Virus record (IMG/VR): IMGVR_UViG_3300021409_000073
Span: 1-40,351 of that record
Source of the DNA: a virus
DNA: 40,351 nt
Reading direction: 5' to 3' (one strand)
Shown here: positions 1 to 40,351 of the stretch, one piece after another
Position numbering within the stretch: the stretch's first letter is position 1
How the letters are laid out: each line of letters opens with the position of its first letter
Position numbers and translations under genes: made by a program
The notes under the pieces: generated by a model
Seen by the model: only the letters and a program-made list of their open reading frames with translations
The model's database searches: none
What the model was told of the DNA's origin: nothing

Positions 1-2
1 TG

Positions 3-725
3 CTGGACGCTCAGTACGTGCGAACATGCCGATTTCGGGGGGCGGTGCCCCAGCGACGGCGCCGTGTGTTCCTTGTCGGATGTGCTCGAGGCTGGCAGCG
101 TGCCGCCGCGGTACTTCTTGACCCCGAAAGCCTGCGCGGGAATTCTCCGCCGCACCGCGAAGCGGGGCAAGGCGCTGCCGGCGCCATTGGCGGAGGCCCT
201 GACGGCGGTCGCGTCGCGGGCAACGTGACGGCGAAGTGGGCAAAGGGCTCGGGCGGGCCGGCGGGAGACGAGGCCTACAACCTGGTGGTGTTCGACTCGA
301 AGGGGAGCGAGGCCACCGCCGATATCAGCGGGGCCGCACCGACGCTGCGCGCGATGGGCCATGCGGGGAGCCACGCGAATGGGGGCGGCCAGCTGGCGGT
401 GGCCTTCGACGCGCAGGCCTGCGGCAAGGCCGGGCATGCGGCCGGCGCGGTGGTGGGGGCTCTGCACGGCGGCGGCCGCAGCGGCGGCCGCGCGGCTGTG
501 GCGGTCCTCGATCCCGATGTCGCGTCGCGCTGGGCGGTGCGACGGCTGACGCCTCTTGAGTGCGAGCGGCTGCAGGGGTTTCCGGACGGGTGGACGGCGG
601 TGGCCTGGCGGGGTCGGGCGGACACGCCGGACGGGGTTCGGTACCGCGCGCTGGGCAACGCGATGGCGGTGAACTGCATGGAGTGGCTGGGGCGGCGGAT
701 CGATCTGGTCCACGGACTCGGGTAG
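3..725 (+). CDS. DNA cytosine-C5 methyltransferase, C-terminal part (5' truncated by window)
   Basis: This would transfer a methyl group from SAM to C5 of cytosine in a specific DNA site. The frame is open from the left edge, and only the C-terminal part is present. Visible family motifs are VPQRRRRVFLVG (motif VIII), then a Gly/Ala-rich variable target-recognition stretch, then LTPLECERLQGFPDGW (motif IX region) and YRALGNAMAV (motif X, Gly-Asn). The catalytic PCQ and ENV motifs lie outside the window. The ending style is typical of phage-encoded enzymes. It reads towards the terminator at 932 and the tRNA fragment at 991, so it should lie just outside the prophage that starts at about 1037, perhaps in an adjacent element or in host DNA. 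Confidence 0.9.
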   Translation: MDAQYVRTCRFRGAVPQRRRRVFLVGCARGWQRAAAVLLDPESLRGNSPPHREAGQGAAGAIGGGPDGGRVAGNVTAKWAKGSGGPAGDEAYNLVVFDSKGSEATADISGAAPTLRAMGHAGSHANGGGQLAVAFDAQACGKAGHAAGAVVGALHGGGRSGGRAAVAVLDPDVASRWAVRRLTPLECERLQGFPDGWTAVAWRGRADTPDGVRYRALGNAMAVNCMEWLGRRIDLVHGLG

Positions 726-931
726 CGGCTCGGCGTCATCGCAGGTTCTTCTGCAGGGAGAGCCCAAACCGGGAACGCGGGGTGACCCGCGGGGTCCTGG
801 GCGCTCGTGCGCCCCCTACGTCACCTCACCACATCACCGGCCCCGGCGCCCCGTTTGCGGCCTCTGTCGAGGCGGTGGTGGCGCGGGAGTGATTCGCGGG
901 GGCTGTGTTGAGGTGGTGTTGAGGCAACGAT

Positions 932-965
932 AAAGCCCCCGGCTGCCTGCGCGGGGGCTTTGTGT
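932..965 (+). terminator. Rho-independent terminator downstream of the C5 methyltransferase
   Basis: The 10-bp arms AAAGCCCCCG (932-941) and CGGGGGCTTT (952-961) are perfectly complementary around a 10-nt loop. The hairpin ends in a short T-rich stretch. It lies 207 bp after the methyltransferase stop and 26 bp before the tRNA 3' end, so it could act on transcripts from either direction. Confidence 0.8.
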
Positions 966-990
966 ACGGCGTTGTTTTTGTTCGCGGATT

Positions 991-1037
991 TGGTTGCGGG
1001 GGTAGGATTTGAACCTACGACCTTCAGGTTATGAGCC
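991..1037 (-). other. 3' half of initiator tRNA-Met: probable attachment-site copy (att)
   Basis: Read on the minus strand, the segment contains the CAT anticodon with the 3' anticodon strand, a T-arm (GTAGG-TTCAAAT-CCTAC) and an acceptor 3' strand ending CCCCGCAACCA. The A at position 72 before the discriminator is a hallmark of bacterial initiator tRNA. The similarity stops inside the anticodon stem. Beyond 1037 there is no D-arm or 5' acceptor strand, so this is not a functional tRNA. A 3'-end fragment is what a tRNA-integrating element leaves at its distal end. Geometry places the element at higher coordinates and the flanking DNA at lower ones. Confidence 0.75.
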
Positions 1038-1077
1038 CAAAGCCGAGCGATTCCAATAACTTAGAAAAACCAATTGC

Positions 1078-1251
1078 TTACGCCGCAAGCCTTTGTTCCG
1101 GCTCGATTTTCTTCCCCACATACATCAGCACTCGCACGGATTCGCCTGCAAAACCAGGGCGAAACGTGCATTCGCGGGTTGATGTGGTGTTGATGTAGCC
1201 CGGCACCGCTTCTGCTCCTTTATCATCGCTCGTCCAGCATCGAGAGATCAC
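1078..1251 (-). CDS. Possible small protein (57 aa) coupled to the 446-aa retron-neighbour gene
   Basis: A GTG codon (1249-1251) overlaps the TGA stop of the upstream gene as GTGA, the junction type used repeatedly in this window. The frame runs 57 codons to a TAA at 1078-1080. The product has two Cys, a FRPGFAGE stretch and a LMYVGKKIEP stretch; I do not recognise it. No separate Shine-Dalgarno is visible beyond the GGAGG that overlaps the junction. It may be a real small coupled gene, a decayed C-terminal fragment, or chance. Confidence 0.3.
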   Translation of the reverse strand: MISRCWTSDDKGAEAVPGYINTTSTRECTFRPGFAGESVRVLMYVGKKIEPEQRLAA

Positions 1252-2588
1252 CTCCGGTAGCTCTCAAGCCCGAGCTCGGCCCACATCCACGAGAAATCAT
1301 ACTCGGCAATCGGACTCTCGCCATGCCGGGCGCTGCGGTTTTCCAGGTACTTCAGCCAGCCGATCACCTTCTCACGCCCGCCGGCCGTGCGCACGGCCTG
1401 CCGCGGCGACTTGCCACCCAACGCCGGGATCGGCGCGTCCAGCGTTTCGCGGTAATGCCTGTCCAGGTGATCCCGCATCAGCTGGCGAGCGACTTCAGGA
1501 GGGATTTCGTCTGCGGTCTCGCGCGGCCCGTCACGCCGTTGCTCGGCCCGCATCTGCTCAACCGTCCGGATCGTGGTCAACGGTGGCCTCAGCAGATCGC
1601 CGGCAGCCGCGCTGATCAACGCCTCGACCTTTGCCGCGCGCCCGGCCGAGTTGACGGTCACGAGCAGCGTCTTGCCCTTCAGTTCCAGCGAGCCCAGAAC
1701 GGTGGCTCCCTCCATCTGCGTGTCCAGCATGATGCCGCCGCCTGCCTTGCCGCTGCGCCCCTTGCGCGCAGCGAGCCAGTTCCAGAACTTCGGCCCCTCG
1801 GGCAGGAAGTCCTTCACCTCGTCCAGCCGCTGGGCAATCGCCTTCTGTGTCACTCCGCTGGCGAGCGGGAACCGCAGATCGTGGAACAGCACATCATCGC
1901 CGTCCGAATTGGTGAACTGCGGCTGAGCTTGGGTGAGGGCACGGTCGATCTCGATGAACAGCCAGGCGGAGGTGAAAATCGGCGCGCAGCCCAACAGCTG
2001 GTCGCGGGAGAGCCGCAGCGCGTCGCGCTTCTTCAGTTTCAGGGCATCGCGAAGCCCGGCGAAAAGGAAGTCTACCGCCTCGGCGCGGAAGGGCAACAGC
2101 GCCCCGGAGATGACATGATGATCGCGTTCGGGCACCACCCGCACGGCGATCCTGTCCCACTGCTTCAGCGTGCGGGTGGCGGATTTTTCCCGCACCGTGA
2201 CCGGCGGGGCATCCGCAAGCAGATCGCGCAGTACCATCGAGGCGCCGGGCCGGACATCGCTAACCTCGTAAAGGCTGACCGGCGCATCCCGCAGCGCGGC
2301 GAAATAGGCCCGATTCAGCGCCGTTTCCTTCCAGCCGCGCCGCTTCAGGTAGAGATCGACGATGTTCCCGTCGTCATATCGCTGCCCGAGGAAATCCTCG
2401 AACCCGCAGCCCCAGAGCACGCCTGACCATTGCTCACCCAGCAGGTCGGCCACGCCGTCATGGTCGATCTCGAATTCCTCGAGCGCGGGCATCAGATGTT
2501 CGGCGACAACATCCTGCAGCCGTTCGCGCCAGTCACCCTCCCGGCCGATGAAGGCCAGAAGGCTGGAAATGTCATTGCGTTCAGCCAT
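1248..2588 (-). CDS. Unknown 446-aa protein downstream of the retron reverse transcriptase
   Basis: The function is not recognised. It starts at an ATG 22 bp after the reverse transcriptase stop, so the two are probably co-transcribed. A longer frame continues upstream through the reverse transcriptase, but that part is the antisense-like shadow of the coding gene. The middle (about residues 90-170) has the pattern SLYEVSDVRPG ... LRDLL ... WDRIAVRVV, which I associate with conserved uncharacterised bacterial proteins. The C-terminus carries LDAPIPALGGKSPRQA followed by GREKVIGWLKYLE, reminiscent of C-terminal domains of SEC-C-type or Xre/MbcA-type proteins. No catalytic motif or membrane segment is obvious. 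Its position makes it a candidate retron effector or accessory gene, which is inference only. Confidence 0.7.
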   Translation of the reverse strand: MAERNDISSLLAFIGREGDWRERLQDVVAEHLMPALEEFEIDHDGVADLLGEQWSGVLWGCGFEDFLGQRYDDGNIVDLYLKRRGWKETALNRAYFAALRDAPVSLYEVSDVRPGASMVLRDLLADAPPVTVREKSATRTLKQWDRIAVRVVPERDHHVISGALLPFRAEAVDFLFAGLRDALKLKKRDALRLSRDQLLGCAPIFTSAWLFIEIDRALTQAQPQFTNSDGDDVLFHDLRFPLASGVTQKAIAQRLDEVKDFLPEGPKFWNWLAARKGRSGKAGGGIMLDTQMEGATVLGSLELKGKTLLVTVNSAGRAAKVEALISAAAGDLLRPPLTTIRTVEQMRAEQRRDGPRETADEIPPEVARQLMRDHLDRHYRETLDAPIPALGGKSPRQAVRTAGGREKVIGWLKYLENRSARHGESPIAEYDFSWMWAELGLESYRR

Positions 2589-2610
2589 TACCAGCCCAAT
2601 CCACGCCGGT

Positions 2611-3522
2611 CTAACGACCGATCTTTCGTTGGATATCATCGCGCTGGGCAGCCATTGCCTCAGCGCGCACTCGCCACCCTGCATCGATTTGGCTGGCTTC
2701 GAAGAGACGTCCGGTGAGCCGCCTTGCCACCGTGAGCTTCTCGCGACCAAGCGGCAAGTCATCGAACAACTTCTGGTCGTCGGCAATACGGACCTGGCGC
2801 CGGTTCGGCAACCGAAGCCCGTTGTTGGTGACCGCAACCCCGGTGACGATCCGCGGCTGACCGGGCCTGAAGAGCTTGGTCTTGTGCCCCCGCAGACGTC
2901 GTTTTCCGATCACCTTCCGCGCTTCAAAAAGGAGGCGCCTCGTCGCCCCAGCGCCGGTGAACACAATGTCATCGACATAGACCGTCATGTTGCAACCGGC
3001 TGACTCCGCCAGGGCCGCCAGATCGTCGAACATGTCTTCATATGCGAAATACGAGAGGATCGGGCTTGCGCTGCTGCCGGTGGGGAGATGCCCATCCACG
3101 GTCAGGAGTTTTGCGAGGATCCCGGCTACATCTGCAGCACAAGCCATTCGGTCCAGAAAGAAGTGATAGACGGCTTGTGCACGCGCAGAGGGGTAGAACT
3201 TCCGAACATCAATCTTGACACATCCTTCGTCAACGGAATGCGCTGCGGCGTTCGATATGTACGAACGCCCCTTCTTCGCGGAGTGCAGGTAGTCCGGCGT
3301 ATCGATTCTTGCCAGAAGGTTCGCGATCCTCCGATGCACCTGCGCGAGCTTCGGCCTCGGCTCCTGGATCGAGCGCCCGGATTTCTTGTCGACCCAACGC
3401 TTGTAGGGATCGGGTTCGGCCGACAGCGCGTCCAGCTCCGCCCGAGAAAGCTTCAGACGATCCGCCAACATCTGCGGGCTCGTGACCTTGTACAGAATGG
3501 ACTGGTTACGCTGGTAGCTCAC
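2611..3522 (-). CDS. Retron-type reverse transcriptase (303 aa)
   Basis: This should prime from the 2'-OH of a guanosine in its cognate ncRNA and make msDNA. From the GTG start (M/V1) the motifs are: retron region X NAAAH (91-95), motif 3 DVRKFYPS (105-112), motif 4 LPTGSSASP (146-154), catalytic YVDD (182-185) and region Y VTG (226-228). NAxxH and VTG together mark retron RTs rather than group II intron or diversity-generating RTs, and 303 aa is the usual retron size. The GTG at 3520-3522 overlaps the TGA of the Xre gene (GTGA), so translation is coupled. The longer ATG at 3561 would overlap that gene by 43 nt and is less likely. Confidence 0.93.
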   Translation of the reverse strand: MSYQRNQSILYKVTSPQMLADRLKLSRAELDALSAEPDPYKRWVDKKSGRSIQEPRPKLAQVHRRIANLLARIDTPDYLHSAKKGRSYISNAAAHSVDEGCVKIDVRKFYPSARAQAVYHFFLDRMACAADVAGILAKLLTVDGHLPTGSSASPILSYFAYEDMFDDLAALAESAGCNMTVYVDDIVFTGAGATRRLLFEARKVIGKRRLRGHKTKLFRPGQPRIVTGVAVTNNGLRLPNRRQVRIADDQKLFDDLPLGREKLTVARRLTGRLFEASQIDAGWRVRAEAMAAQRDDIQRKIGR

Positions 3523-3827
3523 CGGCTGGCGCCCCTGAACTCGGAAATCGTAGCAGCCCAATCCAGCATCTTCAGCGCCTTGTCAGCGACGTACACCCGA
3601 ATGGCATCAGCCTTTCCGGCCTCATCCACGCGCTCCGCAAAGAGCAAGAGCGACGACATCGGTATGTCAAAGGCAGCCGAGTACTTTTCGAGAACCGCCA
3701 GCGAAACCTTTTTCTCACCGCTCTCGATTTCCGAAACATAGGATTTTGAAAGCCCGACGCGTTCGGCCACGTCAGCCTGTGTCAGGTCATGGTAGACCCG
3801 CACCAGGCGGAGAGCTTCATTCAACAT
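3519..3827 (-). CDS. Xre-family HTH regulator of the retron operon (102 aa)
   Basis: The N-terminal 65 residues form a classic lambda-repressor-like helix-turn-helix (LTQADVAERVGLSKSYVSEIESG). A roughly 37-residue tail follows, with no recognisable enzymatic motif. The ATG at 3827 is preceded by GGGAGAACA. The stop overlaps the reverse transcriptase start. Neighbouring inverted TTCGCCA repeats at 4283-4323, just upstream of the candidate ncRNA, are a plausible operator. Retron loci with an HTH partner are known, and this gene could act as a repressor, an antitoxin or a part of the msDNA-RT complex. Confidence 0.85.
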   Translation of the reverse strand: MLNEALRLVRVYHDLTQADVAERVGLSKSYVSEIESGEKKVSLAVLEKYSAAFDIPMSSLLLFAERVDEAGKADAIRVYVADKALKMLDWAATISEFRGASR

Positions 3828-3855
3828 TGTTCTCCCATCCTCCGCAGTTGAACAC

Positions 3856-4011
3856 CTAGGAGCCGTCTCTGAAGATCAGTCGCGCCAGATACACGATGGC
3901 TTTCACCATCCAGAACGCGACCATCAAGGTCCGACGTTTCCGAAGAACACGCCGGATCCAGCGACGGATCCACTGCCCGGTGCTCAGGGGCTTCACGGGT
4001 TCATGTCCCAT
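3856..4011 (-). CDS. 51-aa hydrophobic, Arg-rich small protein in the retron locus
   Basis: The ATG at 4011 follows a perfect AGGAGG (4019-4024) with a 7-nt spacer, the best ribosome-binding site in this operon, which argues for real translation. The product begins MGHEPVKPLSTGQW, has an arginine-rich amphipathic stretch (WIRRWIRRVLRKRR) and then about 20 mostly hydrophobic residues (LMVAFWMVKAIVYLARLIF). It is probably a single-span or membrane-surface peptide. It lies between the candidate retron RNA and the Xre gene, in the same orientation. A membrane-active toxin held in check by the RT-msDNA complex is an attractive but unproven role. I do not recognise a named family. Confidence 0.7.
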   Translation of the reverse strand: MGHEPVKPLSTGQWIRRWIRRVLRKRRTLMVAFWMVKAIVYLARLIFRDGS

Positions 4012-4085
4012 GTCGCAACCTCCTGGGCTTCCTCGCCGAGACCATCCCGACGAGTGTGCCGCCTTCCCAAGAGGCAATCAGGGCA

Positions 4086-4280
4086 GAGGCTATCTCCTAG
4101 GCGTCCCCGTGCCGCAACGCGAGCTGCGGACTTGAGTCGTCGGGTCGTCATCGCGGATCACATCGCGCGGATGCGATCGCCACGCCCCGAAGTGGGTAGA
4201 GGCCGAAGCCTCCTCGATCGGCGAACCGATCAGCCTGTGGCAGCTATCTCTCACCTGAGCATTGCTCGCTGGATAGCCCC
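4086..4280 (-). ncRNA. Candidate retron msr-msd RNA (~195 nt)
   Basis: On the minus strand, a1 GGGGCTATC (4272-4280) can pair with a2 GATAGCCTC (4086-4094), nine pairs with one G-U. Directly after a1 comes CAGCGAG, giving an AGC branch-site context with the likely branching G at 4269. Stem-loops follow: GAGC-AAT-GCTC (4257-4267), GATCGG-TTCG-CCGATC (4216-4231), GAGGC-TTCG-GCCTC (4199-4212), a weaker CCAC/GTGG hairpin (4180-4195), a 9-bp stem GATCGCATC/GATGTGATC (4156-4178) and CCGCA/TGCGG. This matches the msr-then-msd layout, and the RNA lies upstream of the RT genes as usual. Exact ends and the msd fold are inferred by eye. Confidence 0.68.
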
Positions 4281-4282
4281 AT

Positions 4283-4323
4283 TGGTTCGCCAATGCAAGA
4301 TCAAAATTCGCCATTGGCGAACC
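4283..4323. promoter_or_regulatory. Inverted TTCGCCA repeats, probable operator of the retron locus
   Basis: GGTTCGCCAATG (4284-4295) and CATTGGCGAACC (4312-4323) form a perfect 12-bp inverted repeat. A third TTCGCCA copy (4307-4313) sits between them, making an overlapping inner palindrome TTCGCC-ATT-GGCGAA. The array ends 3 nt upstream of the a1 repeat of the candidate ncRNA, where the promoter is expected. It is a natural binding site for the Xre protein encoded in the same operon. Confidence 0.5.
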
Positions 4324-4664
4324 TGCTATGCACACGCGCTTTATCGGCACAACATTTTGTGCCTGCCTGCTCCTATGATTTTCATCACGGACACCACCTT
4401 ACCAGCTGCCTCTACGAAGCGCGGCAGCGATGACTCGGCGGACAGTCGCAGTCCGCCCCGTGCCACACGACCGATAACGGATACTTCAGAACACCACCAA
4501 GACCGATGTTCATGTCTTGTTCTTAACCCCGCTCTCCGACAAACTGAAGCTAAACCAGAAAGCGAGTCGCTCTGGGCCGACGCACGCGTCCGAGATCAGT
4601 AACCGCGCCGTGCCGCGCGCCGGATTCGGCGTGTCTTGTCAGGGGTTAAAATTGGGGAGGAAAC
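4324..4664. other. Intergenic region between the divergent retron locus and the phage early gene
   Basis: No convincing gene is seen in this 340-bp stretch. It separates the minus-strand retron operon from the plus-strand gene at 4665 and should hold both promoters. It is less GC-rich than its surroundings. On the minus strand, TTGTGC about 18 bp before TAGCAG is a weak promoter candidate for the retron RNA. A good ribosome-binding site (GGGGAGGAAAC) directly precedes the ATG at 4665. Confidence 0.4.
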
Positions 4665-5270
4665 ATGAGGTTACCGCAAAGAGAATACTACACGGTCCAT
4701 GAAATTGCCACGCGCTGGGGCTGCACCATCGCTGACATAGCCGGCTGGTCATCGAAGGGGCGGCTGGACATCGTCACCGGCATCCCGCCGGTCACCTGCG
4801 GGGGTGACATCGTCGCTGGCGAGGTCGTCGTTTCGGCCTTCGACATCCTGCCGATGTTCCGCCGCTGCGGGACCGGACCCCAGTCGGCGTTCGTCCGTCG
4901 CGTCCGGGCCAACGGCTCGACCGACTGGTCGCTGATCACCGACCCCGCGGCGGGTGTCGAGGTCTCGATCGCGGATCTGCTGATCACCGGCCAGCAGGTT
5001 CAGAAGTTCGAGGACGACCACGAGCTGATGCGGCGGATCGCGGGCGGCGCGGGCTCGACCTCACCCTATGACTGGGACGGCATGATGAGCGCGCTGATCG
5101 TGAGGGTCCACGAGAAGGGCCTGCCCGCCACCCAGTCGGAACTGATCGAGGACATGCAGTCCTGGTTCGCCGAGCAGTCGGCCGACGGCCAGTTCCCGGA
5201 CGAACGCTCGATCCGGCGCCGCATCAGCGCGGTCTGGAAGACGCTGTCGCAGTTGCGCCGGAGCGCCTGA
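4665..5270 (+). CDS. Phage DNA-binding protein next to the integrase (201 aa)
   Basis: The N-terminal 40 residues (YYTVHEIATRWGCTIADIAGW) look like a MerR/excisionase-type helix-turn-helix used to choose DNA sites. The C-terminal 70 residues (SELIEDMQSWF ... RSIRRRISAVWKTLSQLRR) look helical and basic. The start is fixed by GGGGAGGAAAC immediately upstream. It converges on the integrase gene, with a shared hairpin between them. Its likely role is an excision or early regulatory factor, inferred from position and fold. I know similar proteins only as conserved hypothetical phage proteins. Confidence 0.7.
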   Translation: MRLPQREYYTVHEIATRWGCTIADIAGWSSKGRLDIVTGIPPVTCGGDIVAGEVVVSAFDILPMFRRCGTGPQSAFVRRVRANGSTDWSLITDPAAGVEVSIADLLITGQQVQKFEDDHELMRRIAGGAGSTSPYDWDGMMSALIVRVHEKGLPATQSELIEDMQSWFAEQSADGQFPDERSIRRRISAVWKTLSQLRRSA

Positions 5271-5274
5271 CGGC

Positions 5275-5295
5275 ACGGACGCAGGCGGCGTCCGT
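5275..5295. terminator. Hairpin between convergent genes (bidirectional terminator)
   Basis: ACGGACGC (5275-5282) and GCGTCCGT (5288-5295) form an 8-bp perfect stem with a 5-nt loop. It lies between the stop of the 201-aa gene and the stop of the integrase. There is no long T-tract, so its efficiency is uncertain. Confidence 0.5.
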
Positions 5296-6572
5296 TACGC
5301 GGACTTCCGGTCGCCGTCCCGATCCCTCTGCCCTTCGCGATCATGGACCAGCGTGGGCTTGGGACGGAACACGCTGGCCACCGCATCGACGCCCGCACGG
5401 AGCGGGCCTTCCATCAGATGGGCGTAGCGCTGGGTGGTCTGCATCTGGGTGTGCCCGAGAAGCTTGCCGATCATCTCGAGCGACGCGCCGCCGCTGACCA
5501 GCAGCGAGGCGAAGGTGTGCCGCAGGTCGTGAATGCGGACGCCCTCGATCTGCGCCTCCTTCTGGATACGGATCCAGAAGCGCCGGATTTCCTTCACGGG
5601 CTGGCCCGGCACATCGCCGGGGAAGAGCCAGGGGTTGCCCTTGGGGACCAGTAGCCGCCGCTGGCGCACGATGGCCGCCACATCCTCGGAAATCGGCACG
5701 CGGTGCACGCGGCGCTGCTTGGTGGTGGCCGCCGGTTTCGACCAGAGGCAGTGTTCCAGATCGAACTGCTCGAACCGGGACTGCCGGACCTCGCCCACCC
5801 GGGCGCCGGTCAGCATGCAGATCCGGATGATGCCCGCCGCGCGCTGATCCTCCGCCGCGTCCAGCGCCCTGGCCAGCTGGTCGATCTCGTCCTTCGACAG
5901 GAAGCGCTCGCGCGGGTTCTCGATCCGGCGAAAGAAGCCGTTCGCGGGGTTGTCCGTGCGCCAGCCCCATTCGATGGCGAGGTTGAACATCTTGCGTAGC
6001 ACCTCGCCCACGCGGTTGGCGCGCACCGGCGTGGGCTTCGGGCCCTGCAGCTTGCGGGCTCGGTTGTTGGGCTTTGCCTTGCTCGGCCGGGCGCGCCCCT
6101 CGGCGATCTTCGCCAGCAGCTTCTCGACATCGGGTTTGGTGATCTCGGTCACGAGCTTCCGGCCCCAGTGCGGCGCGACCAGCTTGGCCAGCATGGATTT
6201 CTGATCGGCCGCGCTCACAGGCGCGAGCCGCGGAACGTGTTCCTTCAGGTAGCGGTCGATCAGATCCTGAAACCGCGGCGCCTCGCGGCGCCTGGAACGC
6301 TCGCCGAGTGGATCGCCCCCGGCATCGACCATGCGGCGCAGCTCCCTGGCACGCTCGCGGGCCGCGGTGACCGACCATTCCGGCCAGCGGGCGAATGTCA
6401 TCCGGCGCTGACGCCCGTCGACGCGGTAGTCGAAGGTGAAGGCCCGCCCGCCGCCGCGATAGATGCAGACGGCAAATCCGCGAATGTCGGCATCGAAGAT
6501 CTGATAGTCCCGCCCCGGCACCGGAACGGCATCGCGCAGGATCTTCTCTGACAGACGTTCGCGGTTCGGCAT
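5295..6572 (-). CDS. int: Tyrosine-type site-specific integrase (425 aa)
   Basis: This catalyses integration and excision of the element by strand exchange at att sites. The N-terminal 90 residues resemble the DUF4102 arm-binding domain of tRNA-targeting phage and island integrases (LSEKILRDAVPVPGRDYQIFDADIRG is split here as LSEKILRDAV and YQIFDADIRGFAV). The catalytic domain shows TGARVGEVRQ (first Arg, near residue 255), HDLRHTFAS (near 345), LGHTQMQTTQRYAHL (His box and nucleophile Tyr, near 380). The ATG at 6572 with AGAGGG upstream is preferred over the upstream ATG at 6599. The tRNA fragment at 991-1037 is the likely att, about 4.3 kb away because retron cargo lies between. Confidence 0.93.
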   Translation of the reverse strand: MPNRERLSEKILRDAVPVPGRDYQIFDADIRGFAVCIYRGGGRAFTFDYRVDGRQRRMTFARWPEWSVTAARERARELRRMVDAGGDPLGERSRRREAPRFQDLIDRYLKEHVPRLAPVSAADQKSMLAKLVAPHWGRKLVTEITKPDVEKLLAKIAEGRARPSKAKPNNRARKLQGPKPTPVRANRVGEVLRKMFNLAIEWGWRTDNPANGFFRRIENPRERFLSKDEIDQLARALDAAEDQRAAGIIRICMLTGARVGEVRQSRFEQFDLEHCLWSKPAATTKQRRVHRVPISEDVAAIVRQRRLLVPKGNPWLFPGDVPGQPVKEIRRFWIRIQKEAQIEGVRIHDLRHTFASLLVSGGASLEMIGKLLGHTQMQTTQRYAHLMEGPLRAGVDAVASVFRPKPTLVHDREGQRDRDGDRKSA

Positions 6573-6656
6573 CGTCAGTGGCCCTCTTCTCGTCTCCATG
6601 ACGCGTGAATTCAAAGCGATAGCAAGGCAATCATGGCCGGTGCCGAGGCGTCGAGG

Positions 6657-6710
6657 CAGCGGCCGGCAGTCACCGGCAGTGACGCTGCCAGAGCGGTGCC
6701 ACCCCAAGAT
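6657..6710 (-). repeat. Copy A of a ~55-bp control-region repeat
   Basis: On the minus strand this reads GGGGTGGCACC (6695-6705 complement), then a short spacer, then GTCACTGCCGGTGACTGCCGG (complement of 6663-6683). It is an inverted counterpart of the copy at 7069-7134. It begins about 85 bp upstream of the integrase start, so it could regulate int. Confidence 0.6.
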
Positions 6711-6860
6711 TTGTTGATGATCGGGGCGCGATGCGTCCGGATTGGCGATCGGCGCTGGGCGCGCGCATCGGCACCGGTTTCCCCACCGAGCGCTGCGTCA
6801 GGACGGGATTCTGGCCTTTTCCCAATGAAATCAGGCACCGGCAGCGGTCCGGCGATCTCG

Positions 6861-6899
6861 CTGCCGGTGATTGCCGGTCAGTGCCACCCTGCCACCCCC
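6861..6899 (+). repeat. Copy B of the CTGCCGGTGA repeat
   Basis: CTGCCGGTGATTGCCGG followed by TCAGTGCC and TGCCACCCCCTG repeats the core of copies A and C. Within each copy the CTGCCGGT unit recurs every 10 bp, about one helical turn, which suggests protein binding on one DNA face. Confidence 0.55.
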
Positions 6900-6906
6900 T
6901 GAAGCT

Positions 6907-6944
6907 CCCCCCGAAATCCCCCAAGGCCCCGGAATTTCGGGGGG
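6907..6944. repeat. Perfect 11-bp inverted repeat (hairpin)
   Basis: CCCCCCGAAAT (6907-6917) pairs perfectly with ATTTCGGGGGG (6934-6944) across a 16-nt loop. It lies in the non-coding stretch between int and the gene at 7198. It may be a terminator without a T-tract or an operator. Confidence 0.5.
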
Positions 6945-7068
6945 TTCCGGCTCGATCAGTGGGTTCAGGCGCACCGGCGCCGGGCCTCCGGAGCCGCGCC
7001 AGATGTTTGCAAGCCTTGCTGCACCGCAGCATGGCCCACACCCGAAATCGCGCAAACCCAATAAAACA

Positions 7069-7134
7069 AGGGGTGGCACGGCCCTCGCAAGTCCACTGCC
7101 GGTGACTGCCGGTCACTGCCTTCCTGCCACCCCT
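7069..7134 (+). repeat. Copy C of the control-region repeat, flanked by 10-bp inverted arms
   Basis: AGGGGTGGCA (7069-7078) and TGCCACCCCT (7125-7134) are perfect inverted arms enclosing ACTGCCGGTGACTGCCGGTC, with CTGCCGGT units 10 bp apart. It lies 64 bp upstream of the ATG at 7198. With copy A it flanks the control region in opposite orientation. Confidence 0.6.
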
Positions 7135-7197
7135 GCCCGTCTGTCCCTGCTGGTCTCCGACACCTGCCCGCATCGGGCGACACTCGGGAGAGCAGAC

Positions 7198-7455
7198 ATG
7201 AAACAGACCGAACCCCTCACCTCGGACCGCAAGCCGGGTGCTTCGGGGGCGATCCTCGCGGGATGGATCAGCCGGGGCGAACTGGCCCGCGAGCTCGGCC
7301 TGACCGAGGACACGTTGCGCCGCTGGGAGGACCGCCGCATCGGCCCGGTCTGCGTCCGGGCCGGGCGCCGGGTCTATTACCGCCGCACGGCGGTGCAGGA
7401 CTGGCTCGCCGCACAGGAAGCCGCGAAGCAGCCGCGCGGGCGGGGACACAGATGA
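7198..7455 (+). CDS. Small HTH protein, excisionase/AlpA-like (85 aa)
   Basis: The central segment SRGELARELGLTEDTLRRWEDRRIGPVCVRAGRRVYYRR is a MerR/AlpA-type winged helix-turn-helix with a wing ending in YYRR, the pattern of phage excisionases and small activators; the segment runs about residues 22-60. The ATG at 7198 is chosen because the longer open frame upstream consists of the non-coding repeats. The stop overlaps the next gene as ATGATGA. It opens an operon of coupled early genes, so it may control them, excision, or both. Confidence 0.75.
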   Translation: MKQTEPLTSDRKPGASGAILAGWISRGELARELGLTEDTLRRWEDRRIGPVCVRAGRRVYYRRTAVQDWLAAQEAAKQPRGRGHR

Positions 7456-7703
7456 TGACACCCGCCTCATCCCCCTGGCCCAGGGCCCGCGTGCTCGAGG
7501 CGCGCGCCATCATCGCCGACGTCGCGCAGCATTCGGATCATCTCGTCCGGCTCGCCTGCAACGTGCTGAGCGCGCATGGCGAGACCGAGGCCGAGCGGCG
7601 CGACGCCCGCGCGCTCCTGTTCGTGATCGAGGCCCGGTGCCCCGCCCGGCATCGCCGCGCCCAGCGCGCCGATCACGATGATGCGCCGGAGGTGCGCCGA
7701 TGA
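7452..7703 (+). CDS. Small phage protein of unknown function (83 aa)
   Basis: The protein starts MMTPASSPWPRARVLEARA, with two adjacent ATG codons at 7452 and 7455. It is rich in Ala and Arg and probably helical over residues 12-65. The start overlaps the preceding stop, and its own stop overlaps the next start (ATGA), so it sits in a tightly coupled early operon. I do not recognise a family. Third-position GC is high, supporting a real gene. Confidence 0.6.
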   Translation: MMTPASSPWPRARVLEARAIIADVAQHSDHLVRLACNVLSAHGETEAERRDARALLFVIEARCPARHRRAQRADHDDAPEVRR

Positions 7704-8095
7704 AGCGCCGCGGCACACCCGAGGCCGATCTACAGCGCGCTATGGTACAGGCCCTGCGCTTCGCCCTCCCCCGCACGGCCATCATTCACCATTGCGCCAA
7801 CGAGGTGACCGAGCCCGGCCCGCGCGGCGCGAAGCGCCAGGCCATCCTCGTCGGCATGGGCGTCCATCCCGGCTTCGCCGATCTGATGGTTCTCTGCGAC
7901 GGGCGCGTGCTGTTCCTCGAGCTGAAATCCGTCAAGGGGCGGCTCAGCCCGAGCCAGGAGGCGTTTCGCGATGCCGTGCTGGCGCAGGGGCACGGCTGGG
8001 CAATGGTGCGTTCGCTCGACGACGCGCTGGGCGCGCTGGCGGACCATGGGTTCACCACGCGTGTCGCGGCTCCGGTGCGGAGGCCCGCGCCATGA
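7700..8095 (+). CDS. VRR-NUC domain nuclease (131 aa)
   Basis: This belongs to the single-domain phage VRR-NUC endonucleases (PD-(D/E)xK superfamily), thought to act on branched or replication-associated DNA. The pattern is clear: an N-terminal EADLQRAMVQAL helix, GVHPGFADLMV (catalytic Asp region), LFLELKSVKGRLSPSQ (catalytic E-x-K), then a C-terminal SLDDALGALADHG. The length matches stand-alone phage members. ATGA overlaps join it to the genes on both sides, so it is co-translated with the replication initiator. Confidence 0.9.
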   Translation: MKRRGTPEADLQRAMVQALRFALPRTAIIHHCANEVTEPGPRGAKRQAILVGMGVHPGFADLMVLCDGRVLFLELKSVKGRLSPSQEAFRDAVLAQGHGWAMVRSLDDALGALADHGFTTRVAAPVRRPAP

Positions 8096-9129
8096 GCCAC
8101 GAGGCCACCAACTGGGCCATCAAGCAGCGCGGTCTGAAGCCCACCACCAAGATCGTGCTCTGGCATCTCTGCGACCGGTTCAATCCGGATTACGGCTGCT
8201 TTCCCTCGCAGGATCGGCTGGCCGAGGATTGCGAGATCAGCCGATCGACCCTGAACGAGCATCTCGGCCAGCTCGAGGCGGCCGGGCTCCTGCGCCGCGT
8301 CCCTCGCCTGCATCCCGTCACCAAGCGCCAGATGCCGACCCGCTACATTCTGGGCTTCGAGCCAGGCTTCACACCAGATGATCCGCAGCCGTGTCCGGAA
8401 ACCGGACATGGAAGCCCAGAGGACGGCGAAACCTGTGCAGAACCAGCACCTTTCGAAGATGATGCGCCCGCCGAGCCCGAGCCGTGTCCAGAAACCGGAC
8501 ACGGGTGCGCGGCTCGACCCGTGTCCGAATTTCCGGCCGACCCGTGTCCGGAAAATGCCGAAAGCCGTGTCCGAAATCCGGACACTAACCCTGTAAGGGA
8601 ACCTCTAAGTAAACCAGTAAAGGAGGAGGAGGACGCGCAGGCGCGCGAGGCCATCTCCGAGGAATTCTTCGCCGAGCTGATCCGGGCGCTGGGCCTGGAC
8701 CCCGCCGCCCTGCCCGGCTGGTGGCAAGGCTGGCCGCCCCGCGAGCATGTCCGGCGCTGGCGCGACGATCTGGGTCTCGACGAAGACGCGATCCTCGCAG
8801 TCGCCGAAGCGTCACGGCGCGATCACCCCGAACCACCCGATGGGCCCAAGGCGCTCGACCGCGCCATGCAGCGCGCCGCCCTGCGCCTGAAGCAGACCGG
8901 CGCGGCGGTTGCGAAGAAGGGTCCGGCAACCGGCAACGGAGAGACCCGGCGCCGCAAGCGCGACGATGGCCCCCGGCCCAGCGACGACGAGCTGGCAGCC
9001 TTCTACGCCGAACTGGTGAACTCCGACCGGTTCCTGCCACCCAGCACGATCAGCAACACCATGCGCGACGCGATGCTGACCCGCGGGCTGGTCACGGTCG
9101 AGCGCCTGCGCGAGCGCGGGGTGCGGTGA
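8092..9129 (+). CDS. Phage replication initiator, lambda O-like layout (345 aa)
   Basis: The N-terminal 90 residues are a winged helix-turn-helix (CFPSQDRLAEDCEISRST, LNEHLGQLEAAGLLRR) similar to phage replication and DnaD/O-type proteins. A low-complexity acidic, Pro-rich linker (about residues 95-180) contains two copies of PCPETGHG. A C-terminal helical domain follows and may contact the host helicase loader or helicase. The DNA coding for the linker carries the GTGTCC iterons listed separately, the same arrangement as the lambda origin inside gene O. ATGA overlap upstream and GTGA overlap downstream show coupling. The function is inferred from the domain and the iterons, since no enzymatic motif is present. 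Confidence 0.7.
   Translation: MSHEATNWAIKQRGLKPTTKIVLWHLCDRFNPDYGCFPSQDRLAEDCEISRSTLNEHLGQLEAAGLLRRVPRLHPVTKRQMPTRYILGFEPGFTPDDPQPCPETGHGSPEDGETCAEPAPFEDDAPAEPEPCPETGHGCAARPVSEFPADPCPENAESRVRNPDTNPVREPLSKPVKEEEDAQAREAISEEFFAELIRALGLDPAALPGWWQGWPPREHVRRWRDDLGLDEDAILAVAEASRRDHPEPPDGPKALDRAMQRAALRLKQTGAAVAKKGPATGNGETRRRKRDDGPRPSDDELAAFYAELVNSDRFLPPSTISNTMRDAMLTRGLVTVERLRERGVR
8391..8585. repeat. GTGTCC iterons inside the initiator gene, probable replication origin
   Basis: Five GTGTCC-headed units start at 8391, 8484, 8521, 8544 and 8567. Three are near-perfect palindromes: TGTCCGG-AAA-CCGGACA (8392-8408), GTGTCC-N7-GGACAC (8484-8502) and GTGTCCG-N5-CGGACAC (8567-8585). The last three units are exactly 23 bp apart. 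A comparatively A/T-rich stretch (about 8583-8622) follows, where unwinding would be expected. Confidence 0.65.
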
Positions 9130-10283
9130 ATGGCATGGTGTCACGTCCCCGGCACGGATTGTCCCTCTGCGCAGGCGGCGGAGGCCTGGATATGGGCCTC
9201 ATGCTCGCCGAGCCCGGATATCACACTCGCTGCTTCGTCGAATGGGAGGATTGGCCCCGCGCCGTCCTCGTGGCCGCCCAGCGCGCCGGGTACTTTGCTC
9301 CAGCCCCGATCTGGACCGACCTTCGGACCTTCGATGCCCGTCCCTTCCGCGGCGCCTTCGACGCCTTGCTTGCCGGGTACCCGTGCCAACCCTTCAGCGC
9401 GGCGGGAAAGCGCGGAGGTGCTGACGATCCCCGCCACCTCTGGCCCGACGTCGCCCGCGCCATCGGGGACTGCCGCCCCGAATGGGTCTTCCTCGAAAAC
9501 GTCGCCGGGCACGTCACCCTCGGCCTTGAAACCGTCCTGCGAGAGCTTTGGGGCTTGGGCTACACGCCTGCGGCGGGTCTGTTCAGCGCGGCAGAAGTCG
9601 GTGCGCCGCACCAGCGGCTCAGGGTCTTCATCCTGGCCCACACCAATGAGCCTGCATCCGGGCACGGCCAGCTACAACCCGGCCGGGAACAGCGACTTTA
9701 CCCGGAAGGCCGAGGCGCTGGCGCTGGGCATCACCAGCTGGTCGACGCCCAAGGCGACGGATGGCGCGAAGGGCGGGCCGGGGCAGAGCTATGGCTCGGG
9801 CGGCACCCCGCCCCTGCCCGCGCAGGCGGCGCAGTGGCCGACGCCGGCCGCGCAGAACTGGCAGGGCAGCTCGGAGGCGAGCATCACCCGCACGGATGGC
9901 AAGTCCCGGATGGACATCCTGCACTACCGGGCGGAGCAGGGCTTCACCCGCCCGGACCCGGTGACCTTGCCGGATGGGCAGCGGTCCTCGCCACACGCAC
10001 CGATCTCGCGCCGGCTCTGGGCTTCGATGATTGCCTCGCATGGGCGCGCCGCGTGTCGGCGGATCCTGAAGGGCCGGTCGCGGCGGCGGCTGAACCCGCT
10101 CTTCGTCGGATGGCTGATGGGCTGGCCCATCGGGCACGCGCTCTGCGCCTGCTCGGCAACGGAGTTCACCCTCTGGCAGCGGCACATGCGTGGCGCGCTC
10201 TCGCAGCTGCCCATGGCCTCGGGGCCGTGGATCTGGCGGCCGACACAAGAAGCCCGGCGCACGGCGCAGATGAGTTTCCTTGA
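9126..10283 (+). CDS. Phage DNA cytosine-C5 methyltransferase (frame conflict in the C-terminal half)
   Basis: The N-terminal 170 residues carry the C5 catalytic core: LSLCAGGGGLD (motif I), GYPCQPFSAAGKR (motif IV with catalytic Cys), FLENVAG (motif VI) and VGAPHQRLRVFILA (motif VIII). GTG at 9126 overlaps the previous TGA. This frame stays open to 10283 and contains RLLGNGVHPLAAAHAW, a good motif X. From about 9635 onward, however, third-position GC and recognisable sequence (WPTP..., LNPLFVGWLMGWP) switch to the +1 frame. The gene may be frameshifted, recoded, or a genuine overlap. It would methylate phage or host DNA, perhaps to resist restriction. Confidence 0.75.
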   Translation: MNGMVSRPRHGLSLCAGGGGLDMGLMLAEPGYHTRCFVEWEDWPRAVLVAAQRAGYFAPAPIWTDLRTFDARPFRGAFDALLAGYPCQPFSAAGKRGGADDPRHLWPDVARAIGDCRPEWVFLENVAGHVTLGLETVLRELWGLGYTPAAGLFSAAEVGAPHQRLRVFILAHTNEPASGHGQLQPGREQRLYPEGRGAGAGHHQLVDAQGDGWREGRAGAELWLGRHPAPARAGGAVADAGRAELAGQLGGEHHPHGWQVPDGHPALPGGAGLHPPGPGDLAGWAAVLATRTDLAPALGFDDCLAWARRVSADPEGPVAAAAEPALRRMADGLAHRARALRLLGNGVHPLAAAHAWRALAAAHGLGAVDLAADTRSPAHGADEFP

Positions 10284-10299
10284 AGGAATGCAGCCGTGA
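9646..10299 (+). CDS. Methyltransferase C-terminal region in the +1 frame (217 aa)
   Basis: This frame continues the C5 methyltransferase after motif VIII. It contains the variable region typical of phage enzymes (STPKATDGAKGGPGQSYG, WPTPAAQNWQG) and LNPLFVGWLMGWPIGH, the counterpart of the motif IX region, then CSATEFTLWQRHMRGALSQLP. Nearly every codon ends in G or C, unlike the overlapping frame. Its TGA at 10297-10299 overlaps the GTG of the next gene, matching local coupling style. The ATG at 9646 has no good ribosome-binding site, so it is more likely the second half of a split or frameshifted gene than an independent one. Confidence 0.55.
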   Translation: MSLHPGTASYNPAGNSDFTRKAEALALGITSWSTPKATDGAKGGPGQSYGSGGTPPLPAQAAQWPTPAAQNWQGSSEASITRTDGKSRMDILHYRAEQGFTRPDPVTLPDGQRSSPHAPISRRLWASMIASHGRAACRRILKGRSRRRLNPLFVGWLMGWPIGHALCACSATEFTLWQRHMRGALSQLPMASGPWIWRPTQEARRTAQMSFLEGMQP

Positions 10300-10967
10300 G
10301 TTTCCACAGCAGGATTGGCCGCGCTGGCGGCACCAAGATCAAGCGCGCGCTGGGCGTGCAGGCGGCGCTGGAATGGGCGTTCCGGGTCGAGAAGGCGCAG
10401 CTGGAGCTTCCACTGCCCCAGGACGTGACCGAGGACGGCTTCGGCTTTGGTCTCGAATACGTCCTCCTCCAACGTGCCGCGCTGGGCTGCAAGGTCGACG
10501 GCGGCCAGCACAAGATCGGCGGCTACACGCACGAGGACGCAGAGGTGATCGCAGCCACCGTCGCCGGGATACCCGACAGCCTCGGCGGCAAGCGCATGGC
10601 GATCCGCGTGGCCGAACTGGCCCGTGCCGGGCTCACGCCGGACTGGATGCCCGGGGCCGTCCCGCGGTGCGTTCCAGTCGAGATCAAGCGCAATCAGCAT
10701 GGCGAACGGGCCAGCACCATCGTTGTCGGCGCCGAGCGCGTCCGCACCCGTGGCAAGTGGCGCACCGTCGAGGTTCTGGCTTGCCCGGTGACCTTCACCC
10801 CGAATCCCCACCAGATCGAGGCGGCCCGCCGCTCCTATGACGACTGGTGGCAAGCGCTGGGCTGGGTGCGGGACGGGCTGATCGAGGGCGGGATGCTGCG
10901 GGATGTGGAGGTAACATCGGCGATGCCGGTGCCCCAGCCATGGAAGCGGAAGAACGCGCTGCCGTAG
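10296..10967 (+). CDS. Conserved phage protein of unknown function (223 aa)
   Basis: It starts at GTG, overlapping the upstream stop as GTGA. The N-terminal half is mixed helical (RIGRAGGTKIKRALGVQAALEWAF, residues 6-29). The middle contains GGQHKIGGYTHEDAEVIAA. The C-terminal 40 residues (SYDDWWQALGWVRDGL ... MPVPQPWKRK) are typical of proteins found after early genes in Rhodobacterales prophages. I do not recognise a function. It is the last gene of the early operon, followed by the promoter of the Xre-RES pair. Confidence 0.65.
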   Translation: MSFHSRIGRAGGTKIKRALGVQAALEWAFRVEKAQLELPLPQDVTEDGFGFGLEYVLLQRAALGCKVDGGQHKIGGYTHEDAEVIAATVAGIPDSLGGKRMAIRVAELARAGLTPDWMPGAVPRCVPVEIKRNQHGERASTIVVGAERVRTRGKWRTVEVLACPVTFTPNPHQIEAARRSYDDWWQALGWVRDGLIEGGMLRDVEVTSAMPVPQPWKRKNALP

Positions 10968-10977
10968 TAATGCGCGA

Positions 10978-11014
10978 TTGCCTTTTGGCACTGATCGTTT
11001 ATATTCGTGCCAAA
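10978..11014 (+). promoter_or_regulatory. Promoter and operator of the Xre-RES toxin-antitoxin pair
   Basis: TTGCCT (10978-10983) and TATATT (11000-11005) are a -35/-10 pair with 16-bp spacing. The inverted repeat TTTGGCAC (10984-10991) and GTGCCAAA (11007-11014), 8-bp perfect arms separated by 15 bp, brackets the -10 element. A protein bound there would block transcription, as expected for autoregulation by the antitoxin. Confidence 0.65.
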
Positions 11015-11024
11015 GGAGACAATC

Positions 11025-11438
11025 ATGCAGTTCGCCACCGTCCAGCCGATCATCGCACGTCCGGATCTCCCCGTCATCACGGACGAGGAGGCGGCGGCGC
11101 TGGCGCGTGCCACCGTCAACCTGTTCCGCGCCTGGGGCCTGACCGACGCCGAGGCCCGGACCCTCCTCGGCGACATGGCCCAGCGCACATGGGCGCGCTG
11201 GAAGGCTGGCGATGTCGGGCGCATCGACCGCGACCTGCGGGCGCGCATGGCAATCCTGATGGGGGTCCACAAGGCGCTGCGCTATCTCTTCACCGACGCC
11301 GCCCGCGGCTATGCGTGGATCCGCAAGCCCAGCGAGGCCTTCGGGGGACGCAGTGCGCTGGACGTCATGCTGCGCGGGGAGATCACCGACCTGATCGACC
11401 TGCGCACCTTTCTCGATGCCGAGCGGGGTGCCTGGTGA
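11025..11438 (+). CDS. Xre/MbcA/ParS-family antitoxin (137 aa)
   Basis: It neutralises the downstream RES toxin and probably represses the operon. The N-terminal 80 residues hold an Xre-like helical DNA-binding region (RAWGLTDAEARTLLGDMAQRT, part shown). The C-terminal DUF2384-type toxin-binding region is recognisable: LMGVHKALRYLF, then WIRKPSEAFGGRSALDVML (residues 85-120), the conserved block of this family. ATG 11025 follows AAAGGAGAC at ideal spacing; an upstream GTG at 11007 is inside the operator. The stop overlaps the toxin start (GTGA). Confidence 0.9.
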   Translation: MQFATVQPIIARPDLPVITDEEAAALARATVNLFRAWGLTDAEARTLLGDMAQRTWARWKAGDVGRIDRDLRARMAILMGVHKALRYLFTDAARGYAWIRKPSEAFGGRSALDVMLRGEITDLIDLRTFLDAERGAW

Positions 11439-12124
11439 ATGTGCCTGTCCGCCGCGTGACATGGCCACGCACCGTCCGCATAATCCGCTCGATCCACCCG
11501 CCCATCGACCTATTCGAGGACATCGCCGATCCCGCCGACTGGGAGGCGCTCGCCTCGGCCGAAGCCAAGTTCAACCCGCGCATCCGCGACAGCATCGGCG
11601 ATCTCTCCAAGGTGCCGGTGGCACGCCGCGTGACGGGGCCGGGCGCCAGCTGGGTCATGGCGCCCTTCGTCCATTGCTCGACCCTGCGCCCCGGGCGGTT
11701 CTCGGATGGCAGTTTCGGCCTCTACTATGCGGGCGACCGAACCGAGGTGGCCATTGCCGAGACCATCCACCACCACGCCCGCTTCATGCGCGCCACAAGC
11801 GAGGCGCCAGGCTGGACCTCGCAGTTCCGAGAACTGATCGGATCCGTCGATGCCGATCTGGACGACGCCACCGGTCGAACTGATCTGCTGGACCCCGACG
11901 ACTACCGACCCTCGCAGGTCTTCGGGGCCGAACGGCGCGCGGCCGGATCGAACGGCATCACCTGGCCCAGCGTCCGCTATCCGGGCGGGCACTGCATCGC
12001 GGCCTTCTGGCCTGATGTCATCGCGATCCCGTCACAGGGGGGGCATTTCGCATACCACTGGAACGGCAGCGCGGTCGATTACGTCAAGCGGCTGGAGACA
12101 GGCGAGGTGATGACCGTAATCTGA
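11435..12124 (+). CDS. RES-domain toxin (229 aa)
   Basis: RES toxins of Xre-RES modules deplete cellular NAD+ and stop growth. The domain spans most of the protein: RIIRSIHPPIDLFEDIAD at the start, then the RES core with GRFSDGSFGLYYAGDRTEVAIAE (split as GRFSDG and LYYAGDRTEVAIAET, residues 90-112) and GWPSVR-type final block (NGITWPSVRYPGGHCIAAFWP is seen in parts near 185-200). The conserved Arg, Tyr/Tyr and Glu expected in the NAD pocket are present in these blocks. GTG 11435 overlaps the antitoxin stop, giving coupled synthesis. It separates the replication genes from the restriction operon. Confidence 0.9.
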   Translation: MNVPVRRVTWPRTVRIIRSIHPPIDLFEDIADPADWEALASAEAKFNPRIRDSIGDLSKVPVARRVTGPGASWVMAPFVHCSTLRPGRFSDGSFGLYYAGDRTEVAIAETIHHHARFMRATSEAPGWTSQFRELIGSVDADLDDATGRTDLLDPDDYRPSQVFGAERRAAGSNGITWPSVRYPGGHCIAAFWPDVIAIPSQGGHFAYHWNGSAVDYVKRLETGEVMTVI

Positions 12125-12232
12125 TCGTACATTTAACATGCGCCGCAACCCGTTCATCTGGCGCGCGAATTTCTGGATTTCCCGATCCGGCTGGAATACG
12201 GTCGGGTCAGCGGCAAGAAGAGGCGAATACCC

Positions 12233-13767
<1,535 letters not shown>

Positions 13768-13771
<4 letters not shown>

Positions 13772-15114
13772 GCCGCGCCGCGAAGCCCGTTTTCCCGCCG
13801 CTCGAAGCGGATAGCTGGCCAATTTCGCGGGAATGGTCACGTCTTGATGACCTCTGCGAGGGCGTGTTCGACTGCCCACACACCACGCCAGTAATCACGG
13901 ACGAAGGGCCGTATGTGGTTCGATCGCAAGATGTCAGAACCGGCATCTTCCGGCTCGATCAGGCGGCGCACGTCAGCGAGGAAACCTATCAGGAGCGCAT
14001 TGCACGAGCCGAACCGCGCTTCGGCGACATTCTCTACAGTCGCGAGGGGACCTATTTCGGGCTCGCAGCCGAGGTCCCGAGAGGCGTACGTGTCTGCCTC
14101 GGCCAACGGATGGTGCTGATAAGGCCATCCGACAAGATCGATACCCGGTTCTTGAGACTTTGGCTCAACTCGCCGGTGCTTCATCGGCATATCATGGGTT
14201 TTCGCGACGGCACCGTGGCCGAACGGCTGAACATGCCCACGATCAGAGGGCTGCCGGTCCCCCATATTTCGCTCCCCGAACAACGCGCGATTGCCGCCAC
14301 TCTCGGCGCGCTGGATGACAAGATCGAGCTGAACCGGAAGATGAACGCCAAGCTTGAGGCCATGGCGCGGGCGCTGTTCCGCGACTGGTTCGTCGACTTC
14401 GGCCCCACCCGCGCCAGGATGGAAGGCCGCCCCCCCTACCTCTCCCCCGACCTCTGGTCCCTCTTCCCCGACCGCCTCGACGCCGAGGGCAAGCCGGAGG
14501 GGTGGGAGGCTTCGACCATCGGCGACGAGGTGCGCGTTGTCGGCGGATCGACCCCCAGCACCAAGGAACCGGATTTCTGGGACGGAGGCATCAACTGGGC
14601 CACGCCGAAGGACCTGTCCACGCTTGCCGCGCCCGTCCTGCTCGAAACCTCCCGGTCGATCACCGCGGCGGGCCTCGCGAAGATCAGCTCGGGTCTGCTG
14701 CCCGTGGGGTCGCTGCTGCTGTCGTCCCGCGCGCCGATTGGCTACCTCGCCATCGCTGAGGTGCCTGTGGCGATCAATCAGGGCTTCATCGGCATGATCT
14801 GCGACAAGCGGTTGTCCAACGTCTTTGCTTGGCTCTGGACGCTGGAGAACATGGAAGCGATCCTCGCCAAGGCGAACGGCTCGACCTTCCAGGAGATCAG
14901 CAAGGCCAACTTCCGCCCGCTGCCCGTGGTGGTCGCAACGGACCCCGTGCTGCACGCCTTCGATGCCATCACGAAGCCGCTCTACGAGCGCATCGCCAAG
15001 AACGAACTCGAATCCCGCACCCTCGCCCAGACCCGCGACCTCCTGCTGCCGCGCCTGATGTCGGGGGAGTTGCGGGTGGCCAAGACCGAGCAACCTGTCG
15101 CAATCACAGCCTGA
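13768..15114 (+). CDS. hsdS: Type I restriction-modification specificity subunit S (448 aa)
   Basis: HsdS reads the two half-sites of the recognition sequence. Two target-recognition domains are visible (about residues 20-185 and 245-410). Each is followed by a conserved helical spacer: [20 protein letters not shown] with [16 protein letters not shown] after the first, and [20 protein letters not shown] with [10 protein letters not shown] after the second. The GTG start overlaps the hsdM stop. The target sequence cannot be predicted from this reading. The first domain has a lower-GC, less biased codon pattern than the second, consistent with domain exchange. Confidence 0.93.
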
Positions 15115-15130
15115 CACAAGGAGATCGGCC

Positions 15131-15520
15131 ATGCCGTTCATCGCCAAGACCGCTCCGATCACCTCGCTAGCCGACGAGCATATTCGCATCGAGGAGCGCC
15201 CGATGTATGGCGGGCGGGACATTCGGGTCGGGTCGGAGGTTTTCCTTTGGTCATCCGAAACGCAGGGCGGCGTCGGGTTGTGGGGCAAGGGAACCGTCAC
15301 TGCGATTGACCCTGGCGGCCCAAAACCGGCGATCACCGTCCGCATCGATCAGCGTGTGAATTCCGGCAACTTCGGCCTCAACGAGATCGCGCCGCATCGG
15401 GACAGCACGCAGGACACACCAATCGTCGGCCTGGCCCGCAAGCTCTACAAGCATGCCCACAACAAGATTGCCGGACTGACGAACGCCGAAGCAGAATTGC
15501 TGCAACAGAATTTCGAGTAG
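15131..15520 (+). CDS. Unknown small protein inside the type I RM operon (129 aa)
   Basis: AAGGAGAT precedes the ATG at good spacing. Residues 30-75 (GGRDIRVGSEVFLWSSE, LWGKGTVTAID, ITVRID) look like a small beta-barrel, such as an EVE/PUA-like or SH3-like fold, which could bind modified DNA or protein. The C-terminal 45 residues are helical (LARKLYKHAHNKIAGLTNAE). I do not recognise a named family. The position between hsdS and hsdR suggests an accessory role in restriction or its control. Confidence 0.65.
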   Translation: MPFIAKTAPITSLADEHIRIEERPMYGGRDIRVGSEVFLWSSETQGGVGLWGKGTVTAIDPGGPKPAITVRIDQRVNSGNFGLNEIAPHRDSTQDTPIVGLARKLYKHAHNKIAGLTNAEAELLQQNFE

Positions 15521-15565
15521 TCGGGCCGGCATCATTCATCCCACCCATTTTCGAGGTCAAACCGC

Positions 15566-15993
15566 ATGAGCATACCCGAGATCGATCTGACGAACCTGAA
15601 ACGAGCCATCGTCATGCGGCTCGACCGCGAGGCGAAGGAGCATTCCAAAGGCCACCAGAAGAGCTACGCGAACCGCTATTCGATGCGATCCTCCGACGGC
15701 GCGCTGGTTGAGCTGATGTTCGAGAAGGGCGACAAGTCCCCCGCCAACCTCTGGGTCAGACAGGACTTCGTGAGGGACCTTCTGGATGGCAGCATTCCGT
15801 TCACCCCCTCGCCCGCGTCAAAGCTGTACCAGACCGTCGGCAAGACGGGCGAGAAGAAGTATGGGCGGCACTCGGCGCTTGAGGACATGATGCAACTCGG
15901 CAAGGCAGACCTTGTCTGTTTCGCGTTGCGCAGCATGGCGGATCTGGACCGGGTGCTGGCAACGTTGGCACAGGTCACGAGGCCAGTGCGCGC

Positions 15994-15997
<4 letters not shown>
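15566..15997 (+). CDS. Unknown protein preceding hsdR (143 aa)
   Basis: The ATG at 15566 lies 45 bp after the previous stop, and the stop overlaps the hsdR start as ATGA, so hsdR translation is coupled to it. The sequence is mixed helical with basic patches ([20 protein letters not shown] near the N-terminus, [16 protein letters not shown] near residue 95). No enzymatic motif is visible. Small uncharacterised genes occur between hsdS and hsdR in some operons; this one may tune or inhibit restriction, which is inference. Confidence 0.65.
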
Positions 15998-19125
<3,128 letters not shown>

Positions 19126-19314
19126 TGGAAGTCGCGAACCCAATGGGCGAACAGCTGACATTCGCTGCGCTGCCTACAACTAAGCTTCGTATAACGCAAA
19201 GAGGAAATTGACTATGCAGGTATATAATCTGGCTTGTTGCTGGTAATGGTGCAGGGGTGCGTTGCGTGCGTATAGAACTACGTGATTTCCCTCAAGCAGA
19301 GCAATTAAAATGGC
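19126..19314 (+). promoter_or_regulatory. AT-rich promoter region of the ABC-3C operon
   Basis: This 189-bp gap is sharply more A/T-rich than the restriction operon. TATATAAT (19221-19228) contains a consensus -10 TATAAT. TTGACT (19209-19214) is close to a -35 but only 8 bp away, so the actual -35 is unclear. The ribosome-binding site before the ATG at 19315 is weak. Confidence 0.5.
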
Positions 19315-20436
19315 ATGAGTGACGATTTCGATCTCTCTGATATCGATCCCGGACCTTCAGCATCGCCGCCGACGGCGGCGCAGGTGCAAAGCGGCATTCC
19401 AATTCCCGCGGTCCGATTAATCCAGGTATTCTCTCCCGATGAGTGGGAAGAGTTCACGGAAGAGTGGCTCTCCCTTCAGAAAGCCGTTGGATCATATCAT
19501 TCCGTGCGTCGCTTTTCGGGGCCGGGCGACCGAGGTTTGGATGTCGTTGCGTTCACAACTGCCGACGGCTTCAAGGCGCCTTGGGATAGTTATCAGTGCA
19601 AGCACTACGGCCAGCCGCTGAGTCCGGAAGATGTCAGGATTGAAGTCGCCAAGCTCGTCTATCACTCCTTCAAGAAATCCCCACCATACAATCAAGCGTG
19701 CCCCTTGCCGCAGCGACACATCTTTGTCTCTCCGCGTGGATGCGGCATTACCGTTTCCCGATGGTTCAAAGACGCCGCGCGCTTCAAGAAGGAAGTTCGC
19801 GAGCATTGGCTTAAGAACGGCCTTCCGAACATCGGCAAGGGGATAGACCAGGATTTCGCCGGTGCGTTTCTCAAGTATTTCGACTCTTTTGATTTTTCGA
19901 TCTTCGGTGACAAGTCAGCCGTCGAGTTGATCGAAGAGCATGAGCAGACGATCTTTCACGCGGCCCGTTTTGGTGGTGGCCTTCCTGCGCGCGGCCCTGT
20001 TCCCGCACCGCCCGCCATGCCGGATGCCGCGGAAAGCGTATACCTGAAGAAGCTTTTCGCCGTGTACGGCGAAAACACCGGAAAGACAGTAGACGAGCGC
20101 GCCCATCTGGAAGGTCACAGCGATCTACTGCACCACTTTGATCGCCAGCGTGTGCTTTTCTACAATGCCGAGGCTCTGCGCAACTTCGCCCGAGACCGGA
20201 CGCCTCTTGGCACATTTGATTCCTTGAAGGAGGATGTCTTCAATGGTGTCATCGATGCCTGTGAGAGCACGCATCCGAGCGGACTGGATCGCCTTCGAAC
20301 CACCCTCACAACGGCGGGCGCGGTTGATATCAGCGGCAACGCACTCGTGACGGTCACCCGCGTTGCGGATAAGCAAGGGGTCTGCCATCAGCTCGCCAAC
20401 GATGAACGTCTCACCTGGGTGAAAGACGATGACTGA
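19315..20436 (+). CDS. ABC-3C system effector with PD-(D/E)xK-like nuclease domain (373 aa)
   Basis: This looks like the effector of an ABC three-component defence system. The N-terminal domain (residues 40-125) has a Mrr/restriction-endonuclease-like pattern: GPGDRGLDVVAF with Asp76, then YQCKHY with Gln94 and Lys96, consistent with D...QxK nuclease active sites. The last 130 residues (YGENTGKTVDERAHLEGHSDL is cut here to its start, then FDRQRVLFYNAEALRNFARD) look like the conserved ABC-3C C-terminal domain, which joins variable effectors to the ATPase. It overlaps the next gene by 8 bp. Family assignment rests mainly on the recognisable middle component and ATPase that follow. Confidence 0.8.
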   Translation: MSDDFDLSDIDPGPSASPPTAAQVQSGIPIPAVRLIQVFSPDEWEEFTEEWLSLQKAVGSYHSVRRFSGPGDRGLDVVAFTTADGFKAPWDSYQCKHYGQPLSPEDVRIEVAKLVYHSFKKSPPYNQACPLPQRHIFVSPRGCGITVSRWFKDAARFKKEVREHWLKNGLPNIGKGIDQDFAGAFLKYFDSFDFSIFGDKSAVELIEEHEQTIFHAARFGGGLPARGPVPAPPAMPDAAESVYLKKLFAVYGENTGKTVDERAHLEGHSDLLHHFDRQRVLFYNAEALRNFARDRTPLGTFDSLKEDVFNGVIDACESTHPSGLDRLRTTLTTAGAVDISGNALVTVTRVADKQGVCHQLANDERLTWVKDDD

Positions 20437-20926
20437 TCTCCGCGTGCATGCCTTCAACAGCCCGTTCGAAACGGGCATCCGCGCGTTGATTCTGCTTGTC
20501 TCGTCGTTCCCGCGCGAGCATGACCTGAGCCGCCTCGTTCAGTACGACTACCTGGCGGTTCACTCGGAAGATGCGGGCGGTCCGCCTAGCCTCCATCCGC
20601 CGCTGCCGCTACGCTCCAATGAACTTCTTGTGCGCCGGGGGCTCGTCGAGCGAGGCTTGCTGCTGATGGCGAGCGCTGGTCTGGTTCGCCGCATTCCTCG
20701 GGAGACGGGCATTGTCTTCACGGCAAACGACGAGGCCGGATCGTTCGTATCCAACCTGCATTCTGATTATCTGGAAGGTATAAAGAAACGAGCCAGCTGG
20801 GTTGTTGAGTCGTTCGATAGCTTGTCCGACTCGGAGCTGGATCGCGTCATAAATAGACTCTTTGAGGCCTGGACGACCGAATTTCAGCCGGTAGAAACAG
20901 CTATTCAAGAAGAGCTACAGATATGA
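20429..20926 (+). CDS. ABC-3C middle component, MC2-like (165 aa)
   Basis: The sequence FNSPFETGIRALILLVSSFP, then DYLAVHSEDAGGPPSLHPP, LPLRSNELLVRRGLVERG and LLLMASAGLVRR, is the signature of the small ABC-3C middle components I know as MC2, which are helix-rich adaptors between effector and ATPase. Length fits. It overlaps the effector stop by 8 bp and the ATPase start by 4 bp (ATGA), so the three proteins are made together. Confidence 0.85.
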   Translation: MTDLRVHAFNSPFETGIRALILLVSSFPREHDLSRLVQYDYLAVHSEDAGGPPSLHPPLPLRSNELLVRRGLVERGLLLMASAGLVRRIPRETGIVFTANDEAGSFVSNLHSDYLEGIKKRASWVVESFDSLSDSELDRVINRLFEAWTTEFQPVETAIQEELQI

Positions 20927-22773
20927 GCGGGCTCTTCCTTCGACATCTTGCCTATCTTGGGCCACGGAAAAAGCCCGCGAGCATAACCTTTGAACGCGGC
21001 TTGAATGTGGTCTGTGGTGCTTCCGACACCGGCAAATCGCTCATCGTCGAGAGTCTTGACTTCATGCTGGGCGGTACGCAGCCGCCGCGTGAGGTGCCCG
21101 AGCGCGCCGGATATGATCGTGTGCGCCTACTCATCGAGTCAAAAGGTTGGCCTTTGCTGGGCCTTGAGCGCAGTATCGAAGGTGGAAATTTTGCATCTTA
21201 TCAGGAAGAGCTGCTTGATGGTCTGCCGAGCACTAATCCACGAACACTGCGCGAGAAACATAGTGCGGCACGTCAAGACACGCTCTCTCACGAACTGCTT
21301 GAGCGGATAGGCCTCACCGAAAAATACCTTCGAAGGAACAAGGCCGGGGCAACGAGAACGGCAAGTATTCGCGACATCGCTCGTCTTTGCGTCGTCACTG
21401 AAGAAGAAATTCAGCGGCGGAGCTCGCCGTTTCAGACCGGTCAATACACCCAGGCCACATCGGAGTATGCCGCCTTCAAACTTCTTCTCAGCGGCACCGA
21501 TGACAGTGCTCTCGTCGGAACGGTTGAAGCCGGGCGCGTGCGCGAGTCCGTTTCCGGCAAGGTCGAATTACTGACCCAAATGATTGAAGAGCTGCAAATC
21601 GAAATCGATGAAGAAGGGCATGATCAAGAAGAACTTCTCGACCAGCTATCAAAACTAGAGGGCAGTATCGAAGAGTGCAACGATGAACTCAGCGCCGCGC
21701 AAGGAACCTTGAATGCACTGATTGAGGACAGGGCAGCAGCGGCATCGGAGATCAACAAACGTCGCGCGCGCTTAGTTGAAATCGCGGAGCTAACCAAGCG
21801 CTTCGCGCTTCTTGATGACCATTATTCGACTGACCTCAAACGTCTGGAATCTATCCGTGAGGCTGGATCACTTTTCGTTCACAGTGATCGGAAAATTTGT
21901 CCGCTCTGCGGCTCAAATCCCGAAGATCAGCATCGGGATTCGGATTGCGACGGCAACGTTGAGGCCGTTCTGCTGGCCGCGATTGCCGAGATGCACAAGA
22001 TCAGGAAGCTGCAATTCGAGCTTCGGGATACGGTCGCAACGCTGGAAGGTGAGCGTGACCGGATAAACGGCGAGCTACCGAAGTATTCCGAACGTTACGC
22101 CACACTCGATGGTGAGCTCTCAGACATCGCGAGACCCGAACTATCCACAAAACGCAGCTCATATAATGAGCTCATTTCCAAGCGTGCCGAGGTGAATTCC
22201 GTTCTTGAGAAGTTCAAGCGCCTCAAGCGCCTGATCGATCAGCGCGATGATCTTGAGTCCGGGGACGGTGGCGACGGCAAGCCAACCGAGACCAAGACGA
22301 TCATATCAAAATCAACCCTTGATGAGTTTTCACAGACGGTCGAGCGCATTTTGGCTGCATGGCACTACCCAAACGCGCAGCGTGTCTTCTTTGATGAGAC
22401 TACCCGAGACTTCCAGATAGCTGGCAAAGCGCGCGGTAGCAGCGGCAAAGGATTGAGAGCAATTTCGCACGCTGCGGTCACTATTGGGCTGCTTGAGTTT
22501 TGCCTTGAGCGCGGACTCCCGCATCCCGGTTTCGTCATTCTCGACTCTCCGCTTCTTGCATACTGGAAGCCGGAAGGTGACGACGACGATCTGCGCGGGA
22601 CAGACATCAAAGAACGCTTTTATGAGTATCTGATCGGTTTCAAAGACAATGCCCAGATCATCATCGTAGAAAACGAGCATCCGCAGCCCTTGGTGGCTGA
22701 AGCTGCCAATGTTTCGGTCTTCACGAAAAACCCGAACCAGGGCCGGTACGGCTTCTTTCCAGTTCCTGTCTGA
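20923..22773 (+). CDS. ABC-3C SMC/Rad50-like ATPase (616 aa)
   Basis: This is the sensor/motor ATPase of the ABC-3C system. Walker A is GASDTGKS (residues 32-39). A long coiled coil spans about residues 215-460 and is interrupted near 325 by KICPLCGSNP, a Rad50-like zinc-hook Cys-x2-Cys. The C-terminal lobe has SSGKGLRAISHAAVTIGLL (signature-like) and FVILDSPLLAYW (Walker B with Asp, followed by Ser rather than Glu). Family knowledge suggests recognition of invader DNA or structures and activation of the effector; the trigger here is unknown. Codons are less G/C-biased than in flanking phage genes. Confidence 0.88.
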   Translation: MSGLFLRHLAYLGPRKKPASITFERGLNVVCGASDTGKSLIVESLDFMLGGTQPPREVPERAGYDRVRLLIESKGWPLLGLERSIEGGNFASYQEELLDGLPSTNPRTLREKHSAARQDTLSHELLERIGLTEKYLRRNKAGATRTASIRDIARLCVVTEEEIQRRSSPFQTGQYTQATSEYAAFKLLLSGTDDSALVGTVEAGRVRESVSGKVELLTQMIEELQIEIDEEGHDQEELLDQLSKLEGSIEECNDELSAAQGTLNALIEDRAAAASEINKRRARLVEIAELTKRFALLDDHYSTDLKRLESIREAGSLFVHSDRKICPLCGSNPEDQHRDSDCDGNVEAVLLAAIAEMHKIRKLQFELRDTVATLEGERDRINGELPKYSERYATLDGELSDIARPELSTKRSSYNELISKRAEVNSVLEKFKRLKRLIDQRDDLESGDGGDGKPTETKTIISKSTLDEFSQTVERILAAWHYPNAQRVFFDETTRDFQIAGKARGSSGKGLRAISHAAVTIGLLEFCLERGLPHPGFVILDSPLLAYWKPEGDDDDLRGTDIKERFYEYLIGFKDNAQIIIVENEHPQPLVAEAANVSVFTKNPNQGRYGFFPVPV

Positions 22774-23290
22774 CCGGTCAGCAATACACGGGGGAAATCC
22801 GAGCGACCGTTTAGTGTTCAACGTCTGCTTTGTGAAGGCTGCGCTGCAGTAAGAATGAGGGAGCCCAAGTTCTCTTTTGGGCCGGATGTGTCACACCCCC
22901 TCCCATGGTTCCCCCTGGGCACGATCCGTATACGGGGGGGCTGAGCGCGGCAGTTTTCCAGCGTCTGGCCATTTCGCCGGGGAATCCACCCGGAAGCCAC
23001 CTTCGCCCACGCGCCTGAAATTCTGACTCAGGTTCAAAGACTTACGCGCCGGAGCCGCTGCCGCGGTGGATTCCAGACCGGAAGCCAGGGAAACCACCTC
23101 CGGGGAAGCCAGGCGACGGGAAGCCACCCTCCGGATGCGACCCACCGGAAGCTGTTGAATCCACGGCGCTTTTCCGGTTGACAGACCTGCCCCCCTTGAC
23201 CTACCCCTTGATCATCGAAGAATTGCGTCCGGAGGAACCCCCCTCGCGGGCGCTTTCATTTCCCCTCCCCCACATCCTGAGCCCCATCCC
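22774..23290. other. 517-bp non-coding region with hairpins and a decamer repeat array
   Basis: No gene is supported here. It contains a GCCCAA/TTGGGC hairpin (22863-22882) that may end the ABC-3C operon, a CCGTATACGG palindrome (22926-22935), and the GGAAGCCA repeat array listed separately. TTGACA at about 23177 could be a -35 for the methyltransferase genes, but no clear -10 follows. Antisense open frames here are shadows of the flanking gene. Confidence 0.6.
22981..23166. repeat. Degenerate GGAAGCCACC decamer array
   Basis: Related decamers occur at 22981 (GGAATCCACC), 22992 (GGAAGCCACC), 23065 (inverted GGTGGATTCC), 23080 (GGAAGCCAGG), 23089 (GGAAACCACC), 23104 (GGAAGCCAGG), 23119 (GGAAGCCACC), 23147 (GGAAGCTG) and about 23157 (GAATCCACGG). 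Neighbouring units are often 9, 11 or 15 bp apart. The array could be a protein-binding site cluster. Confidence 0.5.
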
Positions 23291-24553
23291 ATGGACCTCG
23301 TCTTCGCGCCGAGCCAGGTAGAGTCCTGGCCGATTGCCCGACTGCGCCCCTATGCCCGCAATGCCAAGATGCATGGCGCCGACCAGGTGGCGAAGATCGC
23401 CGCGAGCATGGCCAAGTTCGGCTGGACCGTCCCCTGCATGGTGGCCGACGACGGCGAACTGATCGCGGGCCATGGCCGGGTGCTGGCGGCCACGATGCTC
23501 GGGCTGACGGAGGCGCCGGTGATCCGGCTGAGCCACCTCGACGAGGCGGAACGCCGGGCCTACCGGATTGCCGACAACAAGCTGACGGAACTGGGCGAGT
23601 GGGACGAGGCCCTGCTGCGCGACGAGATCGCGGAGCTTTTGGCTGAGGATTTCGACCTGACCCTGCTCGGCATCAGCGACGATGACCTCGATGCGCTGCT
23701 GCGGGATCCCGAGGCGCTGGGCGGGGAAGGTCCGATCGAGGGCGAGGACGATGTGCCCGAGTTGCCGGTCACGCCGGTGTCGGTGCCTGGCGACCTCTGG
23801 CAGCTGGGCGGGCATCGGCTGATCTGTGGCGACAGCACCGCGGCCGATGTGGTTGGGCGGCTGCTCGGCGATGTGCGTCCCCTGCTGATGGTGACCGATC
23901 CGCCCTATGGCGTCGAATACGATCCCTCCTGGCGCAACCAGGCGGGCGCGGCCAAGACGAAACGCACCGGCAAGGTGCTGAACGACGACCGGGCAGACTG
24001 GCGCGAGGCATGGACGCTGTTCCCCGGCGACGTCGCCTATGTCTGGCACGGCGCGCTGCATGCTGCGACCGTGGCCGACAGCCTGACCGCAGCGGGTTTC
24101 GCCATCCGGTCGCAGATCATCTGGGCCAAGGACCGGCTGGTCCTCAGCCGAGGCGATTACCACTGGCAGCATGAACCCTGCTGGTATGCGGTGCGCGCCA
24201 AGGGCAAGGGCCACTGGGCCGGGGACCGCAAACAGACGACGCTCTGGCAGATCGCCAACCGGGATCAGGATGCCGACACGGTGCATGGCACGCAGAAGCC
24301 GGTGGAATGCATGCGGCGGCCGATCCTGAACAACTCCAGCCCTGGTCAGGCGGTCTATGAACCGTTCATGGGATCCGGCACGACCCTGATCGCGGCCGAG
24401 ACAACAGGCCGTGTCTGCCTCGGCATTGAGTTGAACCCGGCCTATGTCGACGTGGCCATCGAGCGCTGGCAAGTCTTCACGGGTCAGGAGGCCGTGCTGG
24501 CAGAAACCGGCGAGACGTTTACGGCCCTGAAAGCCCAGCGGCACGCAGCATGA
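23291..24553 (+). CDS. ParB-domain plus DNA methyltransferase fusion, DPPY type (420 aa)
   Basis: Residues 1-115 form a ParB/sulfiredoxin-like N-terminal domain (ARLRPYARNAKMH-type start, GELIAGHGRVLAA, YRIADNKLTELGEWD). The C-terminal half is a beta-class amino-methyltransferase: DPPYGVEYD (motif IV, near residue 204), then VHGTQKPVECM and FMGSGTTLIAA (motif I, near 359). The DPPY motif suggests N6-adenine methylation. Fusions of this kind are common in phages of alphaproteobacteria and may modify phage DNA before packaging. It is followed, with an ATGA overlap, by a close paralogue. Confidence 0.9.
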   Translation: MDLVFAPSQVESWPIARLRPYARNAKMHGADQVAKIAASMAKFGWTVPCMVADDGELIAGHGRVLAATMLGLTEAPVIRLSHLDEAERRAYRIADNKLTELGEWDEALLRDEIAELLAEDFDLTLLGISDDDLDALLRDPEALGGEGPIEGEDDVPELPVTPVSVPGDLWQLGGHRLICGDSTAADVVGRLLGDVRPLLMVTDPPYGVEYDPSWRNQAGAAKTKRTGKVLNDDRADWREAWTLFPGDVAYVWHGALHAATVADSLTAAGFAIRSQIIWAKDRLVLSRGDYHWQHEPCWYAVRAKGKGHWAGDRKQTTLWQIANRDQDADTVHGTQKPVECMRRPILNNSSPGQAVYEPFMGSGTTLIAAETTGRVCLGIELNPAYVDVAIERWQVFTGQEAVLAETGETFTALKAQRHAA

Positions 24554-25926
24554 CGATGCATCTGCGCCCGAGCCAGATCGCCTTCTGGCCGCTGGATCGG
24601 CTGAAACCCTACGCCCGGAACGCCAAGACCCACGACGACGACCAGGTGGCGAAGATCGCTGCGAGCATGACCGAGTTCGGCTGGACTGTCCCCTGCCTCG
24701 TTGCCGCCGACGGCGAGCTGATCGCAGGCCATGGCCGCGTGCTGGCCGCCGCGCAGCTCGGGCTGGCCGAGGCACCGGTCATCGTGCTGGACCATCTGAC
24801 CGAGGCGCAGCGTCGCGCTTACCGGATCGCCGACAACCGGCTGACCGAACTGGGGGGATGGGATGACGCCCTGCTCGTCGAGGAGCTGCGGGGTCTGCTG
24901 GCCGAGGATTTCGACCTCGGGCTGATCGGGATCCCCGAGGACGAGTTGGACGCGTTGCTGCACGACGCCGACGACGACCGCGCGCCGATCGACGATGACA
25001 CCGCCGATACGATCCCCGATGCCCCGGCCGAACCTATCACCCGGCCGGGCGACATCTGGGCGCTGGGCGAACATCGCCTGATCTGCGGCGATGCCACCGA
25101 TCCGGGTGTAGTGGCACGGCTGATGGATGGCGCGCAGGCCTCGCTGATGTTCACCTCCCCGCCCTATGCCCAGCAGCGCGACTATGGCGCCGCGAAGGAG
25201 AAGGTCGGTGACTGGGATGCGCTGATGCAGGGCGTCTTCACCTCGGCGCCCGTCACCGCCGATGCCCAGCTGCTAGTCAACCTCGGCCTCGTCCACCGCG
25301 ATGGCGAATGGATCCCGTATTGGGACGACTGGACCCTTTGGATGCGCGCGCAGGGCTGGCGGCGGTTCGGCTGGTATGTCTGGGACCAGGGGCCCGGCCT
25401 TCCCGGTGACTGGAACGGGCGGCTGGCGCCGTCGCACGAGTTCATCTTCCACTTCAACCGGCAGCCCCGGAAGCCGAACAAGACGGTCGCGAGCAAGCAC
25501 GCGGGCGAAACCCTTGGCGGCGGTGGTCTGCGCGGGGCCGACGGCACGGTCCATCGCAAGACTGGCTTTGGTAACGCGATTCAGAGCCACCGCATTCCGG
25601 ACAGCGTCTTCCGCATCATGCGCCACAAAGGAGGCTTGGGCGCCGCCGGATCGCACCCGGCCGTGTTCCCGGTGGCGCTGGTCGAGGTGGTGCTCGAGGC
25701 CTTCACCGATCCCGGCGACCTGGTGTTCGAGCCCTTCTGCGGCTCCGGCACCCAGCTGATCGCCGCCGAACGCACCGGGAGGCGCTGCTGTGCCGTGGAA
25801 CTGGACCCGATCTATTGCGACGTCGCCGTGCGACGGTGGGAGATGGCGACGGGGCGAGCGGCCCACCGAATCAGCGAACAGGAGGAGGCCAGAAAACCGG
25901 CGCACCGGCCGAGGAAGCGGTCATGA
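24550..25926 (+). CDS. ParB-domain plus DNA methyltransferase fusion, SPPY type (458 aa)
   Basis: The ParB-like N-terminal 115 residues are strikingly similar to the preceding protein (ARNAKTHDDDQVAKIAASM, GELIAGHGRVLAAAQLGLAE), indicating tandem duplication. The methyltransferase half has diverged: its motif IV is TSPPYAQQRDYG (near residue 202) and motif I is FCGSGTQLIAAE (near 395). SPPY is usual in N4-cytosine enzymes, although some adenine enzymes also use it. A 110-residue insert between them holds the target-recognition region. Its start overlaps the first copy and its stop overlaps the next gene, so all three are coupled. Confidence 0.9.
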   Translation: MTMHLRPSQIAFWPLDRLKPYARNAKTHDDDQVAKIAASMTEFGWTVPCLVAADGELIAGHGRVLAAAQLGLAEAPVIVLDHLTEAQRRAYRIADNRLTELGGWDDALLVEELRGLLAEDFDLGLIGIPEDELDALLHDADDDRAPIDDDTADTIPDAPAEPITRPGDIWALGEHRLICGDATDPGVVARLMDGAQASLMFTSPPYAQQRDYGAAKEKVGDWDALMQGVFTSAPVTADAQLLVNLGLVHRDGEWIPYWDDWTLWMRAQGWRRFGWYVWDQGPGLPGDWNGRLAPSHEFIFHFNRQPRKPNKTVASKHAGETLGGGGLRGADGTVHRKTGFGNAIQSHRIPDSVFRIMRHKGGLGAAGSHPAVFPVALVEVVLEAFTDPGDLVFEPFCGSGTQLIAAERTGRRCCAVELDPIYCDVAVRRWEMATGRAAHRISEQEEARKPAHRPRKRS

Positions 25927-26138
25927 CGCAGTCGCGCCGCATGTCGCTGATTGAGGCCATCGCCAATGTCGCCGTGGGCTACGCGCTGGCAATCGCCACG
26001 CAGATCGTGGTGTTCCCATGGTTCGGCCTGAACCCGAGCCTCGGTGAGAACCTGGCGCTGGGCGGGATCTTCACCGCGATCTCCCTGATCCGGGGCTACG
26101 CCCTGCGCAGGCTGTTTGAGGCAATCAGCGCGCGGTAA
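25923..26138 (+). CDS. Small two-span membrane protein, DUF7220-like (71 aa)
   Basis: The sequence SLIEAIANVAVGYALAIATQ, with IVVFPWFGL after it and LALGGIFTAISLIRGY later, gives two hydrophobic segments (about residues 9-32 and 44-60) and a basic end (ALRRLFEAI). This matches my memory of DUF7220, a short phage family usually found beside phage methyltransferases or terminases. The ATG overlaps the upstream stop (ATGA). The role is unknown. Holin-like activity is possible from the topology but is not supported by any lysis genes nearby. Confidence 0.75.
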   Translation: MTQSRRMSLIEAIANVAVGYALAIATQIVVFPWFGLNPSLGENLALGGIFTAISLIRGYALRRLFEAISAR

Positions 26139-26291
26139 ACTGCAACAGTTCTGCACCACAAGGCAGATGCTTGTATGGGCACCGCCGTGCGAGGTTGAGA
26201 TCAGTTTCTGCATTGCCTATCTGAGATGCCGGGTGGCGACAGTGCGCGTCTCCCGGACAATGGAGACTGGATGTCAGAGCTTGCGTGATAG

Positions 26292-26314
26292 GGCTCTCTG
26301 AGTTTCAGAGAGCC
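26292..26314. terminator. Perfect 10-bp hairpin in the leader of the yjhX-like gene
   Basis: GGCTCTCTGA (26292-26301) and TCAGAGAGCC (26305-26314) pair perfectly with a 3-nt loop. No T-tract follows. It could end the methyltransferase operon or act as a leader element, being 70 bp before the toxin ATG in a 245-bp gap. Confidence 0.5.
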
Positions 26315-26383
26315 GCGTGAAACCGAAGTTGCCTGGCGCATTTGCGCTCGGGCATTTTTTCACGTCTGTCACACGAGACTTCC

Positions 26384-26647
26384 ATGAACATCTCGAGAAA
26401 CGAACAACGTGCGCTGCACGTTCTGGCGCTTGGTGGCCGTATCCTGCACGAGCGGGCGGACGGTCCCAAGATTACCTCCGTCACCTGCGTCACGCGCGAA
26501 GGGATGATCCTGTCCGACCTCGACATGACCATCTTCAACAAGCTGAGGCGCAAGCGGCTGATCGAATCCCGGTCCGGCGGCCCCTATCACATCTCGAAAC
26601 GCGGTCGCCTGTCGGTGCGGGCGCAACTCGACAATCAGGGAGCATGA
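26384..26647 (+). CDS. yjhX: TopAI (YjhX)-family toxin (87 aa)
   Basis: The E. coli homologue TopAI/YjhX binds topoisomerase I and blocks its action. The family pattern is clear: ISRNEQRALHVLALGGRI at the N-terminus, VTCVTREGMILSD in the middle, KLRRKRLIESRSGGPY and ISKRGRLSVRAQLDN at the C-terminus. Full length for the family. ATG 26384 is chosen because the family begins MNIS; a longer frame starts at 26342. The next gene begins 1 bp after its stop, and encodes the matching antitoxin. Confidence 0.88.
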   Translation: MNISRNEQRALHVLALGGRILHERADGPKITSVTCVTREGMILSDLDMTIFNKLRRKRLIESRSGGPYHISKRGRLSVRAQLDNQGA

Positions 26648-26648
26648 C

Positions 26649-27149
26649 ATGTTGATCCGCAACGAAATCGACAGTGATGCCTCCGCGATCAGCAGGGTTG
26701 TGACCGAGGCCATGAAGGTGCTTCCGCAATCCACCGGAGCGGAGGCCGCCATTGTCGACAGGCTGAGGGCGGACAATGCTCTCAGCCTGTCGCTCGTGGC
26801 CGAGGACGGGGGCGAGATGGTTGGCTATCTGGCCGCCTCGGATGCCTTGATCGGGGCGGAGTCCGGCTGGGGCCTGATCGGTCCCGTCGCCGTCCTGCCT
26901 GCGCGGCACGGGCAGGGGATCGGAAGCGCCCTCATGGCCGAGGCGATCCGTCGGCTGCGCGCAGGCTGCAAGGGGGCGGCCCTTGTCGGCGATCCCGGCT
27001 ACTATGGCCGGTTCGGGTTCAGGGCCTTTCCAAGCCTGCGGCTGGGTGACGTCCCGCCCCGTTTCGTGCAGGCCCTTCCGTTCCATGGGAGCGAACCTGA
27101 CGGCGAGCTGATCCATCATCCCGCGTTCGGCCTGGAGCAAAAGGGCTGA
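26649..27149 (+). CDS. yjhQ: YjhQ-like GNAT acetyltransferase, antitoxin of the TopAI pair (166 aa)
   Basis: This is a GNAT-fold N-acetyltransferase. VAEDGGEMVGYLAASDA forms the central strands. GPVAVLPARHGQGIGSALM is the acetyl-CoA-binding motif (R/Q-x-x-G-x-G/A). GDPGYYGRFGFRAF is the C-terminal signature of the YhbS/YjhQ type. In E. coli, YjhQ is the antitoxin partner of YjhX, so this adjacent pair is most likely a toxin-antitoxin module carried by the prophage. It starts 1 bp after the toxin stop, so translation is probably coupled. Confidence 0.85.
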   Translation: MLIRNEIDSDASAISRVVTEAMKVLPQSTGAEAAIVDRLRADNALSLSLVAEDGGEMVGYLAASDALIGAESGWGLIGPVAVLPARHGQGIGSALMAEAIRRLRAGCKGAALVGDPGYYGRFGFRAFPSLRLGDVPPRFVQALPFHGSEPDGELIHHPAFGLEQKG

Positions 27150-27154
27150 CGCAA

Positions 27155-27187
27155 GCCCGGGCCGCACATCGACGGTGCGGCCCGGGC
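27155..27187. terminator. Strong hairpin between convergent genes
   Basis: GCCCGGGCCGCAC (27155-27167) and GTGCGGCCCGGGC (27175-27187) form a perfect 13-bp stem around a 7-nt loop. It lies between the yjhQ-like stop and the stop of the minus-strand gene at 27234. It can serve both directions, although no long T-tract is present. Confidence 0.7.
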
Positions 27188-27233
27188 AATCCCGCTTGCG
27201 GACTGCTGGCCGCCTCGGGAGCCTTTCGACGAC

Positions 27234-27800
27234 TCACCCGATCCGATGAACCGTTCCGCGACCTTCCTCCGTCGCAGATGTGATCCGGAGACCCAGCTTC
27301 TTCTTCAGCGCCCCCGAAATCATGCCCCTCGCGGTGTGCGCTTGCCACGACGTCGCCTCGACGATCTCGGCGATGGATGCGCCCTCGGGTCGCTGCAGCA
27401 GCGCGATGATCTGCGCCTGCTTGGTGCCAGCGCGAATGGTAACGGGCCTTTTCGTATCGGTTTCCCCGGTCGTCGGCGCAAGGTTCGCGTCCGCATGCGG
27501 CTTCGCTTTCCGCACGCTGGCGACGGCGCTGGCCGCGACCGGCTCGATCCCGATGGCCTCCAGCCCGGCCTCTGTGGCGATCAGCGTGGTGCCGTGGCCA
27601 TCGCCGGTCTCGCGCCAGAGCGGCTCGCCACGCCGGAGGTCGGCATCGACCTCTTCCAGCCAACCGCGCGTGATCATCGCGGTCACGGCCTTCTGCGCGG
27701 CGGCGCCGTGCAGGCCTTCGGGCAGCGGCATGGCCAGATTGCCGGGGCGGGTCGCCGCGCGGCTGAGGATGAGACTCTGGGTGTCGGTGAGCTTGGGCAT
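27234..27800 (-). CDS. DUF3489-domain phage protein (188 aa)
   Basis: The C-terminal 70 residues carry TKQAQIIALLQRPEGASIAE, then ATSWQAHTARGMISGALKKK and LGLRITS, the DUF3489 winged-helix-like pattern known from phages and prophages. The N-terminal 80 residues (LTDTQSLILSRAATRPG ... MITRGWLEEVD) look like a second winged helix. It is probably a DNA-binding regulator, though no member has a role known to me. GGAGAAGACCC precedes the ATG at 27800. It is the last gene of a minus-strand cluster running away from the terminase genes. Confidence 0.85.
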   Translation of the reverse strand: MPKLTDTQSLILSRAATRPGNLAMPLPEGLHGAAAQKAVTAMITRGWLEEVDADLRRGEPLWRETGDGHGTTLIATEAGLEAIGIEPVAASAVASVRKAKPHADANLAPTTGETDTKRPVTIRAGTKQAQIIALLQRPEGASIAEIVEATSWQAHTARGMISGALKKKLGLRITSATEEGRGTVHRIG

Positions 27801-27894
27801 GGGTCTTCTCCATGGTCAGGGCCGCGATCATCGCCGGCCTTCCACGACCCCAGGCCGCGCAGGCGCGCGGCAGGAGTTCCGGCGGCGCCGGAGA

Positions 27895-28164
27895 TCAGCG
27901 GGCGTGTTCGCCCTCGCCGAAGGCGCTGTCGGTGATGCGCTTCAGGAGGCTCGCGTAGTGCTCCAGCGTGCCGACCATGGCCCAGCCGACTTCATCGGGG
28001 TGACAGTCGAAGTGCTCGTCGCTGAGCGCCTGCAAGCGGGCGAGCATCTCGTCGATCTCGGCCTTCTTGCCGATGAAGGCGGCCAATGCGGCTTCGCGAT
28101 TGCGGCGCGCCTTCTCGGCGCGGAGTTCATGGCGCGGGGTGGTGATCGGGCTGAGGCGGGTCAT
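27895..28164 (-). CDS. Small phage protein of unknown function (89 aa)
   Basis: The protein is helical and charged (RHELRAEKARRNREAALAAF, then KKAEIDEMLARLQALSDEHF). The C-terminal part DEVGWAMVGTLEHYASLLKR recurs in small proteins of Rhodobacterales prophages known only as hypothetical. The ATG at 28164 is preceded by GGAGCCACCCCG. It is part of the minus-strand cluster 27234-29051. Confidence 0.65.
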   Translation of the reverse strand: MTRLSPITTPRHELRAEKARRNREAALAAFIGKKAEIDEMLARLQALSDEHFDCHPDEVGWAMVGTLEHYASLLKRITDSAFGEGEHAR

Positions 28165-28294
28165 CGGGGTGGCTCCGTGGTGAGTTGCATCGTTTCCGTG
28201 AAACGACCATCGCTCCGGTGCGGCGATTATCGTAGCGAATTCAGAGCAATAGAGTTGCTATCTGATCGCCACGCAGCGCGCCTGCGCGACGGGA

Positions 28295-28600
28295 TCATGG
28301 CCGCAGCGCTTCAGGCTGCGCAGCCTCGGGATCCAGTTCGACCCACGCCCTATCCTGCCAGACATAGAGATGGCAGAGTTCACGGGTAGGGCGCGACAGG
28401 ATCGGGGGCTCGCGAGGCGGGTCGAAGCAGTCGAGTTCGTCGGCCCGGACCTGCCGGATTTCCTTGGCCGCAAGGATGTCCTCAGGCGTCCACGGGGCGA
28501 GCGCGGGCAGCATGTGCGAGGGGTATCCGTCGTAGTGGCAGTACACATGGGCCCATTCTTCGGGGCCGATCCGGATGGCGATCTGCGCGCGGGTGCTCAT
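28295..28600 (-). CDS. Conserved small phage protein (101 aa)
   Basis: It begins MSTRAQIAIRIGPEEWAHVY followed by CHYDGYPSHMLPAL, a start that recurs in many phage and prophage small proteins without known function. The middle holds ILAAKEIRQVRADELDCFDP and the end HLYVWQDRAWVELD. No catalytic or membrane motif is evident. It starts 10 bp after the stop of the next upstream gene of the cluster (28611), so the two are probably co-transcribed. Confidence 0.75.
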   Translation of the reverse strand: MSTRAQIAIRIGPEEWAHVYCHYDGYPSHMLPALAPWTPEDILAAKEIRQVRADELDCFDPPREPPILSRPTRELCHLYVWQDRAWVELDPEAAQPEALRP

Positions 28601-28610
28601 GTCCGCGCCC

Positions 28611-28829
28611 TCAGATCAGCTGCAGGCTGGCCAGCATGGTGCTGGCGGCGGCGAGCTGGGTGGTCGGCAGCTCGATCTTGATGTGCGAGATGACGTCCGA
28701 AGCGTCGGCCGCGATCCCCTCGTCGCGCAGCGCGGCCTCGATCATGCGGGCGGCAGCGTCGGGGCCCTTGAGGTTCAGCGGGTCCGGCAGCGCGGCGTGA
28801 TCGATGCGGATGGTGGTGATGGCGGTCAT
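28611..28829 (-). CDS. Small phage protein of unknown function (72 aa)
   Basis: The sequence TIRIDHAALPDPLNLKGPDA, then ARMIEAALRDEGIAADASDV, suggests a mixed alpha/beta small protein. No recognised motif is seen. It lies 12 bp downstream of the 69-aa gene and 10 bp upstream of the 101-aa gene in one minus-strand transcription unit. High third-position GC supports it. Confidence 0.65.
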   Translation of the reverse strand: MTAITTIRIDHAALPDPLNLKGPDAAARMIEAALRDEGIAADASDVISHIKIELPTTQLAAASTMLASLQLI

Positions 28830-28841
28830 GGGCCTGTCCTT

Positions 28842-29051
28842 TCAGGGTTGGGTGTCAGCGGGTCCTGCGCGGCGTCCGGCCTCGAAGGCTTCCTCGAGCG
28901 CGGCGCGGATGGCCCAGACGGCAACATCGTGGAAATCCAGCCGGTCCCAGTTGCGGGTTTCGAGCGTCTCGAGGTGGAACTGGCGCTGGGCAATTTCGAG
29001 AAGCAGGGCGTCGCGGGCGGCGTTGGGGTCTTCGGGTTTGCGCTTGGGCAC
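28842..29051 (-). CDS. Small phage protein, DUF6900-like (69 aa)
   Basis: A GTG start at 29051 is preceded by AAGGATC. The core LETLETRNWDRLDFHDVAVW followed by AIRAALEEAFEAG matches my memory of the short DUF6900 phage family. The N-terminus is basic (MPKRKPEDPN). It is the first gene of the minus-strand cluster and is divergent from the terminase gene, from which it is separated by an AT-rich 137-bp promoter region. Confidence 0.7.
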   Translation of the reverse strand: MPKRKPEDPNAARDALLLEIAQRQFHLETLETRNWDRLDFHDVAVWAIRAALEEAFEAGRRAGPADTQP

Positions 29052-29188
29052 GGCTTTGATCCTTGTCCGGGGGGAGTGCGATGCACCCGCTTGCGTAGGA
29101 TCAGAGTCGCTCTATCCGGGAGTGCAATCAACTGGATAAGCAGATTATTTCCATTTAATTCCAATATCTTGAAGATCATCGCAGCGCC
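29052..29188. promoter_or_regulatory. AT-rich divergent promoter region upstream of the terminase genes
   Basis: Most of the 80 bp before 29189 is strikingly A/T-rich (for example TTATTTCCATTTAATTCC near 29144-29161) in a GC-rich region. It separates the minus-strand cluster from the morphogenesis genes and probably contains the late promoter. No clear consensus -35/-10 pair could be fixed. Confidence 0.45.
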
Positions 29189-29728
29189 ATGGAAGGTATG
29201 TCCGAGCGTGCCTATGCCGCTCATTCCGGCCTCTCCCGCGGCGCGGTGCAGAAGGCGCGCAAGAACGGTCGGCTGGTGCTCTTTGCCGACGGGTCGATCA
29301 ACGCGGCCGCCTCGGATGCAAGGCGCGGCGCGATGACCGATCCGGACCAGCAGATGCGCTCGCGCGGCGGTGGCGAAGGGATGATCAGCGGGCCGGGAGA
29401 GACATCGTCCTACATCAAGGCCCGCACTGCGCTGACTGTTTACATGGCGCAGGACAAGCAGATCGCCATCCAGAAGAAGAAGGGCGTGCTGGTCGACCGT
29501 GCGCGCGCCGAGACGCTGGTGTTCCGCCTTGCGCGCCAGGAGCGCGATACATGGGTCACCTGGCCCACCCGCGTGGCCGCGCTGATGGCCGCACAATTGT
29601 CCGCAGAGATGGAGAAGGCCTCGGGGGCGCCCGTGACGATCGAGACTGCGATCCTGCAGAGGGTGCTGGAAACCCATGTCCGAGAGCAGCTCGACGCCCT
29701 CGCAGACCTCCGGGTCTCGCTTGCATGA
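29189..29728 (+). CDS. Terminase small subunit-like protein (179 aa)
   Basis: The small terminase selects the packaging site and hands DNA to the large subunit. The N-terminal 40 residues (MSERAYAAHSGLSRGAVQKA, then RKNGRLVLFADGSIN) are a Nu1-like winged HTH with wing. The rest is helical (KARTALTVYMAQDKQIAIQK ... RVAALMAAQLSAEMEK), for oligomerisation. The position immediately before a GpA-type large terminase fits. Its 3' end overlaps the assigned start of the large subunit by 53 bp. An alternative start is the ATG at 29198. Confidence 0.82.
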   Translation: MEGMSERAYAAHSGLSRGAVQKARKNGRLVLFADGSINAAASDARRGAMTDPDQQMRSRGGGEGMISGPGETSSYIKARTALTVYMAQDKQIAIQKKKGVLVDRARAETLVFRLARQERDTWVTWPTRVAALMAAQLSAEMEKASGAPVTIETAILQRVLETHVREQLDALADLRVSLA

Positions 29729-31733
29729 AGGAGCCAATGATCACGACCTGACCGACAGCGACCTGACCGAGGGGCTCGACCTCGGGTTCGATGGCGCCGA
29801 TGACGTCCTGCGGGCGTGGCGGCGGGGCATGCGCCCCGATGCCGATCTGACAGTGTCGGAATGGGCCGATGCGCATCGCTGGCTGTCTTCGCGGGCCTCG
29901 GCCGAGCCCGGGCGGTACCGTACCGCGCGTACGCCCTATCTGCGCGGCATTATGGATGCGCTCTCGCCGAGCCACCCGGCGCAGCGGATCAGCTTCATGA
30001 AGGCGGCGCAGGTCGGCGCCACGGAAGCGGGCAACAACTGGATCGGCTTCGTGATCCATCACGCGCCGGGGCCGATGCTGGCGGTGCTGCCGACCGTCGA
30101 GATGGCCAAGCGCACCTCGCGCGGCCGGATCGACCCGCTGATCGAGGACAGCCCGGCGCTGAAGGAACGGGTCAGCCCCGCCCGCTCGCGCGACGCCGGC
30201 AACTCGATGCTGTCCAAGGAATTCCCGGGCGGCATCCTCGTGCTGACCGGCGCGAACAGCGCGACGGGCCTGCGCTCGATGCCCGCGCGCTATGTGTTCC
30301 TCGACGAGGTCGATGCCTATCCGGCCTCGGCCGACGAGGAAGGCGATCCGGTCACGCTGGCCGAGGCGCGCACCACCACCTTCGCGCATCGGCGCAAGGT
30401 GTTCATGGTCTCGACGCCCACGATCCGGGGGCTGAGCCGGATCGAGCGGGAGTTCGAAGCCTCCGACCAGCGTCGGTTCTTCGTGCCCTGCCCGCATTGC
30501 GGCCATAAGCAATGGCTGCAATTCGAGCGCCTGCGCTGGGCGAAGGGTAGGCCCGAGACGGCCACCTACCATTGTGAGGGCTGCGAGCGTCCTATCGCTG
30601 AGCACCACAAGACCGAGATGCTGGCGCGGGGCGAATGGCGGGCGACGGCGACCAGTGCGGATCCGAATGCAATCGGGTTCCATCTGTCCGCGCTCTCTTC
30701 ACCGATTGGCTGGAAAAGCTGGGAGCAGATCGCCCGCGAATGGCTGGCTGCCCAAGGCTCGGACGAGATGCTGCGCGCGGCGCGCAACACGCTGCTGGGC
30801 GAGACCTGGATCGAGAGCGGCGAGGCCCCGGAATGGCAGCGGCTGGCGGATCGGCGCATCCCCTTCCCGGCGCAGATCCCGGCAGGCGGTCTGTTCCTGA
30901 CCGCCGGGGCCGATGTGCAGAAGGACCGGGTCGAGGTCGATGTCTGGGCCTGGGGCCGGGGACTGGAGAGTTGGCTGGTGGATCACATCGTCATTCCGGG
31001 CGGGCCGGATGATCCGGCCTGCTGGGACAGGCTGACTGCACTGCTGGGCCAGACATGGGCGCACGAGAACGGCGCGTTCATGACGCTGGCCAAGCTCGCC
31101 ATCGACACCGGCTACGAGTCCGCCGCCGTCTACGCCTGGTCCCGCAAGCAGGGGATTGCACAGGTTGCGCCTGTGAAGGGTCTCGAGGGGTTCAACCGTG
31201 CCACGCCCGTGTCGGGGCCGACCTTCGTCGATGCGACCGTGAATGGCCGCAAACTCAAGCGCGGCGCGCGGCTCTGGACGGTGGCCACAGCCACCTTCAA
31301 GGCCGAGACCTATCGCTATCTGCGGATCGAGCGGCCCAGTGACGATGATCGGGCGCTGGGCGCGCCGACACCGGCTGGCACCATCCACTTGCCCGACTGG
31401 GTGGACAGCGAATGGCTCAAGCAGCTGGTGGCCGAGCAACTGGTCACGATCCGCGACCGACGCGGCTACGCCCGCCAGGAATGGCAGAAGCTGCGCGAGC
31501 GCAACGAGGCGCTCGATGCCCGGGTCTATGCGCGCGCCGCCGCGTGGATCCTCGGCGCCGACCGCTTCGACGAGCGCATGTGGCGGCAGCTCGAGAAGCA
31601 GGCCGGCATCGACAGCGCGGCTGTCGCGGCTGCCCCGGCAGAGCAAACGAAACCCGATGCGCCAGAAGCCGGGCGCATCACCGCCCCGCGGCGGCGCGGC
31701 TGGAAGATCAGCACGCCCCGATACATGGAATGA
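29676..31733 (+). CDS. Phage terminase large subunit, GpA family (685 aa)
   Basis: It packages DNA into the prohead using ATP and cuts it at the packaging site. The ATPase half has MKAAQVGATEAGNNWIGF (Walker A region, near residue 110), YVFLDEVDAYP (Walker B, near 208) and VSTPTIRGLSRIE (coupling motif). A zinc-ribbon-like CPHCGHKQW ... CEGC follows (near 270-305). The nuclease half (from about 410) has GADVQKDRVEVDVWAWG and AIDTGYESAAVY. ATG 29676 gives a long overlap with the small subunit; a TTG at 29721 is the alternative. The stop overlaps the next gene as ATGA. Confidence 0.95.
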   Translation: MSESSSTPSQTSGSRLHEGANDHDLTDSDLTEGLDLGFDGADDVLRAWRRGMRPDADLTVSEWADAHRWLSSRASAEPGRYRTARTPYLRGIMDALSPSHPAQRISFMKAAQVGATEAGNNWIGFVIHHAPGPMLAVLPTVEMAKRTSRGRIDPLIEDSPALKERVSPARSRDAGNSMLSKEFPGGILVLTGANSATGLRSMPARYVFLDEVDAYPASADEEGDPVTLAEARTTTFAHRRKVFMVSTPTIRGLSRIEREFEASDQRRFFVPCPHCGHKQWLQFERLRWAKGRPETATYHCEGCERPIAEHHKTEMLARGEWRATATSADPNAIGFHLSALSSPIGWKSWEQIAREWLAAQGSDEMLRAARNTLLGETWIESGEAPEWQRLADRRIPFPAQIPAGGLFLTAGADVQKDRVEVDVWAWGRGLESWLVDHIVIPGGPDDPACWDRLTALLGQTWAHENGAFMTLAKLAIDTGYESAAVYAWSRKQGIAQVAPVKGLEGFNRATPVSGPTFVDATVNGRKLKRGARLWTVATATFKAETYRYLRIERPSDDDRALGAPTPAGTIHLPDWVDSEWLKQLVAEQLVTIRDRRGYARQEWQKLRERNEALDARVYARAAAWILGADRFDERMWRQLEKQAGIDSAAVAAAPAEQTKPDAPEAGRITAPRRRGWKISTPRYME

Positions 31734-31954
31734 CCGGAACCCCGATGACCCTAGATGATCTCAAGGCCCGCCACAGCGCGCTGCTGGCCGCGCGCTACAG
31801 CGGTACGCGCTCGGTCAGCTACGACGGCAAGAGCATCAACTATGGCTCGGACGCCGAGCTGGCCGCCGCCATTGCCGATATCGAGCGGCGCATCGCGGCG
31901 CTGGAACGGACCAGCCGGCGCGTCTTGCGCCCCTTCGCCGTGAAGGATCTGTGA
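31730..31954 (+). CDS. gpW-like head-tail joining protein (74 aa)
   Basis: This corresponds to lambda gpW, a small protein that closes the head after packaging so that tails can join. The sequence TLDDLKARHSALLAARYSGT, then VSYDGKSINYGSDAELAAAI and DIERRIAALE, has the gpW layout of two helices around a small hairpin. Length is close to the 68 aa of gpW. The ATG at 31730 overlaps the terminase stop; the ATG at 31745 is also possible. It sits between terminase and portal, exactly as in lambda. Confidence 0.85.
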   Translation: MTGTPMTLDDLKARHSALLAARYSGTRSVSYDGKSINYGSDAELAAAIADIERRIAALERTSRRVLRPFAVKDL

Positions 31955-33450
31955 TGAACTGGCGTCAGCGCCTCGGGGCCTTCATCGGCGGGTTCGATGC
32001 CGGCCAGCACCACCGGCGCCTACGCGGCTTCCGCGCGACCCGCGCCCATGTCAACGCGCTGATCGCGGCCGCCGGGCCCGACATCACCGCCCGCGCCCGC
32101 TGGCTGGTACGCAACAACGGCTATGCCGTGAATGCAGTCGAGAGCTGGGCCGCCAACACTGTGGGCGACGGGATCAAGCCGATCTCCAAGATCGGGGATG
32201 CCGCGCGCAAGGAGGAACTGCAACGCCTCTGGCTCGCCTGGACCGACGAGGCCGATGCCGAAGGGCTGACCGACTTGTACGGGCTGCAGCGCCGCGCCGC
32301 GCGTGAGGTGTTCATGGCGGGCGAGGTGTTCTTCCGGATCCGGATGCGCCGCGCAGGCGACGGGCTGACGGTGCCGCTGCAGCTGCAGATGCTGCCCGCC
32401 GAGATGCTGCCTCTGGAGCAGACCGGGACAGCGGCCAATGGCAACGCGATCCGCCAGGGGATCGAATTCGACCGGATCGGGCGGCGCGTGGCCTATCACT
32501 TCCTGCGCCGCCATCCGGGCGACAGCACCGATCCGGGGCTGGCGGGCGAAGTGGTGCGCGTGCCGGCCGCCGAGGTCATCCATGTGATCGACCCGGTCGA
32601 GGGCGGCCAGCTGCGCGGGGTGTCGAAACTGGCCCCGGCGATCGTGAAGCTGTTCCTGCTCGATCAGTACGATGATGCCGAGCTCGACCGGAAGAAGGTC
32701 GCGGCCATGTACGCGATGTTCGTGACCTCGCCTGCGCCCGAGAACCCGCTCGCCCAGGCGGAGGACGAGGACGTCCCTGCAAGTGTCGAGCTGAGCCCCG
32801 GCCAGATCGTCCGCCTGAACCCGGGCGAGGATGTCACCGTAGGCCAGCCCGCCGACAGCGGCGCCACCTACGAGCCGTTCCAGTACCGGACGCTGCTGCA
32901 GATTTCGGCCGCGCTGGGCATCCCCTATCCCTATCTCGCCAATGACATGGTGAAGGGGAACTTCTCGAACTCGCGCCTCGCCCTGATCGAATTCCGCCGC
33001 CGCGTCTCGGCCTGGCAGCATTCGGTGATGGTCTGGCAGCTCTGCCGGCCGGTCTATGCCCGCTGGATGGACGCGGCCGTGCTGTCGGGCGCGCTGGCGC
33101 TCCCCGGCTACGAGGCCAACCGCGCGCGGCTGCTCACTGCCGACTGGCTGCCCACCAAATGGGACTGGGTCGATCCGCTGAAGGACGCCAATGCCGAGAT
33201 CGCCCAGATCGAGGCGGGGCTGAAGTCCCGCACGCAGGCCATCGCCGAGCGCGGTTATGACGCCGAACAGGTCGATCGCGAGATCGCCGCCGAGCGGGCG
33301 CGCGAACGGGCGCTGGGTCTCGATTTCCGTCGCCCCGGCTCGCCCGCACAGGGCGTGCAGGCCGTACCGGTCGAGGCAGAACAAGCGGACCGTGATGACG
33401 AAACCGACGACGCGGAGGATCGCCCGCGCCCAGACGAGGACCAGACCTGA
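31954..33450 (+). CDS. Lambda-type portal protein (498 aa)
   Basis: It forms the dodecameric ring at one head vertex through which DNA enters and leaves. The gpB family pattern is seen: ARWLVRNNGYAVNAVESWAA near the N-terminus, then VFMAGEVFFRIRMRR, IHVIDPVEGGQLRGVS, and ISAALGIPYPYLANDMVKGN followed by FSNSRLALIEFRRR. ATG 31954 overlaps the gpW-like stop (TGATG); an adjacent GTG at 31951 is possible. The C-terminal tail is acidic and low complexity. The stop overlaps the protease start by 1 bp. Confidence 0.95.
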   Translation: MNWRQRLGAFIGGFDAGQHHRRLRGFRATRAHVNALIAAAGPDITARARWLVRNNGYAVNAVESWAANTVGDGIKPISKIGDAARKEELQRLWLAWTDEADAEGLTDLYGLQRRAAREVFMAGEVFFRIRMRRAGDGLTVPLQLQMLPAEMLPLEQTGTAANGNAIRQGIEFDRIGRRVAYHFLRRHPGDSTDPGLAGEVVRVPAAEVIHVIDPVEGGQLRGVSKLAPAIVKLFLLDQYDDAELDRKKVAAMYAMFVTSPAPENPLAQAEDEDVPASVELSPGQIVRLNPGEDVTVGQPADSGATYEPFQYRTLLQISAALGIPYPYLANDMVKGNFSNSRLALIEFRRRVSAWQHSVMVWQLCRPVYARWMDAAVLSGALALPGYEANRARLLTADWLPTKWDWVDPLKDANAEIAQIEAGLKSRTQAIAERGYDAEQVDREIAAERARERALGLDFRRPGSPAQGVQAVPVEAEQADRDDETDDAEDRPRPDEDQT

Positions 33451-34883
33451 TGCTCCACGCCCGCATTGCCGCGCGCGCCTTCAACACGCCGCTGCTCGTC
33501 GAACCCTCCAAGGCCATGGCGTTCCTGTCCGGCCTTGGACCTCGCATCCTGGGGCGGCGGGTCGAACTGGCGGACGGCGTCAAGGCGCCGGATAGAGCGG
33601 CAATCCTGCCCGCTCGCGCCAGCTTGCTGGCTGGCGGTCTGGCAGACGACTACCGCCAGCATGGCGATGCACCCTATCCGGTCGTGGACGGCATTGCCGT
33701 GATCGAGATCGCGGGCGTGCTGATCCATCGCGGCGGGTGGATCGGGCAATCCTCGGGCCAGACCAGCTATGAGGGGATCGCCGCCCAGATCGAAGCGGCG
33801 GCCAGCGATCCGGCCGTCCGCGGCCTGGCATTGGAAATCGACAGTTTCGGGGGTGAAGTCGCGGGGGTTTTTGACCTCGCGGATCGCATTCGTGCCATCC
33901 GGGGAGCCAAGCCGGTCTGGGCCTTTGTCGCCGAACACGCCTTCTCGGCGGGCTATGCGCTCGCAAGTCAGGCCGACCGCATCCTGCTGCCGCGCACCGG
34001 CGCGCTGGGCAGCATCGGGGTTGTGGTGCTCCATGCCGATCTCAGCGGCCAGCTCGATCAGGACGGGGTGCGCGTCACGCTGATCCACTCGGGCCAGCAC
34101 AAGGTCGACGGCAATCCGTATCAGCCCCTACCCGAGGGCGTGCGCGATGACATCCAGCGCGAGATCGACGTGCTGCGGTTCCTGTTCGCGGAAACCGTGG
34201 CCGCCGGGCGTTCTGGAAAGATCAGTCATGAGGCCGCGCTGGCGACCGAAGCCGCGACCTATCGCGGGGCGGATGCTCTCGCCGCTGGCCTTGCGGACGA
34301 GGTCACCGATCTGACGCGCGGCTTCGCGGCGTTCCGGCAGATGCTGTCCCGCACCCCAACACTCTCTCCCATGCGCACCACGCGCGCATCCCTTCCCCAC
34401 CCCAGACAGGAGGCAATCATGGCCACCCAGAACGACCCCGACGACAGCCCGCAGGACACGGGGATCGGAGTGACGGACATCGAGGACGGTGAAACCGATG
34501 CTCCCGATGATCCGCCTGCCGTTGCCGAGCAGACCCCCGCTGAAACTCAACCGCCCGCTGCTGCGGTCGCTGCCCCCGCCCCGACCGCCCCGCAGGCTGG
34601 CAATCTGGCCGAGCTCTCGGCGCAGCTTCGCGAGGCGGCAGCGGAGATCGCAGAGATCGCGGCGCAGGCGGGCCGCCTCGGCATCGCCATCGACGCGGCG
34701 AAGGCGCTGCGCGAGGGCACCACCCCCGAGTCCTTGCGCCGCCTGGTGCTCGAGCGCGCCAGCGCCGCCGCGGATGCGCGCGACATCGTCGCGGCCCCTC
34801 GCTCACCGGTCCTGCCGCTTGCGAAGGAAAGCCCCATCGTCGCCGCCGCGAAGCGCGCCGCGGCATCCGGCCACCGGGCCTGA
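33450..34883 (+). CDS. S49-family head maturation protease fused to scaffold (477 aa)
   Basis: This is the counterpart of lambda gene C with nested Nu3. Residues 75-290 form an SppA/ClpP-fold serine peptidase: GIAVIEIAGVLIHRGG, LALEIDSFGGEVAG (oxyanion loop), AEHAFSAGYALASQADRI (nucleophile Ser) and LIHSGQHKVDGNPY (catalytic Lys). A Pro/Ala-rich acidic linker and an Ala-rich helix (residues 385-450) follow, and this part is also made separately from an internal start at 34419. It processes portal, scaffold and itself during head assembly. Start ATG overlaps the portal stop. Confidence 0.93.
   Translation: MLHARIAARAFNTPLLVEPSKAMAFLSGLGPRILGRRVELADGVKAPDRAAILPARASLLAGGLADDYRQHGDAPYPVVDGIAVIEIAGVLIHRGGWIGQSSGQTSYEGIAAQIEAAASDPAVRGLALEIDSFGGEVAGVFDLADRIRAIRGAKPVWAFVAEHAFSAGYALASQADRILLPRTGALGSIGVVVLHADLSGQLDQDGVRVTLIHSGQHKVDGNPYQPLPEGVRDDIQREIDVLRFLFAETVAAGRSGKISHEAALATEAATYRGADALAAGLADEVTDLTRGFAAFRQMLSRTPTLSPMRTTRASLPHPRQEAIMATQNDPDDSPQDTGIGVTDIEDGETDAPDDPPAVAEQTPAETQPPAAAVAAPAPTAPQAGNLAELSAQLREAAAEIAEIAAQAGRLGIAIDAAKALREGTTPESLRRLVLERASAAADARDIVAAPRSPVLPLAKESPIVAAAKRAAASGHRA
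34419..34883 (+). CDS. Internal in-frame scaffold protein, Nu3-like (154 aa)
   Basis: A perfect AGGAGG (34408-34413) lies 5 nt before an in-frame ATG (34419-34421) inside the protease gene. The product is acidic, begins MATQNDPDDSPQD, and has a long Ala/Glu-rich predicted helix (ELSAQLREAAAEIAEIAAQA), which is what head scaffolds look like. Lambda makes Nu3 from the same kind of internal start in gene C. It would coat the inside of the prohead and then be removed by the protease. Confidence 0.75.
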   Translation: MATQNDPDDSPQDTGIGVTDIEDGETDAPDDPPAVAEQTPAETQPPAAAVAAPAPTAPQAGNLAELSAQLREAAAEIAEIAAQAGRLGIAIDAAKALREGTTPESLRRLVLERASAAADARDIVAAPRSPVLPLAKESPIVAAAKRAAASGHRA

Positions 34884-34930
34884 CGACCGACACCCCCCAC
34901 CACCGCCCCCCTGAAACCGCCCGTCCCTCA

Positions 34931-34956
34931 CCCCCGCCGCATCCCCGCGGCGGGGG
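34931..34956 (+). terminator. GC-rich hairpin between scaffold and decoration genes
   Basis: CCCCCGCCGC (34931-34940) and GCGGCGGGGG (34947-34956) form a 10-bp perfect stem with a 6-nt loop in the 109-bp gap before the decoration gene. No T-tract follows. It may be an attenuator or an mRNA-stabilising processing hairpin for the highly expressed capsid genes. Confidence 0.5.
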
Positions 34957-34992
34957 GCTCAATCCCTGAATCCCTGAGAAAGGCACCCCGCC

Positions 34993-35373
34993 ATGACCGT
35001 CCTTCACCAGCCCGCCACGACGGGTGATGTCCTCAAGTACGAGGTGAACCCGAACTTCAACCGCGAGACCGTCACCCTGCTCGAAGGGACCAACTATCCT
35101 GTCGGCGCCGTGCTGGGCCGGATCACCGCCAGCGGCAAATACAAGCTCGCCACCTCGGGCGGCTCGGATGGCGCACAGACCGCAGCTGCCGTGCTGCTCT
35201 ACGCGGTCGATGCCAGCGCCACCGACGCCATCGGCGTGGTGGTCGCGCGGGGCCCCGCCATCGTCTCGAAGGCGGCGCTGGTCTTCGACGCCACCGTCGA
35301 TGACGCGCCCAAGACCGCCACCAAGCACGGCCAGCTGGCCGCGCTCGGCATCGTGCCCCGCGACACCGCCTGA
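34993..35373 (+). CDS. Head decoration protein, lambda gpD-like (126 aa)
   Basis: It trimerises on the expanded capsid and stabilises it. The pattern fits: GDVLKYEVNPNFNRETVTLL, then YPVGAVLGRITASGKYKL, and a beta-rich C-terminus (GVVVARGPAIVSKAALVF). The length is close to the family norm. It lies directly before the major capsid gene, the lambda order D-E. The start has AAAGGCACC upstream. Confidence 0.92.
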   Translation: MTVLHQPATTGDVLKYEVNPNFNRETVTLLEGTNYPVGAVLGRITASGKYKLATSGGSDGAQTAAAVLLYAVDASATDAIGVVVARGPAIVSKAALVFDATVDDAPKTATKHGQLAALGIVPRDTA

Positions 35374-35438
35374 TCGGGCGGATCGGCCGTTCTCCCCATC
35401 GCGCTCTCGCGCGCCCCCCTCTTTCCCCGGAGTTCCCC

Positions 35439-36461
35439 ATGACCATCACCCGCAACCCGTTCGACGCGGGCGGCTATTCGCTCGCCGAGATGACGCAGGC
35501 CATCAACATCCTGCCCAACCTCTACACCCGCCTCGGCCAGATCGGCCTCTTCCGCTTTGAAGGCGTCACCCAGCGCTCCATTGTGATCGAACAGCGCGAA
35601 GGGGTGCTGAGCCTCCTGCCTTCGGTCCCGCTGGGCGCCCCCGCCACCGTCGGCAACCGCGAGGCGCGATCCATGCGCAGCTTCGCCCTGCCGTGGATCC
35701 CGCATGACGACGTGATCCTGCCCGCCGACATTCAGGGCATGCCCGCGCTGGGCGTCTCGGATGCGGCCGATCCGCTGGTCGAGGTGATGAACCGCAAGCT
35801 CACGCTCATGCGCCGCAAGCATGCGCAGACCCGCGAATACATGGAGATGAACGCGCTGCGCGGCATCGTGAAGGATGGTGCGGGCACGACCCTCTACAAC
35901 TACTTCACCGAATTCGGGCTCGACCAGATCTCGGTCGACTTCGTCTTCGGCACCGCGGGCACCAACATCCAGGGCAAGGTCCGCACCACGCTGCGCGCGA
36001 TCGAGGACAACCTGCTTGGCGAGACCATGACCACCGCCCATGCGCTGGTCAGCTCGGAATTCTTCGACAAGCTGATCAGCCACCCGAAGACCGAGGACGC
36101 CTACAAGTTCTTCTCGGCCACCGGCGGCCAGCCGCTGCGCGAGGACATGCGCCGCGCCTTCCCCTTCGCCGGGATCCTCTTCGAGGAATACAACGGCTCG
36201 GTCACGCTCTCGAACGGCACGTCGGAGCGGCTGATCCCGACCGGCGAGGGCATCGCCTTCCCGATGGGCACGTTCGACACCTTCACCACCTATGGCGGGC
36301 CCGCGAACCTGCTGGAAACCGCCAACACGGTCGGTCTGCCGCTTTATGCGCGCCAGATGATGGATGCGAAGGGCCGCTGGATCGACCTGATGACCGAGGC
36401 CTCGATCCTGCCGGTGAACAAGCGGCCACGTCTGGCCATCCGCCTGCACAGCTCGAACTGA
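35439..36461 (+). CDS. Major capsid protein, lambda gpE family (340 aa)
   Basis: This is the main head shell subunit with an HK97-type fold. Family blocks are visible: NPFDAGGYSLAEMTQAINIL at the N-terminus, then TQRSIVIEQREGVLSLLP, IPHDDVILPADIQGMPALG, and a C-terminal ETANTVGLPLYARQMMDAKG. The length matches lambda gpE (341 aa). It is expressed with the decoration protein 65 bp upstream. No internal insert is seen. Confidence 0.95.
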   Translation: MTITRNPFDAGGYSLAEMTQAINILPNLYTRLGQIGLFRFEGVTQRSIVIEQREGVLSLLPSVPLGAPATVGNREARSMRSFALPWIPHDDVILPADIQGMPALGVSDAADPLVEVMNRKLTLMRRKHAQTREYMEMNALRGIVKDGAGTTLYNYFTEFGLDQISVDFVFGTAGTNIQGKVRTTLRAIEDNLLGETMTTAHALVSSEFFDKLISHPKTEDAYKFFSATGGQPLREDMRRAFPFAGILFEEYNGSVTLSNGTSERLIPTGEGIAFPMGTFDTFTTYGGPANLLETANTVGLPLYARQMMDAKGRWIDLMTEASILPVNKRPRLAIRLHSSN

Positions 36462-36472
36462 CGGACGCGCGC

Positions 36473-36784
36473 ATGTCGGTCTTTGCTGCCGCCATCGACA
36501 ACCTCTTCGCCGATCCCAACATCGCCCGCGATGCCACCTGGATCGCGGACGGTGGCGCACCGAAACTCGTCCGCGTGGTTACCCGCCGCGCGGATGAGGT
36601 CACCAGCTTCGGCGACGCCCGGCTCTGGTCCGAGACCACGCGCGTCGATCTGCGCGTGGCCGAGGTGCCAGCCCCGCGCCCGGGCGACCGGGTTGAGATC
36701 GGCGGCGAGGCGTTTCTCATTCAGGGCGAGCCAGTGCGCGACCGCGAACGGCTCATCTGGACCGTTCATCTGAGGCCAGCATGA
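36473..36784 (+). CDS. FII-like head-tail joining protein (103 aa)
   Basis: A short beta-rich protein (VVTRRADEVTSFGDARLWSE, RPGDRVEIGGEAFLIQGEP, ERLIWTVHLRPA) directly after the capsid gene fits the lambda gpFII/head-tail connector group, which seals the head and docks the tail. The stop overlaps the next gene as ATGA. Assignment is by position, size and beta content, supported by similarity to prophage joining proteins I remember. Confidence 0.78.
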   Translation: MSVFAAAIDNLFADPNIARDATWIADGGAPKLVRVVTRRADEVTSFGDARLWSETTRVDLRVAEVPAPRPGDRVEIGGEAFLIQGEPVRDRERLIWTVHLRPA

Positions 36785-37413
36785 GATTGCAACTCGACAT
36801 CACGCCGGACCTCGTCGCCATGATGGCCGCCGAGATCAAGGCGGGCGAGCGGGCCGTGAGCCAGGCTGTCAGCGAGGCCGGCAACAGCGTGAAATCCTCC
36901 TGGCGCGCGCAGATCACCGGCGCAGGCCTCGGCCAGCGCCTGGCCAACACCATCCGATCGGAGCAGTTTCCGAAAGGCCGCCCCAGCCTCAGCGCGGCCG
37001 CATTCGTCTGGTCGAAGGCCCCGGTCATCATCGGTGCCCATGAGACCGGCCCCCTGATCCGGTCGCGCAACGGGTTCAGGTTGGCGATCCCCACGCCCGC
37101 CGCGGGGAAATCCTCGCGCGGTGGGCGCATCACGCCGGGCGAATGGGAGCGCCGCTCGGGCTTGCGCCTGCGCTTCGTCTATCGGCGAAACGGTCCGAGC
37201 CTGCTGGTCGCCGAAGGGCGGCTGAATGCGCGCGGGCGGGCTGTGGCGAGCAGATCGAGGACGGGCCGCGGGGTGACCACTGTGCCGATCTTCCTGCTCG
37301 TGCCGCAGGTGCAGCTCCGCAAGCGGCTCGACCTCGCCCGCGATGCCGCAAAGGCGCAGGAGGCGATCCCAGGCGCGATTGTCGCGAACTGGGTCGAAGG
37401 AAAGATCGGATGA
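36781..37413 (+). CDS. DUF6441-like tail completion protein (210 aa)
   Basis: Its sequence (LDITPDLVAMMAAEIKAGER, AVSQAVSEAGNSVKSSWRAQ, then GFRLAIPTPAAGK) fits the DUF6441 phage family, which I associate with tail completion or head-tail joining, comparable to lambda gpZ in position. It is basic and begins with an amphipathic helix, as do HK97 gp10-like proteins. ATGA overlaps link it on both sides. Confidence 0.78.
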   Translation: MRLQLDITPDLVAMMAAEIKAGERAVSQAVSEAGNSVKSSWRAQITGAGLGQRLANTIRSEQFPKGRPSLSAAAFVWSKAPVIIGAHETGPLIRSRNGFRLAIPTPAAGKSSRGGRITPGEWERRSGLRLRFVYRRNGPSLLVAEGRLNARGRAVASRSRTGRGVTTVPIFLLVPQVQLRKRLDLARDAAKAQEAIPGAIVANWVEGKIG

Positions 37414-37829
37414 CACCCCGCGAAACCATCCTCGCCGCCCTGGCGGACCTGTTGCGCACGGTGCCGCATGCACCGGTGCTGCGCGGCGAGGTGCTGCCCG
37501 AGCGCGTGCCTGCCGTCGGCGTGATGATCCTGCGCGACGGCGATCCCGGTGAGCCCGGCGTGACGCTGTCACCCCTGCGCTACCACTATCAGCACCGCGC
37601 CGAGATCGAGGCGGTGGTGCAGGGCAATGATCGCGACACGACCTTCGCCGCGCTCTGCGCCAGCATTGGCGCCGTGATTGCAGGTGATCGGACACTGGGT
37701 GGGCGGTGCGACTGGGTCGAGGCGGAAGCCCCGCGCCCGGTGGACCTGCCTGTTGACGGTGCGGCCAGCCTCAAGGCGGCCGTGATCCCGGTGATCCTGC
37801 ACTACACTACGGCCGACCCGCTGGCCTGA
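37410..37829 (+). CDS. Tail terminator-like protein, lambda gpU position (139 aa)
   Basis: The protein starts MTPRETILAALADLLRTVPH, has a beta-rich middle (VGVMILRDGDPGEPG, YHYQHRAEIEAVVQG) and a C-terminal strand AAVIPVILHYTTADPLA. This alpha-then-beta layout and the position between the completion protein and tube protein fit tail terminators, which cap the tail tube at its correct length. Start overlaps the upstream stop (ATGA). Recognition is by layout rather than a sharp motif. Confidence 0.72.
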   Translation: MTPRETILAALADLLRTVPHAPVLRGEVLPERVPAVGVMILRDGDPGEPGVTLSPLRYHYQHRAEIEAVVQGNDRDTTFAALCASIGAVIAGDRTLGGRCDWVEAEAPRPVDLPVDGAASLKAAVIPVILHYTTADPLA

Positions 37830-37855
37830 CCCCCAACACCACAGGAGACGAGACG

Positions 37856-38800
37856 ATGGCACGAGCCCATGGGGCGCGGGCGCAGATGGCGCTGGCGTTC
37901 GATACGACCTATGGCACGCCGCCCGCCAGCGGCTACACGCGGATGCCGTTTGCCAGCACGACGCTGGGGGCCGAGCAGCCGCTCCTGAACTCCGAGCTTC
38001 TGGGCTACGGCCGCGATCCGCTGGCGCCGATCAAGGATGCGCTGACCGCGGATGGCGACGTGGTCGTCCCGATCGACGCCAATGCCTTCGGCTTCTGGCT
38101 GAAGGGGGCGTTCGGGGCGCCGACGACCACCGGCACCGCGCCCGGCCCCTTCACGCACGAGTTCCGTTCGGGCGGCTGGGTGCTGCCCTCGATGGCCATC
38201 GAGGTCGCCATGCCCGAGGTGCCGCGCTTTGCCATGTACGCAGGCTGTGTGGTCGATCAGCTCTCGTTCCAGATGCAGCGCGCGGGGCTCTTGACCGCCA
38301 CCGCGCGGCTGGTCGCGCAGGGTGAGGCGCTTGCTGCGACCACCGCCGCGGGCACACCGGCCGCGCTCGACCTGCTGCGCTTCGGCCATTTCAACGGCAC
38401 GGTCACGCGCAACGGCGCGGCGCTGGGGAACCTCGTCACCGCCGAGGTCACCTATGCCAACAACCTCGACCGCATCGAGACCATCCGCGCCGACGGACGG
38501 ATCGACGGCGCCGACCCCGGCATGGCGGCGCTCACGGGCCGGATGGAGGTGCGCTTCGCCGATCAGGTGCTGGCGAACCAGGCCATCGCCGGGGATCCGT
38601 GCGAGATCGAGCTCGGCTGGTCGCTGCCCTCGGGCGAGAGCCTGACCTTCACCATCCACGCCGTCTACCTGCCGCGCCCGCGCGTCGAGGTGCCGGGGCC
38701 GCAAGGCATCCAGGCCAGTTTCGACTGGCAGGCGGCGGTCGATCCAGTGCTGGGGCAGATGTGCACGGTGACGCTGGTGAACGAGAGGGAGACGTACTGA
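37856..38800 (+). CDS. Phage tail tube protein, lambda gpV position (314 aa)
   Basis: It polymerises into the tail tube. The N-terminus GARAQMALAFDTTYGTPPAS, the strand GDVVVPIDANAFGFWLKGAF and the VTRNGAALGNLVTAEVTYAN block with ADGRIDGADPGM match phage tube proteins of the siphophage group. AGGAGACGAGACG precedes the ATG. The stop overlaps the chaperone start by 1 bp (TGATG). It is longer than lambda gpV (246 aa), as in related prophages of this bacterial group. Confidence 0.85.
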   Translation: MARAHGARAQMALAFDTTYGTPPASGYTRMPFASTTLGAEQPLLNSELLGYGRDPLAPIKDALTADGDVVVPIDANAFGFWLKGAFGAPTTTGTAPGPFTHEFRSGGWVLPSMAIEVAMPEVPRFAMYAGCVVDQLSFQMQRAGLLTATARLVAQGEALAATTAAGTPAALDLLRFGHFNGTVTRNGAALGNLVTAEVTYANNLDRIETIRADGRIDGADPGMAALTGRMEVRFADQVLANQAIAGDPCEIELGWSLPSGESLTFTIHAVYLPRPRVEVPGPQGIQASFDWQAAVDPVLGQMCTVTLVNERETY

Positions 38801-39237
38801 TGCTCACGCTCGACCTGACGAACGCGCCGCGCTGGCTCGATCTGCTGCCCGGCGTGCGGCTGAGGCTGCGCCCGCTGACCACCGCGCTGATGGTGTCCGC
38901 GCGCGCCGATCCGGCGGTCGAGACCCTGCCGCCCGAGGCCACGACCGAGGAACTGGCGCTCGCCATGGCCAAGGCCGTGGCCCGACGCGCGGTGCTGGAC
39001 TGGGAAGGCGTCGGCGATGCCGAGGGCAACCCTGTCGGTGTCAGCCCCGAGGGCATCGACGCGCTCCTCGAAATCTGGCCCGCCTTCGAGGCGTTCCAGG
39101 CGGCCTATGTCGCGAAGGGCCTGCTGCTGGAACAGGAAAAAAACGCCTCCGCGCTCTCGCCGACTGGTCCTACGGCGGGGGCGAAGGCTACTGCGCGGCG
39201 TGCCCGCAAGGCTGCCCGGACTGCCCCGCAAGGCTGA
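38800..39237 (+). CDS. Tail assembly chaperone G (145 aa, zero-frame product)
   Basis: This is the G product of a G/GT pair that guides tape-measure and tube assembly. It is mostly helical (TTEELALAMAKAVARRAVLD, GIDALLEIWPAFEAFQAAYV) and ends in a basic Ala/Arg tail after residue 115. The slippery site A AAA AAC at 39138-39144 lies in the correct register (GAA AAA AAC), so some ribosomes should shift -1 and make GT. The position between tube and tape measure matches lambda. Confidence 0.85.
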   Translation: MLTLDLTNAPRWLDLLPGVRLRLRPLTTALMVSARADPAVETLPPEATTEELALAMAKAVARRAVLDWEGVGDAEGNPVGVSPEGIDALLEIWPAFEAFQAAYVAKGLLLEQEKNASALSPTGPTAGAKATARRARKAARTAPQG

Positions 39238-39464
39238 ACCAGCCGCTGAGCTGGGAAGGCATCCAGGTCTGGGACCTCGCACAACGCCTCGGCGGCCAGC
39301 TGCGCATCCTCCCCGGCGCGGTGATCGGCTGGGACATGGGTGCGGCACTCGCGCTGGGCCGCGCGCTGGGCGTCCCGCCTTTGGCCATGGCCGAGTTCCT
39401 GCCGCCCATCGAGGCGGTGATGGTGCGCCGCCTGAATGAAACCCTCGCCGCCGAGCGCGGCTGA
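38800..39464 (+). CDS. Tail assembly chaperone GT, made by -1 frameshift at 39138-39144
   Basis: After the shift the reading continues in the -1 frame from 39144 to the TGA at 39462-39464, adding about 107 residues. This T part begins RLRALADWSYGGGEGYCAAC, has two CxxC-like pairs (CAAC, CPDC), then LSWEGIQVWDLAQRLGGQLR and PPLAMAEFLPPIEAVMVRRL. It has no start codon with a ribosome-binding site of its own at the right place, which supports frameshift expression. The domain resembles small phage proteins I remember as DUF7697-type. Coordinates span both frames. Confidence 0.75.
39138..39144 (+). promoter_or_regulatory. Programmed -1 frameshift slippery heptamer AAAAAAC
   Basis: Seven A residues (39137-39143) followed by C give A AAA AAC in the zero frame (GAA AAA AAC), a canonical X XXY YYZ slippery site. 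It lies 30 codons before the zero-frame stop of the chaperone gene, where lambda has its G/T shift. A GC-rich stretch follows that can fold, but no specific stem was fixed. Confidence 0.8.
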
Positions 39465-39482
39465 CCCCTCCAAGAGGTTCCA

Positions 39483-40351
39483 ATGACGGAGAAACGCGTA
39501 TCCGTCCGCCTTGCGGCGGTGGGCGGTCGGCAGGTGCGTGCCGAACTGGAGGGTGTCGGCGAGGCCGGGGCGCGCGGCTTCGGACGGCTGTCGCGAGAGA
39601 TGGAGCTTGCCAACACCCGGCTTGCCGCCTTCGCGCGGCGCGCGCGGATCGCGGCGGCGGCAGCAGCCGGGGCGCTGGCGGCGGCGGCCACGGCGATGAT
39701 CCGCTCGGGGCTGTCCGTCGTGGATGCGCAGGCGAAGCTTGCGGCCTCGCTGGATACCACAGTCGAGAGCATTCAGGTGCTGGAGCGCGCGGGCGATCTG
39801 GCGGGCGTGTCGATGGGCCAGGTCGAGCAGGCGGCGATGCAGCTGACGCGGCGGCTGAGCCAGGCCGCCGCCGGGGCCGGACCCGCGACGGAAGCCCTGC
39901 GCCGCCTGCGGCTGTCGGCGGGAGAGCTGCAGGCCCTGCCGCTCGACCAGCGGATCGCGCTGATCCAGGATCGGCTCGCGGATCTCGTGCCCGAGGCCGA
40001 GCGCGCATCGGTCGCCTCGCAGCTCTTCGGCGACCGGGCGGCGCTGGTCTTCACCCGGATCGACACGGCCACGCTGCGGCAGGCCACGCAGGATGTGCGG
40101 GATTTCGGGGTGGTGGTCTCCGATCAGGACGCGCGCCAGATCGAGCGGACCAATGATGCCATCTCGCGGCTGGGTCTGATCTGGCGCGGGCTTTCGAACC
40201 AGCTCGCCGTCGCCGCTGCGCCCGCGCTGGAGGCCGTGGCCGATGCCATGGCGGCGGTGGCGCGCACCACCGGTCCGCTCGGCATCGCGATCCGGACCGT
40301 GTTCGACAACCTCGGGCGTCTCACCTCCTATGCCGCCACCTTCGCCGCCCT
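39483..40351 (+). CDS. Tail tape measure protein, N-terminal part (3' truncated by window)
   Basis: The tape measure sets tail length and helps eject DNA. The open frame starts at ATG 39483 (AAGAGGTTCC upstream), 18 bp after the chaperone frame ends, and stays open to the window edge (about 289 residues seen). The N-terminus MTEKRVSVRLAAVGGRQVRA, an Ala-rich helix (ARIAAAAAAGALAAAATAMI) and AKLAASLDTTVESIQVLERA are typical of tape measure proteins (PF-type TP901/Tail_length families). Later LASQLFG-like text (VASQLFGDRAALVF) also fits. Confidence 0.9.
   Translation, partial: MTEKRVSVRLAAVGGRQVRAELEGVGEAGARGFGRLSREMELANTRLAAFARRARIAAAAAAGALAAAATAMIRSGLSVVDAQAKLAASLDTTVESIQVLERAGDLAGVSMGQVEQAAMQLTRRLSQAAAGAGPATEALRRLRLSAGELQALPLDQRIALIQDRLADLVPEAERASVASQLFGDRAALVFTRIDTATLRQATQDVRDFGVVVSDQDARQIERTNDAISRLGLIWRGLSNQLAVAAAPALEAVADAMAAVARTTGPLGIAIRTVFDNLGRLTSYAATFAA

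Follow-up and report, generated by a model that had tools for sequence, protein, structure and literature searches.

A type VI retron whose own RNA may keep a putatively toxic peptide off

The stretch of viral DNA analysed here (the window, 40,351 nucleotides) encodes on its minus strand, in transcription order, a structured RNA followed by an ORF of 51 aa, a gene of Xre type and finally a reverse transcriptase (RT). The locus is a member of a known retron type, type VI. In most relatives examined, two short stretches of its RNA show complementarity to the beginning of the adjacent gene for a tiny membrane-type peptide, and this suggests that a putatively toxic peptide is held off by the retron's own RNA. 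The explanation that we favour as a whole, with somewhat more confidence than doubt, is a type VI retron on a prophage-like element that would behave much like a type I toxin-antitoxin system, its RNA silencing a putative membrane-active peptide. The explanation draws on the computed type VI identity, a recurrent peptide, covarying pairings, constrained synonymous sites, a masked Shine-Dalgarno sequence and a palindrome. The features of the locus are collected in Table 1.

Table 1. Positions of the features discussed, numbered along the window
Feature	Position	Strand	Basis or remark
Retron ncRNA (msr-msd), 5' end predicted	4082..4263	-	conservation block; a1/a2 covariation
a1	about 4248-4255	-	
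a2	about 4082-4088	-	
Promoter-like boxes	4270..4298	-	by eye: -35 TTGCAT 4293-4298, 17-nt spacer, -10 TATCCA 4270-4275
Operator-like palindrome TTCGC-N5-GCGAA	4307..4321	.	recurrence upstream of loci
Hairpin over peptide Shine-Dalgarno	4019..4074	-	stem 4066-4074/4019-4027; inner stem within 4031-4056; RNAalifold
Peptide Shine-Dalgarno AGGAGG	4019..4024	-	sequence
5' element TGCTCAGG, complementary to peptide codons 8-11	4254..4261	-	p 0.02 alone; two-part match
ORF target CCTGAGCA of 5' element	3981..3988	-	CG -> UA double change in L016, L017
3' element CTGCCC, overlapping a2 in the window's clade	4081..4086	-	CG -> UA double change in L016, L017
ORF target GGGCAG of 3' element	3973..3978	-	two nt past the target of the 5' element
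51-aa peptide, putative membrane-active effector	3856..4011 (ATG at 4011, stop ends 3856)	-	
Xre/Cro-type HTH protein (HTH_VI), putative autorepressor	3519..3827	-	PADLOC HTH_VI E 2.4e-34; Pfam HTH_3 1.2e-13
Retron reverse transcriptase, type VI	2611..3522	-	PADLOC RT_VI, invariant motif residues, Pfam RVT_1, solved chains
ORF, 446 aa, downstream of RT	1248-2588		

The type assignment follows from the proteins. The best model for the RT is PADLOC RT_VI (E 1.5e-81, 271.7 bits), the runner-up type being RT_III-A (E 8.8e-37, 124.7 bits), and the Xre protein matches HTH_VI. Among the best 25 of 41 PADLOC matches the top models are retron RTs, and by model scores the protein is nearer to them than to other bacterial RTs; non-retron models match weakly (group II, E 0.072; Drt3a, E 0.0078). 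Pfam RVT_1 is matched at E 4.2e-8; the solved chains matched are retron RTs wherever they are named; NCBIfam matches all fall under that collection's cut-offs, and the best are to retron RTs. The motifs NAxxH (region X, here NAAAH), YVDD and VTG (region Y), which the initial annotation had pointed out, are all found, and residues N104, A105, H108, Y195, D197, D198, T240 and G241 are invariant in a 10-sequence alignment (numbering of a 316-aa form). That form would start from a TTG at 3561; from the sequence, the GTG at 3522, in a GTGA overlap with the Xre stop, is the likely start and gives 303 aa. An msr-msd RNA with a1/a2 inverted repeats lies upstream, and the type VI RT is accompanied by an upstream Xre-type HTH and a small auxiliary protein (the 51-aa ORF and its equivalents in relatives).

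Such a set has been described. In the available portion of PMC8541194, which cites Mestre 2020, type VI RT genes accompany DNA-binding proteins and 'small auxiliary proteins'; a regulator gene precedes the RT in phages KS5, P2_2H1, ST147-VIM1phi7.1 and MuM16-1, two of which have a short ORF ahead of the regulator, and the RT/regulator pair of MuM16-1 is placed in type VI. The initial annotation was right to call this a complete retron, as the RT motifs, the type VI RT model and a1/a2 covariation bear out; its four parts are all present on the minus strand, and the upstream genes are coupled as described (AGGAGG-led 51-aa peptide, Xre, GTGA overlap of the Xre stop with the RT start). Its view that the partners match no known set has to be withdrawn, because RT, Xre-type HTH and small protein are together the type VI set (PADLOC; the portion of PMC8541194 just cited). 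It had also proposed an undescribed or little-studied subtype: the RT_VI and HTH_VI matches mean that the subtype is already described, whereas 'little-studied' agrees with the literature. A search that took in few subscription papers and hardly any preprints found no mechanism for type VI retrons and no RNA control of a type VI peptide; within those bounds, RNA-ORF pairing in type VI could already be in print elsewhere. The palindrome, the helix over the Shine-Dalgarno sequence, the two ORF-complementary RNA stretches and the 446-aa ORF are additional to the initial annotation.

The retron is phage-borne and probably an anti-phage defence. An integrase (phrog_1) is encoded at 5295-6707, and a tRNA-like sequence was spotted by eye near 1000-1045; the retron lies between them, a position that would fit candidate cargo at a prophage end. 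The 446-aa ORF was considered as a part of the system and set aside: by tblastn it matches only the window, L002, L003, L013, L015 and copies of the same records, and it is missing from every other locus examined, including L014 and L016-L018.

Relatives were collected with the 10-RT alignment from genome contigs (best 80 of 133 confirmed loci kept) and viral contigs (41 loci). Together with the window and earlier fetches, the pool came to 133 loci with an RT match, 113 of them with an Xre match nearby; of the 20 dropped at this step some lie at contig ends and some resemble other RT kinds. Two more were dropped for short upstream DNA, and merging of identical upstreams left 87 non-redundant loci. 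An ORF with a ribosome site ends ahead of Xre in 83 of these, 16-60 nt from it in 82, some starts being hand-chosen (L021, L041, L059, L060, L097, L104 and L106); the rule is permissive, so that meeting it proves little alone. The excluded loci (L004, L042, L084 and L086) have an Xre start misplaced by the rule or no credible peptide; in L004 a peptide is visible by eye. Collapsing the 83 by leader similarity gave the 47 loci used below. The initial annotation had proposed looking for the same locus elsewhere: the arrangement is no product of chance, as it is seen again where the RT shares only about 31-89% identity with that of the window. Of 5,426 complete E. coli genomes, 99 carry a P2_2H1-like form (60% identity or more). 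L139, a further close relative, carries the peptide and is included in no count. A DNA search of plasmids with the ncRNA-peptide stretch gave no match. A later test set of ten plasmid loci was fetched once the rule was fixed; L156 was left out (no upstream DNA) and L149 and L151 are near-copies of others, leaving seven distinct loci, all with a candidate peptide and five with the palindrome.

The 51-aa peptide has a basic N half and a hydrophobic C half, and matches nothing in Pfam, PADLOC or NCBIfam. It is found in relatives from several phyla, and over the 47 loci the medians are 54 aa for length and +7 for net charge; the C half is the more hydrophobic in 47/47, to which the choice of candidates may contribute. 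The peptide is probably the effector, a small membrane-active toxin. One could instead take it for a small regulator or leader peptide and look for the effector in Xre or another gene, since the case for toxicity is one of sequence character and hydrophobicity is only moderate in several clades. The uniform polarity, the size and the charge (in candidates partly chosen by hand) speak against this, as does the palindrome, which points to Xre as the regulator; we give the idea very little chance.

That palindrome lies upstream of the RNA. In its TTCGC/GCGAA form, spacer 5 nt, it is present in 31/47 upstream regions, against 0.02 expected from base shuffles; relaxed to TCGC/GCGA with a spacer of 3-6, it occurs in 38/47 against 0.61 expected, with a spacer of 5 in 37 of these. 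It lies mostly 280-350 nt ahead of the peptide start (range 259-401); the P2_2H1 locus (L007) is not among the bearers. Its presence suggests Xre as a regulator, and Xre would be the obvious, if putative, ligand.

Alignment of nine close relatives shows a block of conservation that begins near the predicted transcript start, spans the ncRNA and reaches into the peptide ORF; the promoter region is partly conserved as well. Rfam gave no match over the whole window. An RNA with retron layout had been placed at 4086-4280; a retron RNA is indeed there, but its start is predicted near 4263, next to the -10-like box, rather than at 4280, and a2 reaches 4082. The covariation proposed as its check is seen: a1 and a2 covary across homologues, and 34 of 36 counted cells are paired in the window's clade.

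Within the conserved block RNAalifold, unprompted, pairs an anti-Shine-Dalgarno segment, CCTCTTGGG, with CCCAGGAGG, and pairs the 5' tip of the RNA with the peptide ORF. The Shine-Dalgarno hairpin has 19 pairs in the nine relatives, 12 invariant, three with one-sided and four with two-sided changes, and every counted cell is paired. In the Shine-Dalgarno stem a single pair out of nine shows variation, confined to one side, and in the inner stem four of ten pairs have two-sided changes. As a fixed 31-pair structure, 99.3% of cells are paired, where slid versions reach at most 53%; six pairs have two-sided changes, a number reached by 3/500 shuffles, and the further pair types are ordinary in number (equalled by 356/500 shuffles). 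Beyond this clade, the peptide Shine-Dalgarno is masked in 21/47 leaders, as against 3/47 for that of Xre, and by the same measure not masked in 26/47; masked here means an accessibility below 90% of shuffles made by two-base blocks, an approximation. GAGGAGG also occurs inside the ncRNA, and the first idea was that RT-DNA hides the peptide Shine-Dalgarno; that idea would need direct repeats, and the map described next scores complementarity instead.

The pairing of RNA with ORF was approached first by a test with codon-shuffled ORFs and a wide window, which gave a mild signal (15/47 at p<=0.1, against five and four in controls) and revealed a clustering of positions, then tested with set windows. 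An unsupervised own-versus-swapped map redid the test without chosen windows, asking whether each of the 47 loci is more complementary to itself than to other loci. The map covered -340 to +146 relative to the peptide start in windows of 36 nt, taken as 105 pairs whose starts are no less than 60 nt from each other. The cells with z above 5 are only these: the segment by a2 (the 3' element) with early peptide codons (-100 with +20, z 16.3) and its neighbour (-100 with -10, z 7.2); the 5' tip with early peptide codons (-280 with -10, z 8.0; its neighbour -250 with -10 has z 4.4); and the a1/a2 stem itself (-250 with -70, z 6.4).

Taken alone in set windows, the 3' element has p<=0.05 in 32/47 loci, and its observed mean is reached by 0/20,000 permutations; later ORF codons, the first Xre codons and mid-ncRNA, as controls, give z 0.8-0.9. 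For the 5' element by itself, 15/47 loci reach significance (z 8.9). Required side by side on the ORF, the two elements match in 35/47 loci, the window among them (z 17.2), against z 1.4 (5/47) and 0.7 (0/47) in controls; the 12 failures include L065 (Rhodobacterales group C) and the whole of clade E (L043, L046, L049, L062). In the 10 loci where each element is significant singly the ORF targets are adjacent, with a gap of -2 to +2. In the P2_2H1 locus the 3' element is TGCTGTTC and its ORF target GAACAGCA. Among the seven plasmid loci the two-part match has p<=0.05 in four (L148, L150, L152, L153), Staphylococcus and Enterococcus included, and three fail it; by the 3' element alone L147, L148 and L150 are significant, and L154 and L155 fail that as well. 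An RNA complementary to the peptide mRNA, as in type I toxin-antitoxin systems, is thus found, the toxin being putative.

In the window itself the 5' pairing is significant singly (p 0.02); the 3' pairing is 6 bp, overlaps a2 and is not significant singly (p 0.09), and a rival 6-mer of equal length exists. Across the window's clade both ORF helices are paired in 126/126 cells, with one compensatory pair per helix, each of which sets L016 and L017 apart from the rest; one of these double changes turns Ser to Asn and the other is silent in a Gln codon. Two double-change pairs are equalled by 89/500 shuffles. Similar compensatory changes occur in other clades, for example in L082 with L130 and in L039 with L054; L040, of the same clade as L039 and L054, is without the pairing that those two have.

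Synonymous change is also low in the early codons. In 8/8 clades pS over peptide codons 2-15 is lower than over later codons and lower than in Xre, several of these clades being a single locus pair; the window's clade has 0.155, 0.232 and 0.587, respectively. Clade E is omitted from that comparison and kept in the whole-peptide one, where pS is below that of Xre in 36/36 pairs of the window's clade, 57/78 of clade B and 0/1 of clade F. Over the whole peptide median pN is below median pS in 9/9 clades; over codons 2-15 pN exceeds pS in clades C, H and I. We read this pattern as that of an ORF maintained for its protein and its RNA alike. Gene conversion may lie behind low synonymous change in group A alone, a notion that the recurrence of low early-codon pS in every clade compared tells against. 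A conventional retron, in which a complex of RT, ncRNA and RT-DNA restrains the peptide or Xre by protein contact and pairing merely fine-tunes, would predict neither this constraint nor covarying RNA-ORF helices; it has the general scheme of PMC12548924 and the case of Kva2 in PMC13405049 behind it, as far as the available portions of these papers go, and for this locus we hold it to be improbable.

A scheme that would accommodate these observations is as follows. One transcript would carry ncRNA, peptide, Xre and RT, with Xre probably repressing the promoter through the palindrome. The hairpin over the Shine-Dalgarno sequence would silence the peptide at the RNA level, in the window's clade and in many others; the 5' tip segment before a1 and the segment at or before a2 would pair side by side with peptide codons ~4-13, repressing rather than activating. 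The retron RNA would so be the antitoxin of its own toxin, acting either in cis within one transcript or, as multicopy retron RNA, in trans. If a phage interfered with the retron RNA, the RT or the RT-DNA, the ORF would be released for translation, and the resulting peptide would halt growth of the infected cell.

The order of the parts bears on this. Where both elements are clear, in 21 loci, the 5' element is followed by a1 and the 3' element by a2 (a1/a2 signal z 5.1, 1/20,000; flanks ahead of the elements z 2.2). The helix of the 5' element with the ORF, a1/a2 and the Shine-Dalgarno hairpin are arranged in a nested order, and all three are therefore compatible in cis. The helix of the 3' element crosses a1/a2, and would therefore be a pseudoknot, an alternative to a1/a2, or a pairing in trans; in cis, it and a1/a2 may not form at the same time. 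That crossing also lends itself to another view, that the pairing belongs to a longer retron RNA fold or to a ribosome-recruiting pseudoknot, serving RT priming or peptide activation. Pseudoknots activate the toxin mRNAs of tisB (PMC7708055) and timP (PMC11228461; commentary PMC11295053), in the available portions of those papers, and by analogy would count against silencing. In the same portions, however, the activating examples sit in the 5' UTR (PMC7708055, PMC11228461, PMC11295053), whereas pairing here lies within coding sequence, about +9 to +38, and would have to be melted by the ribosome; we judge a longer fold or activating pseudoknot decidedly unlikely.

Retron RTs begin copying beside a2. 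In most clades copying would start at the 3' element, so copying and blocking of the ORF would be mutually exclusive; because the element is there the expected start of reverse transcription, RT activity would erase it. We propose, tentatively and at less than even confidence, that the type VI effector is controlled by base pairing and not by protein sequestration, with RT-DNA synthesis and toxin-mRNA blocking in competition over one set of bases. Such a retron would amount to a type I toxin-antitoxin system in two-part antisense form, its antitoxin RNA read, consumed or mimicked by the RT. The same geometry could make reverse transcription an ON switch, copying and RNase H stripping the blocking RNA so that an infection that raised RT activity would license the toxin; the leftover DNA, holding toxin ORF sequence, could soak up more antisense RNA. 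Most of the 21 loci do have the 3' element directly 5' of a2, where RTs start; that of the window's clade overlaps a2 and would escape copying, and in characterised retrons the RT and RT-DNA hold the effector back and do not release it. We regard such a switch as unlikely.

Closest to the window are the type VI retrons of KS5, P2_2H1, ST147-VIM1phi7.1 and MuM16-1, alike in RT, Xre-type HTH and small protein; the account of them in the available portion of PMC8541194 is without the RNA-ORF pairing, masked Shine-Dalgarno or common palindrome that are present here. Among toxin-antitoxin systems of type I, tisB/istR1 and timPR, going by the parts of their literature at hand, resemble the locus in a small basic-hydrophobic peptide, a masked Shine-Dalgarno, long-range RNA pairing and an RNA complementary to the toxin mRNA. 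Unlike in those systems, the complementary RNA here is a same-strand retron leader and RT template, and the toxin is putative. A further type I comparison is hok/sok. Among retrons, Ec86, Ec67 and Ec78 have protein effectors that are restrained as proteins. The effector of Kva2, too, is restrained as a protein (PMC13405049, available portion). The window has in common with these retrons the RT family and motifs and an msr-msd RNA with a1/a2, and its nearest solved chains come from other retrons. The present evidence differs from all of these retrons in pointing to control of the effector mRNA. What is new here, as far as the literature searched goes, is the wiring of the retron RNA to the peptide ORF, within known type VI; if the pairing does control the peptide, this would be a class of retron in which an mRNA, and not a protein, is guarded, and two defence logics would be joined in one locus.

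Directly downstream of the RT gene of the type VI retron lies an ORF of 446 aa, for which searches of PADLOC, NCBIfam and PHROGs returned no matches, and the Pfam search gave a sub-threshold match and nothing better. When the loci of relatives were compared, copies of this ORF (88-94% identity) were found 3' of the RT in L002, L003, L013 and L015 only.

Beyond this ORF, a stretch resembling the 3' part of tRNA-Met was noticed by eye. ARAGORN reported no tRNAs in the window, this stretch included. It is a candidate for the attachment site that would bound the prophage next to the retron. The ORF at 18-725, with its C-5 cytosine methylase domain, is located past this candidate site.

Features of the window
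Feature	Position	Strand	Assignment (source)
446-aa ORF	1248-2588	-	
tRNA-Met-like stretch	about 995-1045	-	candidate attachment site
ORF	18-725	+	C-5 cytosine methylase domain at its end (Pfam)
ORF	24550-25926	+	N-terminal part ParB-like, C-terminal part DNA methyltransferase (PHROGs)

One Xenorhabdus hominickii genome carries two type VI retron loci, L082 and L083, on separate contigs; the distance from Xre to the start of the RT match is unusually large (666 nt for L082), perhaps reflecting a split or frame-shifted RT. The plasmid type VI retron loci L148, L149 and L153 each have an annotated type I toxin (Hok/Gef or Fst) on the downstream side, at most about 0.5 kb from the RT.

Follow-up and report, generated by a model that had tools for sequence, protein, structure and literature searches.

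Retron reverse transcriptases (RTs) start from a conserved guanosine beside the paired a1/a2 ends of a template RNA and copy the template, a process in which RNase H1 plays a role (PMC8989520). A review lists HTH proteins among the retron effectors (PMC8867640). Hok and ZorO are membrane toxins governed by mRNA folding and by hiding of the ribosome-binding site (RBS) (PMC8309996). In the papers searched, neither a mechanism nor a peptide is described for type VI retrons, though earlier descriptions may exist elsewhere. The locus described here is read, with a probability of about 60%, as a hok-like fold-back under reverse-transcription control over a membrane peptide, which would be an overlooked type VI effector.

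The window, i.e., the whole stretch of DNA analysed, is a 40-kb viral record (40,351 nucleotides, IMG/VR record IMGVR_UViG_3300021409_000073) and carries all parts of the retron on its minus strand. Two of its genes are assigned by profile searches:

2611–3522, minus strand: retron reverse transcriptase, 303 aa (PADLOC RT_VI, E = 1.5e-81; Pfam RVT_1, 4.2e-8)
3519–3827, minus strand: type VI retron HTH protein of the Xre type, 102 aa (PADLOC HTH_VI, E = 2.4e-34; Pfam HTH_3, 1.2e-13)

The second-best PADLOC model for the RT was RT_III-A (8.8e-37, against 1.5e-81 for RT_VI), and the motifs NAAAH, YVDD and VTG can all be read directly in its sequence; NAxxH and VTG are marks of retron RTs. The start codon of the RT is better placed at the GTG at 3522, overlapping the HTH stop codon; a start at 3561 was dropped because L005 and L016, two of the related loci, have a stop codon upstream of 3522. 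The RT clade and the adjoining HTH gene identify a type VI retron, and the comparison of sequences indicates that template RNA, small gene, HTH gene and RT follow one type VI operon order. Close relatives were found in Paracoccus, Jannaschia and Poseidonocella and on two more viral contigs; nine aligned loci made up the comparative set, where the RT identity of the homologues is 71–89% (58% for L008). An Rfam scan of the window at gathering thresholds gave no match, and neither did a search of viral contigs with the KS5 RT as query.

Searches of Pfam, PHROGs, NCBIfam and PADLOC matched nothing to a 430-aa protein encoded downstream of the RT (1248–2540, minus strand); its gene was rejected as a retron part, since L002 and L003 are the only loci with a copy (88–94% identical) next to the retron. 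The retron also adjoins a hypothetical gene (4665–5270, plus strand) and a tyrosine integrase gene (5295–6707, minus strand), relatives of both of which lie beside the retron in L002, L003 and L004 as well; judged from this arrangement, the retron looks like integrase-side cargo. The plasmid-borne type VI retrons L059, L060, L064 and L068 adjoin toxin–antitoxin genes (Hok/Gef, ParDE, MazEF, Fst).

A first-pass annotation of this DNA had proposed a retron msr-msd RNA bounded by a nine-pair a1/a2 helix, with the branch G at 4269 and a series of msr-like hairpins. The sequences that it quoted were all found on the minus strand where it had placed them, and a retron with an msr-msd-like RNA was borne out, both by the RT_VI and HTH_VI matches and by a conserved structured RNA at approximately 4263–4080. 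The proposed ends exist as letters: GGGGCTATC (4280–4272) pairs with GATAGCCTC (4094–4086) in nine pairs, one of them G–U, with CAGCGAGC directly after the a1 strand at 4271–4264, and the minimum-energy structure of 4290–4080 closes on this helix, but the stability of that fold is ordinary (z −0.46, with 62 of 200 shuffles folding as stably). Nor does the end pairing stand out, since helices as good, with at least nine pairs and arms at least 150 nt apart, arose in 57 of 300 dinucleotide shuffles (19%). As a conserved boundary it failed: among the homologues 71.8% of cells are paired, with several positions unpaired in at least half the loci; the helix is intact in L002 and lost in most other relatives, an outcome that the annotation itself had named as speaking against its a1/a2. 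Nor do the relatives conserve the AGC at 4269. The hairpin series survived in part, the two TTCG hairpins being kept with compensating changes while GAGC-AAT-GCTC (4267–4257) is not conserved; the stem near 4178–4156 is present.

What is conserved around the proposed a1 belongs, by comparison, to a promoter:

4270–4298, minus strand: promoter TTGCAT (4298–4293), 17 nt, TATCCA (4275–4270), from the comparison of nine loci
4307–4321, minus strand: probable HTH operator, inverted repeat TTCGC-N5-GCGAA, with CGC and GCGAA columns invariant in nine loci
4286–4292, minus strand: a further operator half-site, TGGCGAA, which lies within the promoter spacer at a distance of 21 nt from the first, with GCGA invariant in nine loci

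Every relative has a TTG hexamer approximately 17 nt upstream of a −10 TA, most clearly L008 (TTGACA-17-TAATCT); a strict consensus promoter scan of the window alone found no promoter, and the call rests on the comparison. Position 4280–4272 overlaps the −10 and varies freely across the nine loci except for the −10 of this −35/17/−10 promoter, and was rejected as a1; an internal GATAGC (4247–4243), considered as a competitor for the earlier a2, became moot once 4280–4272 was taken as the −10. The start of the transcript is predicted near 4263, because mean column conservation jumps from 0.53 at 4269–4265 to 0.89 at 4264–4256. The earlier a1 lies on the −10 and upstream of the likely start. An ordinary retron RNA with a1 at 4280–4272, a2 at 4094–4086 and a branch G at 4269, in which the small gene described below takes no part, is very improbable: the helix and its retention in L002 speak for it, and its loss elsewhere, its coincidence with the −10, the frequency of equal helices in shuffles and the variable AGC speak against it.

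The inverted repeat TTCGC-N5-GCGAA is probably an operator bound by the HTH protein, judging from the invariant columns, and we infer that this protein is an autorepressor of the retron promoter, because the repeats lie on the promoter; GCGAA half-sites also occur on both sides of the −35 in the gammaproteobacterial loci L027 and L060. Upstream of the operator, at 4348–4361 (minus strand), there is a palindrome, CACAAAATGTTGTG, with a similar CAC/GTG palindrome at this place in several relatives; it is possibly the site of another regulator.

The template RNA and its parts were redrawn as follows:

4080–4263, minus strand: template RNA (msr-msd), revised from column conservation and consensus fold
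4248–4255, minus strand: revised a1, GGTGAGAG, pairing with 4088–4082
4082–4088, minus strand: revised a2, CTCTGCC, pairing with 4255–4248
4241–4247, minus strand: branch-site region ATAGCTG, with candidate priming G4244 (AGC) or G4241 (YGCCA)
4216–4231, minus strand: msr hairpin GATCGG-TTCG-CCGATC, with both-side changes in four pairs
4199–4212, minus strand: msr hairpin GAGGC-TTCG-GCCTC, conserved, with both-side changes in one pair
4112–4129, minus strand: hairpin CCGCA..TGCGG in the presumed msd, pairs nearly invariant in nine loci

The pairing of 4255–4248 with 4088–4082 is the better-supported a1/a2, with moderate support: 97.9% of cells are paired in eight loci and one pair is changed on both sides, while the covariation score of this short helix was matched by 43 of 500 shuffles; GAGAG/CUCUC-like equivalents were read by eye in L025, L060 and L065. 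ATAGCTGCCA stands immediately 3′ of the revised a1. The AGC of the branch-site region hardly varies within the close clade, YGCCA is also found in L025, L026, L060 and L065, and the priming (branch) G is probably G4244 or G4241. The revised branch site and a1/a2 mirror the known retron plan (PMC8989520). The first-pass annotation thus had the right RNA with the wrong ends, and missed that this RNA runs on into the leader of a small gene (3856–4011), which pairs with the 3′ end of the RNA.

Between the template RNA and the HTH gene there is a further reading frame:

3856–4011, minus strand: unannotated small gene, 51 aa, MGHEPVKPLSTGQWIRRWIRRVLRKRRTLMVAFWMVKAIVYLARLIFRDGS, with ATG, Shine-Dalgarno sequence and basic/hydrophobic character retained across about 33 loci of type VI

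The frame of 51 codons has a full Shine-Dalgarno sequence, and the peptide is basic in its N-terminal half and hydrophobic in its C-terminal half; its structural model is a single helix over residues 11–50 (mean pLDDT 75). The hydrophobicity of some of the peptides is modest (15-residue Kyte–Doolittle mean of 0.75–0.9 in L025, L026 and L059). The window peptide has no family in Pfam, NCBIfam or PADLOC; the gene is annotated as hypothetical in some records, and its phage version is found in PHROG 15287/5826, with function unassigned. Nearly every intact type VI locus examined, be it on a phage, a plasmid or a chromosome, has a counterpart gene 24–66 nt upstream of the HTH gene; the loci come from Alpha-, Beta- and Gammaproteobacteria and from Bacillota (Enterococcus, Staphylococcus), and thus range from Paracoccus to Enterococcus. 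A strict rule accepts the small gene in 31 of 33 type VI loci but only 1 of the 232 other gene starts there. The search found no separate small gene in L068, and L070 is too short to judge; at 987–1481 of L068 (Aeromonas salmonicida) the HTH protein is annotated as longer (165 aa), which may reflect a fusion or a misannotation. Among the complete E. coli genomes, 98 of 5,426 contain most of the cassette of the P2-like phage P2_2H1. In L034, L035 and L037, whose retron RTs are more distant and whose HTH matches are weak, a small upstream protein ends in a hydrophobic helix; by this likeness, the small peptide may not be confined to type VI.

Identity to the window peptide drops to 5–30% between subfamilies, so that its character, rather than its sequence, is what is conserved. 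Between the window and L005, dS is 0.41 in the small gene and 2.1 in the HTH gene; the low value indicates constrained synonymous sites, as expected where coding and an RNA fold overlap, and the dN/dS of approximately 0.5–0.75 in distant pairs is inflated partly by the depressed dS. Such strong synonymous constraint could also be expected of an untranslated frame conserved for RNA structure alone, but the ATG, the Shine-Dalgarno sequence, the frame and the basic/hydrophobic composition are kept across phyla at very low identity, differences in gene length between loci are multiples of three and the strict rule separates the gene from other starts, making this explanation extremely doubtful.

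The existence of a second small protein beside the RT bears on which of the two might be the effector. The HTH protein might itself be the effector or a partner of RT and msDNA, with the peptide as an auxiliary (regulator, anchor or antitoxin); it is the accessory protein by which PADLOC defines type VI, and the review cited above counts HTH proteins as retron effectors. Against this, the HTH protein has the look of a small autorepressor, the promoter carries operator-like repeats, and the peptide, which occurs across loci no less constantly than the HTH protein, looks like known membrane toxins. We regard the HTH protein as an unlikely effector, although this is the strongest of the competing explanations, and prefer the peptide in that role.

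The RNA around the small gene contains two conserved folds:

4019–4074, minus strand: hairpin hiding the small-gene RBS, CCTCTTGGG (4074–4066) with CCCAGGAGG (4027–4019), and an apical 9-bp stem
4094–4106, minus strand: 5′ arm of a long-range helix, GGACGCCTAGGAG, shortly before a2 at the 3′ end of the presumed msd
3850–3862, minus strand: 3′ arm of the long-range helix, CTCCTAGGTGTTC, covering the stop codon of the small gene

In the hairpin, of which CCCAGGAGG is the RBS strand, 100% of cells are paired and five pairs of the apical stem show compensating changes in 13 cells; its covariation score was reached by 0 of 500 shuffles. The fold-back of 4106–4094 on 3862–3850 comprises 13 bp plus 5 bp, with all cells paired in the nine loci and compensating changes at two pairs. 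By comparison, the locus has two features of type I toxin–antitoxin mRNAs, namely the RBS-hiding fold and the long-range closure.

In other subfamilies, the 5′ arm lies approximately 82–101 nt upstream of the start codon and the 3′ arm at the stop codon; the counterparts measure 14 bp in Sphingobium and 12 bp in L052, and in L029 and L031 they consist of GGTTAGGAGT/ACTCCTGACC against GGTTGGGAGT/ACTCCTAACC. When the 5′ arm of each of 27 loci was set against the 3′ regions of the other loci, the cognate pairing score of 20.6 exceeded the permuted score of 16.4 (sd 0.58), and 0 of 20,000 permutations reached the cognate value; the result was again 0 of 20,000 without the clade of the window, a duplex-energy version agrees, and three shifted control windows gave no excess of cognate pairing. 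L017, L018, L061 and L062 have no convincing long helix at the expected place, and the claim holds for the family, not for each member. That the template RNA can fold onto the end of the gene in the window and in most relatives suggests that DNA synthesis controls a toxic peptide.

In thermodynamic folding calculations, removal of either arm in general left the accessibility of the RBS unchanged (mean opening cost of 4.2 kcal/mol in all three cases), and an RBS-opening mechanism is not claimed; the fold-back may instead act on mRNA stability or on HTH/RT translation, or sense ribosomes at the stop codon. An alternative pairing of CCACAGG with CCTAGG (4240–4234 with 4101–4096, minus strand) joins the msr to the 5′ arm and excludes the fold-back helix. 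These observations touch on an explanation in which the arm helix, rather than locking the peptide, mainly controls HTH/RT translation or senses ribosomes at the stop codon of the peptide; ribosomes engaged in translation would then release the end of the msd so that the RT could copy it. In its favour, most loci have the 3′ arm at the stop codon and a short way before the HTH start, and a short stretch of the msr is an alternative partner for the msd end, but the covariation of that pairing is weak (its score was reached by 112 of 500 shuffles), and we consider this explanation less likely still than an HTH effector.

The preferred reading, control of a membrane peptide by the fold-back, builds on elements demonstrated by comparison of loci, namely the type VI identity, the conserved small gene, the RBS hairpin and the fold-back helix. 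A single promoter, probably repressed by the HTH protein, would yield a transcript with the msr-msd RNA, the small-gene leader, the peptide, HTH and RT, so that the template RNA would form the 5′ leader of a toxin-like mRNA. By analogy with Hok and ZorO, the peptide would be a membrane toxin that folding of its mRNA keeps silent: the hairpin over the RBS would hold its translation down, and the helix joining the 3′ end of the msd to the stop-codon region would close the transcript. Should the RT prime like those of other retrons, msDNA synthesis would start just upstream of a2 and copy the 5′ arm first, and RNase H would then remove the copied arm RNA; msDNA synthesis and the fold-back would thus be mutually exclusive in one molecule. 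The direction of control is a guess guided by other retrons, in which RT and msDNA serve as the antitoxin: the peptide would be silent under normal RT and msDNA synthesis, and their disturbance during phage infection would release it. More tentatively, and with less than an even chance, the reverse transcript itself may be the switch of the toxin mRNA, the cell reading the state of reverse transcription through translation of the toxin; the new DNA end, having the same sequence as the mRNA arm, could then compete for it. If the preferred reading is true, the hidden peptide is a candidate effector for type VI, whose listed effector is an HTH protein, and the fold-back would tie reverse transcription to translation; in the papers searched, such control between template RNA and toxin mRNA is described for no other retron.

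With the type VI retrons as defined in PADLOC (RT_VI plus HTH_VI), the locus shares the RT and HTH models, the HTH gene preceding and overlapping the RT gene and the structured RNA upstream; the peptide gene, the hidden RBS and the fold-back helix are additional here, and no PADLOC model fits the peptide. From the loci compared, these three features seem to belong to type VI as a whole and not to this locus in particular, and the peptide gene and fold-back look like so far undescribed features of the type. PHROG families 15287 and 5826 hold the homologous peptide of P2-like phages, with no retron link in the library. With the type I toxin–antitoxin systems hok-sok and zor-orz, the locus has in common a small hydrophobic peptide, a hidden RBS and control by mRNA folding (PMC8309996); unlike in those systems, no antisense RNA gene was identified, the Rfam scan of the window giving no match, and the players include an RT, a template RNA and an HTH regulator; the likeness is one of working, not of demonstrated membership. 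With Eco1, Eco2, Eco8 and other characterised retrons, it shares an a1/a2-bounded RNA, a conserved G that follows and an adjacent RT; the effectors of those retrons are held, according to the papers cited here, by protein–RNA–DNA complexes, whereas here the template RNA is joined to, and predicted to pair with, the mRNA of the candidate effector.
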